Of a stretch of DNA of 51,183 nt, positions 1-51,183 are shown piece after piece (the first letter of the stretch is position 1; every line of letters starts with the position of its first letter). The translations under genes were made by a program, and so were the position numbers. Origin of the DNA: Neisseria sp. MVDL19-042950 (lineage in GTDB: Bacteria > Pseudomonadota > Gammaproteobacteria > Burkholderiales > Neisseriaceae); contig NZ_JAUKWH010000015.1 in assembly GCF_030504625.1 (NCBI RefSeq), forward strand, positions 1 through 51,183, in the 5' to 3' direction. The notes below the pieces were generated by a model. The model worked only from the letters and a program-made list of their open reading frames with translations. It had not been told where the DNA came from and did no database searches.

Positions 1-34
1 GCCTCACACTTCAGACGGCCTCACACTTCAGACG
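1..34. repeat. 17-bp tandem duplication containing DUS
   Basis: A 17-base unit (1-17) is repeated exactly at 18-34. The first copy runs into a full DUS (10-19, minus orientation); the second ends in a truncated DUS. It lies just beyond the stop codon of the flavoprotein gene (36) and may continue outside the window. Confidence 0.8.
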
Positions 35-35
35 A

Positions 36-1289
36 TCAATCCGCATGGTTGATTGCATCTGCCGCGCATACGGCGGAAGACCATGCCCATTGGAAATTGT
101 AGCCGCCGAGCCAGCCGGTAATGTCCATCACTTCACCAATAAAATAAAGGCCGTCGCATATTTTGCTTCGCATGGTTTTCGGATCGATTTCCTTCACATT
201 GACACCGCCGCGGGTGGCCTCGGCTTTTTTGTGGCCATCACTGCCGCTGGGAAGCAGTGTCCAATGATTCAGGCTGTTACCGAGCTTTTGCAACAGGGAG
301 TCGGGAATATCCGCCCATTTTTGCGTAGCGAATGCAGCGAAATCAGGTTGGTTTAGCCAAAATTCGAGCAATCGGTCGGGTAAGGTAGGGCAGAGTTGTT
401 TCAAGGCGGTGTTGAGTTGTATTTTTTGTCCGATTTTTTCCGCGCATAATGAGTTTGCAAGATTCACTTCGGGAACAAGGTTCACGGTAAGGGGTGTGCC
501 GGCGCGCCAGTAGCTGGATATCTGCAAAATGGCAGGGCCGCTCAGTCCCCGGTGGCGGAAAAGTAAATCTTCATGGAAGCTGATTTTCTGTTTGCCTGTT
601 CCGGTGCTGATGATGACGGGTAGGGCGATCCCCGACAAACAGTCGAAGCCGTGTTGCGCCCAATGTTCAAACCGTAGCGGAACCAACGCTGCTTCGGGAG
701 GTATGACGGTATGTCCGAACTGCTTGGCCAGTTCATAACCGAAAGGGCCGGCACCGATAGCCGGTATCGCCAATCCGCCGGTAGCAACCACTAAATTGAG
801 GCAATGGAAAATACCGTGGTCGGTACGGATTTCAAACCGTGATTCGGAGGCCGTCTGAAAAAGGGTAGCAGAATCAACGCGGCATCCGGTGTGCCATTCG
901 ACTTTGCCCTTTTCGCATTCGCTTTGTAATACGGAAATAATGTCTTGGGCGCTGTTGCTGCAAAACATTTGTCCTTTGTGTTTTTCGTGGTAAGCAACGG
1001 AATAGCTGTCCAGCAGGCGGATAAAGTCTTCGGCGCAATACCGCGATAAAGCGTGGCGGACGAAGCGCGGATGTTGTGAGACGAAATATGGCGAACCGTC
1101 ATGGCCGTCGAGGTGGCGGTTGGTAAAGTTGCAGCGGCCGCCGCCGGAAATACGGATTTTTTCGCCTATTTTTGTTGCATGGTCGAGCAACGCGACGCGG
1201 TGTCCGTGTTGCCCGATACGGGCGGCGCACATCATCCCTGCCGCGCCTGCGCCGATGATGACGGTATGAAACGGGTAAATGGTAGCCAT
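36..1289 (-). CDS. NAD(P)/FAD-dependent oxidoreductase, BaiN/HI0933 (YhiN) family
   Basis: The predicted protein has 417 residues. The N-terminus carries a Rossmann FAD-binding motif (IIGAGAAGMMCAARIG), followed by the family's GGGRCNFTN segment; near the C-terminus is a second dinucleotide-type region ending GLYFIGEVMDITGWLGGYN, typical of HI0933-like flavoproteins. The open frame continues 74 codons upstream, but that part is not family-like and runs into DUS copies, so the Met at 1289 was chosen; an ATG at 1316 is an alternative. The gene diverges from parB across about 115 bases that hold two DUS copies (1329 and 1378). A DUS also lies inside the gene near 848. The reaction is not known from sequence; the family is assigned as a flavin-dependent reductase. 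Confidence 0.88.
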   Translation of the reverse strand: MATIYPFHTVIIGAGAAGMMCAARIGQHGHRVALLDHATKIGEKIRISGGGRCNFTNRHLDGHDGSPYFVSQHPRFVRHALSRYCAEDFIRLLDSYSVAYHEKHKGQMFCSNSAQDIISVLQSECEKGKVEWHTGCRVDSATLFQTASESRFEIRTDHGIFHCLNLVVATGGLAIPAIGAGPFGYELAKQFGHTVIPPEAALVPLRFEHWAQHGFDCLSGIALPVIISTGTGKQKISFHEDLLFRHRGLSGPAILQISSYWRAGTPLTVNLVPEVNLANSLCAEKIGQKIQLNTALKQLCPTLPDRLLEFWLNQPDFAAFATQKWADIPDSLLQKLGNSLNHWTLLPSGSDGHKKAEATRGGVNVKEIDPKTMRSKICDGLYFIGEVMDITGWLGGYNFQWAWSSAVCAADAINHAD

Positions 1290-1404
1290 AGCGGAATACA
1301 GTTCTGAAAACAGCATTGTAATGGATTCAGGCCGTCTGAAAGCGAAGTCGTGCGGTAAAACACAATATCCGATAAAATAGGCCGTCTGAAAAAAGGATAC
1401 CGAT

Positions 1405-2265
1405 ATGGCAAAACCCAAAGGCGGCTTGGGCCGCGGCTTAGATTCTCTGATTTCCAATAATATAGACGACGGCGGCAACGACCGCCTGACTACGGTAGCC
1501 GTGTCCGACATCCAACCGGGCCGCTATCAACCGCGTGTGCAGATGGACGACGAGGCTTTGCAAGAACTGGCGGAGTCGATTAAAGCACAAGGCGTTATCC
1601 AGCCGGTAATCGTGCGGGAACGCGGATTGTCCCAATACGAGCTGATTGCGGGCGAACGCCGTTGGCGGGCAAGCCAGTTGGCAGGGTTGACGGAAATTCC
1701 GGTGGTTATTAAAAGCATCAGTGATGAAGCCGCGCTCGCAATGGGTTTGATTGAAAACATCCAACGTGAAAACCTCAATCCGATTGAAGAAGCACAAGGT
1801 TTGAAACGGTTGGTCGATGAATTCGGGCTTACCCATGAAACCGTTGCCAAAGCGGTGGGGCGTAGCCGCAGCAGCGTTTCAAACAGCCTGCGTTTGTTGG
1901 GGTTGCCCGAGCCCGTGCAAGATATGCTTTATCAGCGCCGCTTGGAAATGGGGCATGCCCGGGCATTACTGACATTACCTGTGGTCGAACAATTGGAATT
2001 GGCACAAAAAGCAGTAAAAAACGGCTGGTCGGTGCGCGAAGTGGAGCGTCGCAGCCAAGTACTCCAGCAAGGCAAAAAAGCAGAAGCACCTAAAACCATC
2101 CATCCCGATATCCGCCGTCTTAATGATGCGATTACCGAGAAACTCGGCGTGAATGCAGAAGTGCAAACAGTTAACCAAAAGAAAGGCAAAATCGTCTTGT
2201 ATTTTGATAATCCCGAAACATTGGATAATTTGTTAAAGCAACTCGGTATCGAATACGGGGGGTAA
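1405..2265 (+). CDS. parB: Chromosome-partitioning protein ParB
   Basis: The 286-residue protein is a ParB/Spo0J CTPase that loads on parS sites and organises the chromosome origin for segregation and SMC loading. The ParB N-terminal domain has the CTP-binding GERRWRA motif (residues 83-89), a central helix-turn-helix lies around residues 143-162 (ETVAKAVGRSRSSVSN), and a short C-terminal dimerisation domain ends the protein. The N-terminus (KPKGGLGRGLDSLI) is the usual ParA-interacting tail. parA is not next to it: the upstream neighbour is a divergent flavoprotein. parB is followed by a DUS terminator and then the atp operon. No perfect parS palindrome was seen in the window. Confidence 0.96.
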   Translation: MAKPKGGLGRGLDSLISNNIDDGGNDRLTTVAVSDIQPGRYQPRVQMDDEALQELAESIKAQGVIQPVIVRERGLSQYELIAGERRWRASQLAGLTEIPVVIKSISDEAALAMGLIENIQRENLNPIEEAQGLKRLVDEFGLTHETVAKAVGRSRSSVSNSLRLLGLPEPVQDMLYQRRLEMGHARALLTLPVVEQLELAQKAVKNGWSVREVERRSQVLQQGKKAEAPKTIHPDIRRLNDAITEKLGVNAEVQTVNQKKGKIVLYFDNPETLDNLLKQLGIEYGG

Positions 2266-2284
2266 TAGGAAAGAAAGTGTTTTG

Positions 2285-2316
2285 AGGCCGTCTGAAATCT
2301 TCAGACGGCCTTTGTT
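2285..2316 (+). terminator. DUS-pair terminator after parB
   Basis: Two complete DUS 12-mers in inverted orientation (2285-2296 and 2300-2311) form a 12-bp stem with a 3-base loop, followed by T-rich sequence. It sits 20 bases after the parB stop and separates parB from the atp promoter. Confidence 0.85.
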
Positions 2317-2500
2317 TTGGTATAAACCGTTTCTATTTAAGAGAAAATAGGGCAGATTATGAACGGATAAGGGAAGAATTTGCTGTATAACTTTTTGAAT
2401 TGTGTAGTATTATGTAGTTGATTGCGGAAGCTTTTCCGAAAGGCCCTAAAACAGGCAGGTAACAGCCCGAAAACTTGATTCACAAAGATTAACAATTTTC

Positions 2501-2529
2501 TTGACGCACCCTAGTAAGTTCATTATAGT
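2501..2529 (+). promoter_or_regulatory. sigma-70 promoter of the atp operon
   Basis: TTGACG (2501-2506), a 17-base spacer and TATAGT (2524-2529) match the sigma-70 consensus well. The predicted transcript would start near 2536, about 26 bases before the atpI ATG. It is the only strong promoter seen ahead of the nine atp genes. Confidence 0.8.
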
Positions 2530-2561
2530 AGCTCGGCCTATATTGCCTGTGGCTGGACTGA

Positions 2562-2915
2562 ATGAATAAGATTCTGTATATACAGTTAAGTGCGTTATCA
2601 GTCACATCCGTTATATGTGCGCTTGTAAGTGGAATAGAAGGCTTTTTATCTGCATGGGCCGGCGGTTTATGTTATTTATTGCCTTCCGCAGTTGCAGTAT
2701 TACTTTTAAGTTTTTTAAAGCGTTACCCGCAAGTAGCCGCAAAGGCTTTTTTGCTTGTAGAGGGCTTAAAAGTAGTGCTGTCGCTGGTGTTAATGCTGCT
2801 GGTATTTTATTTTTGGCATGAGTCACTAACATTTATTCCCTTTCTCGCGGGATTATTTGCTGTCAGCCATTTGGTTTTTTTAGCATTGTTGAGAGTTAGA
2901 AATTATGGCAGGTGA
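2562..2915 (+). CDS. atpI: ATP synthase subunit I (AtpI)
   Basis: This 117-residue membrane protein has four predicted hydrophobic helices spread over most of its length. It is the non-structural AtpI/UncI protein that commonly heads bacterial atp operons and helps c-ring assembly. It is first in the operon, and its end overlaps the annotated atpB start by 11 bases, indicating translational coupling. Sequence conservation in this family is low, so the call rests on size, topology and position. Confidence 0.85.
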   Translation: MNKILYIQLSALSVTSVICALVSGIEGFLSAWAGGLCYLLPSAVAVLLLSFLKRYPQVAAKAFLLVEGLKVVLSLVLMLLVFYFWHESLTFIPFLAGLFAVSHLVFLALLRVRNYGR

Positions 2916-3771
2916 ATCAATGACTGCTGCCGACTACATCAAGCATCACTTACAAAGCTTGACGAGTTTGCAGGATGTGACCCAAGGGCAGGGTCTGAAA
3001 AATATTGCCGACTTTTCATTTATCAACCTTGACGCTCTGTTTTTTGCTATCGTGCTCGGTGTGCTTGGCAGCTTTTTCTTATGGCGGGCTGCAAAAAAGG
3101 CCACTCCGGGCGTTCCCGGCCGCTTTCAGGCCGCGGTAGAAATCCTGTTCGAGTTTGTGGACGATATGTGTAAAAACATCGTGCACAACGAGAAATCCCG
3201 TAAATTTGTCGCCCCTTTGGGTTTGACGCTCTTTGTATGGATTTTCTTAATGAACGCGATGGACCTGTTGCCAGTTGACCTGCTGCCTTTAACTTGGCAG
3301 GCTGCGACAGGCGAGCATCATGCGCTGCTTCGCGTCGTTCCTACTGCAGACTTAAATACTACGTTGGCTTTGGCTCTCGGAGTGTTGCTGATCTGTATTT
3401 TCTACAATATCAAAATCAAAGGTTTCGGCGGTTGGATGCATGAGTTATTCAGTGCCCCTTTCGGTGCGAAACTTGCCCCGGCCAATTTTATTTTGAATAT
3501 TGTAGAGTTTATATCTAAAACCATCTCCCACGGTATGCGGTTATTCGGCAATATGTATGCCGGTGAGCTGGTATTCTTACTTATCGCCCTGTTAGGCGGC
3601 GCATGGGCCGCATCCGGCAGCGTAGGCGTGCTCGATCCGGTTATGTTTGTATTCCATATACTCGCCGGTTTGGTTTGGGCCATTTTCCATATCTTAGTTA
3701 TTACCTTGCAAGCTTTCATCTTTATGGCTTTGACCTTTGTTTATATCGGTCAAGCACATGATGCACACTAG
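2905..3771 (+). CDS. atpB: F1Fo ATP synthase subunit a
   Basis: The 288-residue multi-pass protein forms the proton half-channels facing the c-ring. The conserved helix with the essential arginine is visible as SHGMRLFGNMYAGE. The start at 2905 overlaps atpI; an internal ATG at 2920, preceded by an AGGTGA-like site, would give a protein five residues shorter and is a real alternative. It is the second gene of atpIBEFHAGDC. Confidence 0.97.
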   Translation: MAGESMTAADYIKHHLQSLTSLQDVTQGQGLKNIADFSFINLDALFFAIVLGVLGSFFLWRAAKKATPGVPGRFQAAVEILFEFVDDMCKNIVHNEKSRKFVAPLGLTLFVWIFLMNAMDLLPVDLLPLTWQAATGEHHALLRVVPTADLNTTLALALGVLLICIFYNIKIKGFGGWMHELFSAPFGAKLAPANFILNIVEFISKTISHGMRLFGNMYAGELVFLLIALLGGAWAASGSVGVLDPVMFVFHILAGLVWAIFHILVITLQAFIFMALTFVYIGQAHDAH

Positions 3772-3818
3772 TAACTATATTGCAATTTGATAAAGTAGTA
3801 TTTTTAACGTAGTTTTAA

Positions 3819-4079
<261 letters not shown>

Positions 4080-4092
4080 TCCGAACAGAAGC

Positions 4093-4112
4093 TGTTTCGA
4101 ATAAGTGAAACA
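4093..4112 (+). other. Small inverted repeat between atpE and atpF
   Basis: TGTTTC (4093-4098) and GAAACA (4107-4112) can form a 6-bp stem with an 8-base loop in the 73-base atpE-atpF gap. In other bacteria this junction is a site of differential expression because c is needed in many more copies than b. A similar role here is inferred. The arms resemble parS arms, but the spacing is wrong for parS. Confidence 0.35.
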
Positions 4113-4152
4113 TCTATGTGTATGATTAACCCTAATACGAAGGTTAAGTAAA

Positions 4153-4623
4153 GTGAATATTAATGCAACCTTATTTGCGCAGTTAATCGTCTTTTTCGGT
4201 TTGGTGTGGTTTACCATGAGATTTGTGTGGCCGCCGATCGCAAAAGCATTGGATGAGCGCGCCGACAAAATCGCAGAAGGTTTGGCTGCCGCCGAGCGGG
4301 GTAAAAGCGATTTTGAACAGGCAGAAAAGAAAGTTGCAGAACTCTTGGCCGAAGGTCGGAACCAAGTTGCTGAAATAGTAGCTAATGCCGAAAAACGTGC
4401 AGCTAAACTCGTAGAGGAAGCCAAAATGCAAGCCTCAACAGAAGCTGCTCGCATTACAGCGCAGGCCAAAGCCGATGTCGAGCAAGAAGCTAACCGTGCG
4501 CGCGAAGCTTTGCGCGAACAAGTAGCTGCATTGGCAGTAAAAGGTGCCGAGTCAATTTTGCGTAGCGAAGTCAATGCTGAGAAGCATGCGCAAATGCTTA
4601 GTGCTTTGAAACAGGAGCTGTAA
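4153..4623 (+). CDS. atpF: F1Fo ATP synthase subunit b
   Basis: The 156-residue protein starts at a GTG. It has one N-terminal transmembrane helix (about residues 5-25) and then a long charged, Ala-rich coiled coil, the peripheral stalk that holds F1 against rotation. The length equals the usual 156 residues. It is followed after 4 bases by atpH. Confidence 0.96.
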
Positions 4624-4627
4624 TCTT

Positions 4628-5161
4628 ATGGCTGAGTTCGCAACAATTGCCAGACCATATGCAAAAGCATTATTTGGCCTGGCTCAAGAGAAAAATCAAA
4701 TTGAGTCTTGGTTGGGCGGACTGAAAGAGCTGTCATCCGTTGTACAGCAGGTGAAGATTGCTGCATTCATCGAACAGCCTGAAAAAAGTGCTTCTGATAA
4801 AGCAGAAGTTTTGGTTGGGTTGGTTGAGTTGAACGATGCGAGTTTGAAAAATTTCGTACACGTTTTAGCTGAACAAAAACGTTTGCAGCTTTTGCCTGAA
4901 GTTTATGCACAATTTCAAGATTTAAGTCTGACATTAAATCACACAAAACGAGCTGTCATTTATAGTGCTTATGAATTAACAGATGTTCAATTGAAGGATC
5001 TGGTTGCAGAGCTTCAAGAGCGATTTGGTACAAGTTTGGAAATTACTACCGAAGTTGATTCTGAGCTGATAGGCGGTGTAAAAGTTGAAATGGGTGATCA
5101 GGTGTTAGATTTGTCGTTACAGGGTAAATTGAATGCCTTGTACGCGGCTATGATAAATTAG
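4628..5161 (+). CDS. atpH: F1Fo ATP synthase subunit delta
   Basis: The 177-residue protein joins the b stalk to the top of the alpha3beta3 head. The N-terminus ([13 protein letters not shown]) and the C-terminal [16 protein letters not shown] segment are hallmarks of the delta/OSCP family. The gene lies 4 bases after atpF and 10 bases before atpA. Confidence 0.97.
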
Positions 5162-5171
5162 GAGAGTTTTC

Positions 5172-6719
5172 ATGCAGCTTAATCCTGCTGAAATTAGCGA
5201 TTTGATTAAAGCTAAAATCGAAAATCTGTCTGTAAACACAGAGGTTCGTAACCGCGGAACCGTAATTTCTGTAACTGACGGAATCGTTCGTATTCACGGC
5301 TTGTCAGACGTTATGCAAGGTGAAATGCTTGAATTCCCCGGCAATACTTTCGGTTTGGCCATGAACTTGGAGCGCGACTCTGTTGGTGCCGTAGTGCTGG
5401 GTGAATATGAGCACATTAAAGAAGGCGATACCGTTACTTGTACCGGGCGCATTTTGGAAGTTCCTATTGGTCGTGAACTGGTAGGCCGAGTAGTAGATGC
5501 TTTAGGCCGTCCTATTGACGGTAAAGGGCCAATTAATACAACCTTATCCGCTCCAATTGAAAAGATTGCCCCCGGTGTGATTGCCCGTCAATCAGTTGAC
5601 CAGCCGATGCAAACGGGCTTGAAGTCTATTGACTCAATGGTTCCGATTGGCCGCGGACAACGTGAATTAATCATTGGCGACCGTCAAACCGGAAAAACGG
5701 CCGTTGCTTTGGATGCAATTGTTAACCAAAAAGGCACCGGTGTTATCTGTATTTATGTTGCTGTGGGTCAAAAGGCATCTTCTATTGCGAACGTCGTGCG
5801 CAAATTGGAAGAGCATGGTGCGATGGAACATACCATCGTTGTTGCCGCCACAGCTTCTGAAGCAGCAGCATTGCAGTTTATTGCTCCATATGCGGGCTGC
5901 ACCATGGGCGAATTCTTCCGTGACCGCGGCGAAGATGCTTTGATTGTTTATGATGACTTGTCTAAGCAGGCGGTGGCCTATCGTCAGATTTCTTTGCTGT
6001 TGCGCCGTCCTCCCGGTCGGGAAGCATATCCCGGAGATGTATTCTATTTGCATTCTCGCTTGCTGGAACGTGCCGCACGTATCAATGTGGACGAAGTTGA
6101 AAAATTAACCAACGGCCAAGTGAAAGGTAAGACAGGTTCTTTAACTGCATTGCCTATCATCGAAACACAAGCCGGTGACGTATCTGCATTCGTGCCGACC
6201 AACGTAATTTCTATTACAGACGGCCAGATCTTTTTGGAAACTGACTTGTTTAACTCTGGTATCCGTCCAGCAATCAATGCCGGTATTTCAGTATCCCGCG
6301 TAGGTGGTGCCGCTCAAACTAAAGTTATTAAGAAGTTAGGCGGCGGTATCCGTTTGGCACTGGCCCAATATCGTGAGTTGGCAGCATTCTCGCAATTTGC
6401 TTCCGATTTGGATGAAGCTACCCGTAAGCAGTTGGAACACGGGGAAGTGGTAACTGAATTGATGAAGCAAAAACAATTCAGTACTTTAAGTACGGCGGAA
6501 ATGGCTTTAACGCTCTGGGCCATCAATAACGGTTCTTACGAAGATGTTCCCGTAGCTAAAGCATTGGCGTTTGAAGCTGAGTTTTTAAGCCATGTACGCA
6601 CCCAACATCCGGATGTATTAGATGCCATCAATGCTTCTGGGGCAATGTCTGACGAGAATGAACAGATATTGGCTCAAGCCATGAAATCCTTTAAATCTTC
6701 TTATAGCTATCAGGCTTAA
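5172..6719 (+). CDS. atpA: F1Fo ATP synthase subunit alpha
   Basis: The 515-residue non-catalytic nucleotide-binding subunit of F1 carries its P-loop GDRQTGKT at residues 169-176 and a typical [18 protein letters not shown] region. Length and order match other proteobacteria. A ribosome-binding site GGAGAG lies just upstream. No DUS lies inside the gene. Confidence 0.98.
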
Positions 6720-6742
6720 GACCAGAGAGAAAGGGGTCTGAA

Positions 6743-7618
6743 ATGGCAGTAGGAAAAGAGATTCTCACCAAAATCCGAAGTGTTCAAAATACCCAAAAGA
6801 TCACTAAAGCGATGCAGATGGTGTCAACCTCTAAAATGCGGAAGACTCAAGAGCGGATGCGCTTGGCGCGTCCGTATGCCGAAAAAGTACGGTTGGTTAT
6901 GAGCCATTTGGCGCAAACTCATTCTGATCACGGTATCAAATTATTGGAACCACACCGCACGATGCAACGTGCCGGATTCATTCTGATTACTACCGATAAA
7001 GGTTTGTGCGGCGGCTTAAATGCTAATGTGCTGAAGAAGTTTTTGGCTCAAGTTCAAGAGTATCAGGAACAAGGTGTCGCAATTGATGTTGTATGCTTAG
7101 GCAGCAAGGGTTTGGCCGCCTGCCAGCGTATCGGATTAAATGTTATTGCTAGTGTAACCAATTTGGGCGATACCCCTAAAATGGAAAGGTTGCTAGGTGC
7201 GTTAACCGAGATTTTCCAACGCTATGAAAAACATCAATTAGATGCTATCCATTTGGTTTATTCAGGGTTTATCAATACGATGCGCCAAGAGCCGCGTATG
7301 GAGACCTTGTTGCCTATCGGGCAAAACACGATGGAAGGTGTTAGCGAGAGTAAAGATTACAGTTGGGATTACCGCTACGAACCGAGTCCTGCTACTGTTT
7401 TGGAATACTTAGTCCGCCGCTATTTAGAGTCTGTGGTTTATCAAGCATTAAGTGACAATATGGCATCTGAGCAAGCCGCACGTATGGTAGCAATGAAAGC
7501 TGCAACCGATAATGCGGGTAATGCCATTAAAGAGTTGCGTTTGGTGTACAACAAATCCCGCCAAGCTGCTATTACTACAGAATTGTCAGAAATTGTTGCA
7601 GGTGCCGCAGCCGTTTAA
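6743..7618 (+). CDS. atpG: F1Fo ATP synthase subunit gamma
   Basis: The 291-residue central rotor shaft has the conserved N-terminal helix (KIRSVQNTQKITKAMQMVS), the internal TTDKGLCGGLN motif and the C-terminal ATDNAGNAIKEL helix that enters the alpha3beta3 cavity. It lies between atpA and atpD as in the canonical operon. Confidence 0.98.
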   Translation: MAVGKEILTKIRSVQNTQKITKAMQMVSTSKMRKTQERMRLARPYAEKVRLVMSHLAQTHSDHGIKLLEPHRTMQRAGFILITTDKGLCGGLNANVLKKFLAQVQEYQEQGVAIDVVCLGSKGLAACQRIGLNVIASVTNLGDTPKMERLLGALTEIFQRYEKHQLDAIHLVYSGFINTMRQEPRMETLLPIGQNTMEGVSESKDYSWDYRYEPSPATVLEYLVRRYLESVVYQALSDNMASEQAARMVAMKAATDNAGNAIKELRLVYNKSRQAAITTELSEIVAGAAAV

Positions 7619-7645
7619 GGTTGTGGTAGTGTGCATTTAAAATAG

Positions 7646-9052
<1,407 letters not shown>

Positions 9053-9062
9053 GGAGATCGGC

Positions 9063-9488
9063 ATGAACATCATGCAAGTTGAAGTGGTAAGTAACGAGCA
9101 ACATATCTATTCCGGAGAGGCAACGTTTGTTGTGGTGCCTACTGTAACCGGAGAGCTTGGTATTTATCCGCGACATGAACCGATCATGAGTTTAGTTCGT
9201 CCGGGTACTTTGCGTTTGACAAGCCCCGGTCAAGCTGAGGAAATATTGGTAGCCGTTTCCGGCGGTCTTTTGGAGGTGCAGCCTGATAAATTGACGGTGC
9301 TGGCAGACGTTGCCGTCCGCAGCAGTGAAATGGATCAGGCGCGTGCAGAAGAGGCTAAAAAAGCGGCAGAGGCCCGTATTTCTCAAGCGCAAGACGATGA
9401 AGCTTTGGCTAAAGCACATGCGGCATTGGCTGCTGCGATTGCCCAACTCAAAACCTTGGATTATATTCGCGCTCAAAAGAACAAATAA
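9063..9488 (+). CDS. atpC: F1Fo ATP synthase subunit epsilon
   Basis: The 141-residue subunit couples the rotor to the c-ring and inhibits hydrolysis. The N-terminal beta-sandwich shows VVPTVTGELGIYPRHEP, and the Ala-rich C-terminal pair of helices ends with TLDYIRAQK. An AAGGAG site precedes the ATG at 9063; an internal ATG three codons later is possible. It is the last gene of the operon. Confidence 0.97.
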   Translation: MNIMQVEVVSNEQHIYSGEATFVVVPTVTGELGIYPRHEPIMSLVRPGTLRLTSPGQAEEILVAVSGGLLEVQPDKLTVLADVAVRSSEMDQARAEEAKKAAEARISQAQDDEALAKAHAALAAAIAQLKTLDYIRAQKNK

Positions 9489-9511
9489 ATTTTGTTTTAA
9501 ATAAATCAATC

Positions 9512-9540
9512 AAAGCACAGCTATAAAGCTGTGCTTTTTC
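9512..9540 (+). terminator. Intrinsic terminator of the atp operon
   Basis: An 11-bp perfect stem (9512-9522 with 9527-9537), a 4-base loop and a T run make a textbook rho-independent terminator 23 bases after the atpC stop. Unlike most terminators here it is not built from DUS. Confidence 0.93.
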
Positions 9541-9757
9541 GTTGTTTAGAGTTGGCAGAATAATTCATTATTTTAATTATCGAAATTAAATAACAACATG
9601 CCTGATAACGCATGACTGTGAAATCGAATCTTTCGCCACAATGCAAACAATCGGATTGCAGAAATAAGAAATGAAATGGTGCGACAAGGATAGAAAACGT
9701 AATGTGAAATATTCGGTTTCGCCGCACAACCCCTTGCAGGTTAAATTATTTTTTAAC
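9541..9757. other. AT-rich intergenic DNA between atpC terminator and dnaJ promoter
   Basis: No coding region, DUS or RNA gene was recognised in this stretch. It is AT-rich, with a loose inverted repeat (GTTGTTTA near 9540, TAACAAC near 9591). Short open frames on the minus strand look like chance. Confidence 0.5.
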
Positions 9758-9758
9758 T

Positions 9759-9784
9759 CTTGAGTTTTTAACGGCCGCCCTAAT
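9759..9784 (+). promoter_or_regulatory. Candidate heat-shock (sigma-32) promoter of dnaJ
   Basis: CTTGAG (9759-9764), a 13-base spacer and CCCTAAT (9778-9784) resemble the sigma-32 pattern CTTGAA-N13-15-CCCCAT. It lies about 40 bases before the dnaJ ATG. The match is imperfect in both boxes. Confidence 0.5.
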
Positions 9785-9823
9785 CTACTTGTCAATTTTC
9801 ATACACCCTTCAAAATAAGTATT

Positions 9824-10942
9824 ATGAGTAACAAAGATTTTTACGAAACCTTAGGCGTTGCACGCAGTGCGAGTGATGACGAAATTAAAAAAGCCTATCG
9901 TAAATTGGCTATGAAATATCATCCCGACCGTAATCCGGATGATAAAGATGCCGAAGAAAAATTTAAAGAAGTTCAAAAAGCATACGATATTTTGTCTGAT
10001 AAAGAAAAACGTTCTACCTACGATCAATTTGGCCATGCCGGTGTCGACCCTAATATGGGAGGTGGTGGCTTTGGAGGGTTTGGCGGGGCTCAAGGTTTTG
10101 ATTTTGGTGATATTTTCAGCCAAATGTTCGGCGGTGGAGCAGGTGGCCGCCAACAGAGTTACCAAGGTGCGGATTTGCAGTATGCCGTAGAAATTACGCT
10201 GGAAGAGGCTGCCAAAGGTATCAAAAAACGCATTACCATTCCGACTTATGAAGAATGTGATGTCTGTCACGGCAGCGGTGCCAAGCCGGGAACGTCTGCA
10301 ACAACCTGTTCTACCTGTCATGGAAGCGGTACGATTCATGTCCGCCAAGCAATTTTTCAAATGCAGCAAACCTGTCCGACCTGCCACGGTACGGGTAGGC
10401 AAATTAAAGATCCTTGCATGAAATGCCGTGGCGAAGGCCGCGTGAAAACCAGCAAAACGGTTGAGGTAAATATTCCTGCCGGTATTGATGACGGCCAGCG
10501 TATCCGTTTGAGCGGCGAAGGCGAACCGGGTATGCACGGTGCGCCGAATGGCGATTTATATGTTGTGGTGCATGTGAAAGAACACAAAACATTCGAGCGA
10601 AACGGCTTGGATTTGCACTGCGAGATGCCCATTAGTTTTGCGATTGCTGCGCTTGGCGGAGAAGTGGAAGTGCCTACATTGGATGGCAAAGTGAAATTGA
10701 GCATTCCCAAAGAAACGCAAACCGGCCGCCGTATGCGGGTAAAAGGAAAAGGAATCAAATCGTTGCGTTCCAGTGCCGTAGGTGATTTGTATTGCCATGT
10801 GGTTGTGGAAACGCCTGTGAATCTGACCGATCGTCAGAAAGAGCTGCTGGAAGAGTTTGAGAAAATTTCTACCGGTATGGAGCGTTCGCAAACGCCGCGG
10901 CAGAAATCATTCTTCGATAAAGTACGCGATATTTTTGATTAA
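9824..10942 (+). CDS. dnaJ: Chaperone DnaJ (Hsp40)
   Basis: The 372-residue co-chaperone stimulates DnaK ATPase and delivers unfolded clients. The J domain carries HPD at residues 33-35. A Gly/Phe-rich linker spans about 78-106. Four CxxCxGxG zinc repeats start at Cys145, Cys162, Cys184 and Cys198. Two substrate-binding beta domains and a dimerisation tail follow. dnaK is not in the window, so dnaJ is monocistronic here. Confidence 0.98.
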
Positions 10943-10950
10943 GCTGATTA

Positions 10951-10985
10951 ATCGGACGTAGCGGCCGATATCTGTTTTTTTTTTT
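10951..10985 (+). terminator. Probable dnaJ terminator
   Basis: A short stem (10951-10955 with 10965-10969) is followed within 5 bases by a run of 11 T. The stem is weak, but the position 8 bases after the dnaJ stop fits a terminator. Confidence 0.5.
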
Positions 10986-11140
10986 CAGGTGGCCGTCTGA
11001 AAAATATAGTTAAGATGGTAGAACGGATGGTCTTTCGACTGTCCGTTTTTGTTTTCAAACAAGCCGGATGCCAATGGAAATGCTTTTCAGACGGCCTCAA
11101 AGATTAAAAGGGATGGCTAATCAAATCGATTTTGAATAAA

Positions 11141-11220
11141 ACGGCAAGCCGCAGGCGGTTATAGGTGGTACGGCAAGGCGCAGCAACGCCGTAATAAGGG
11201 TAAAGTCGGTTGAGTATATA
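11141..11220. repeat. Degenerate neisserial intergenic repeat
   Basis: The 555-base gap between dnaJ and cyaY holds no gene. This part has the alternating pattern GCCGCAG..., TACGGCAAGGCG, CAACGCCGTA and a TATA end, which resembles from memory a common repeat of Neisseria genomes that ends in ACTATA. A second related-looking module (CAAGGCGG...GCAAGCAGTACGG) lies near 11300-11330. Single DUS copies occur near 10988 and 11087. Confidence 0.45.
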
Positions 11221-11443
11221 GCCGCCTCTGACAAGCAAAACGGGGATAACCATTCACTAGAGTTGCAAGCATATGGTGGTGAATATCAAAATTCATACAA
11301 GGCGGTAAACTGCAAGCAGTACGGCGGAGATGGTGCGATGTGAACGGTATTCCTTGTTATGGCCAAATGATTCCAATCGCAGTAAAAGTAAGTGGAACCG
11401 GTTTGCCTCGTTATTCCGCCGCCGTTCTATCTTGTTCGCCATA

Positions 11444-11491
11444 AACACTGGAGGCCGTCTGAAATCAGGTTTTCAGACGGCCTCCAGTGTT
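11444..11491. terminator. Long DUS hairpin downstream of cyaY
   Basis: Perfect 20-bp arms (11444-11463 and 11472-11491) consist of a DUS pair plus eight further matching bases on the outer side. It lies 7 bases beyond the cyaY stop and is a likely terminator for that minus-strand gene. Confidence 0.8.
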
Positions 11492-11497
11492 ACCATA

Positions 11498-11818
11498 TCA
11501 TAAAGTTTCGATATTAACCGTTTCTCCGGCGGCTGCGCTCAATGCCGTGTTTAATACGGAGAAAAATTCACTGCCGTCGCGAGTAGCCAGCCATTGGCCG
11601 TTTTTTTCGGAAAAATGATAACCGCCGCTTTTGGCTGCAATCCACAATTCCTGATTGGGAGTGTGGCGGTTGACGATAATTTGCGTGCCGTCGCCTGCTT
11701 CGATTGTAAGGACGTTGCCGCTGAACCGGCAGTCGAAATCCCAGCCGCCTTCGTCGATTTGATCTTCAATATGGGTGAAGAGGGCATTGGAATGTTGTAA
11801 AAATTCGCTTTCAGTCAT
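11498..11818 (-). CDS. cyaY: Iron-sulfur assembly protein CyaY (frataxin)
   Basis: The 106-residue bacterial frataxin binds iron and regulates IscS-dependent cluster assembly. The acidic first helix ([15 protein letters not shown]) and the conserved strands [26 protein letters not shown] and KSGGYHF are all present. The open frame extends 31 codons upstream, but the Met at 11818 gives the standard length. It is divergent from lptM across a 74-base gap. Confidence 0.96.
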
Positions 11819-11892
11819 GATGGTTTTGTGCATTGCTGCGTTTTTGTTTAAGATACCGAATCTTGCCATATTACCGTGCATGAAGGAAGACG

Positions 11893-12057
11893 ATGATGAA
11901 GTCCACCGCAATTTTGCTGGCGGCCGCCTTGTTTTTGGCCGGCTGCGGTTACAAAGGCGATCTGTATCTGCCTAAAGAAAACGATAAAGCCCGTTTTGGG
12001 GTTATCCAAACCGGTTTGCAGTTTGAATCCAAAGAACCTACCGCCCCCTCGGAATAA
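11893..12057 (+). CDS. lptM: Small LptM (YifL)-type lipoprotein
   Basis: This 54-residue open frame begins with ATGATG after an AGGAAG site. It encodes a signal peptide ending in the lipobox LAGC (Cys18), then [14 protein letters not shown], the short LptM/YifL pattern with a Gly-Leu/Asp-Leu-Tyr-x-Pro core. Family members are outer-membrane lipoproteins that assist LptD oxidation and LPS export. It lies 6 bases upstream of lysA; the yifL-lysA-type pairing is common in proteobacteria and supports the call. The second ATG (11896) may be the true start. Confidence 0.85.
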
Positions 12058-12063
12058 ACCATA

Positions 12064-13284
12064 ATGACTTTACATTGCGAACAAACCTCTTTTGCCCATC
12101 TTGCCGATCGGTTTGGCACGCCTTTATATGTGTACAGCAAAGCCGCGCTTACCGAGGCTTTTCACGCCTATACCGATGCGTTTGACAAGCTGGAACCGTT
12201 GGTTTGCTACGCCGTTAAAGCGAACGGCAATCTGAGCATCCTCAAACATTTCGCCGGTCTCGGCAGCGGCTTCGACATCGTATCGGGCGGTGAATTGGCA
12301 CGGGTACTGGCGGCGGGCGGCGATGCGGGTAAAACCATTTTTTCAGGGGTGGGTAAGAGTGAGGCGGAAATCGAATTCGCGTTGAATGCCGGTGTGTTGT
12401 GTTTCAATGTGGAAAGCCTGCCCGAACTTGATCGCATACAGGCGGTGGCCGGGCGGTTGGGCAAAACGGCTCCCGTCTCGTTGCGCATCAATCCCGATGT
12501 GGACGCGAAAACCCATCCTTATATTTCTACCGGTTTGAAATCCAACAAATTCGGCATTGCCTATGCCGATGCGCTCGATGCTTACCGCTATGCAGCCGGT
12601 TTGGGCCGTCTGAAAATCGTCGGTATCGATTGCCATATCGGTTCGCAGTTGACCGATTTAAGCCCGTTGGTAGAGGCATGCGAACGTACGTTGAAGCTGG
12701 TCGATACGTTGGCTGCCGAAGGTATTGTGCTGGAGCATATCGATTTGGGCGGCGGTGTCGGTATTGTGTACGACGATGAAGAAGTGCCCGACTTGTCATC
12801 TTATGCGCGTGCCGTTGCCGCCTTGATGGGCGGACGCAAGCTGAAATTGGTATTGGAGCCGGGGCGCAGCTTGGTCGGAAATGCCGGTACTCTGCTTACC
12901 CGTGTCGAGTTTGTGAAGCAGGGCGAAGAGAAAAATTTTGTGATTGTGGATGCGGCGATGAATGATTTGATGCGTCCGGCACTTTACGGTGCTTTCCACC
13001 GCATCGAAGCAGTCGAGTCGAAAAATATTGCACCGTTTACCGCCGATGTGGTCGGCCCTATCTGTGAAACGGGTGATTTTCTGGCTAAAGAACGCGTATT
13101 AGCCTGTGAAGCGGGTGATCTGCTGGCCGTTCGCAGTGCTGGAGCGTACAGCAGCAGCATGGCGAGCAATTATAATGCGCGCAACCGTGCGGCAGAGGTG
13201 TTGGTGGACGGCAGCGAAGTGAAGTTGATTCGGCAACGCGAAACGATTGAACAGCAATTGGCTAATGAAACAGCCTGTTTATAA
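12064..13284 (+). CDS. lysA: Diaminopimelate decarboxylase
   Basis: The 406-residue PLP enzyme converts meso-diaminopimelate to lysine and CO2. The PLP-binding lysine is Lys52 in CYAVKANGN. Also visible are CHIGSQL, the phosphate-binding GGGVGI, EPGRSLV and the CETGDF motif with the active-site cysteine supplied to the partner subunit. A DUS core sits in frame near 12605 (GRLK). It is probably translated with lptM. Confidence 0.97.
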   Translation: MTLHCEQTSFAHLADRFGTPLYVYSKAALTEAFHAYTDAFDKLEPLVCYAVKANGNLSILKHFAGLGSGFDIVSGGELARVLAAGGDAGKTIFSGVGKSEAEIEFALNAGVLCFNVESLPELDRIQAVAGRLGKTAPVSLRINPDVDAKTHPYISTGLKSNKFGIAYADALDAYRYAAGLGRLKIVGIDCHIGSQLTDLSPLVEACERTLKLVDTLAAEGIVLEHIDLGGGVGIVYDDEEVPDLSSYARAVAALMGGRKLKLVLEPGRSLVGNAGTLLTRVEFVKQGEEKNFVIVDAAMNDLMRPALYGAFHRIEAVESKNIAPFTADVVGPICETGDFLAKERVLACEAGDLLAVRSAGAYSSSMASNYNARNRAAEVLVDGSEVKLIRQRETIEQQLANETACL

Positions 13285-13306
13285 CAACCGGTAGCGGATG
13301 ACGGAG

Positions 13307-13349
13307 AGGCCGTCTGAAAGTAGCTTTTGCTTTCAGACGGCCTTTTTTA
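13307..13349 (+). terminator. DUS-pair terminator after lysA
   Basis: Arms 13307-13320 and 13330-13343 (14 bp, DUS plus two bases) are followed by a T run. It lies 23 bases after the lysA stop. The rest of the gap to rsfS (13350-13499) shows no gene. Confidence 0.88.
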
Positions 13350-13499
13350 CTACGGCACGTTCAAGATGATGGGCGTTGTTTTACCGGCCATATTGTTTTC
13401 GGTGTTCCACTTCGGAATGGATAGGAACGGAGCGGCTATCCGCATGCAACGGTGCCGAATTTCGATTGCATCAAAGCATACGTTTCAAGACGGCCGGTT

Positions 13500-13895
13500 T
13501 TAATCGGCATCCGCGGCGTGCCACGGTTTTTGTGCGCCGGCGTGGAATGAAGGTTTTTCGCCGCCCCACAGGCTGTCGATGTCGTAAAAATCGCGTACGG
13601 CAGGCAGCATAACGTGTACGACCAAATCGCCTGCGTCTACCAACGCCCATTCGCCGCTGTCTTGCCCTTCGCTGCCGAGAATTTCAAAACCGGCGGCCTT
13701 CAAATCAACCACCACATTATTGGCCAAGGCTTTCACTTGGCGGGAGCTGTCGCCGCTGGCGATAATCATGCGGGCAAACAGAGAGGTTTTTTCTTGGGTT
13801 TCCAGCACGGTGATGTCTTTAGCTTTGATGTCTTCCAATGCGTTTACGGCGACATCGACCATTTTTTGCAAGTCTTGCAGTTCTTGTTCGTTCAT
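13500..13895 (-). CDS. rsfS: Ribosomal silencing factor RsfS
   Basis: The 131-residue RsfS/RsfA (Iojap) protein binds uL14 and blocks subunit joining in starvation. Conserved features seen are the N-terminal helix (LQKMVDVAVNALEDIKAKDITVLE), ASGDSSRQVKALA, SGEWALVDAGDLVVHVM and the DIDSLW end. It follows nadD on the same strand, the usual nadD-rsfS arrangement, with an 81-base gap that holds an inverted DUS pair. Confidence 0.96.
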   Translation of the reverse strand: MNEQELQDLQKMVDVAVNALEDIKAKDITVLETQEKTSLFARMIIASGDSSRQVKALANNVVVDLKAAGFEILGSEGQDSGEWALVDAGDLVVHVMLPAVRDFYDIDSLWGGEKPSFHAGAQKPWHAADAD

Positions 13896-13943
13896 TAGGT
13901 TTCCTGTTGGTGATTTTGTTAATAAAAGATCGGGGGAAGGGTT

Positions 13944-13975
13944 TTCAGACGGCCTTTTTCCCGAGGCCGTCTGAA
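13944..13975. repeat. Inverted DUS pair between nadD and rsfS
   Basis: TTCAGACGGCCT (13944-13955) and AGGCCGTCTGAA (13964-13975) can pair with an 8-base loop. Lying 1 base after the nadD stop, it may attenuate transcription into rsfS. Confidence 0.75.
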
Positions 13976-13976
13976 A

Positions 13977-14588
13977 TCACGGTTTATACAGCTTGTGCTG
14001 CCGGATGTAGTTTTCTACGCGCCGGTCTAAAAAATCGGATACCGGTTCGTTACGGCCGATGCGTCGGCGCAGTTCGGTGGAACTGATGTCGTACAGCGGC
14101 GTTTGCAGCGGTTTCAGGCGGCCGTTTTGCAGGGCTTCGCCCAGCCACGCATGGATTTCTTGCGGAGCCTGATGAAGGCTGAAACCTTGTCGGGCGGCTA
14201 CGGCGATGTTGATTTGTTTGACTAATGTTTGCCACCTTTTCCATGTGTGGAGTTGGAGCAGACTGTCGCTGCCGAGCAGCCACCATAGTTGGGCGGAAGG
14301 GAATTGCTGGCGGAAAATCTGTACCGTATCGAAAGTGTAGGTGGCACCTTCGCGCACAATATCGCAATCGCTGACGGCGAAGCGTTCATCGTCGGAGATT
14401 GCCAGTTCGGTCATGGCAAAACGGTGGCGTGCAGGCGTGTGGGTGGCTTCTTCTTTGTGGTAAGGGTCGCCCGCGGGCAGAAAAACCACCATGTCCAAGC
14501 CCAATTCGTCGGCAAACGCACGGGCGATGTGCAGATGGCCGTTGTGGATGGGATCGAAGGTGCCGCCGAAAAGTCCGATTTTTTTCAT
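13977..14588 (-). CDS. nadD: Nicotinate-nucleotide adenylyltransferase
   Basis: The 203-residue enzyme adenylates nicotinate mononucleotide in NAD synthesis. The N-terminal nucleotidyltransferase motif GGTFDPIHNGHLHIA and the C-terminal ISSTELRRRIG motif are both present. It is the first gene of the nadD-rsfS pair. A single DUS lies just upstream near 14595. Confidence 0.97.
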   Translation of the reverse strand: MKKIGLFGGTFDPIHNGHLHIARAFADELGLDMVVFLPAGDPYHKEEATHTPARHRFAMTELAISDDERFAVSDCDIVREGATYTFDTVQIFRQQFPSAQLWWLLGSDSLLQLHTWKRWQTLVKQINIAVAARQGFSLHQAPQEIHAWLGEALQNGRLKPLQTPLYDISSTELRRRIGRNEPVSDFLDRRVENYIRQHKLYKP

Positions 14589-14610
14589 GGGTTGAGGCCG
14601 TCTGAAAAGG

Positions 14611-15189
14611 CTATTTGTTAATAGGGCATTCGTTGTTGCCGTCGATGATTACGGTGAGTTTGCCGGTGGTGGGGTGGATAACCAAACCGTGTACGGCAAC
14701 GTTTTCCGGCATTAGCGGGTGGCGGCGGATGATGCCGACCGTATGGCGTACACTGTCTTCGACATCGTCAAAGCCGGTGAGCCAGCCGTCAAGGTCGATG
14801 CCGGCATTGCGCAGGGTGGTAATGCGGTCGTCGGGGATGCCGTTTTGATGGGCATGGCTGAGAAAAGAATCGGGATGAAGCCCGCGCATGCCGCAGTCGT
14901 AGTGGGCAATCACCATGATTTCTTTCACTTTCAGTTCAAATACGGCCACCAGCAGGCTGCGCATCACGGAACCCCACGGATGGGTAACGACGGCTCCCGC
15001 ATTTTTAATCAGTTTGGCATCGCCGTTTTTTAAGCCCATGGCCCGCGGCAGCAATTCAACCATACGGGCATCCATGCACGATAAGATGGCCAACTCGCGT
15101 TCGGGAAATTTATTGCTGAAAAATTGGGCGTATTCGCCCGAATCTACGAATTCCTCGTTGAATGTCAAAATATTGTTAAGTTCGCTCAT
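14611..15189 (-). CDS. Beta-class carbonic anhydrase-like protein
   Basis: The predicted 192-residue protein has the beta-carbonic anhydrase zinc motifs CMDAR and AHYDCG, giving the Cys/Asp/His/Cys set and the Asp-Arg dyad, plus NAGAVV. Its size fits the short bacterial beta class. An upstream start at 15213 (8 residues longer) is open, but a perfect TATAAT lies at 15220-15225 on this strand, so transcription would begin at about that codon; the Met at 15189 is therefore preferred. It hydrates CO2 to bicarbonate in the cytoplasm, by family knowledge. Confidence 0.9.
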   Translation of the reverse strand: MSELNNILTFNEEFVDSGEYAQFFSNKFPERELAILSCMDARMVELLPRAMGLKNGDAKLIKNAGAVVTHPWGSVMRSLLVAVFELKVKEIMVIAHYDCGMRGLHPDSFLSHAHQNGIPDDRITTLRNAGIDLDGWLTGFDDVEDSVRHTVGIIRRHPLMPENVAVHGLVIHPTTGKLTVIIDGNNECPINK

Positions 15190-15251
15190 AATGCTCTGAT
15201 TTTGTGTGTTCATACAATCATTATAACGGTTTCGGCCGAGGCGTGCTGTAA

Positions 15252-15284
15252 AGGCCGTCTGAAAGCGGTGTTTTCAGACGGCCT
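15252..15284. terminator. DUS-pair hairpin between rsmJ and carbonic anhydrase
   Basis: Inverted DUS copies at 15252-15263 and 15273-15284 form a 12-bp stem 39 bases beyond the rsmJ stop (minus strand), so it likely ends the rsmJ transcript. Confidence 0.75.
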
Positions 15285-15323
15285 GAAATGATCGGATGAA
15301 GGGCGGCGGGTGATGCTTTTGGG

Positions 15324-16103
15324 TTAGTCGGATTGGCCGCCGTCGGGAGTATCTTCCGAAACGGGATGATACGGCAGGTAAACGTCAAACCGCGTGCTTT
15401 TGCCCGTGTATTGGTAGGCGGGTTTTTCGTTGTTGAGAAAGGTTCCGAGGCGGGGGCGTTTGACGACAACCCGTTTTTTTGCGGCGGCACGGGCGGCGGC
15501 CAGTAAAGCGGCTTCATCTTGTGCGGTACCGACCAGCCCGTGAAAATAGGCCATTTCTTTTTTTACGGCAGCCGATTTCTGCCGCTCGGGGTACATCGGG
15601 TCGAGATACACCACATCGGGGCGGCCTCGGGCGGTGGCCAGTTCGGGCAGTAAGGCGCAGGTGTCGCCGAAGTGCAGGGTAATGCGCTTGGCAACGGCGG
15701 CGGTATCGGGTGATTCGGCGGCACGCTTGAGGCCGTCTGAAAGCAGGCAGGCAACGGCGGGGTTTTGTTCGAATACATCCACTTGCAAGCCGAGGGAGGC
15801 CAGCACGAAAGCATCGCGCCCCAAGCCGCCCGTGCCGTCCCAGACGGTGGGGCGGGCGGTGTGGTTGACTGCTTTGGCAATCAGTTCGCCGCCGCCTTTG
15901 GTTCGCCGGTATTGCGCGGCCCCGCTGACGAAATCCACCCGCACCCGTCCTTTTTCGCCTGCTTTGCAAAGAGAGAGGCCGTCTGAATCCGCCAGCAGGT
16001 ATTCTCCTTGCTCCGGCGGGCAGGCGCATACGGGCAGGCCGAAGCGGTTGGTGAGTTCGCGGGCGGTTTCGTCGGCTGTATCGGTAAGGTAAACGGAAGT
16101 CAT
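15324..16103 (-). CDS. rsmJ: 16S rRNA (guanine1516-N2)-methyltransferase RsmJ
   Basis: The predicted 259-residue SAM-dependent methyltransferase modifies G1516 of 16S rRNA. Motifs seen are the SAM-binding DGTGGLGRDAF, VFEQNP, the catalytic-type YLDPMYPER and VVKRPRLG. An open frame 22 codons longer starts with a GTG inside a DUS (reading MRPSE), which is an artefact of the repeat, so MTSVYLTD at 16103 was chosen. Two DUS copies lie inside the gene (near 15730 and 15975). Confidence 0.94.
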   Translation of the reverse strand: MTSVYLTDTADETARELTNRFGLPVCACPPEQGEYLLADSDGLSLCKAGEKGRVRVDFVSGAAQYRRTKGGGELIAKAVNHTARPTVWDGTGGLGRDAFVLASLGLQVDVFEQNPAVACLLSDGLKRAAESPDTAAVAKRITLHFGDTCALLPELATARGRPDVVYLDPMYPERQKSAAVKKEMAYFHGLVGTAQDEAALLAAARAAAKKRVVVKRPRLGTFLNNEKPAYQYTGKSTRFDVYLPYHPVSEDTPDGGQSD

Positions 16104-16154
16104 GGTTTCAGATGGCCTGTCTCGGCAGGCACGGGTCGGGTGGTGTGGGAATAT

Positions 16155-16198
16155 TTCAGACGGCCTCACGTTATGCCGGTGTCGGGAGGCCGTCTGAA
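16155..16198. terminator. Inverted DUS pair downstream of pilR
   Basis: TTCAGACGGCCT at 16155-16166 and AGGCCGTCTGAA at 16187-16198 can pair with a 20-base loop. It lies 17 bases past the pilR stop on the minus strand and upstream of rsmJ. The long loop makes it a weaker terminator than the tight pairs. Confidence 0.6.
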
Positions 16199-16214
16199 AA
16201 GGGTGTGGGTTTGT

Positions 16215-17903
16215 TTAATGGATATCCAGCCGTTCCATACGGTAGCGCATGGAGCGGAAGCTGATGCCGAGCAACTTGGCGGCTTGCGTGCGGTTGTAAC
16301 GGGTTTGTTTCAACGTCTGCTCGATGATTTCACGTTCGATCTGATCGAGGTAATCCTGAATCTGCATCTTTCCGGGAAGGAAATCGGGCAGCAGACCGCC
16401 GGGGCTTACCCTGCCGGGATCCGGTTCGGAAATTTCGTCAAACGACGGTTCTTTGGGTTTGTCGGTCGATATGTTATGGCTGGTGTTGATTTGCAGGTCG
16501 TCCAATTGGATAACCTGTCCGACGGTTAAGGCCACGGCGCGTTCGAGAATATTTTCCAGCTCGCGGAAGTTGCCGGGGTAGCTGTAATGCAGCAATGCTT
16601 CTTGGGCTTTGGGGCTGAGTTTGTAATTCTCATTGCCCGTGCGGTGTTTGTGAAGCAGGTGCATGATCAAGCCGCCCAAGTCTTCCCGCATTTCGCGCAA
16701 CGGCGGCATGTTGAGGGAAACCACATTCAGGCGGTAGTACAAGTCTTGGCGGAATGCACCCGATTCTACGAGGGCTTCGAGATTTTTATGGGTGGCGCAG
16801 ATGATGCGGACATCAACATAAGTTTCACGGGCATCACCGATGCGGCGCACGGCTTTTTCTTGGATGGCACGCAGCAGCTTAACCTGCATCGCCAGCGGCA
16901 GGTCGGCCACTTCGTCGAGAAACAGCGTGCCGCCGTCGGCATGTTGGAAGAAACCCAAGCGGTCGCTATCCGCACCGGTAAAGCTGCCTTTTTTATAGCC
17001 GAAAAATTCGCTTTCCATCAGATTTTCAGGAATGGCACCGCAGTTTACGGCAATGAAAGATTTGCCGGCACGCTCCGACAATTCGTGTATGGTGCGCGCT
17101 GCCTGCTCTTTACCGGTACCGGATTCGCCGGAGATATACACGGGCACTTCGCTGCGGGCAAGGCGGCGGATGAGGTGGCGTACTTCCACCATTTGCGGCG
17201 ACATACCGAGCAGGCGCGGCATATCGTCATCGCCGCGCAGAGGGGCGTTGTGCCCGGACAGGATGCGGGCGGTAAGCTCTCCGCTTGAAAAACGGTCTTT
17301 CAGGGAGCGCAGGCTTTCCGGAATGCCGGTCGGCTGGGTAAGCGCGGAACCTTTACGCACGGGTTGGGCTGATACGGGAACAAAAGGCGAGGGAACGGCA
17401 CGGCGGAGGGCGGAAAAAGGCGGTGGCGACGCAGCCGGCGCTTGCTTGGCGGGAGTAGGGCGCGGAGCCGGCAGTTCGGACTCGGGAGGAACCGCAGCTT
17501 CCTGTTTCATGCTTTCGGGCGGTTCATTGATTTTGATGGCGGATTTGACCAACGAACGAAGCTGCGACAGGGTAATCGGTTTTTGCAGGTAATCGAAAGC
17601 ACCGGCCCGCAGTGCTTCGACGGCTTGGTCGGCATTGCCGAAAGCGGTAATAACGGCAACGGGAGTATCCAGCGTCAGCTCGCCAATGTATTGCACCACT
17701 TCCAAGCCGGAGCCGTCGGGCATACGCATATCGGTCAGCACCAGCGAATAGTCGTTGCTGTCGAGCTTGTCTTTGGCATCTTCCACGCCGACCGCTGTTT
17801 CTACGCGCAGCCCCATTTTCATGAGGGTCATTTCCATCAGGTCGCGGATATCGGCTTCATCATCTACAACCAAAACGGGGTCTTGCAACTTATGATTGCT
17901 CAT
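16215..17903 (-). CDS. pilR: Sigma-54-dependent response regulator PilR
   Basis: The 562-residue NtrC-type regulator should activate type IV pilin transcription with RpoN. The receiver (residues 8-120) has Asp14/Asp15, phospho-acceptor Asp58 and Lys108. A Pro/Ala-rich linker of about 100 residues (roughly 125-225) follows. The AAA+ domain shows Walker A GESGTGKE, the sigma-54 loop GSFTGA and Walker [14 protein letters not shown] Fis-type helix-turn-helix ([20 protein letters not shown]) ends the protein. It overlaps pilS by 14 bases. The linker is much longer than in Pseudomonas PilR (about 445 residues in total). Confidence 0.93.
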
Positions 17904-19485
17904 GGGTTTCTCTCGGTAAAATCAGTTCAAAGCCATTCATTTCGGGATGATAGTGCAACTGACCCATATTGGCGTGCGCCAGTTCGCGGGCGACATAAAG
18001 GCCTAATCCCGTGCCTTGTTTGTCGGTGGTAAAGAACGGTTCAAACAAATGGTTGCGTATATCGGACGGAACGCCGGTGCCGTTGTCGGCCACTACGATG
18101 GAAATATGGATACGGCCGCTCGGTTTGATTAATATGGTGATTGCATGGCGGTCTTTGCGGCTGTGCCGCCAAGCGTTATTGCACAGATTCCACATGATTT
18201 GCTGCAAATGCATGGAGTCGGCCAGAACGCTTAGATTGCTGCCGTCCATGTTCATGCGCAGGCAGCCGACGGCATCAGGGTTGTTGAGTGTGAATTCTTG
18301 TTTGAATTCCAACCAGAACTTCATCAGATTAATCGGTTCGCGGCTTACCCCGTCGCGCTTGTTGATCAGCGATACGTCTTCCAGCATTTTATCGATGCGC
18401 TGAATGTTGCTGTCGATGATGTTGTGCAATTTGGTTTTGGTCGGATCAGTTTGGTTTTCGTCATACAGCAAGTCGCTGGCATGGCGGATGGCCGACATGG
18501 GATTGCGGATTTCATGGGCAAGATTGGCGGTGAGCTGACCCAGCGAAGCCAGTTTGGTCGACATGGCTTCGGCGGCCACTTCGCGCAATGAGCGTACATA
18601 AAGGATAAGCAGTTCGGTTTTTTCCTGAATCAGCGGTACGGCGCGCACGTGCATGGAGTGCTGGAAAATGTGGATATCGGTTTCGAAGGCTTTGTCGGGT
18701 TGGTATTGCCAGCGCGAAATCAATTCGCCGAATACGTTTTCCTGTTTGTCGACGGCCAGCCCGGGGAAATAGGTTTTGGCCTGACGGTTAAACAGCCACA
18801 CACGTTGGGAAGCGTCGATAACGATAACGGCTTCTTGAACACGGTTCAACACCAAGCGGTTCAGGCCGCTCACGCGGCGGTAGGCAAGCTGGTGTTTGGT
18901 GGCGGATTCGGTGGCGGCTTGGAGGTAGGTGGCCGAAAAAGCGGTGAGGGCGGCAACCAGATAGCAGGCACCCGCAAGCAGGGCCGAGGATACGAGCGTG
19001 CGGTCGTCCCACTGGAAAGGGGAAAGTTGGATCCGCCCGGTAAAAAACATGTTGAGCAAAATCAGCAGCAAGGCATAGCTGGCATACAGTATCGGGTAGC
19101 GCCCGTGGCTGAGCAGGCAGGATGTGGCGATAAACGGCAGTACCAAAATGCCAAACCCCGAATCGATGCCGCCGGTAATGTAGGTGAGCAGCATGATCAT
19201 GGTAATGTCGACCACCGCACTGGCGTTGGGCAGATCCAGAGATTGCAATTGCCAATCGGGTTTGGATACGGTAAGGACGATCAGGAAAGCATATACCGCC
19301 GCCCAGCTGTAAAATTCAAACGACGGAAACATTTCTTTGGCCGATCCCGCGCCCGAATAATTGCTGACCAGATAAAAAACCAATAACGATAGAACGATGG
19401 AAATCCGGGCGATATTGATCAACCCGGGTATCCGATCGTTTAAACTTTCCCAGTCTTGTTTAACAAATAGCTTATTTACGCTCAT
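17890..19485 (-). CDS. pilS: Sensor histidine kinase PilS
   Basis: The 531-residue membrane kinase is the partner of PilR. Several N-terminal hydrophobic helices (about 25-175) are followed by a PAS-like region (about 185-300), an H-box LTANLAHEIRNPMSAI with the phospho-acceptor His, and a C-terminal ATPase domain with NLCNNAWRHS (N box) and ADNGTG, KQGTGLGLYVA (G boxes). This matches the six-helix PilS plan. It is transcribed first and is translationally coupled to pilR. Confidence 0.93.
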   Translation of the reverse strand: MSVNKLFVKQDWESLNDRIPGLINIARISIVLSLLVFYLVSNYSGAGSAKEMFPSFEFYSWAAVYAFLIVLTVSKPDWQLQSLDLPNASAVVDITMIMLLTYITGGIDSGFGILVLPFIATSCLLSHGRYPILYASYALLLILLNMFFTGRIQLSPFQWDDRTLVSSALLAGACYLVAALTAFSATYLQAATESATKHQLAYRRVSGLNRLVLNRVQEAVIVIDASQRVWLFNRQAKTYFPGLAVDKQENVFGELISRWQYQPDKAFETDIHIFQHSMHVRAVPLIQEKTELLILYVRSLREVAAEAMSTKLASLGQLTANLAHEIRNPMSAIRHASDLLYDENQTDPTKTKLHNIIDSNIQRIDKMLEDVSLINKRDGVSREPINLMKFWLEFKQEFTLNNPDAVGCLRMNMDGSNLSVLADSMHLQQIMWNLCNNAWRHSRKDRHAITILIKPSGRIHISIVVADNGTGVPSDIRNHLFEPFFTTDKQGTGLGLYVARELAHANMGQLHYHPEMNGFELILPRETHEQS

Positions 19486-19625
19486 TCAACGTATGCCTTT
19501 TATCATTTTATTCTTTGTTTTAGCGCCTTGCGGCGTGATTTATTGCGTTTAACGACCGAGTTTCAATTACCCGGCCGATACTCCCATGCAATATAGTTAT
19601 TGTCATAAAAATCAATATTTATTCA

Positions 19626-21935
19626 TTATACCGAATCCGCGCCGGATAATCTTTTCAGACGGCCTGAAATCTCTAAAACTTTGCCTTTTTTGCCCCGTTT
19701 GTTGTTTATATCTTGAATCCGCAGGCGTTCTTTGTGGATTGCGCCGCGTTTGCCGACGCTTTCGGCCACAAATTCGGGCGACGAGGTAACAGCGACATGT
19801 TCGAGCTTGATGCCGTCTGAAAGGCTGATTAATTGCAGTCCGCGGCCTTTGGCCATTACTTCCAATTCGCCGATGGTAAACGCCAGCAGGCGCGGTTCGT
19901 CGGTGGCCAGCAGCACTTTGCAGTCGGGGTTGATGAGTGAAACGGCATAGATGCTGACCGGCGGCAGGGTCCGTTCTCCGGCTTTGAGCGTCATCACGAC
20001 TTTACCGGCTTTGATGCGGCTGACCATATCGCCGAGTTTGGCGATAAAGCCGTAGCCGCCGCTGTTGCTCAATAAATAATGCTGTTCGGGCAGGCCGGTC
20101 ATTATGGCGACGACTTCGGCGCCGTTTTGCAGTTCGATCAGCGAGGCTACGGGTACGCCGTCGCCGCGGCCGCCGGGGATTTCCGCCGCGTCCAGCGTGT
20201 AGGTGCGGCCGTGCGAATCCAACACCACCACCGGCCACACAGTGCGGCCTTCGATTACCTGTTTCAGCCCGTCGCCTTCTTTGAAGGTGGTTTGGCTTAA
20301 ATCGACGTTGTGGCCGGCGCGGCTGCGTATCCAGCCTTTGTTTGACAATATCAGCGTAACCGGCTCGTCGGCGGTGGTTTGCGTGAGGGTGGCGCGGCTG
20401 GCTTCTTCGACCAAAGTGCGGCGTTCGTCGCCGAACTGCTTCATGTCGGCCTGCATTTCTTTGATGATGAGTTTGCGTTTTTCGTTTTCGTCGCCCAGCA
20501 GGATTTTCAGACGGCCTTCTTCTTCACGCAGTTCGTTCAATTCTTTTTCGAGCTTGAAACCTTCCAAGCGGGCCAGTTGGCGCAGGCGGATTTCGAGAAT
20601 GTCTTCGGCTTGGATTTCGGTGAGGCCGAACGCCGCCATCAGGTCGGGTTTGGGTTCGTCGGATTCGCGGATGACTTTAATCACTTCGTCGATATGCAGA
20701 AAAGCGATCATGCGTCCGTCGAGGATGTGGATGCGTTTTTCCACTTGGGCGAGGCGGAATTTCAGACGGCGTGTAACGGTGATGACGCGGAAATCGAGCC
20801 ATTCCTGCAAAATGGTTTTGAGGTTTTTCTGGGCGGGGCGGTTATCCAAGCCCATCATCACCAAGTTCATCGGCACATTGCCTTCCAAACCGGTTTGCGC
20901 CATCAGCGTGTTGATGAAGTTTTCCGGTTCGATACGGCTGGATTTCGGCTCGAACACCAAACGCACGGGCGATTCGCCGTCGCTTTCGTCGCGCACTTTT
21001 TCCAACAGCGACAACATCAAGGCTTTGGTGTTTTGCTGGTCTTGCGTGAGGTTTTTCTTGCCGGACTTGGGCTTGGGATTGGTCTGCTCTTCGATTTCGG
21101 CAAGGATTTTCTGTGCGCTGGTGTTGGGCGGCAGCTCGGTTACGATGATGCGCCATTGCCCGCGCGCCAATTTTTCGATTTCGTAACGCGCACGCACGCG
21201 CACGCTGCCTTTGCCGGTTTCGTAAATCTGCTGCAAATCGACGGCGGAAGTGATGATTTGCCCGCCGCCGGCAAAATCGGGCGCGGGAATGTACTGCATC
21301 AGGTCGGCGGTTTCCAGCGACGGTTTTTTCAAGAGGGCGATGGCCGCTTGGGTAACTTCGGTCAGGTTGTGCGACGGGATTTCGGTAGCCAAACCGACGG
21401 CAATGCCCGATGCGCCGTTGAGCAGCACCATCGGCAGGCGGGCGGGCAGATGCACCGGCTCTTCAAATGCACCGTCGTAGTTCGGCACGAAATCCACCGT
21501 GCCCATATTGATTTCGGAAAGCAGCAGCTCGGCAATCGGTGTGAGCCGCGCTTCGGTGTAACGCATCGCCGCCGCGCCGTCGCCGTCGCGCGAGCCGAAG
21601 TTGCCGATGCCGTCGATTAAGGGATAGCGCAGGGTAAAGTCTTGCGCCATGCGCACCATGGCATCGTAGGCCGAAGCATCGCCGTGCGGATGGTATTTAC
21701 CGAGAATTTCCCCCACCACGCGGGCGGATTTCACGGGCTTGGCACCGTGCGTCAACCCCATGTCGCGCATGGCGTAGAGAATCCGCCGCTGCACGGGCTT
21801 TTGGCCGTCTGAAACTTCGGGCAGGGCGCGGCCTTTGACCACGCTCATGGCGTATTCGAGATAGGCGCGTTCGGCGTATTGGCCGAGCAGCAGATAATCG
21901 TCGCCGACGGCAGGCTGTGGGGTTTGTTCGTTCAT
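19626..21935 (-). CDS. parC: DNA topoisomerase IV subunit A
   Basis: The 769-residue subunit decatenates chromosomes together with ParE. The start is the Met at 21935 ([14 protein letters not shown]); the 34 codons upstream are not family-like. The active-site tyrosine is Tyr126 in [11 protein letters not shown]. The quinolone-resistance region reads GDASAYDAM: position 87 is Ala and position 91 is Asp, where the gonococcal wild type, as recalled, has Ser87 and Glu91. Several DUS cores are embedded in the gene (near 19653, 20508, 21805), plus one ATGCC-dialect copy at 19810-19821. parE is not adjacent. Confidence 0.97.
19810..19821 (+). repeat. AT-dialect DUS inside parC
   Basis: ATGCCGTCTGAA, the 12-mer form typical of N. 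meningitidis and N. gonorrhoeae, occurs here in frame on the strand opposite to parC, whereas most copies in the window are AGGCCGTCTGAA. Confidence 0.8.
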
Positions 21936-22078
21936 CGCAAGCGGAAAATGCTGAATTGAAAAAGCCTGTATTGTAAAGCAATTTAACGATGTTGGCTTGG
22001 GCGGTGTCGGGGCTTGAACCATTCGGGACGGTTTCAATCTTATTTTTGATAAGGCGGGTGAGACGATGTACTGCTACA

Positions 22079-22993
22079 ATGCAGCCGTTTCCCCATCATT
22101 TTTCGGATATGCCGCTGATGAACCGACCGCAATTTACTGATTGTTTGAGCGAACTTGAGCAAAACCGTTTGCTGGATCGCGTGCAAAGCCATTTCGGGTG
22201 GGATTCGGCCGGATGGCGTGCTTTGTGGCTCAATGGTTTGAAGTTGGGCAATTTGAACGGGAAATGGTCGGAACGGGTAAGGCTGGATTGGTCGGGTGGC
22301 ATCACAGAAACCGACGGGGACGTGCATTTGCATGCCGACGGCTGGCTGGCTATGGGCGACAGTTTGCAGCATATGGCGCTGGGCTGGAAACAGCTCGGCC
22401 ACCTGAGCGGTTGGCGCAACGAACAATTCGACGTTAACGATTCGGAAGGCCGGCCGTTGTTTACATTGGAGCGTTCCGCATTCAGGCCGCTCGGTTTGTT
22501 GAGCAGGGCGGTGCACATCAACGGGCTGACCGAATATGAAGGCGAATGGATGTTTTGGATCGGTCGGCGCAGCCCGTATAAGGCGGTCGACCCCAACAAA
22601 CTCGACAACCTTGTGGGCGGCGGCATTGCCAGCGGGGAAAGCATACGGGAAGCGATGTTGCGCGAGGGCATGGAAGAAGCGGGGTTGGATGAGGCCTTGT
22701 TGCAGAACTTGAGCGGACAAAGCCGCCGCCGCAGTTGCCGCCCCGTATCGCGCGGCCTGCACAATGAAGAACTGTTTATCTTCGATATCGTGCTGCCGCC
22801 GGATGTGCTGCCGGAAAACCAAGACGGCGAAGTGGCCGAATTCAAGCGGATGCGTATTCCCGAGCTGACCGAAGCCATGTGCGGCGGTTTGCTGATGAAC
22901 GATGCGTTTCTGGCCACTTTAGACGCATTCAACCGCTACGGCCTGCTGGATAGGCAGCATCCGCTGGCGGTATGGCTGGACGAAAACCGGTAG
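22079..22993 (+). CDS. Nudix hydrolase with DUF4743 N-terminal domain
   Basis: The protein has about 304 residues. The N-terminal half resembles the DUF4743 region found before Nudix domains in thiamin-pyrophosphokinase-related proteins. The C-terminal half has a complete Nudix box: GGIASGE, then seven residues, then REGMEEAGL, which fits Gx5Ex7REUxEExGU. The substrate is not predictable beyond a nucleoside or thiamin diphosphate derivative. Starts at 22109 and 22118 are equally possible, as no strong ribosome-binding site distinguishes them. It is divergent from parC and ends in a DUS terminator. Confidence 0.85.
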   Translation: MQPFPHHFSDMPLMNRPQFTDCLSELEQNRLLDRVQSHFGWDSAGWRALWLNGLKLGNLNGKWSERVRLDWSGGITETDGDVHLHADGWLAMGDSLQHMALGWKQLGHLSGWRNEQFDVNDSEGRPLFTLERSAFRPLGLLSRAVHINGLTEYEGEWMFWIGRRSPYKAVDPNKLDNLVGGGIASGESIREAMLREGMEEAGLDEALLQNLSGQSRRRSCRPVSRGLHNEELFIFDIVLPPDVLPENQDGEVAEFKRMRIPELTEAMCGGLLMNDAFLATLDAFNRYGLLDRQHPLAVWLDENR

Positions 22994-23012
22994 GGCATAT
23001 TCAATGGCACTT

Positions 23013-23047
23013 GAGGCCGTCTGAAAAATCGTTTTTCAGACGGCCTC
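23013..23047 (+). terminator. DUS-pair terminator after Nudix gene
   Basis: Arms 23013-23028 and 23032-23047 form a 16-bp perfect stem with a 3-base loop, 19 bases after the stop. The remaining gap to the antiporter (to 23248) holds one more DUS (23207) and no gene. Confidence 0.88.
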
Positions 23048-23248
23048 GTTACAATGATGGAGGGGAAGGGGCGGCATGGTTCGGTTGCGTGGCTGACTCG
23101 GGCCGGATTGCCGCATCCCGAATGGTATCCGAATCGGGCGGTTCGGCACGGTCCCTTAATTTGTAAACAATCAAACTCACATGTAAAATCATGTCAGGTT
23201 ATGATATTTCAGACGGCCTCAAGGCCGTGATTTTTATGGAGAGTAGGG

Positions 23249-24595
23249 ATGAATGCCGTTGTAATTGCCGTTGCCGTGATGCTGATCTTGTCGCTGGCGC
23301 GGGTGCATGTGGTGCTGAGCCTGCTGCTGGGCGCGCTGGCGGGCGGTTTGACCAGCGGTTTGGGGCTGGCGAAAACCATGGAAGTGTTTCAAACCGGTTT
23401 GGCCAACGGTGCGCAGATTGCACTTTCTTATGCCATGCTGGGGGCGTTTGCCGTGGCCATCGCCCATTCGGGTTTGCCGCAAACGCTGGCCAATGCCGTT
23501 ATCCGCCGTTTGGATAACAGCCACGTGCGCGACAATGTGCCGGGTAGTGTCAACGTGGTGAAATGGGGGCTGCTGCTGGCTTTGCTGGCCATGAGCGTGA
23601 TGAGCCAAAACCTGATTCCCATCCATATCGCGTTTATTCCGCTGATTATTCCGCCGCTGCTGTTGGTGTTCAACCGCATCCAACTCGACCGCCGCCTGCT
23701 GGCCTGTGTGATGACTTTCGGTTTGGTTACCACTTATATGTGGCTGCCGGTGGGTTTCGGCGAAATCTTCTTGAAACAGATTTTGGTCGGCAACATCACT
23801 AAATCCGGTTTGAATGTCGATAATATCAACGTGGTTCAAGCCATGACCATTCCCGCTCTGGGTATGATTGCGGGCTTGCTGGTGGCGGTTTTCATCAGCT
23901 ACCGCCGTCCCCGTATTTATCAAAATACCCCGGCAGACGTGGAAGCTAACCACCACGCAGCGGCACAGCCGAAAATTTCCACCTACCGCAGCATCGTGGC
24001 GGTGTTGGCGATTGTGATTTCTTTCGCGGTGCAGTTGTGGGCCGGTTCGCTACTGCTGGGTGCGATGGTCGGTTTCGCCGTGTTTATGGCGGCCGGCGTG
24101 GTGCGCTGGGGCGAAGCGGACACGGTGTTTAACAACGGCGTGAAAATGATGGCGATGATCGGCTTCATCATGATTGCCGCGCAAGGCTTTGCCGAAGTGA
24201 TGAAAGCCACCGGCCAGATTGAGCCGCTGGTAAAAGCCTCGGCCGAAATGTTTGCCGGCAACAAAGGCATGGCGGCATTGATTATGCTGCTGGTGGGTTT
24301 GCTGGTTACTATGGGCATCGGCAGCTCGTTTTCCACCTTGCCGATTATCGCCACGATTTACGTGCCCTTGTGCATCAGCATGGGCTTCTCGCCGATGGCT
24401 ACTTTGGCTTTGATCGGTACGGCGGGCGCATTGGGTGATGCCGGTTCGCCCGCTTCCGATTCCACATTGGGCCCAACCGCCGGTTTGAATGTGGACGGCC
24501 AGCACGACCACGTGCGCGATACGGTTATCCCCACCTTCCTGCACTATAACCTGCCGCTGATGGTTTCCGGCTGGATTGCCTCGATGGTGCTGTGA
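23249..24595 (+). CDS. Na+/H+ antiporter family protein (YuiF-like)
   Basis: The 448-residue inner-membrane protein has about 11 to 12 hydrophobic helices and the repeated Gly/Ser-rich segments of the NhaC/YuiF-type antiporter family: [19 protein letters not shown] at the start and [12 protein letters not shown] with [19 protein letters not shown] near the end. It is expected to exchange Na+ for protons; some relatives carry other solutes such as amino acids. It overlaps slyX by one base (TGATG). Confidence 0.82.
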
Positions 24596-24813
24596 TGAAT
24601 GATTTGGAAGCACGCGTTACCGAGTTGGAAATTCAGACGGCCTTACAGGAAGACTTGATTGCCAGCCTGAGCGACACCATTGCCAAGATGCAGCAAACCC
24701 TTGATTTACAGCAAGGGCAGTTGCGGTTGCTGTATCAGCGGATGCAGGAAAAAAGCAGCGGCGACAGCGGCGAGCCATACAGCCTGCTTGATGAGATACC
24801 GCCGCATTATTAA
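24595..24813 (+). CDS. slyX: SlyX family protein
   Basis: The 72-residue protein is a short coiled coil (LEARVTELEIQTALQEDLIASL) with the conserved C-terminus PPHY, as in SlyX. Function in the family is unknown. The ATG shares its A with the stop of the antiporter gene, so the two are co-translated. A DUS core is in frame near 24633 and encodes IQTAL. Confidence 0.9.
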   Translation: MNDLEARVTELEIQTALQEDLIASLSDTIAKMQQTLDLQQGQLRLLYQRMQEKSSGDSGEPYSLLDEIPPHY

Positions 24814-24817
24814 CTTT

Positions 24818-24862
24818 AATGATGAGGCCGTCTGAAAAAAGTTTTCAGACGGCCTCATCATT
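24818..24862 (+). terminator. DUS hairpin after slyX
   Basis: Perfect 21-bp arms (24818-24838 and 24842-24862) with a 3-base loop: a DUS pair extended by seven matching bases on the outer side. It ends 32 bases before rlmH. Confidence 0.85.
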
Positions 24863-24894
24863 ATCCAAGCGAATTTTCGGAAAGAGAAAGAGCC

Positions 24895-25365
24895 ATGAAT
24901 ATTACCGTTTTAGCCGTCGGCACCAAAATGCCGCGCTGGGTGGACGAAGCCGTGAACGAATACGCCAAGCGTTTCGGGCGCGACGTGAACTACACCTTGA
25001 AAGAAATCAAACCCGAAAAACGCGGTGCAGGCGTGAATGCCGCGCAGGGCATGGCGGCGGAAGAAAAGCGCATTCTCGAAGCAGTTCCGCAAGGTGCATT
25101 TTTAGTGGTGTTGGACGAACGCGGCAAAGCCCCCACTTCGGTGGAACTGGCGGAGCATCTGAAAAACTGGCAGCAAAACGGCGAACACGTTTGCTTCGTA
25201 ATCGGCGGGGCGGACGGCATGACCGACCGCCTCAAACAGCAGGCACGGCTGATGCTGCGCCTATCCAGCCTCACTTTGCCGCACGGCATGGTGCGCGTGC
25301 TGCTTACCGAACAGCTTTACCGCGCCGTATCGATTTTGCACAACCATCCTTACCATCGGGAGTAG
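24895..25365 (+). CDS. rlmH: 23S rRNA (pseudouridine1915-N3)-methyltransferase RlmH
   Basis: The 156-residue SPOUT methyltransferase acts on pseudouridine 1915 in helix 69 of assembled 70S ribosomes. The length is standard. The SAM-binding knot is visible as FVIGGADGMTDRLKQQA and LSSLTLPHGMVRVLLTEQLYRA, and the protein ends with the typical HNHPYHRE. In many bacteria it neighbours rsfS-nadD; here it is separate. Confidence 0.97.
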   Translation: MNITVLAVGTKMPRWVDEAVNEYAKRFGRDVNYTLKEIKPEKRGAGVNAAQGMAAEEKRILEAVPQGAFLVVLDERGKAPTSVELAEHLKNWQQNGEHVCFVIGGADGMTDRLKQQARLMLRLSSLTLPHGMVRVLLTEQLYRAVSILHNHPYHRE

Positions 25366-25405
25366 CGGTTTATACTTTAAAAATCACTAAGGCATCAAAA
25401 CAAAA

Positions 25406-25445
25406 CACCGAGGCCGTCTGAAAACAGTTTCAGACGGCCTCGGTG
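25406..25445. terminator. DUS hairpin between convergent rlmH and glycine-zipper gene
   Basis: Perfect 18-bp arms (25406-25423 and 25428-25445), a DUS pair extended by five matching bases, lie between convergent genes and can serve both strands. Confidence 0.88.
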
Positions 25446-25479
25446 CATCTTTCATATCGTGTAGAGGGCGAAACGGGTA

Positions 25480-25848
25480 TTAATCGTCGTCATCGTCATC
25501 ATCATCTTCGCGGTATTTTTTACAGCGGTATTTCTTGCCTTTGCGGTAATGGTCGCAATAACAGCTTTTTTTGCAGTGTTTGCCCGAAGCATGGTGATGG
25601 CGGGCTTGTTCGGCCGCTTCTTTTTTCTGGTTGCGCTTGGCATACAGGTTGCCGGCGGTGCCGCCGATGGCCGCGCCGATAAGCGTGCTTTCCATATTGT
25701 TGCCGGCCACTTTTCCGATAACGCCGCCGACGGCCGCGCCCACAATCGTCGCCTCCGTGCGGTCGGTCATGCGTGCTTGTGCGGTGGTGCCGAACGAGAG
25801 CGCCACTGCCGCCAGCACGGCAATCAGGGTTTTACGGATGGTGTTCAT
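25480..25848 (-). CDS. Glycine-zipper 2TM-domain protein with poly-Asp tail
   Basis: The predicted 122-residue protein has a Sec signal peptide (cleavage likely after AQA, residue 24 or so). Next is a glycine-zipper pair (VGAAVGGVIGKVAGN and IGAAIGGTAGNLYAK), as in the Rickettsia 17-kDa antigen/2TM family. After this come a His/Cys/Lys-rich segment (HHHASGKHCKKSCYCDHY) and a C-terminus of eight aspartates. The Met at 25848 was chosen because it starts the signal peptide; the longer open frame is not credible. The function is unknown; the tail suggests cation or metal binding. Confidence 0.8.
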   Translation of the reverse strand: MNTIRKTLIAVLAAVALSFGTTAQARMTDRTEATIVGAAVGGVIGKVAGNNMESTLIGAAIGGTAGNLYAKRNQKKEAAEQARHHHASGKHCKKSCYCDHYRKGKKYRCKKYREDDDDDDDD

Positions 25849-26102
25849 CAGAAGTCTCCGAGTTATATCAGGAAGAACAATTCGCCTTTTACCACACAAC
25901 CACGAAAGATGTGGCAATATTCGGAAATACGGTTGCCGCAAACGCTTGGCCGTTGCAGCAACCGCCATGATGTTGAGAGCGGTAAAACGGTTAAAGGTTT
26001 TTGAGGATAATGTAATATTCTGCAACCGCCCCGAAGTTGCGCGGCCGCCCTGCAAAATGCCGTTGCCGCCGTATTTTGAATTCGAAACATCGAAAGCCCG
26101 TT

Positions 26103-27158
26103 ATGACTTATTCCTACCGCCAAACCCTGCCCGATACCGCATTGGATATCGTGGGCGACGTGCACGGCGAACTCGAAGCCCTGCAATCGCTGCTGCATCA
26201 TCTCGGCTATCGGGATAACGGAGCACATCCGCAGGGGCGCCGGTTGGTGTTTGTCGGCGATTTGTGCGACCGCGGGCAAAACAGCCCTGCGGTGCTGGCG
26301 TGGTTCAAACAGGCTTACGATGCGGGCCATGCTTTCATGGTGCTGGGCAACCACGAGTTGAATGCGCTCGTGCGCGATCCGAAAGACGGCTCCGGCTGGT
26401 TTTTTCCCGAACGGGAGGCCAAAGATGCCGTTCAATACGCGCCGTGGAACGTGTTGCCCGAAGCCGAAAAACCCGTGCTGGAAAGCTGGTTGGCGGAGCA
26501 GCCGCTGATTTTGGAATGCCCAGACCTGCGCGTGGTGCACGCCGCATGGCTGCCGCAGCAGTTTGCCGCGCTGGAAGCCGCCGCCGGTGAAAGATTGGTC
26601 GAACAATACCGCCGCTTTGATGGCGGGCTGAAACGGCATCTTCAGACGGCCTCTTGGTATGCCGACTATCTCGACGAACAGCAGCGTTACGCCGAAGTTG
26701 TCGAAAACCCGCACTTCCCGCCGCCGCCCATGCCCGCTACGGCGCAATACGAACTCAACCGCAGCCGTATGCACCCGATACGGGCATTGACCAGCGGTGT
26801 GGAGCAGATCGCCCCCACACCGTTTTATGCCAGCGGGCGTTGGCGTTTTACCGCTCGTTGCGCGTGGTGGAACGATTATCGCGACGATGTGCCGGTGGTT
26901 GTGGGCCATTATTGGCGTTCGTGGCTGCCGCAACCGCCGTCGCCGCACCGCGAAAACCTGTTACCTGCAGAAGGCGCGGCATGGCACGGGGCGCGGCATA
27001 ATGTGTTTTGTATCGACTTTTCCGTCGGCGCACGCTGGCGCGACCGTAAAAACGGCACGCCGCCCGAGCGTTCCGAATTCCGCCTCGCCGCCTTGCGCTG
27101 GCCGGAACGGGTGCTGGTGTTTGATAACGGGGAAACGGCGGCCACGGTGCAGGGTTAA
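26103..27158 (+). CDS. Metallophosphoesterase
   Basis: The predicted 351-residue calcineurin-like phosphoesterase has the dimetal motifs in order: DIVGDVHGE, FVGDLCDRG, VLGNHE and VVHAAW, with a C-terminal GHYW. It resembles PPP-type bacterial phosphatases such as ApaH/PrpA, but the substrate cannot be assigned. An in-frame DUS lies near 26641. The 22 codons upstream of the chosen Met are not family-like. It is divergent from the glycine-zipper gene. Confidence 0.88.
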   Translation: MTYSYRQTLPDTALDIVGDVHGELEALQSLLHHLGYRDNGAHPQGRRLVFVGDLCDRGQNSPAVLAWFKQAYDAGHAFMVLGNHELNALVRDPKDGSGWFFPEREAKDAVQYAPWNVLPEAEKPVLESWLAEQPLILECPDLRVVHAAWLPQQFAALEAAAGERLVEQYRRFDGGLKRHLQTASWYADYLDEQQRYAEVVENPHFPPPPMPATAQYELNRSRMHPIRALTSGVEQIAPTPFYASGRWRFTARCAWWNDYRDDVPVVVGHYWRSWLPQPPSPHRENLLPAEGAAWHGARHNVFCIDFSVGARWRDRKNGTPPERSEFRLAALRWPERVLVFDNGETAATVQG

Positions 27159-27159
27159 A

Positions 27160-27259
27160 GTAGGGCGGGCATCCCTGCCCACCGTTTATTTGTGCATGTA
27201 CGCAGGCAGGTCATACGGGTTTTCTTCCGACTGACGGCGGGCAGGGATGCCCGCCCTAC
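27160..27259. repeat. Long GGGCGGGCA inverted-repeat element, copy A
   Basis: Arms of 21 perfect bases (27160-27180 and 27239-27259) continue inward with four more pairs after one mismatch. The element starts 2 bases after the phosphoesterase stop and is unrelated to DUS. A diverged relative is at 31648-31718. Confidence 0.85.
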
Positions 27260-27283
27260 ATGATTTTATCGACAGGGATGAAC

Positions 27284-27335
27284 AAAGGCCGTCTGAAAAC
27301 ATTTCAGACGGCCTTTCAGGTTTTTCAGACGGCCT
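27284..27335. terminator. Triple DUS cluster between convergent genes
   Basis: An inverted DUS pair (27284-27297 with 27303-27316) is followed by a third DUS copy (27324-27335) that just overlaps the SDR stop. It serves the phosphoesterase and SDR transcripts. Confidence 0.85.
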
Positions 27336-28164
27336 ATTTAAACCAAGATTTGATTTTTTGAAACAGCGACATACTTTGTTTGTCGAAGCCGTTTTCCACC
27401 ATGGCGGCGGGCACGGCGGCTTCGCGGTGTACCGGCAGCGCGCCGAAACTTTGCGCCACCGGCATGATTTCGATACTGTTCACGTTCATGTGTGCGGGGC
27501 GTTGGTAGAGCCATAAAGCGGTGTCGGCAATATCTTGCGGGCGGATGAACTGCACGTTTTCATACAGCTTGGCCACCCGCTCTTCGTCGCCTTTGAAGCG
27601 CACGTTGGAAAATTCGGTGTCGCCGCACAAGCCCGGTTCGATATTGCTCACGCGCACGCCGGTGCCGGCTAAGTCGGCGCGCAGGTTGAGGCTGAACTGG
27701 CGCACGTAGGCTTTGGTGGCGCCGTAAACATTGCCGCCGGGGTAGGGGTAGGTGCCGGCAATCGAGCCGATATTGATGATGTAGCCGTTTTTGTGTTCGG
27801 TCATCTGCGGCAGCACTTTGCGGGTGAGGTAAGTGAGGCCGACGATATTGGTTTGGATCATGGTTTGCCAGTCGTCGAAATCGGCTTTGTCGGCAGGATC
27901 CAACCCGAGGGCGAGACCGGCGTTGTTGATGAGGCAGTCGATTTTGTCGAAAGGCTCGGGCATGTCTTGCAGGGCGTTGTCGATCGACGCGGTGGAAGTC
28001 ATGTCCATTTCCAGCGGCAAAAACTGTTCGCCCAGCTCGACCCGCAATGCTTCCAGCTTGTCGATGCGGCGTGCCGCGCCGATAACGTTGTAACCGGCCG
28101 CCACAAAAGCGCGGCACATTGCTTCGCCGAATCCGGCGGATGCGCCAGTAATCAAAATCGCCAT
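27334..28164 (-). CDS. Short-chain dehydrogenase/reductase, YdfG-like
   Basis: The predicted 276-residue NAD(P)-dependent oxidoreductase has TGASAGFG (residues 6-13), the NNAG motif (80-83) and the catalytic Ser134, Tyr147 and Lys151. Close overall likeness to YdfG (serine/3-hydroxy acid dehydrogenase) is suggested by the IEPGLCGDTEFSNVRFKGD segment. A C-terminal extension of roughly 25 to 30 residues goes beyond the usual 248. GGAGAG lies 7 bases before the Met at 28164. An 11-bp G tract lies 22 bases upstream of the start. Confidence 0.88.
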   Translation of the reverse strand: MAILITGASAGFGEAMCRAFVAAGYNVIGAARRIDKLEALRVELGEQFLPLEMDMTSTASIDNALQDMPEPFDKIDCLINNAGLALGLDPADKADFDDWQTMIQTNIVGLTYLTRKVLPQMTEHKNGYIINIGSIAGTYPYPGGNVYGATKAYVRQFSLNLRADLAGTGVRVSNIEPGLCGDTEFSNVRFKGDEERVAKLYENVQFIRPQDIADTALWLYQRPAHMNVNSIEIMPVAQSFGALPVHREAAVPAAMVENGFDKQSMSLFQKIKSWFK

Positions 28165-28185
28165 TTGGTTCTCTCCTTGGAATGT

Positions 28186-28196
28186 GGGGGGGGGGG
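28186..28196. repeat. Poly-G/C tract (11 bp) in a divergent promoter region
   Basis: Eleven consecutive G on the plus strand (poly-C in the SDR leader) lie between the SDR start (28164) and the divergent cytochrome c' start (28317). Such tracts mediate phase variation by slipped-strand mispairing in Neisseria. Confidence 0.9.
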
Positions 28197-28316
28197 ATGG
28201 TTTATTTTGCGTGCCGCCAATCGAAAATAAATCGGCGGTGTAGTCCCCATGGTGGGTTTCAGGTATGATGTTCGGACAATTCAAATAATATTACCACAAT
28301 GAAAAGGAACACTATC

Positions 28317-28781
28317 ATGAAAATCAAAACCACTCTGCTGGCGGCGGCTTCCGTTGCCGTGTTGGCGCTGTCGGCATGCGGCGGCGCTGCCGATTCGGGC
28401 GTAGCCAAAGGCCCGATTTCCGAAGCCCGCACCACCGCGTTCAAATCTATGATGCCCAACTTCAGCACGATGGGCAAAATGGTAAAAGGCGAAGAGGCTT
28501 ACGACGTGGAAAAATTCAAAGTCGCCGCCGCCGCTTTTGCCGAAGAGAGCAAAAAGCCGTTTGAACATTTCCAAAAAGACGAACAGGGCGACGGCGATAC
28601 GCTGCCGGTAACTTGGGAAAAACCCGAAGAGTTCAAAGCCGCCGAAGAGAAATTCCATGCGGCGGTGGCCGAATTGAACACCAAAGCCCAAGGCGGCAAT
28701 CTGGAAGAAATAAAAGTGGCTTACGGCGACGTAGGTGCCAACTGTAAAGCCTGCCACGACACTTTCCGCCGTCCTAAATAA
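28317..28781 (+). CDS. cycP: Lipoprotein cytochrome c'
   Basis: The predicted 154-residue protein has a lipoprotein signal with lipobox LSAC (Cys21). A four-helix cytochrome c' fold ends with the haem site CKACH (Cys143, Cys146, His147) followed by DTFRR. In Neisseria this class II cytochrome protects against nitric oxide. An AAGGAA site precedes the ATG at 28317, and a TATGAT at 28264-28269 could be the -10 box. It is divergent from the SDR gene and ends with a DUS terminator. Confidence 0.92.
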   Translation: MKIKTTLLAAASVAVLALSACGGAADSGVAKGPISEARTTAFKSMMPNFSTMGKMVKGEEAYDVEKFKVAAAAFAEESKKPFEHFQKDEQGDGDTLPVTWEKPEEFKAAEEKFHAAVAELNTKAQGGNLEEIKVAYGDVGANCKACHDTFRRPK

Positions 28782-28808
28782 CGCTGCGCTGAATACCGTA
28801 TGATGCCC

Positions 28809-28842
28809 GAGGCCGTCTGAAAAAGTTTTTCAGACGGCCTCT
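28809..28842 (+). terminator. DUS-pair terminator after cycP
   Basis: Arms 28809-28824 and 28826-28841 pair over 16 bases, 28 bases after the cycP stop, with T-rich flank. Two further single DUS copies (near 28887 and 28914) precede glnE. Confidence 0.85.
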
Positions 28843-28942
28843 TTGCATACTTTCATCCAGCCGTTTCCCCCGCCGCTACCACGCTTTCAGACGGCCTCAA
28901 ACATTGCTATGATAAGCCGTCTGAAACCTGTTTGTGCCCGTC

Positions 28943-31636
28943 ATGAACCCTATCGAAAACGCCCGCCACCATTCCCAATATCTTTCGCGCCATCTCGACA
29001 ACGGCAATCTGCAACCCGACATCCTCAACCCGATGCTGGAAAAAACATTGGGCAGCGAAGATTTCCAAGCCTTCGCCGATTGGGGGCAAATCCAAGCCGA
29101 CGAAAACGAAGCCGAACTCGCCCGCCAACTGCGCCGTTTGCGCCGCTATGTGATGGCGCAGATTATCGTGTGCGACATCAACCGCATCAGCAATTTGTCC
29201 GAAGTTACCCGCACGATTACGCTGTTTGCCGATTTTGCCGTCAACACTGTACTGGATTTCGCCCATGCTTATTATCGGGATATGTACGGCACGCCGATCG
29301 GCCGTTACAGTAACGAGCCGCAGTTTCTGAGCGTGGTGGCGATGGGCAAGGCGGGCGGTTATGAATTGAACGTGTCGTCCGACCTCGATCTGATTTTTAT
29401 TTATCCCGAGTCGGGCGACACCGACGGCAAACGCGAGCGCAGCAATCAGGAATTTTTTACCAAAGTCGGCCAGAAGCTGATTACGCTGTTGAACGACATC
29501 ACCGAAGACGGGCAGGTATTCCGCATCGACATGCGTTTGCGGCCGGACGGCGACAGCGGCGCGCTGGTGTTGAGCGAAACCGCGTTGGAACAATACCTGA
29601 TTCAGCAGGGGCGCGAGTGGGAGCGTTACGCATGGTGCAAAGGCCGCGTGGTTACGCCGCACGCCAACAGCATCCGCGCGTTGGTGCGCCCGTTTGTGTT
29701 CCGCAAATACCTCGATTTCAACGCCTACGAAGGCATGCGCGGGCTGCACCGGCAAATCCGCAGCGAAGTGAACCGCAAGGGCATGGCCGACAATGTGAAA
29801 CTCGGCGCTGGCGGCATCCGTGAAATCGAATTCATCGCCCAGATTTTCCAGCTTATCCGCGGCGGCCAAGTGCGCGCACTGCAATTGAAAGGCACGCAGG
29901 AAACCCTGCTCAAGCTCGCCGAACTGAACATGCTCGACCGCCAAACCGTGCAGATGCTGCTCGAAGCCTACCGCTTTTTGCGCGATGTCGAACACCGCCT
30001 GCAATACTGGGACGACCAGCAAACCCAAACCCTGCCCGACAATCCCGAACAACAACAGCGGCTGGCCGAAAGCATGGGCTTTGCCGACTACGCCGCGTTT
30101 TCAGACGGCCTCGACCGATACCGCCGCCAAGTGAACGCCGTGTTCAACGAAATCCTTGCCGAACCCGACGAACAGCCGCAGGCGCAGGCCAACGGCTGGC
30201 AATGTATCTGGCAGCAAAACGCCGACGAAGAAACCCGCTCCGGCCGTTTGGTGGAACACGGCTTCGATGCCGTCTTAATCGGCCGGCGGCTCGACCAGAT
30301 CCGCAACAGCGGCAAATACCGCCACCTTTCCGCCCAAGCCCAACCGCGTTTCGATGCCGTGATTCCGCTGTTGGCGCAGGCCGCCGCTACCCAACCCGAC
30401 CCCACCGTTACCCTGCTGCGGCTACTGGATTTTCTCGAAAACATCAGCCGCCGCTCGTCGTATCTCGCCTTTCTGCACGAGCACCCGCAAGCCCTGCAAC
30501 GGCTGGCCGACATCATGGGGCAAAGCTCGTGGGTGTCCGGCTACCTGATGAAGCACCCGATTCTGCTCGACGAGTTGCTCAGCGCACAATTGATGGACAC
30601 CGGCTATAACTGGCCGAAACTTGCTGCCGAGCTTTCAGACGGCCTCCGCAATGCCGCAGGCGACACCGAAGCGCAAATGGACGTATTGCGCCGTTTCCAG
30701 CACGCCCAAGTGTTCCGCCTCGCCGTGCAGGACTTGGCCGGCTTGTGGACGGTGGAAGCCTTGTCCGACCAACTTTCCGCGCTGGCCGACACCATCCTTG
30801 CCGCCGCCATGCCCGCCGTGTGGGCCGACACCCCGAAAACCCACACCGACACCCCGCAAATCGGCATCATCGGCTACGGCAAACTCGGCGGCAAAGAGCT
30901 GGGCTACACCTCCGATTTGGACTTGGTGTACGTGTATGACGACCCGCACCCCGACGCGCCCGACGTGTACGCCCGTTTCGCCCGCCGCCTCACCAACTGG
31001 CTTTCCGCCGCCACCGGCGCGGGCACGCTGTACGAAGTCGATTTGCGCCTGCGGCCGAACGGCGACAGCGGTTTCCTCACCCACAGCATCGCCGCATTTG
31101 AAAAATACCAGCGCGAAAACGCGTGGACGTGGGAACACCAATCGCTCACCCGCGCCCGCTTCATCTGCGGCAAACCCGAAATCGACACCGCCTTCGACAC
31201 ACTGCGCACCGAAATCCTCACCCGTCCGCGCAACCGGGCCGAACTCGCCCGCGAAATCATCGCCATGCGCGAAAAAATGTTCCCCACCCATCCGCCCGAA
31301 GACAACGATGTCAAATATGCCCGCGGCGGCGTGGTCGATGTGGAATTCATCGTGCAATACCTGATACTGGCTTATGCGGGCGAACATCCGCAACTGCTCG
31401 ACAACTACGGCAACATCGCCTTGCTCAATATCGCCGCCGATGCCGGTTTGATAGATAAAACACTGGCCGAACAATCGCGCACCGCCTACCGTTTCTACCG
31501 CCAACAGCAACACAACACCAAGCTGCGCGATGCGGACAAACCGGAAATAAACGGGCAGATACGCTCGTATTACGACAGCGTGAGAAAGCTGTGGGAACAG
31601 GTGTTTGGGGAAGAGGTAAGGTTTGAGGCCGTCTGA
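28943..31636 (+). CDS. glnE: Bifunctional glutamine synthetase adenylyltransferase/deadenylase
   Basis: The predicted protein of about 897 residues controls glutamine synthetase by reversible adenylylation. Two nucleotidyltransferase domains are visible: the N-terminal one has GKAGGYELNVSSDLDLIF and the C-terminal one GYGKLGGKELGYTSDLDLVYVY, each followed by a RLRP(D/N)GDSG motif and a GlnD/GlnE-type regulatory helical domain. A GTG at 28934 would add three residues. Two in-frame DUS copies encode SDGL (near 30100 and 30634). glnA and glnB are not in the window. Confidence 0.96.
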   Translation: MNPIENARHHSQYLSRHLDNGNLQPDILNPMLEKTLGSEDFQAFADWGQIQADENEAELARQLRRLRRYVMAQIIVCDINRISNLSEVTRTITLFADFAVNTVLDFAHAYYRDMYGTPIGRYSNEPQFLSVVAMGKAGGYELNVSSDLDLIFIYPESGDTDGKRERSNQEFFTKVGQKLITLLNDITEDGQVFRIDMRLRPDGDSGALVLSETALEQYLIQQGREWERYAWCKGRVVTPHANSIRALVRPFVFRKYLDFNAYEGMRGLHRQIRSEVNRKGMADNVKLGAGGIREIEFIAQIFQLIRGGQVRALQLKGTQETLLKLAELNMLDRQTVQMLLEAYRFLRDVEHRLQYWDDQQTQTLPDNPEQQQRLAESMGFADYAAFSDGLDRYRRQVNAVFNEILAEPDEQPQAQANGWQCIWQQNADEETRSGRLVEHGFDAVLIGRRLDQIRNSGKYRHLSAQAQPRFDAVIPLLAQAAATQPDPTVTLLRLLDFLENISRRSSYLAFLHEHPQALQRLADIMGQSSWVSGYLMKHPILLDELLSAQLMDTGYNWPKLAAELSDGLRNAAGDTEAQMDVLRRFQHAQVFRLAVQDLAGLWTVEALSDQLSALADTILAAAMPAVWADTPKTHTDTPQIGIIGYGKLGGKELGYTSDLDLVYVYDDPHPDAPDVYARFARRLTNWLSAATGAGTLYEVDLRLRPNGDSGFLTHSIAAFEKYQRENAWTWEHQSLTRARFICGKPEIDTAFDTLRTEILTRPRNRAELAREIIAMREKMFPTHPPEDNDVKYARGGVVDVEFIVQYLILAYAGEHPQLLDNYGNIALLNIAADAGLIDKTLAEQSRTAYRFYRQQQHNTKLRDADKPEINGQIRSYYDSVRKLWEQVFGEEVRFEAV

Positions 31637-31647
31637 AAACCCGACGG

Positions 31648-31718
31648 CAGGGCGGGCGTCGCCGCCTGCCGTAATTTGTGTGCGTGCGGATAAGCGACGG
31701 GCAAAAGTGCCCGCCCTG
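31648..31718. repeat. GGGCGGGC inverted-repeat element, copy B
   Basis: Arms CAGGGCGGGC (31648-31657) and its complement (31709-31718) enclose a core that looks like a diverged copy of the element at 27160-27259, including a shared TTTGTG stretch. It fills the gap between convergent glnE and the amidase gene, where it may act as a two-way terminator. A single DUS lies at 31626, across the glnE stop. Confidence 0.7.
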
Positions 31719-31719
31719 T

Positions 31720-32523
31720 TTACATGCAGCGGTGTTTCAGTGCGGGCAAACGGTTGCGGACGCTTTGCAGCCGTGCGGCATCGAGTTCGGCCATTACCAT
31801 GCCTTCGCCTTCGGGCAGCACGTCGAGCACTTCGCCCCACGGGTCGATGATCATGCTGTGCCCGAACGTGCGCCGTCCGCTTTCATGCAAACCGCCTTGT
31901 GCCGCGGCGACAACGTAGCATTGGTTTTCCACCGCACGGGCACGCAGCAGCAACTCCCAATGCGCCAGTCCGGTGGTGTAGGTGAAAGCGGCGGGCAACA
32001 GCAGTACGTCGAACGGCAGTTGGGCGCGGAAAAATTCGGGAAAGCGCACGTCGTAGCAAATGCCTGAGGCCAAACGGATGCCGTCGGCAGACAGTTCGGG
32101 CGCGTTGGAACCTGCCGCGATGGTGTCGGCTTCGGCATAGCTTTCGCCCAAGCCGGAATAGCCGAACAGGTGCATTTTGTTGTAGGCACCGATGCATTCG
32201 CCGCTGCGGTCGTAAACCTGCATGGTGTTGAATACTTTGTTTTTATCCGGGCTTTGCAGCGGTATGGTGCCGCCGAACAGCACGATGCCGTTTTGTCGGG
32301 CGGCTTCGCTTAAGGCCGTCTGAAAAACACCGTTGCCCAAAGGCTCGGCAAAAGCAAGTTTGTCGGTGTCTTTCACACCCATCAGCGGCCAGTATTCGGG
32401 CAGCAGCACCCACGCCGCTCCGCGTGCGGCGGCTTCGGATACCAAACGGCGCATGGTTTGCAGATTCTCTTCGGGGCGGGTGCCCGAAACCATTTGAACG
32501 GCGGCAACGCGAACGGTATGCAT
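31720..32523 (-). CDS. Carbon-nitrogen hydrolase (Nit/omega-amidase type)
   Basis: The 267-residue nitrilase-superfamily amidase has the catalytic triad Glu43 (LPEYW), Lys116 (YNKMHLF) and Cys156 (GICYDVRFPEF). The sequence is closest in style to Nit1-type deaminated-glutathione amidases, which repair a transamination by-product; the substrate is inferred. An in-frame DUS near 32314 encodes part of GVFQTAL. The ATG has a GGAG upstream on the minus strand. Confidence 0.88.
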   Translation of the reverse strand: MHTVRVAAVQMVSGTRPEENLQTMRRLVSEAAARGAAWVLLPEYWPLMGVKDTDKLAFAEPLGNGVFQTALSEAARQNGIVLFGGTIPLQSPDKNKVFNTMQVYDRSGECIGAYNKMHLFGYSGLGESYAEADTIAAGSNAPELSADGIRLASGICYDVRFPEFFRAQLPFDVLLLPAAFTYTTGLAHWELLLRARAVENQCYVVAAAQGGLHESGRRTFGHSMIIDPWGEVLDVLPEGEGMVMAELDAARLQSVRNRLPALKHRCM

Positions 32524-32641
32524 GGTTTTCTCCTTTTTTCAGACGGCCTGACGGCTTCACGTTCATCTTTTGCTTTTATTATGATTTATTTACGGCAGTT
32601 CTGTTACACTTTTTCAATTTATCGATAGGGGATATGCAAGT

Positions 32642-32947
32642 ATGAAAAAATCCATTCTGATTCTGGTGGCGGCATTACCGGCGCTTGCGCTGGCGGATGT
32701 CGAGCTTTACGGCAACATCCGCAGCGGAGTGAGCGTGTCGCAGGTGAAAACGGATACCCAACGCTACACCCGCACGTCGGTTGATGATTTCGGCAGCTAC
32801 ATCGGCTTCAAAGGTTCGCATCCGATCGGTGGCGGCAATAATGTGATCTGGCAGTTTGAACAGGATATGCCGGTGGGTAAAAGCGGTTCTCTGCGGGAAT
32901 ATTTCCGTGAGAAAAAGAAAAACAGTGTGCTGCGGACGGGAGATTGA
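32642..32947 (+). pseudogene. Truncated neisserial porin remnant
   Basis: The 101-residue frame begins with a signal peptide (cleavage ALA-DV, after residue 18). It continues as a neisserial porin: DVELYGNIRSGV, FGSYIGFKGSHPIGGG, NNVIWQFEQD. The stretch that should read [21 protein letters not shown] in PorB-type porins is shortened to REYFREKKKNS, then VLRTGD and a stop. About two thirds of a normal porin (around 330 residues) is missing, so no beta barrel can form. A good ribosome-binding site (AGGGGA) remains. The remnant lies at the left border of the DUS-free accessory block. Confidence 0.82.
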
Positions 32948-32967
32948 ATGTAGGCGTATCATGGCAG

Positions 32968-33001
32968 GAGGCCGTCTGAAAAGGGGTTTTCAGACGGCCT
33001 C
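32968..33001 (+). terminator. DUS-pair hairpin after the porin remnant
   Basis: Arms 32968-32982 and 32987-33001 (15 bp, 4-base loop) lie 20 bases after the remnant's stop. It is the last complete DUS until 42,307. Confidence 0.85.
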
Positions 33002-33206
33002 GATCGTATTTGCGGGAAATCCTGTTAAGGGGGCGGAGGGTTACGGTATTAGACAGGTGGCATAGAAATATGCCGCTTACTTTTTTAAAATATTGTAAAA
33101 TAAAGATTATTATATTTTTTTGAACGTAAATTAATTTGTCAATCCGAAACTTTTGCCATGTAATTCCATCAGATTAATTCTAAAAAACAAATAGGGAGTA
33201 TTGCGC

Positions 33207-34064
33207 ATGAGAGATTATCACGCCAAACAGCAATACCGGCATGTCTATGATATGGGAAATGAATTTATACTCTTTCACAAGGAAGGAATACCGTCTAAAG
33301 GGTTGCGGAACCGGTTCCATCCTTATACCCGGCTGATTTTTTCGGGAAACAGCTCTTTGCCGGTAATGGTCGGCGGGGATAACGAATTTACTTTGCCGCC
33401 TAAAACCGTTTTGTTTTTATCACCTTATATGCTTTACAGCATCTTGCCCCGCCAAGAAAAAACCAACAGTTTATTGCTTAATCTCTGCTCTTTCGGTTTG
33501 AATGTTACCGCTTCTCCATTCTGGGAAAATGTCCGCGGACTTTTGGAAAGTGGGAAATCGGGTCTGCATTATCCTGAAGATAAATCCGATTTTATTTATC
33601 GGGTTTATAATGAAATTGAAAATGGGTTCGGCCTCAAAAATTTGTCTAAAATCATTGAGCTGTTGGATCATCTAACGACATACATGCCGCAAAACAGCAT
33701 TGTGGACAAACTGTGCAACATCCATCAAAACAATTTGCAGTTTTGCCAGACCGCTAACGAATACATTTATTCGCACTTGCATTGCAAAGGCATGGTCAGT
33801 GAAATAGCCAAGCAATCGCATATGTCGGTATCCAGCTTCCATCAGAAATTCCGCCAGCATTTCAAAGAGTCGTTTCATAGCTATTTGTTGAAACAAAAGA
33901 TTCATTTGGCTTGCAACCTGTTATCGACCACGTCGATGACGGTGGCCGAAATTGCGGAAGAGCTGAATTTCAATTCACCTTCCCACTTTACCGTTATTTT
34001 CAAGCAGCATCGGCAAACAACTCCGGGAGCCTACCGTACTCAGGCAATGCGGTTGAAAAACTGA
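33207..34064 (+). CDS. AraC-family transcriptional regulator
   Basis: The predicted 285-residue protein has an N-terminal cupin-like sensor half and a C-terminal AraC/XylS domain with two helix-turn-helix motifs: MVSEIAKQSHMSVSSFHQKFRQHF and MTVAEIAEELNFNSPSHFTVIFKQH, then TPGAYR. An AGGGAG site precedes the ATG at 33207. The 205 bases upstream are very AT-rich. The gene converges on the ProP-like transporter and is the only regulator near the creatininase/amidinotransferase cluster, so it is the likely controller; the effector is unknown. Confidence 0.9.
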   Translation: MRDYHAKQQYRHVYDMGNEFILFHKEGIPSKGLRNRFHPYTRLIFSGNSSLPVMVGGDNEFTLPPKTVLFLSPYMLYSILPRQEKTNSLLLNLCSFGLNVTASPFWENVRGLLESGKSGLHYPEDKSDFIYRVYNEIENGFGLKNLSKIIELLDHLTTYMPQNSIVDKLCNIHQNNLQFCQTANEYIYSHLHCKGMVSEIAKQSHMSVSSFHQKFRQHFKESFHSYLLKQKIHLACNLLSTTSMTVAEIAEELNFNSPSHFTVIFKQHRQTTPGAYRTQAMRLKN

Positions 34065-34087
34065 TTCGTTTGCGCATTTATGAAAAC

Positions 34088-34114
34088 AGGCGGCGGGCTT
34101 TTTGCCCGCCGCCT
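34088..34114. terminator. Bidirectional GC-rich terminator
   Basis: An 11-bp perfect stem (34088-34098 and 34104-34114) with a TTTTT loop lies between the convergent AraC and transporter genes. It is not DUS-based; its GCGGGC/GCCCGC arms resemble the ends of the elements at 27160 and 31648. Confidence 0.85.
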
Positions 34115-34149
34115 TGTTCACAGTTTGTTTGTCTTTATATCATTAAGGT

Positions 34150-35526
34150 TTATTCGGGTGTGTTAATCACCTTGCCGGTTTCTTCGTCTATTTCCACTTC
34201 CTCGCCCAATAATTCATCATTGGCGGTTTCTTTACTGAACATAATCGCTATAAGTGCGATAACCGCAATACCTGCCAAATACCATGCAGGCGCAAGTTGG
34301 TTGCCGGTTTCGTAAATCAATGTTGTGGCAACCAAAGGTGCCGTACCGCCGAGCAAGGCGTTACCGAGGTTGAAACACAAAGCAAAGCCGCTGAAGCGTA
34401 ATGACGTGGGGAAGATTTCGGTTAGGAAACCGGGCAAAGTACCGTCGTTCATGGCCAATATGGCACCAAACACCACCATAACCACCAAGGTTAAAATAAA
34501 ACTTCCCGTTTCTAACAACATAAACAGCGGTACGGATAACACGATGAAGGCAATACAGGCGCAAGTCAGCATGGTTTTCCGTCCGTAAAGGTCGGATAAA
34601 TGCCCCATCATGAAAATAAAACCGATATAAGTTAAGAGTGATACGCTGGAAGCAATAAACGAAGAAGTTTCGCTCATATGCAATTCGGTGCTCAAATAAG
34701 TGGGCATGTAGCTTAAAGTAGTATAAAAAGCAACGGCGTTCAAAGCTACGACACCGCAGGCGATGAAGATTTGGCGCCGGTAACCGATAACCAAACGGTA
34801 AATCGGCAAATGTCGTTGTTGGCGGTGTTCAAGGCGTTCTTCCATTTCACGGAACACCGGAGTGTCTTCAAGATGCAGGCGGATATACCGTCCGACCAAG
34901 CCGAAAGGTGCAGCCAGTAGAAACGGCAAACGCCAACCCCAGCTATGCAGTTGTTCATCACTTAAGATGGCATACAGTAAAGCAACCAGTAAAGAGCCGA
35001 GCAATAAGCCGCTGGCCGTGCTGGCGGGAACCAAACTGGTATAAAGCCCGCGTTGATGCGGCGGTGCGTATTCGGCAAGAAATGCCGCGGCTCCCGCATA
35101 TTCTCCGGATGCGGAGAAGCCTTGTACAAAACGGATTATCAGCAACAATAAGGGAGCAACGAATCCGACTTGTTCGTAAGTCGGCAGAAAAGCGATACAG
35201 AACGTTGCGGCCGACATGATTAAAATCGACCATGACAATGCCGCACGGCGTCCGTATCTGTCTCCCCATTGTCCCCACACGATACCGCCAATCGGGCGGA
35301 TGATAAATGAAATAGCAAAAACAGCATATGCGGCAATCAAACCGATTGTTTTATCTTCAGACGGGAAAAACACAACGGCAATAATGGCGGCAAGATATCC
35401 GTAGGCGGCATAATCGAACCATTCGACAAAATTACCGATAAAGCTCGAAACCGCCGCCTTGCGTAAAGCACTGCGCTCGCTTTCCGAGAGCTGTGCAGTA
35501 TGGTGGGAAGGGTTGATGGCAGACAT
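34150..35526 (-). CDS. MFS transporter, metabolite:H+ symporter (ProP-like)
   Basis: The 458-residue protein has 12 predicted helices and clear MHS-family motifs: GNFVEWFDYAAYGYLA in helix 1, IRPIGGIVWGQWGDRYGRR, QGFSASGEYAGAA and WGWRLPFLLA. It resembles ProP, the proline/glycine betaine:H+ importer, but lacks the ProP C-terminal coiled coil that senses osmotic strength. The acidic tail (GEEVEIDEETG) is different. Being next to creatininase, a betaine-like substrate such as creatine or creatinine is an attractive inference. A good promoter lies 127 bases upstream. Confidence 0.9.
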   Translation of the reverse strand: MSAINPSHHTAQLSESERSALRKAAVSSFIGNFVEWFDYAAYGYLAAIIAVVFFPSEDKTIGLIAAYAVFAISFIIRPIGGIVWGQWGDRYGRRAALSWSILIMSAATFCIAFLPTYEQVGFVAPLLLLIIRFVQGFSASGEYAGAAAFLAEYAPPHQRGLYTSLVPASTASGLLLGSLLVALLYAILSDEQLHSWGWRLPFLLAAPFGLVGRYIRLHLEDTPVFREMEERLEHRQQRHLPIYRLVIGYRRQIFIACGVVALNAVAFYTTLSYMPTYLSTELHMSETSSFIASSVSLLTYIGFIFMMGHLSDLYGRKTMLTCACIAFIVLSVPLFMLLETGSFILTLVVMVVFGAILAMNDGTLPGFLTEIFPTSLRFSGFALCFNLGNALLGGTAPLVATTLIYETGNQLAPAWYLAGIAVIALIAIMFSKETANDELLGEEVEIDEETGKVINTPE

Positions 35527-35652
35527 GATTTTCTCCTTGGTTTCGTTATTTCACATTCCGAACAGAAGGAAGTGCCGGTTGTTATGCACTTACCCATAGC
35601 AGTCAGTAATCAGAAAGCTACCAGGTATGAAAATTCCATCTACACGTTAAAT

Positions 35653-35681
35653 TTTATAAATAGTATGAACATACCGTGCAA
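35653..35681 (-). promoter_or_regulatory. Promoter of the ProP-like transporter
   Basis: On the minus strand TTGCAC (35676-35681), a 17-base spacer and TATAAA (35653-35658) form a good sigma-70 promoter. It implies a leader of about 120 bases before the start at 35526, so the transporter can be expressed apart from the genes upstream of it. Confidence 0.65.
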
Positions 35682-35706
35682 ACACATGGCAACCGGATTG
35701 AATCAA

Positions 35707-36678
35707 TCAGCCTACTTCCTTCGCTCTTGTCATTTCGGTTGCCTGAGCACCTTTGCGGGAGAAAAGGCTTACCAACACTTCGCTCATACCGCCGATAATA
35801 ATCAAGGCACCCCCGATTAATTGGGCGGGGCTCATGGCTTCGCCGTACACCATCCAACCGATGAAAACGGCGGCTACAACGCACTCCCAATACGATACGC
35901 ATGCGAACTCTACGGCTTTCAGATGGCGTGTGGCGATGGTACAGGTACCTAACGCGCCGAAACCGCATACGAAACCGATGCCGATCCACCACAACCAGTC
36001 AGTGCTTGTCATTTGGCTTACGGTTGGTTTTGTGAAAACAAACAGAGCCACGATACCGATTAAAGCGAAAATAAAATTCCAAAATGCACGGGTATCTCCG
36101 GGTACTTCGGTGCGGAACCGGTTAAAGAATAGAAACAGACCGTAACCAAGACCGGAATAAAGAGCCAACATGTCTCCTACGAAAGTTTCCGAAGAAAATT
36201 TCATATCAAATTGCAAGCCGTTTACGCTGTCATAACTTACCAGCCCGACGATCAACAGCATACCGGCAAATACAGCCGCCACCGATGCCCATGTAACCCA
36301 GCGCATTTTCTCTTTCAGGAAAATAACGGCCAGCAAAGTAGAAATGATTGGACCGATATAAATAAAGAATACGGCATTGGCAATCGAAGTAAGCTGGGTT
36401 GCCGCAACGTATGCCGACAAGCAGTTGCCCATAAAGAAACCGCTGGCAATCATGTGCCAAGAAAGTTTAAATGTTTTCAAATCTGATAACTTGCCTCTTG
36501 CTCCGATAATCATCAAAAACAAGATAGCGCCGAAAGCCATACGGGAGAGGGCGATAAAATCGCCTTGTGCATTAATGTGGCGTGCGAAAAAACCAACGAA
36601 GCCCATCAATGTGGCAGCGATAAAGGCATTCACAAAGCCGATTTTCTTGTTAATCGGTGAACTGACTTGTGTGCTCAT
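35707..36678 (-). CDS. EamA/DMT-family transporter, paralogue 1
   Basis: The 323-residue protein has about ten predicted transmembrane helices in two EamA repeats, as in drug/metabolite exporters (RhaT/YdcZ type). It shares segments with the second EamA protein at 37604-38596 (FAR.I.A.GDFIA, STLLAVIFLKE versus STVLASIFLKE, YGLFLFFNRFRTE versus YGLYLFVSRYRTD). It is downstream of creatininase on the same strand, separated by 119 bases with a GC hairpin. The substrate is unknown; an exporter of a guanidino or amino compound is a possibility. Confidence 0.88.
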   Translation of the reverse strand: MSTQVSSPINKKIGFVNAFIAATLMGFVGFFARHINAQGDFIALSRMAFGAILFLMIIGARGKLSDLKTFKLSWHMIASGFFMGNCLSAYVAATQLTSIANAVFFIYIGPIISTLLAVIFLKEKMRWVTWASVAAVFAGMLLIVGLVSYDSVNGLQFDMKFSSETFVGDMLALYSGLGYGLFLFFNRFRTEVPGDTRAFWNFIFALIGIVALFVFTKPTVSQMTSTDWLWWIGIGFVCGFGALGTCTIATRHLKAVEFACVSYWECVVAAVFIGWMVYGEAMSPAQLIGGALIIIGGMSEVLVSLFSRKGAQATEMTRAKEVG

Positions 36679-36768
36679 GGTTGCTTCTCCAAAGATTGAA
36701 AATATAAGGGGGAAATCTTTACTGTCCCATTTTGGATTTATGCTCTTATTCCTATAAATAACCCGGGC

Positions 36769-36788
36769 AGGGCGGAATAACCCGCCCT
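36769..36788. terminator. Small GC hairpin after creatininase
   Basis: AGGGCGG and CCGCCCT flank a short AT loop between the creatininase stop (36798, minus) and the downstream transporter gene. It may attenuate read-through. It shares the GGGCGG/CCGCCC arms of the other non-DUS elements. Confidence 0.55.
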
Positions 36789-36797
36789 ACTATCAGG

Positions 36798-37571
36798 TCA
36801 AGCGCCCAAGCCGAACTCGGTGCGGATAGCCTCAGCCATTTTTGATGAAGCAGTTTCCAGCAAAATTCGGCCTTTTTCTTTCGTGGCGTTTGCTGCTGAA
36901 GACAGGCAGCCGGAAGGAGGGGTCAGCTCCGGTTTTATAGGCAGAATATCGTAGTTCGGCAATTGCGCTGGCGGGCCGTCCATTACCGCATCCATATCTA
37001 CCATTTCAGGGTGCAGCAAAAGCATCAGTGAAGTTTCTAAAACGCCGCCGTGTTCCAAGTCCCAGCCGGTAAAGCCTTCCGGATACAGGCGTGCAATCGT
37101 GGCATCGTCTACAAAATCCCAATACGACATCAACAAGGCTTTTATTTCGATACCGTCGCGTTTGAGTTCGCGGATTGCCGTATCGACACCTTCAAACAGA
37201 AACTGGTAGTTCTCGTAATGCCCATTGCAGAAAACGAATCTGCGCACACCGTGGGCGGCTAATTCCAATGTAATTTCACGAGCAAGGGCAATGAACGTCG
37301 CACCGCTCAGAGAAGTCGTACCGGCCAAATGGTAACCGCCGCCCGAGCGTTGTTGGGATTTATAACCGAAAGAAAGGGCAGGGCCGACAAGTCCACCGAT
37401 ACGCTCTGCCACGGCTGTTGCCACATCGGTGGATAAAAGTTCGTCTACATTCATCGGCATATGCGGGCCGTGCTGCTCAAGCGCACCTACGGGAACAACG
37501 ACAACGGGGTTTTCTTTCACACGGTCTCGATATTCAAAAGCATTCATCTGCTTCATATTGATGTTAGCCAT
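36798..37571 (-). CDS. Creatininase (creatinine amidohydrolase)
   Basis: The 257-residue enzyme is expected to interconvert creatinine and creatine by ring opening. It matches Pseudomonas putida creatininase along its whole length. The metal ligands and active-site residues are present: Glu32, His34, Asp43, His118 and Glu120 (GALEQHG, NVDELL, NGHYEN), with Trp151, Trp170 and His174 lining the substrate site (SYWDFV, GWDLEHGG). The loop KSQQRSGGG is also conserved. These last residues set true creatininases apart from the wider superfamily (for example the mycofactocin or riboflavin-pathway members). It lies 32 bases after an EamA transporter, and GAGGTAAC precedes its ATG. No creatinase is in the window. 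Confidence 0.92.
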   Translation of the reverse strand: MANINMKQMNAFEYRDRVKENPVVVVPVGALEQHGPHMPMNVDELLSTDVATAVAERIGGLVGPALSFGYKSQQRSGGGYHLAGTTSLSGATFIALAREITLELAAHGVRRFVFCNGHYENYQFLFEGVDTAIRELKRDGIEIKALLMSYWDFVDDATIARLYPEGFTGWDLEHGGVLETSLMLLLHPEMVDMDAVMDGPPAQLPNYDILPIKPELTPPSGCLSSAANATKEKGRILLETASSKMAEAIRTEFGLGA

Positions 37572-37603
37572 AATGTTACCTCTTCAATATCTTCGTTAAC
37601 CCA

Positions 37604-38596
37604 TTATTTTGCGGGGGGTATAGGTGTTGGAGTTCCAAGAGGCTTCGAACCTCTGGTAGATAGGTAAACCTGTGATAATCCTCCTCCGACGATCAAGATA
37701 CCGCCAAGATACTGCATCATAGTCAAATGCTCAGAGAAAAGTACCATTCCGAGTATTGAAGCCATGATGGTTTCCTGATATGAAATGGTTGCCAGCTCTC
37801 CCGCCAATAGAATTCTGGAAGCCACCGTCAAGAAATAGAATGCTCCGAATCCTGTAACCAGTGCGGCAACAATCAGTACAACCCAAGAATCCATCGGCAT
37901 TGTTGCAATGTCCCACGGAATTGAAATGCTTCGACCCTCTGCGTCTTTAACCGCGTATTCCAAATTGTCCCAACGGAAAACAAGCATCAGACCTATGGTC
38001 ATCACGGCAAATAGGAAATTGTAGAAAGACCTTACATTGGAATTGAAATCGGTGCGGTAACGGGATACAAAAAGATAGAGTCCGTAAGCAACCCCCGAAA
38101 GGAGCGCAATCATATTGCCCGTAGTGTATTTGGGATCAAGATCCAGTCCGAAACCTTTTTCGGAAACGATTCCGACAATTAAAAGCGTGCCGAGAATTAC
38201 CGCCGACAGCGAACCCAGCATGGGAATTTTAAATGGTTCTTTCAGGAAAATAGATGCCAATACGGTTGAATAAATCGGACCGGTATAGATGAGGAACGAA
38301 GCATTGGCAAGCGTAGTGTACTGCGTTGAAATAACATAAAGCGAAGACAGCAGGCCGAGAAAAATACCTGAAAACAAGATAGCCGGCGAAAATTTTTGCG
38401 CCTTTACGGTTTTAAATCCACCAACACATAGGAAAATCAATGTCATTCCGATGAGGCCGGCAAAGCTCCTACAGAATGCAATGAAGTCTCCCGGAGCGCT
38501 GATGTAGCGGGCAAATGCTCCAATACCCCCCATCAGCGACGAAGACAGAAACATGAAGCCGAAACCTTTTAGCTTCGTTAATGACTCTTGGTTCAT
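37604..38596 (-). CDS. EamA/DMT-family transporter, paralogue 2
   Basis: The predicted 330-residue membrane protein has two five-helix EamA repeats and is paralogous to the protein at 35707-36678. The start at 38596 was chosen for its AAGGAG site; an upstream in-frame start at 38617 has none. The C-terminal tail is Pro/Thr-rich (GTPTPIPPAK). It is 32 bases upstream of creatininase on the same strand, so both are very likely in one operon. The substrate is unknown. Confidence 0.88.
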   Translation of the reverse strand: MNQESLTKLKGFGFMFLSSSLMGGIGAFARYISAPGDFIAFCRSFAGLIGMTLIFLCVGGFKTVKAQKFSPAILFSGIFLGLLSSLYVISTQYTTLANASFLIYTGPIYSTVLASIFLKEPFKIPMLGSLSAVILGTLLIVGIVSEKGFGLDLDPKYTTGNMIALLSGVAYGLYLFVSRYRTDFNSNVRSFYNFLFAVMTIGLMLVFRWDNLEYAVKDAEGRSISIPWDIATMPMDSWVVLIVAALVTGFGAFYFLTVASRILLAGELATISYQETIMASILGMVLFSEHLTMMQYLGGILIVGGGLSQVYLSTRGSKPLGTPTPIPPAK

Positions 38597-38931
38597 CTCA
38601 CACTCCTTTTTCAACATCCTTTACGATGAATGGAATGAGCCTTTCCCGAAATGTGTTAAATGTGAGGATTAAATTTAAACAACGTAAAATAAAAATTGAT
38701 CATGCAATATTTCTATATGTATACGGCTTATACTTCCTGCAAACAGCATGAAGTTTCACTCTTCCCGTTTTCCCTTTCATTACGAACAAGTTATGGAACC
38801 ACAAAGAACTTCTTCTGTTGTAAATCCCTTCCGCTTTTCATGATATTTGCCTGAAGATTGAAAAAACGGCAGCGGTTATGGATTTAGGAAAATCACGCCG
38901 CCGCCGTTTGCAGTTTTATCGATTTACAGCC
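38597..38931. other. AT-rich intergenic region between EamA transporter and amidinotransferase
   Basis: No gene or DUS lies in these 335 bases. The part nearest the transporter start is strongly AT-rich and probably holds its promoter on the minus strand (TTGCAT and TATACA-like boxes, but with poor spacing). A plus-strand open frame at 38878 is antisense to the end of the amidinotransferase and not credible. Confidence 0.5.
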
Positions 38932-40062
38932 TTAAACAAGCGTCAAATCGTCAAAGTTCCGGTTCGGGAAGTAGTCCTCGCAGCCGCCTTCGCGATATAC
39001 GTCTGCAGTAGCACAATGCAGCGCACCGCCAAACGGATAAGCGTCGCGGAACGGAACAGGAATTACGTTCATGCCTAATTTATCCATTTGTTCTTGTTGA
39101 TGCACTTCGGATGCTTCCACAATCACTGTTTTGTGATCCAGAACCAGACAGTTCATAGACAGCCATACAGAGCTATAGCACAGTGGAGGCGGTTCGGTGT
39201 GAGCCGGTTGTGCGGCTTCCACGATTTGCCAATCGTTTTTCTCGAAGATGGCGCGTTGCTCTTTCGGCAGCGGACGTACGGGGTTGTTGATGATCAAGCC
39301 CGGACGCAGTGGTACGAAAGTAGCGTCAATGTGGATCGGGTACGGGTCGCCCGGGAAGTTCACGGCATGAATGGTCAATTCGGGATAGTAGCGTTTGAAC
39401 CATTCCATCGCAGTGCGGTTGGTGGTCAAACCGTGTTGGATGAACAAGTCTTTACCCAAACGCATAACGTCGGCGGCATCCCACATTGGTTCTTCTTCGG
39501 TGGTTACGAAGTCTTTGTTGGCGGTACGGATCAAGCGCTCTTCCAAAGAGATTTGCTCGTCGTAGTAGTTATGTTTGTAAGACTTGTCGGTCAAGCGCGG
39601 ACGGGGTGCTTGGGTCCATTTGAATTCCGGGTCTTCTTCGAAATATTTTTTCATCAGCGGCCAGTAGGCAAGATATTCGAAGTAACGGCAACGGAAAGAG
39701 TTGGCTGATGCCATGATTTCGTTACCGATGGTTAACAGAATATCCCGCGGCGGCATACAGGTCATCATCGAACCGGTGCGGAAATCGGGGGTGATTACCG
39801 GTTGGTTCCATTGTAGTGGAGTAGGACGGTCAACGATTACACCGCGCTCTTCCAGCACTTTGGTCAAGTAATTCAATTGATCATTGGCTTTTTCTACGGT
39901 TTCCAACGGACGTGGACCCCACATGCCGCGCATTTTGCTGTCGACGGGCACTTTTTCAGAAGTAGCCGGTTCTTCGGGAGGAATACAACTATGGTCGGCA
40001 ACACCGACAATTACCCGTTTCAGCGGATCAAAGTCATTCCAAGAATTTACGATTTTTGCCAT
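38932..40062 (-). CDS. Arginine:glycine amidinotransferase-like enzyme
   Basis: The 376-residue protein resembles vertebrate AGAT (GATM) and bacterial amidinotransferases over its full length. Shared motifs are WNDFDPLKRVIVG, CIPP near the N-terminus, MPPRDILLTIGNEI (Asp107), EPMWDAADVMRLGKD (Asp195/Asp198), YPIHIDATF (His244, Asp246) and GGALHCATADV with the catalytic Cys350. The family moves the amidino group of arginine to an amine (glycine, giving guanidinoacetate and ornithine) through a covalent Cys-amidino intermediate. The acceptor here cannot be read from sequence. AAGGAGAT precedes the ATG. It is divergent from oppA and heads the minus-strand cluster containing creatininase. Confidence 0.9.
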   Translation of the reverse strand: MAKIVNSWNDFDPLKRVIVGVADHSCIPPEEPATSEKVPVDSKMRGMWGPRPLETVEKANDQLNYLTKVLEERGVIVDRPTPLQWNQPVITPDFRTGSMMTCMPPRDILLTIGNEIMASANSFRCRYFEYLAYWPLMKKYFEEDPEFKWTQAPRPRLTDKSYKHNYYDEQISLEERLIRTANKDFVTTEEEPMWDAADVMRLGKDLFIQHGLTTNRTAMEWFKRYYPELTIHAVNFPGDPYPIHIDATFVPLRPGLIINNPVRPLPKEQRAIFEKNDWQIVEAAQPAHTEPPPLCYSSVWLSMNCLVLDHKTVIVEASEVHQQEQMDKLGMNVIPVPFRDAYPFGGALHCATADVYREGGCEDYFPNRNFDDLTLV

Positions 40063-40644
40063 GATTCATCTCCTTAAAAATTTACGGAAAACTAAAACAA
40101 CGCTTTCATCGCTTTTCACAAATCCCAATCAGCCGAACACATATGCATAATTATAAATACATAAAACAATACTACTTTTGATTAGGATTTTCATGAGGCT
40201 TATTCTAACGGTTGCTCCTTTTTTTAAAATATAGAAAAGAATAGCAACACTATCAAAAAAGACCAAATCTCATTTATTTCATAAAGTTATATTCCTACAT
40301 GGCATTGCGGAAATTGATTGAAATCAATGAAAGGCTTTTAAAGGCTTGATAACCGACCGAATGCTTTTCACATATCCTGCAAGATGAAATCCGGTACCAT
40401 CCAGCTGGTACGGAGAACTGCCGAACCAATTTCGCCTGCAATATTTTTTGGTTGCAGTTCGCATTTTTCGTGCTGCCATAAAATTACTTGACAGAAGCGT
40501 AGAATCTTTTAAAAAATAGACCGTCATTGCATTTGTTTACATAATTGCAATACAAAAACTTTAGTTTTGAAGAATATTAACGATAGCCGGGCCGATTTGA
40601 AATATTGAAACAGCCAAGGTTCCGGTCAAGGAGATGGATCAACT
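40063..40644. other. 582-base divergent regulatory region, amidinotransferase/oppA
   Basis: This AT-rich gap lies between two divergent genes and has no DUS. On the minus strand a TATAAT sits near 40153 upstream of the amidinotransferase, without an obvious -35 box. A short imperfect inverted repeat (CCGGTACCA and TGGTACGG) is near 40391-40413. A 67-codon minus-strand frame (40324-40527) is basic, has no recognised family and no good ribosome-binding site. oppA has GGAG about 10 bases before its ATG. Confidence 0.5.
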
Positions 40645-42297
40645 ATGTCTAAGCGAGTGATGTTCACGCGAAGCGCCTTGCTGCTGTCTTTAGGGTTGGC
40701 GTTCGGATTAACTGCCTGCGGCGGAGAAAATACCTCAAACACTGGCAGCATCCAATCCGGGGAGCCGGCCGAAAAACAAGAAATCGTGATTAACAACGGT
40801 GCCGAGCCCGAATCGCTCGATCCGCACAAAGTGTCGGGCGTACCCGAATCCGGCATCATCCGTCAGATTTTGGTCGGTCTCACTTCTACCGACAACGACG
40901 GCAACACCGTTCCGGGCATGGCGGAAAAATGGGAAAGTGCCGACAACAAAGTATGGAAATTTACCCTGCGTGATGCCAAATGGAGCAACGGAGATCCCGT
41001 TACCGCCGAAGATTTTGTGTACAGCTTCCGCCGCGTTACCGACCCGGCCACCGCGTCGCCTTACTCCAGTTACTTGGGCGATGCCAAGGTATTGAACGCC
41101 GCCAAAATCGTCGAAGGCAAAGCCAAGCCCGACACTTTGGGCGTGAAAGCCGTGGATGCGAAAACGCTGGAAATCACGCTGGAAGAGCCGGTGCCTTACT
41201 TCCCCGACATGTTGATCCACACTTCCGTGAAACCCGTGCATAAAGCCACGGTGGAAAAATTTGGCGACAAATGGACTTCGCCCGCCAATATCGTGGTGAA
41301 CGGCCCGTACACCGTGAAAGCGTGGGACGTTAACAGCCAAATCGTGTTGGAGCGCAACCCGAATTATTTCGACGATGCCAACACCACCATCACCAAAGCC
41401 ACGCTATTGCCGATTTCTTCGCCGCCCACCGACATGAGCCGCTTCAAAGCCGGCGAGGTGGAATTCACTTACAACGATATTCCGACCGAGCAGTTTAAGT
41501 CGTTGCAACAGGAAATGGGCGACCAAATGAAAGTAGCGCCCTATCTGTGCAGCTACTACTACGAGTTCAACCACACCAAGCCGCCGTTCGACAATGAAAA
41601 AGTACGCAAGGCGCTCCAGCTTGCGTTAGACCGCGATACGCTGGTGGAAAAAGTGCTCGGACGCGGCGAAACCGTGGCCTACCAGTTCACGCCGCCTGCC
41701 GCCCAAGGCATGAAAGAATTTGTGCCGGAATGGAAAGCATGGGACAAAGCCAAGCGTATCGAAGAGGCGAAAAAACTGTTGGCCGAAGCGGGTTACGGCG
41801 AGTCTAAGCCTTTGAATTTCGAGCTGCTCTACAACACCAACGAAAACCACAAGAAAAATGCCGTGGCCGCTGCCGCCTTGTGGAAAGAGGCATTGGGCTT
41901 TGTGAATGTGAGTCTGGTGAACCAAGAGTGGAAAACCTATCTCGACACCCGCCGCAACCAAAAACACCAAATGGCGCGCGGCGGCTGGTGTGCCGACTAC
42001 AACGAGGCTTCTACTTTCCTAAACGCATTCAAGTCTGAAAACAGCAGCAACTACGGCAAATATAAGAGTGCCGAATTCGACGGTCTGCTGCTGAAAACCC
42101 TTGGCGGCGACGTAACGCCCGAACAGCGCGGCGAGCTGTACCGCCAAGCCGAAGCCGTGATGGATAAAGATGCGGCAACCATTTTCGTTTTCCACTATGT
42201 GAGCGCACGTTTGGTGAAACCCCATGTTGCCAACTACTCCACCAAAGATCCGATGGACAACTGGCAGATTAAAAACTGGAAGATTCTGAAACACTAA
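40645..42297 (+). CDS. oppA: Oligopeptide ABC transporter substrate-binding lipoprotein OppA
   Basis: The 550-residue SBP_bac_5 protein has a lipoprotein signal with lipobox LTAC (Cys25), so it is anchored in the periplasm. Family features are EPESLDPHKVSG, WSNGDPVTAEDFVYSFRR, NGPYTVKAW, FDNEKVRKALQLALDR and ARGGWCADYNEASTFLNAF, the last matching the ligand-site region of enterobacterial OppA. It binds short peptides for import by OppBCDF. It opens the opp operon and diverges from the amidinotransferase. A strong DUS terminator follows. Confidence 0.95.
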   Translation: MSKRVMFTRSALLLSLGLAFGLTACGGENTSNTGSIQSGEPAEKQEIVINNGAEPESLDPHKVSGVPESGIIRQILVGLTSTDNDGNTVPGMAEKWESADNKVWKFTLRDAKWSNGDPVTAEDFVYSFRRVTDPATASPYSSYLGDAKVLNAAKIVEGKAKPDTLGVKAVDAKTLEITLEEPVPYFPDMLIHTSVKPVHKATVEKFGDKWTSPANIVVNGPYTVKAWDVNSQIVLERNPNYFDDANTTITKATLLPISSPPTDMSRFKAGEVEFTYNDIPTEQFKSLQQEMGDQMKVAPYLCSYYYEFNHTKPPFDNEKVRKALQLALDRDTLVEKVLGRGETVAYQFTPPAAQGMKEFVPEWKAWDKAKRIEEAKKLLAEAGYGESKPLNFELLYNTNENHKKNAVAAAALWKEALGFVNVSLVNQEWKTYLDTRRNQKHQMARGGWCADYNEASTFLNAFKSENSSNYGKYKSAEFDGLLLKTLGGDVTPEQRGELYRQAEAVMDKDAATIFVFHYVSARLVKPHVANYSTKDPMDNWQIKNWKILKH

Positions 42298-42304
42298 AAC
42301 CCTG

Positions 42305-42349
42305 AAAGGCCGTCTGAAAACAAACATATTCTGTTTTCAGACGGCCTTT
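42305..42349 (+). terminator. DUS hairpin between oppA and oppB
   Basis: Arms 42305-42322 and 42332-42349 pair over 18 bases, 8 bases after the oppA stop. It probably stops part of the transcripts, giving more OppA than membrane components. A further DUS is at 42377. Confidence 0.85.
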
Positions 42350-42429
42350 GCCCGACATACATACCATAACAACCACAGGCCGTCTGAAACGGCCGCACCG
42401 CCGGCACAAACCCCGACCAAGGTTTACTT

Positions 42430-43350
42430 ATGTTGAAATTCATCATCAAGCGTATATTGGAAGCCATTCCCACGCTGTTTGTTTTGATTACCGTATCGTT
42501 TTTCATGATGCGGCTGGCTCCGGGCAGCCCGTTTACCGGCGAGCGCAACCTGCCGCCCGCGGTACTGGCCAACATCGAAGCCAAATACCACCTCAACGAC
42601 CCCATCTGGCTGCAATACCTCAATTACCTGAAACAGCTTGCCCACGGCGATTTCGGGCCGTCGTTCAAATACAAAGACTACACGGTTAACGAACTGCTCT
42701 CGCAAGCCTTTCCCGTATCGCTGGAAATCGGTCTTTATGCCTTTATTATCGCGCTGGTTGTCGGCGTGATTCTCGGCGTGCTGGCCGCCTTAAAACAAAA
42801 CTCATGGCTCGACTACATCACCATGGGCGTAGCCATGACGGGCGTGGTGATCCCCAGCTTTGTCAAAGCCCCGTTGCTGGTGTTGATTTTTGCTATTTGG
42901 CTGAAATGGCTGCCCGCAGGCGGCTGGAACGGCGGCGCATTCAGCAATTTAGTGCTGCCCGTTGCCGCGCTGGCGATTGCCTATATTTCAAGCATCGCCC
43001 GAATTACGCGCGGCTCGATGATTGAAGTGATGAACAGCCAGTTTATCCGCACCGCCCGCGCCAAAGGTTTGCCCACCCGCTACATCGTGTGGAAACACGC
43101 CCTGCGCCCCGCCATGCTGCCGGTGATTTCCTACCTCGGCCCGGCGTTTGTAGGCATCATTACCGGCTCGATTGTGATTGAAACCATATTCGGCCTGCCC
43201 GGTATCGGCCAGCTTTTCGTAAACGGCGCACTCAACCGCGATTACGGCATGGTGTTGAGCCTGACTATTCTCGTGGGCGTGCTGACCATTGTGTTCAACG
43301 CCGTGGTCGATATCCTGTATGCCGTGATTGATCCGAAAATCCGCTATTGA
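42430..43350 (+). CDS. oppB: Oligopeptide ABC transporter permease OppB
   Basis: The 306-residue inner-membrane permease has six predicted helices. The start (KFIIKRILEAIPTLFVLITVSFF) is typical of OppB/DppB, and the EAA loop (ARAKGLPTRYIVWKHALRPAMLPV) contacts the ATPases. It forms the channel together with OppC. Confidence 0.97.
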   Translation: MLKFIIKRILEAIPTLFVLITVSFFMMRLAPGSPFTGERNLPPAVLANIEAKYHLNDPIWLQYLNYLKQLAHGDFGPSFKYKDYTVNELLSQAFPVSLEIGLYAFIIALVVGVILGVLAALKQNSWLDYITMGVAMTGVVIPSFVKAPLLVLIFAIWLKWLPAGGWNGGAFSNLVLPVAALAIAYISSIARITRGSMIEVMNSQFIRTARAKGLPTRYIVWKHALRPAMLPVISYLGPAFVGIITGSIVIETIFGLPGIGQLFVNGALNRDYGMVLSLTILVGVLTIVFNAVVDILYAVIDPKIRY

Positions 43351-43402
43351 TTCAAGAGGCCGTCTGAAAACCGTTAACCCAAGCGGCTGATAAACAGCAC
43401 AT

Positions 43403-43482
43403 TCGTCATGCTCGGGCTTGGCCCGAGTATCTCCAAGCTCACAAAACCCTAAGATACTCAAGGCCAAGCCCGAGTATGACGA
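43403..43482. repeat. REP-like long inverted repeat between oppB and oppC
   Basis: Arms 43403-43432 and 43452-43482 match apart from one substitution and one C/TT difference (TCGTCATGCTCGGGCTTGGC and its near complement). The stem of about 30 bp sits inside the opp operon, flanked by single DUS copies at 43357 and 43521. Confidence 0.85.
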
Positions 43483-43581
43483 TACAGTTACACGATATTC
43501 AGTTGAACGATTGCCGCTTTTCAGACGGCCTCATCTGCTAGTAACCAGTAAACAGAATAAAAAACCATAAGGCACATAACC

Positions 43582-44496
43582 ATGATGGTCAGTAAAAAAC
43601 AGGCCGCCGCGCTGGCTGCCGCTCTCGACAACCCGTCTCCCGACATCAAAGGCCGCAGCCTGTGGCAAGACGCATGGCGGCGCTTCCGCCACAACCGCGC
43701 CGCGCTGGCCAGCGGTTTGATTCTGCTGCTGGTGTGTCTCTTTGTATTGATTGTGCCTCTGGTTGCCCCCTACGACTATGCCCACACCGACTGGGGCGCA
43801 ATGCAGTCTCCGCCCGCATTCGACAACAAACACTATTTCGGCACCGACTCGCTCGGACGCGACCTGCTGACCCGCGTGGCCGTCGGCGGACGCATCTCGC
43901 TGATGGTAGGCGTGGCCGGTGCCTTGGTTGCCGTGATTATCGGCGTGGTGTACGGCGCGGTATCGGGCTTTTTCGGCGGCAAAACCGATATGCTGATGAT
44001 GCGTTTCTTAGAGATTCTGAACGCGTTTCCGTTTATGTTTTTCGTGATTCTGCTGGTAACTTTTTTCGGCCGCAATCTGGCGTTTATCTTCGTTGCCATC
44101 GGTATGGTGTCGTGGCTCGACGTGGCGCGGATTGTGCGTGGGCAAACCCTCAGCCTGAAGCGCAAAGAGTTCATCGAAGCCGCCTATGTGTGCGGCGTGT
44201 CGCGGCGGGATATCGTGTTCCGCCACATCGTGCCCAACGTGCTCGGCGTGGTGGTGGTTTACGCCTCGCTGCTCGTGCCCGGCATGATTTTGTTTGAATC
44301 TTTCCTCAGCTTCTTGGGCTTGGGCGTGCAAGAGCCGATGACAAGCTGGGGCGCGATGCTGCAAGACGGTGCGAACACCATGCAGATTGCGCCGTGGCAG
44401 CTGCTCGTGCCCGCCGTGTTTCTGGTGGTTACGCTGTTCTGCTTCAACTTCATCGGCGACGGCCTGCGCGACGCATTAGACCCGAAAGACAGATAA
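43582..44496 (+). CDS. oppC: Oligopeptide ABC transporter permease OppC
   Basis: The 304-residue permease has an N-terminal cytoplasmic segment (SLWQDAWRRFRHNRAALAS), six helices, the HYFGTDSLGRDLLTR motif of OppC/DppC and the EAA loop (AAYVCGVSRRDIVFRHIVPN). It starts at the first of two consecutive ATG codons after AAGG. The 231-base gap after oppB holds the REP-like repeat. Confidence 0.97.
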   Translation: MMVSKKQAAALAAALDNPSPDIKGRSLWQDAWRRFRHNRAALASGLILLLVCLFVLIVPLVAPYDYAHTDWGAMQSPPAFDNKHYFGTDSLGRDLLTRVAVGGRISLMVGVAGALVAVIIGVVYGAVSGFFGGKTDMLMMRFLEILNAFPFMFFVILLVTFFGRNLAFIFVAIGMVSWLDVARIVRGQTLSLKRKEFIEAAYVCGVSRRDIVFRHIVPNVLGVVVVYASLLVPGMILFESFLSFLGLGVQEPMTSWGAMLQDGANTMQIAPWQLLVPAVFLVVTLFCFNFIGDGLRDALDPKDR

Positions 44497-44513
44497 ACCA
44501 AGAAAGATCAATA

Positions 44514-44552
44514 TTTTCAGACGGCCTCTTGATGCTTGAGGCCGTCTGAAAA
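44514..44552 (+). repeat. Inverted DUS pair overlapping the oppD leader
   Basis: TTTTCAGACGGCCTC (44514-44528) and its complement (44538-44552) pair over 15 bases. The oppD ribosome-binding site (AAAAGGA) begins in the end of the right arm, so folding could limit oppD translation. Confidence 0.75.
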
Positions 44553-44562
44553 GGAAAAAACA

Positions 44563-45549
44563 ATGAGCACACCCTTACTGCAAGTAAAAGACCTCGAAGT
44601 CCGCTTCAAAACCGAAGACGGCCTCGTTACCGCGGTCAACAAACTCAATTTCGATCTGCACGAAGGCGAAACGCTGGGCATCGTCGGCGAATCCGGCTCC
44701 GGCAAATCGCAAACCGCCTTCGCCATCATGGGGCTTTTGGCCAAAAACGGCCAAACTTCCGGCTCCGCCGTTTTCAACGGCCGCGAAATCCTCGGCCTGC
44801 CCGAACGCGAGTTAAACAAAATCCGCGCCGAACAAATCGCCATGATTTTCCAAGATCCGATGACCTCGCTCAACCCCTATATGCGCGTGGGCGACCAGCT
44901 TACCGAAGTGCTGCACCTGCACAAAGGCATGGGCAAAGCCGAAGCATGGGCCGAATCCGTGCGCATGCTCGAAGCCGTGAAAATCCCCGAAGCCAAAAAA
45001 CGCATCAGCATGTATCCGCACGAATTTTCAGGCGGCATGCGCCAGCGCGTGATGATTGCCATGGCGTTGTTGTGCCGCCCCAAACTCCTGATTGCCGACG
45101 AACCCACCACCGCGCTCGACGTAACCGTACAAGCGCAAATCATGGCGCTGCTGAACGACCTCAAACGCGATTTCGGCACCACCATCATCATGATTACCCA
45201 CGATTTAGGCGTAGTCGCCGGCATTTGCGACCAAGTGTTGGTGATGTATGCCGGCCGCACCATGGAATACGGCAGCGTCGACGATATCTTCTACCGCCCC
45301 AGCCACCCCTATACCTTGGGCTTGCTCGGTGCCGTGCCGCGCTTGGACACCGACACCGAAATGCTGCCGACCATTCCCGGCAACCCGCCCAACCTCAGCA
45401 ACCTGCCCGCAGGCTGCCCGTTCCAAGACCGCTGCGCCTTTGTCGAAGACACCTGCCGCAGCAACGCCCCGCCGTTGGAAATCCTGCACGACCACCGTAA
45501 ACGCGCCTGCCACAGGCCGTCTGAATTTTTACAGGGAGCACAGGCATGA
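44563..45549 (+). CDS. oppD: Oligopeptide ABC transporter ATPase OppD
   Basis: The predicted 328-residue ATPase has Walker A GESGSGKS, the Q-loop [10 protein letters not shown], signature FSGGMRQRV, Walker [13 protein letters not shown] and the H-loop. The C-terminal oligopeptide-transporter extension has the four-cysteine pattern GCPFQDRC...C...C, which in related transporters holds a [4Fe-4S] cluster. A frame nine codons longer starts at a TTG within a DUS and is rejected. The 3' end contains an in-frame DUS encoding RPSE, just before the oppF start. It overlaps oppF by four bases (ATGA). Confidence 0.96.
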
Positions 45550-46535
45550 GTGAAACCTTATTATCCGTCCGCGATTTGCAGGTAAGCTTCGACATCAAAG
45601 CCGACGGCGCATGGTTTTGGCAGAAACCCGCCACCCTCAAAGCCGTCAACGGCGTATCGTTCGAACTCAAAGCAGGCGAAACCCTCGGAGTCGTCGGCGA
45701 ATCCGGCTGCGGCAAATCCACCCTTGCCCGCGCCATCATCGGCTTGGTCAAAGCCAAAAGCGGCAGCATCATCTGGCAAGGCGAAGACCTGACCGCGCTC
45801 TCCCCCGCCGCCATGCGCCTGAAACGGCGCGAAATCCAAATGATCTTCCAAGACCCGCTGGCCTCGCTCAACCCACGCATGACCGTCGGCGACATCATCG
45901 CCGAACCGCTGAAAACCTTTTACCCCAAGCTCAAAAAAGCCGACATCGAAAAGCAGGTCAAAGAAATGATGGCCAAAGTCGGCCTGCTCCCCAACCTCAT
46001 CAACCGCTACCCGCACGAGTTTTCAGGCGGCCAATGCCAGCGCATCGGCATCGCCCGCGCGCTGATACTCAAGCCCAAGCTGATTATTTGCGACGAACCC
46101 GTGTCCGCACTCGACGTATCCATTCAGGCGCAAGTCATCAACCTTTTGAAAGAGCTGCAAAAAGAAATGGGGCTGACGCTGATTTTCATCGCCCACGATT
46201 TATCGGTAGTCAAACACATTTCCGACCGCGTGCTGGTGATGTATCTGGGCAACGCCGTCGAACTCGGCACCGACCAAGCCGTGTACGACCGCCCCGCCCA
46301 CCCCTACACACAAGCCCTGATGTCCGCCGTGCCGCAGCCCGACCCCGAAGCCGAACGCAGCAAAACCATCCAACTGCTCCCCGGCGACCTGCCCAGCCCC
46401 ATCAACCCGCCCAGCGGCTGCGTATTCCGTACCCGCTGCCCGCAGGCCGACGCAAGCTGCGCCGAAACCAAACCTGTACTGCAAGGCTCCGCCGTACACA
46501 AAGTAGCATGTGTGAAAACAGCGGTAACAGGTTGA
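45546..46535 (+). CDS. oppF: Oligopeptide ABC transporter ATPase OppF
   Basis: The 329-residue second ATPase pairs with OppD. It has Walker [11 protein letters not shown]-loop [10 protein letters not shown], signature FSGGQCQR, Walker [13 protein letters not shown] and the H-loop FIAHDLS. The C-terminal cysteine set (GCVFRTRC...C...C) parallels that of OppD. It is translationally coupled to oppD and is the last gene of the operon. Confidence 0.96.
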
Positions 46536-46695
46536 TTGGCGGCGGCTCTCGTTTAAGTGCCATTCGTCATGTATTTTTGCGTTGCGTGTTTGTCTGCGGG
46601 TGTTTAACGTGCAGCGATACCTATGCTTGATGTCGTCACGCTTTATTTTGTATCCAAAGTTGGGAGAAGGGCGCTGCCTGATATTTGCGTAAAAG

Positions 46696-46734
46696 CCAAG
46701 AGGCCGTCTGAAAATTTTTCAGACGGCCTCTTGG
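46696..46734. terminator. Bidirectional DUS terminator after oppF
   Basis: Arms of 19 bases (46696-46714 and 46716-46734), a DUS pair extended by matching CCAAG/CTTGG outer bases, lie between convergent oppF and the acetyltransferase gene. Confidence 0.88.
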
Positions 46735-46751
46735 TTATGATTTTACCAAAC

Positions 46752-47609
46752 TCAGAACGCTTCAAACTTCCGCACAAAATGATGTGCGCCGATTTCAAAA
46801 CCGTTTTTAAAATACAGGCGGTGGGCAGATGTGCGCTCGCAGCCTACGTTAGCGTCGATATGAATTTGGCGGATGCCGGCATCTTTTGAAATTTTGTGTA
46901 CCTCGGCAAGCAACCGCTCGGCATAACCTCTGTTGCGGGCTTGCGGAATGGTTACGATATCATCGATATGGATATGGCGGCCGCTGGCCAAATTAACTTC
47001 TTCCCGGAAGCCGCATACGGCCACGGCATTGGCTTTGCCTTCTTCAAAAATACCCAACAATCGGTAGCCCTGATTGCGTTGCAGCGTATTTACCTGTTCG
47101 ACAAAACGGTTAACATCGGTAATAGTGGGTCGCAATACACTTAAGGCGGCAAAAGCAGTGGCCGTTTCGTCCGCCCCGATTTCCCGTAACACGCTTTCAA
47201 CCATATCGGCCGCTTCAGCCTGAGAACGTTGCTCCGCCGCTTGCTTCTCTTCAATGGCTTTTGCCAGTAAAACACGCTCTTGCGAAGCCGCTTCGGTTTT
47301 GCCGTCTTGGTTGCTGCGCTCATCCAGCAGTGATTTGCAGTCCATCACACGCAGATCGTTGTCGGCAGCAAAATCCATCAAAAAACGGAACATCGGCGGG
47401 TTGATTTCTTCAAGTTTCTTATCAACCGCCACGCAGCGCACTTTATCCACCAAAATAGGGCGTACCCACTGATGGTAGGAAAGCCGGTTTCCTTTGTCGA
47501 AAGAAGACAAAATGCCGCACAAACGCTCCGCCCAGTCGCTTGGGCGGAAAATTTTGCCTTTACTGGTTGTGCCATGAATCACGATTTCATAAGGATTGCA
47601 AACTAACAT
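46752..47609 (-). CDS. DUF3579-GNAT fusion protein
   Basis: The predicted 285-residue protein has an N-terminal DUF3579-type domain (about residues 1-98; NPYEIVIHGTTSKGKIFRPSDW, SYHQWVRPILVDKVRCVAVDK). A charged, probably coiled linker (about 105-150) follows. The C-terminal GNAT acetyltransferase domain has motif A IPQARNRGYAERLL and a NVGCERTSAHRLYFKNGFE end. The open frame continues 27 codons upstream, but the perfect TATAAT at 47662-47667 puts the transcription start downstream of that codon, so the Met at 47609 is preferred. The acetyl acceptor is unknown. Confidence 0.82.
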   Translation of the reverse strand: MLVCNPYEIVIHGTTSKGKIFRPSDWAERLCGILSSFDKGNRLSYHQWVRPILVDKVRCVAVDKKLEEINPPMFRFLMDFAADNDLRVMDCKSLLDERSNQDGKTEAASQERVLLAKAIEEKQAAEQRSQAEAADMVESVLREIGADETATAFAALSVLRPTITDVNRFVEQVNTLQRNQGYRLLGIFEEGKANAVAVCGFREEVNLASGRHIHIDDIVTIPQARNRGYAERLLAEVHKISKDAGIRQIHIDANVGCERTSAHRLYFKNGFEIGAHHFVRKFEAF

Positions 47610-47661
47610 AGGTCGCTTTCTGAAAAATGGCTGCGCTCGCAACAGAGCTAATAAAATCAGG

Positions 47662-47690
47662 ATTATACCCGACAGCCGCGCCAGCCCCAA
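47662..47690 (-). promoter_or_regulatory. Promoter of the DUF3579-GNAT gene
   Basis: On the minus strand TATAAT (47662-47667) is perfect, and 17 bases upstream is TTGGGG (about 47685-47690), a weak -35 box. It decides the start codon of the gene. Confidence 0.6.
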
Positions 47691-47933
47691 AGATTGTAAG
47701 ATAACAATTTGTATAAATGTTGTTTTCTTTCATGTTGGTCAAATAATCAGCATTTTATGGCGTTTGTCGGGGAACTTTATTGTAATTAGGCTGTAATGCA
47801 CGAAAATTTAAGAACCGATCGAACTGATTCAATGAAATCCGATTTCAGTTTTCAGACGGCCTTCCGCTCGGTTTAATCAGCAATATAAAGAAACATAAAT
47901 GCCGCACACAAAACGGTTTTTTATATTCTCGGC

Positions 47934-47963
47934 TTGACTAGATAGTTGCATGAAAACTATAAT
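47934..47963 (+). promoter_or_regulatory. sigma-70 promoter of rpsL-rpsG-fusA
   Basis: TTGACT (47934-47939), an 18-base spacer and TATAAT (47958-47963) form a strong promoter about 55 bases before the rpsL ATG. Confidence 0.8.
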
Positions 47964-48018
47964 TCCGCTCTTGTCGACATGGTGTCGGCAAGTATTTCAC
48001 TCAACAGGACGAGAAAAT

Positions 48019-48390
48019 ATGCCAACTATTAACCAATTAGTACGCAAAGGCCGTCAAAAGCCCGTGTACGTTAATAAAGTACCCGCGTTGGAAGCGTGCC
48101 CGCAAAAACGCGGCGTGTGCACCCGTGTGTACACTACTACTCCGAAAAAACCGAACTCTGCATTGCGTAAAGTATGTAAAGTACGTCTGACCAACGGTTT
48201 TGAAGTCATTTCATACATCGGTGGTGAAGGCCACAACCTGCAAGAGCACAGCGTGGTGCTGATCCGCGGCGGTCGTGTAAAAGACTTGCCGGGTGTGCGC
48301 TACCATACCGTTCGTGGTTCTTTGGATACCGCAGGTGTTAAAGACCGTAAACAAGCCCGTTCTAAATACGGTGCAAAACGTCCTAAGTAA
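48019..48390 (+). CDS. rpsL: 30S ribosomal protein S12
   Basis: The 123-residue protein is in the decoding centre. The Met at 48019 gives the standard [12 protein letters not shown] start; the longer frame upstream includes the promoter. Lys43 ([10 protein letters not shown]) and Lys88 ([11 protein letters not shown]) are the streptomycin-sensitive residues. It is the first gene of the str operon. Confidence 0.99.
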
Positions 48391-48442
48391 TTTAGTTAGG
48401 ATTAATCAGGCACGTAGGCAGCCGAATAAGCTGTCGAGTAAG

Positions 48443-48464
48443 TGAATATCTTTTTGGATATTCA
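48443..48464 (+). promoter_or_regulatory. Hairpin between rpsL and rpsG, candidate S7 operator
   Basis: TGAATATC (48443-48450) and GATATTCA (48457-48464) form an 8-bp stem with a 6-base loop in the 112-base rpsL-rpsG gap. In E. coli, S7 binds the corresponding region and represses its own translation; the same role is inferred here from position only. Confidence 0.45.
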
Positions 48465-48502
48465 TGGGAAATGCCCAACTGAATAGATATTAAGGAATTA
48501 AA

Positions 48503-48973
48503 ATGCCAAGACGTAGAGAAGTCCCCAAGCGCGACGTATTGCCGGATCCGAAATTCGGTAGCGTTGAGTTGTCTAAATTCATGAATGTTTTGATGATTGA
48601 CGGTAAAAAATCGGTAGCCGAGCGCATTGTTTACGGTGCACTTGAGCAAATCGAGAAAAAAACTGGCAAAGCAGCTATCGAAGTATTCAACGAAGCCATT
48701 GCTAACGCCAAACCCATCGTGGAAGTGAAAAGCCGCCGTGTCGGTGGTGCCAACTACCAAGTTCCTGTTGAGGTTCGTCCTTCACGCCGTTTGGCTCTGG
48801 CAATGCGCTGGGTGCGCGATGCTGCCCGTAAACGCGGTGAAAAATCAATGGATTTGCGCTTGGCGGGTGAATTGATTGATGCAGCCGAAGGTCGCGGCGG
48901 TGCGATGAAGAAACGCGAAGAAGTACACCGCATGGCCGAAGCCAACAAAGCATTCTCTCACTTCCGCTTCTAA
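48503..48973 (+). CDS. rpsG: 30S ribosomal protein S7
   Basis: The 156-residue assembly initiator of the 30S head has typical [16 protein letters not shown] and [17 protein letters not shown] segments. AAGGAA precedes the ATG. It is the second gene of the str operon. Confidence 0.99.
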
Positions 48974-48997
48974 TCCAGATTTAGAAAGGCGACCAAA

Positions 48998-51100
48998 ATG
49001 GCTCGTAAAACTCCTATTCAACTGTATCGCAATATCGGTATTTCAGCCCATATCGATGCAGGTAAAACAACTACGACCGAACGTATTTTGTTCTATACCG
49101 GTTTGACCCACAAACTTGGTGAAGTACATGATGGTGCGGCAACTACCGACTACATGGAGCAAGAACAAGAGCGCGGTATTACCATTACTTCTGCTGCCGT
49201 AACTTCTTACTGGAAAGGTATGGGCGGTCAGTTTAAAGAACACCGTTTCAACATCATTGATACCCCGGGGCACGTTGACTTTACCGTAGAGGTAGAGCGC
49301 TCTATGCGCGTGTTGGATGGTGCGGTAATGGTTTACTGTGCAGTGGGTGGTGTTCAGCCGCAGTCTGAAACCGTATGGCGTCAAGCTAACAAATACCAAG
49401 TTCCGCGCTTGGCTTTTGTGAATAAAATGGACCGCCAAGGTGCAAACTTCTTCCGCGTGGTTGAGCAGATGAAAACCCGTCTGCGTGCCAATCCCGTGCC
49501 TATTGTTATTCCGGTCGGTGCGGAAGATAGCTTCAGTGGCGTGATTGATTTGTTCAAAATGAAATCAATCATTTGGGATGATGCTTCTCAAGGTACCAAA
49601 TTCGAATACGGTGAAATCCCTGCTGATTTGCTTGCTACTGCTGAAGAATGGCGTCAAAACATGATTGAGGCCGCTGCAGAAGCTAGCGAAGAGCTGATGG
49701 ATAAATATTTGGGCGGTGAAGAGCTGACTGAAGAGGAAATTATTGCCGGTTTACGTCAGCGCACATTGGCAGGTGAAATTCAGCCAATGTTGTGTGGATC
49801 CGCTTTCAAAAACAAGGGTGTTCAACGTATGTTGGATGCCGTAGTGGAATTGTTGCCATCTCCGGTAGATATTCCTCCTGTGCAAGGCGAAACACCTAAT
49901 GGCGAAAAAGCCAGTCGTGAAGCCAGCGATGAAGCGAAATTCTCTGCATTGGCATTCAAAATGTTGAATGACAAATATGTAGGCCAGCTTACTTTCATTC
50001 GTGTTTATTCCGGTGTCGTTAAATCTGGTGATACCGTAATCAACTCAGTAAAAGGCACGCGTGAACGTATTGGTCGTTTGGTGCAAATGACTGCTGCCGA
50101 CCGAACTGAAATCGAGGAAGTGCGTGCGGGTGATATTGCTGCGGCTATCGGTCTGAAAGATGTAACTACCGGTGAAACCTTGTGTTCCGAAGATGCTCCG
50201 ATCATTTTAGAGCGCATGGAGTTTCCTGAGCCGGTTATTCACGTTGCTGTTGAGCCGAAAACTAAAGCAGACCAAGAAAAAATGGGTATTGCTTTGAACC
50301 GTTTGGCAAAAGAAGACCCCTCTTTCCGAGTGCGTACTGATGAAGAATCAGGCCAAACAATTATTTCCGGTATGGGTGAGTTGCACTTGGAAATTATTGT
50401 AGACCGTATGAAGCGTGAATTCGGAGTGGATGCAAACGTAGGTGCACCTCAAGTGGCTTACCGTGAAACCATCCGTAAAGAAGTCGAGGCTGAAGCCAAA
50501 CACGTTAAACAATCTGGCGGTAAGGGTCAGTATGGCCACGTTGTCATTAAAATGGAACCAATGGAGCCGGGTGGTGAAGGCTACGAATTTATCGATGAGA
50601 TTAAAGGTGGTGTGATTCCACGTGAATTTATCCCGTCTTGTGATAAAGGTATTCGCGATACATTGGCAAATGGTATTGTTGCTGGCTACCCTGTTGTGGA
50701 TGTGCGTGTTCGCTTGATCTTCGGTTCATATCATGATGTTGACTCTTCACAAATCGCTTTCGAATTGGCAGCTTCTATGGCTTTCAAAGAAGGTATGAAA
50801 AAAGCCTCTCCGGTTCTGCTTGAGCCGATGATGGCTGTGGAGGTGGAAACTCCAGAGGAGTACATGGGCGATGTGATGGGTGACTTGAATCGTCGTCGCG
50901 GCATTGTTCAGGGTATGGATGATGACGGTATTGGCGGTAAGAAGATTCGCGCCGAAGTACCTTTGGCAGAGATGTTCGGTTACTCTACTGACTTACGTTC
51001 TGCCACTCAAGGCCGTGCAACTTATTCAATGGAATTCAAGCAATATGCTGAAGCTCCTGCGCATATAGCTGCACAAGTAACAGAAGCCCGTAAAGGCTAA
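48998..51100 (+). CDS. fusA: Elongation factor G
   Basis: The 700-residue translocase GTPase has the P-loop AHIDAGKT (residues 17-24), switch [10 protein letters not shown] and NKMD. Domains II to V are complete, and the protein ends normally. It is the third gene of the str operon, 24 bases after rpsG. Confidence 0.99.
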
Positions 51101-51109
51101 TGTATAATC

Positions 51110-51183
51110 AGGCCGTCTGAAAGATTCAGATGGCCTCAGTTGATGTTCTTTACTTAATTGTGTTCTTTATAAAGGAATTAGCT
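51110..51183 (+). other. fusA 3' region and probable tuf leader
   Basis: An imperfect DUS pair (51110-51121 with 51125-51136, one mismatch) follows fusA, and AAAGGA near 51172 ends the window as a ribosome-binding site. In the canonical str operon the next gene is tuf; its start would lie just outside. Confidence 0.55.

Follow-up and report, generated by a model that had tools for sequence, protein, structure and literature searches.

Bacterial creatine breakdown is known to proceed by creatinase or by hydantoin chemistry, and the creatininase-creatinase-sarcosine oxidase pathway is known from Pseudomonas and Arthrobacter. The breakdown of arginine by ArcA, ArcB and ArcC (the arginine deiminase, or ADI, pathway) is also established. 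Kidney function is gauged by creatinine as the standard marker, and many people take creatine as a supplement. For Corynebacterium glutamicum, the available part of one paper (PMC8864220) describes an N-methylhydantoin/N-carbamoylsarcosine route with CreT-CrnA. When the titles and abstract starts of open-access PMC papers alone were searched, no creatine route joining an amidinotransferase of the AGAT type to the ADI pathway was described among the matches listed. The word "amidinotransferase" had 0 occurrences in the available part of a survey of ADI gene clusters in 1281 species (PMC5300872).

The window analyzed here is a stretch of 51,183 nucleotides from a Neisseria genome (G000), the genus name being supported by the uptake sequences. 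The original prediction of five genes on one strand with a converging AraC gene was borne out, the five minus-strand genes and the plus-strand AraC gene all being intact open reading frames in the place given. The features are as follows:

38932-40062, minus strand: amidinotransferase of the AGAT type (376 aa), with a proposed role as creatine (or guanidinoacetate):ornithine amidinotransferase
37604-38617, minus strand: EamA/DMT transporter 1 (EamA1), partner of the creatininase (PF00892)
36798-37571, minus strand: creatininase (creatinine amidohydrolase), matching TIGR04448 and 1j2t
35707-36678, minus strand: EamA/DMT transporter 2 (EamA2) (PF00892)
34150-35526, minus strand: MFS metabolite:H+ symporter of a ProP-like subfamily, proposed creatine importer (TIGR00883, 391 bits, cut-off 443)
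33207-34064, plus strand: AraC-family regulator, convergent to the operon (PF12833/PF00165)
33065-40643, no strand: foreign island of lower G+C without DNA-uptake sequence (uptake-core count and G+C)

The start of the AraC gene was taken as the first ATG (33207), with TTG at 33201 as an alternative, and AraC-type genes were also present in the AGAT loci of Crenobacter and Photobacterium. None of the window's 63 GCCGTCTGAA cores lies in the island, where 9.3 were expected (Poisson 9e-5), and the G+C content of the island was 0.454 versus 0.513. Direct recent transfer from high-G+C Actinomycetota was rejected. The AGAT protein reaches 90 % identity, yet at the DNA level the top-scoring match outside the genus was 79 % identical (among the best 12 matches). 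In addition, the operon is a mosaic, with an affinity to Actinomycetota for AGAT, EamA1 and creatininase, but to Crenobacter, Craterilacuibacter and Photobacterium aquae for EamA2 and the symporter. Because of this DNA identity and mosaic structure, the transfer is old or indirect. Linkage of the cluster genes exceeds chance, as it recurs across phyla.

The creatininase scored 339.6 bits against TIGR04448 (cut-off 235) and 301 bits against creatinine amidohydrolase 1j2t. Its catalytic residues had been described as complete, and in the 1j2t alignment EQH, D, HYE and both tryptophan motifs, which we take to be the metal-binding and substrate residues of Pseudomonas creatininase, were indeed kept. 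By family assignment, the protein is predicted to hydrolyse creatinine. Of 17 creatininase loci, 16 had an EamA1-type gene as the nearest named gene on the 5' side of creatininase, and the gene after creatininase was usually creatinase or AGAT.

No Pfam or NCBIfam model matched the window AGAT at E 0.001. Human L-arginine:glycine amidinotransferase (1jdx) was the top of 7 PDB sequences matched (275 bits), and scores against HsvA (198 bits), SxtG (197) and StrB1 (156) were lower. The catalytic residues D254, H303 and C407 of the human enzyme correspond to D195, H244 and C350 in the window and were kept in all 82 aligned AGATs. Five further human residues (D170, D305, R322, S354 and S355) presumably bind arginine/ornithine; D170, D305 and S355 were found in 82/82 sequences and R322 and S354 in 81/82, the exception presumably being the distant L082. 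The human specificity residues N300 and M302 were not kept (Y241 and I243 in the window). Among the 82 AGATs, position 300 was Y in 73, H in 8 and Q in 1, and position 302 was I in 81 and M in 1. Animal AGAT is not known to use creatine. In CyrA, positions 300 and 302 (human numbering) were tied to narrow specificity, according to the available part of PMC3684758. Alignment columns separating creatininase-linked from other AGATs were sought and none was found. A division of AGATs by creatininase linkage was thus rejected, and many creatininase-free loci may use guanidinoacetate.

The symporter scored 365.6 bits against the ProP equivalog NF007927 (cut-off 544), so "ProP" is used here for a likeness to the family rather than as an assignment. 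Its creatinase-linked relatives in L094 and L127 were likewise under this cut-off (351.8 and 374.8 bits). Relatives at 53-67 % identity were found with creatinase where examined, and genes annotated proP shared only 37-40 % identity with the window symporter. The nearest relatives of EamA2 (70-74 %) were located in AGAT loci of Crenobacter, Craterilacuibacter and Photobacterium aquae; matches elsewhere (31-49 %) may be family-level only. EamA genes, confirmed by Pfam, were also observed near creatinase in Acinetobacter and in genome G013. They are therefore not peculiar to the AGAT route and were rejected as its marker.

The symporter subfamily, often with creatininase and a BCCT carrier, was repeatedly found next to creatinase, also in two Neisseria genomes that lack AGAT. 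G016, from the window's genus, contained a creatininase over the cut-off (312.7 bits), a creatinase (675 bits to 1chm), BCCT and the symporter subfamily (61 %), and G013 contained creatinase and the symporter (62 %). Creatinase adjoined the symporter in four of the six fetched plasmid regions with this gene and was 1.8 kb away in one and 7.9 kb away in another. G194 had creatininase and a symporter (49 %), and neither AGAT nor creatinase was found in its fetched 17 kb. Systems of the creatininase-creatinase type were represented by G016, G201, G202, G206 and plasmids. A search for creatinase in the window genome gave weak matches only (best E 1.2e-4), versus 945 bits in G016 and 713 bits in G013. 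Arthrobacter sarcosine oxidase subunits had no match in the fetched loci, the creatinase locus L094 included. As the symporter, and often creatininase and BCCT, recur at creatinase loci, creatine is suggested as the substrate.

In the family of Actinobaculum massiliense (213 genomes, kinship ignored), creatininase was over the cut-off in 27 genomes. AGAT was present in 24 of these, within 3 kb and on one strand in 23, and two of the three genomes without AGAT had creatinase beside creatininase. The co-occurrence of the two enzymes, which had been put forward as a check, was therefore clear in this family and thin in the window's genus, where AGAT was found in 2 of 46 genomes (G000 and G061), near sisters whose AGAT genes are 95.4 % identical. 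ArcA was found in the same two genomes and, because they are near sisters, this AGAT/ArcA co-occurrence counts as one event.

When the fetched flanks of 77 AGAT loci were examined, at least one arc gene was present in 48 and arcA, arcB and arcC together in 37. NCBIfam models confirmed the arc families on representative loci, and in most of the actinobacterial loci found the same AGAT adjoined ADI genes. No arc gene was present in another 19 of the 77 loci, although the flanks covered 5 kb or more to either side. The Photobacterium loci examined had no creatininase and only one of eight had arc genes, yet ArcA was found in all eight genomes. Among 35 AGAT genomes, picked mostly for absence of complete adjacent arc genes, ArcA was found in 34 and was over the curated cut-off in 17. 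Strong ArcA was observed in 72 of 73 AGAT-positive versus 70 of 140 AGAT-negative genomes of the Actinobaculum massiliense family (kinship ignored), and in the lone ArcA-negative genome with AGAT the contig stops just beyond arcB. APA-type ArcD was found in only 2 of 77 AGAT loci, which places arginine import outside the usual AGAT module.

In the window genome, arcDABC is located on contig C10 and AGAT on a different contig; this energy step (arcABC) had been absent from the original prediction. Scores were 531 bits for ArcA (cut-off 489), 443 for OTC (281) and 426 for ArcC (358). This ADI operon is independent of AGAT, as it includes an arginine/ornithine antiporter.

For Actinobaculum massiliense, a published proteome (PMC6314084, available part) shows ArcA, ArcB, ArcC and AGAT (loci 01647-01650) in urinary-catheter biofilm at more than 8-fold their level in rich medium. 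The polyketide role proposed there for this AGAT was rejected because the gene adjoins arcABC (L036) and because the polyketide synthase cited (locus 01364) lies elsewhere and, in the table of that paper, was below 2-fold and not induced.

We consider the cluster to be probably a creatinine/creatine catabolic operon feeding the ADI pathway. Creatine would be imported by the ProP-like symporter (and by the BCCT carrier in other species), and creatinine would enter via EamA1 or the symporter and be converted to creatine by creatininase. The AGAT cysteine would accept the amidino group of creatine, sarcosine would leave and ornithine would receive the group to give arginine, a direction opposite to the animal role. 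ArcA, ArcB and ArcC, encoded elsewhere in the window genome, would break the arginine down, yielding ammonia, CO2, ATP and ornithine; as ornithine is regenerated, it would be catalytic. Sarcosine may be exported by an EamA carrier, perhaps in exchange for substrate, which is the weakest step. The net conversion would be creatine to sarcosine, 2 NH3, CO2 and 1 ATP, with no creatinase, urea or urease. Import, ring opening and transfer of the amidino group to ornithine without creatinase or urea had been the first reading of the original prediction, and the comparative evidence favours it. The reverse direction, held there to be equally open, is disfavoured because the ADI linkage and the transporters common to creatinase loci point to catabolism. 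With somewhat less assurance, we propose a third bacterial creatine route ("creatine fermentation"), with reversed AGAT, creatine as donor, catalytic ornithine, 1 ATP per creatine from ADI and no urea. It would be common to host-associated Actinomycetota (oral, urinary and gut genera), Neisseria and, with no creatininase in the loci examined, Photobacterium.

The main rival to creatine as donor is guanidinoacetate. The pathway and direction would be the same, with guanidinoacetate (giving glycine) or another guanidino acid as the natural donor and with creatininase opening glycocyamidine or serving a side route. Guanidinoacetate is the known reverse substrate of AGAT, the AGAT signature is identical with or without creatininase, and serine hydroxymethyltransferase and FolD genes 5' of arcA in L030, L042 and L043 would fit freed glycine. 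However, the transporters and creatininase match those of creatinase loci, whose substrate is creatine, and both human specificity positions are changed, so that we regard this donor as unlikely.

Much less probable still is synthesis, in which AGAT builds a guanidino compound from arginine, EamA exports it and creatininase cyclises or trims it. Animal AGAT works in that direction and EamA/DMT proteins are often exporters, but no methyltransferase was recognised among the recurrent neighbour clusters (the annotation being non-exhaustive), the rarity of APA-type ArcD makes arginine import unusual, and the usual module does contain the symporter and BCCT carriers that accompany creatinase. The operon proteins were also raised in urine-exposed biofilm (PMC6314084, available part). 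We give equally little credence to creatine serving only for nitrogen or arginine scavenging, with arginine used for biosynthesis and the ADI link incidental in Neisseria. It would suit the unlinked AGAT and arc genes of the window genome and the antiporter of its arc operon, but not the presence of AGAT and ArcA in the same 2 of 46 genomes, nor their frequent union in one gene cluster elsewhere.

If creatine catabolism through AGAT and ADI is correct, host-associated Actinomyces, Actinobaculum, Gordonibacter and Neisseria relatives would convert host waste to ATP and ammonia, and creatinase or AGAT after creatininase would be an either/or choice. The gene set could then report creatine loss in metagenomes; AGAT in that set has so far been labelled as "creatine synthesis" or polyketide synthesis (PMC6314084, available part).

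Compared with the creatininase-creatinase pathway, the proposed scheme shares creatininase, the symporter subfamily and/or BCCT, creatine as intermediate and sarcosine as product, but AGAT and arcABC would stand in place of creatinase, which releases urea. As in the window, the CreT-CrnA operon of Corynebacterium glutamicum combines an MFS creatine transporter with creatininase, the likeness being at the MFS level (PMC8864220, available part). No genes of the N-methylhydantoin/N-carbamoylsarcosine route were noticed here. The window AGAT belongs to the fold family of human AGAT (1jdx) and has the same catalytic triad and the same residues for binding arginine/ornithine, whereas it has Y/I in place of N300/M302 and its gene context is catabolic. 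CyrA/AoaA, SxtG, StrB1 and HsvA belong to the same amidinotransferase family and act in natural-product pathways; around the AGATs studied here, arc and transporter genes recur instead of natural-product genes. Finally, AGAT loci have arcABC and ATP from carbamoyl phosphate in common with the ADI pathway arcDABC, but they nearly always lack APA-type ArcD and have EamA and ProP/BCCT carriers instead, and ornithine would be recycled internally.

All six genes of the original prediction, five on the minus strand plus the AraC gene, were found intact and correctly placed. Its transporters were recovered as two EamA proteins and an MFS symporter, the latter scoring well under the ProP cut-off (365.6 bits; cut-off 544). 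Among solved structures, human L-arginine:glycine amidinotransferase (AGAT) was the best match of the first gene product (275 bits), against 198, 197 and 156 bits for HsvA, SxtG and StrB1, respectively. The third gene encodes a creatininase, above the curated cut-off and with 301 bits to the creatinine amidohydrolase structure 1j2t.

All 82 aligned AGATs keep the catalytic triad, and at least 81 keep the residues on the ornithine side. The equivalents of human N300 and M302 are Y and I in the window protein (Y in 73/82 and I in 81/82 sequences); they show a predicted pocket different from that of human AGAT, and substrate choice is not read from them. In CyrA and AoaA these residues are F and S, which were tied to the narrow CyrA specificity (PMC3684758). 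No alignment column separated creatininase-linked AGATs from the others.

The link to the arginine deiminase (ADI) pathway was examined by clustering neighbouring genes and by searches with named proteins. When genomes outside the genus were scanned, at least 79 AGAT loci were obtained, mostly from Actinomycetaceae and Eggerthellaceae according to their titles, in addition to Crenobacter, Craterilacuibacter and Photobacterium. As the scan patterns were built from the window protein alone, these are close relatives of its AGAT only. Two of the 79 loci, with AGAT fragments only under the filter used, were left out. The gene order in the fullest loci is arcA-arcB-arcC-AGAT-EamA-(creatininase)-(BCCT)-(symporter)-(TetR). 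In the fetched flanks of the remaining 77 loci, all three arc genes were present in 37, two in 5 and one in 6; no arc gene was found in 19 loci with at least 5 kb on each side and in a further 10 with a short flank. EamA matches occurred in 66/77 loci (many EamA2 matches being just 31–49 % identical) and ProP/BCCT/SSS-type matches in 69/77. NCBIfam confirmed the arc families on representative loci; ArcA of locus L003 scored 466.6 with TIGR01078 (under the cut-off of 489.1) and 497 with NF002381 (over the cut-off of 414).

In L011, L021, L022, L025, L026 and L052, AGAT is present in two copies separated by a few kb, and in many cases each copy has a separate carrier. Four loci (L007, L008, L030 and L049) carry, past the AGAT operon and downstream of TetR, another ornithine carbamoyltransferase gene adjoined by an amino-acid-kinase-family gene (cluster c18); L008 has another arcA there as well. 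The carbamoyltransferase and kinase-family genes may concern ornithine supply.

ArcA was matched in 34 of 35 AGAT genomes searched, mostly without a complete adjacent arc set, 17 of them over the TIGR01078 cut-off; some matches were partial or split (assembly level), and ArcA was not found in one genome, a Slackia MAG. In the 213 genomes of the family of Actinobaculum massiliense, AGAT was matched at E 0.001 in 74; one of these, G182 (E 2.9e-6), contains a stop and was omitted, which leaves 73. ArcA matches were seen in 145 (G105, G187 and G290 were left out as too weak), and just six genomes passed the TIGR01078 cut-off. ArcA thus accompanied AGAT in 72/73 genomes versus 70/140 of the others (Fisher 2e-15, relatedness ignored). 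In the sole exception, G187, arcB-arcC-AGAT runs off the contig end. The window genome itself carries arcD, arcA, arcB and arcC on contig C10, each over an NCBIfam equivalog cut-off. In Cutibacterium namnetense (contig C1, 45394-46607), ArcA is matched in two overlapping pieces, and this arcA may be broken although the AGAT of the genome is intact.

Within the genus, AGAT and ArcA were each found in the same 2/46 genomes, the window genome and G061. Their AGAT genes are 95.4 % identical and the two are near sisters, so that this co-occurrence counts as one event. Creatininase (PF02633) was found in these two and in G016. A creatinase query at E 0.001 matched all 46 genomes, strongly in G016 and G013 only; the other 44, including the window genome and G061, gave E 1.9e-7 or weaker.

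The segment 33065-40643 is a foreign island. It holds none of the 63 DNA-uptake cores of the window (9.3 expected, Poisson 9e-5) and its G+C is 0.454 versus 0.513. The uptake cores agree with the assignment of the window to Neisseria. By gene trees (FastTree) the predicted ancestry of the cluster is mixed: AGAT, EamA1 and creatininase branch with Actinomycetota, some nodes being weak (EamA1 with L034 0.52, creatininase with L034 0.78), and EamA2 and the symporter branch with Crenobacter, Craterilacuibacter and Photobacterium aquae. Directly adjoining the island is an ORF that matches only the start of Gram-negative porin models and may be a remnant:
32642-32947, plus strand, porin-like ORF of 101 aa (Porin_4, 36.5 bits, positions 4-76 of 310)

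Creatininase passed its cut-off in 27/213 genomes of the A. massiliense family, 24 of which have AGAT (Fisher 5e-10); the two genes lie within 3 kb on one strand in 23 and on different contigs in the 24th. The three without AGAT carry creatininase-creatinase with sarcosine oxidase genes (G201), creatininase-BCCT-creatinase-symporter (G202), or a creatininase 38 % identical to that of the window with a symporter (49 %) and neither AGAT nor creatinase at the locus (G194). G206 combines the two arrangements, with AGAT and creatininase at one locus and creatininase-BCCT-creatinase-sarcosine oxidase at another. The creatininases at the loci of these four genomes all passed TIGR04448.

In G016, a creatininase 35 % identical to that of the window, yet with 312.7 bits on TIGR04448, stands with BCCT, a symporter of the same subfamily (61 %) and a creatinase (675 bits to 1chm); G013 has creatinase and symporter (62 %) without creatininase. 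On plasmids (60 of 299 records, spread across the ranking), symporter relatives formed two tiers, 53–67 % versus 36–42 % identity, the latter including genes annotated proP. Eight plasmid regions were fetched, six of them for the symporter; creatinase (63–79 % to that of G016) adjoins it in four and lies 1.8 kb (L122) and 7.9 kb (Azoarcus) away in the others. Many records are near-identical Acinetobacter plasmids and hence represent few independent cases.

Two lineages of the genus have different creatine loci in the same opp/nitrilase neighbourhood, the G016 creatinase locus (L094, 742-8700) and the window cluster (33207-40062). This suggests that one locus has replaced the other, or that the site is a hot spot common to both. 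In nine loci (cluster c17) a protein of about 190 aa without Pfam match was seen, lying between an EamA gene and the symporter in Eggerthellaceae and preceding creatininase in L080:
L019 12585-13154, c17 protein
L024 12565-13134, c17 protein

Creatininase is thus mostly followed by creatinase or AGAT, with carriers of the same kind in both, and this alternation argues for creatine as the substrate of AGAT. AGAT reactions are reversible. What is observed is the genes themselves, the conservation of their linkage, the exchange with creatinase and the presence of ADI genes in the window genome. Creatine is probably the amidino donor to ornithine, yielding sarcosine and arginine; ADI would drain arginine and return ornithine, pulling the transfer forward. 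The roles of the transporters, sarcosine export and net ATP are putative parts of this scheme. Arthrobacter sarcosine oxidase subunits had no match in the 94 loci compared, which fits sarcosine excretion but concerns the DNA of the loci only and not whole genomes; the creatinase locus L094 also had none.

The same scheme with guanidinoacetate as donor is unlikely, the exchange with creatinase pointing to creatine.

Strain FC3 of A. massiliense carries arcABC-AGAT-EamA2-symporter (L036). A TIGR04448 search of its genome gave no match, so that creatine or guanidinoacetate would there be imported directly as the substrate. Independent data are available for this species: compared with growth in rich medium, ArcA, ArcB, ArcC and AGAT (loci 01647-01650) were each more than 8-fold more abundant in urinary-catheter biofilm, and AGAT, at 0.0196 of spectra, ranked fifth among the selected proteins tabulated (PMC6314084). 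Its authors place these proteins in polyketide synthesis and caution that urine and biofilm effects are inseparable. In three Actinomycetaceae loci, arcA is immediately preceded by genes for serine hydroxymethyltransferase and FolD (Pfam on L042), which might reflect glycine release or plain synteny:
L030 4163-6354, serine hydroxymethyltransferase and FolD
L042 3888-6235, serine hydroxymethyltransferase and FolD
L043 3887-6234, serine hydroxymethyltransferase and FolD

No description of an AGAT-ADI creatine route was found among the papers listed in searches of an open-access library, a scope outside which preprints and most subscription papers fall. Every enzyme family involved is known, and their combination as a putative creatine route may be new.
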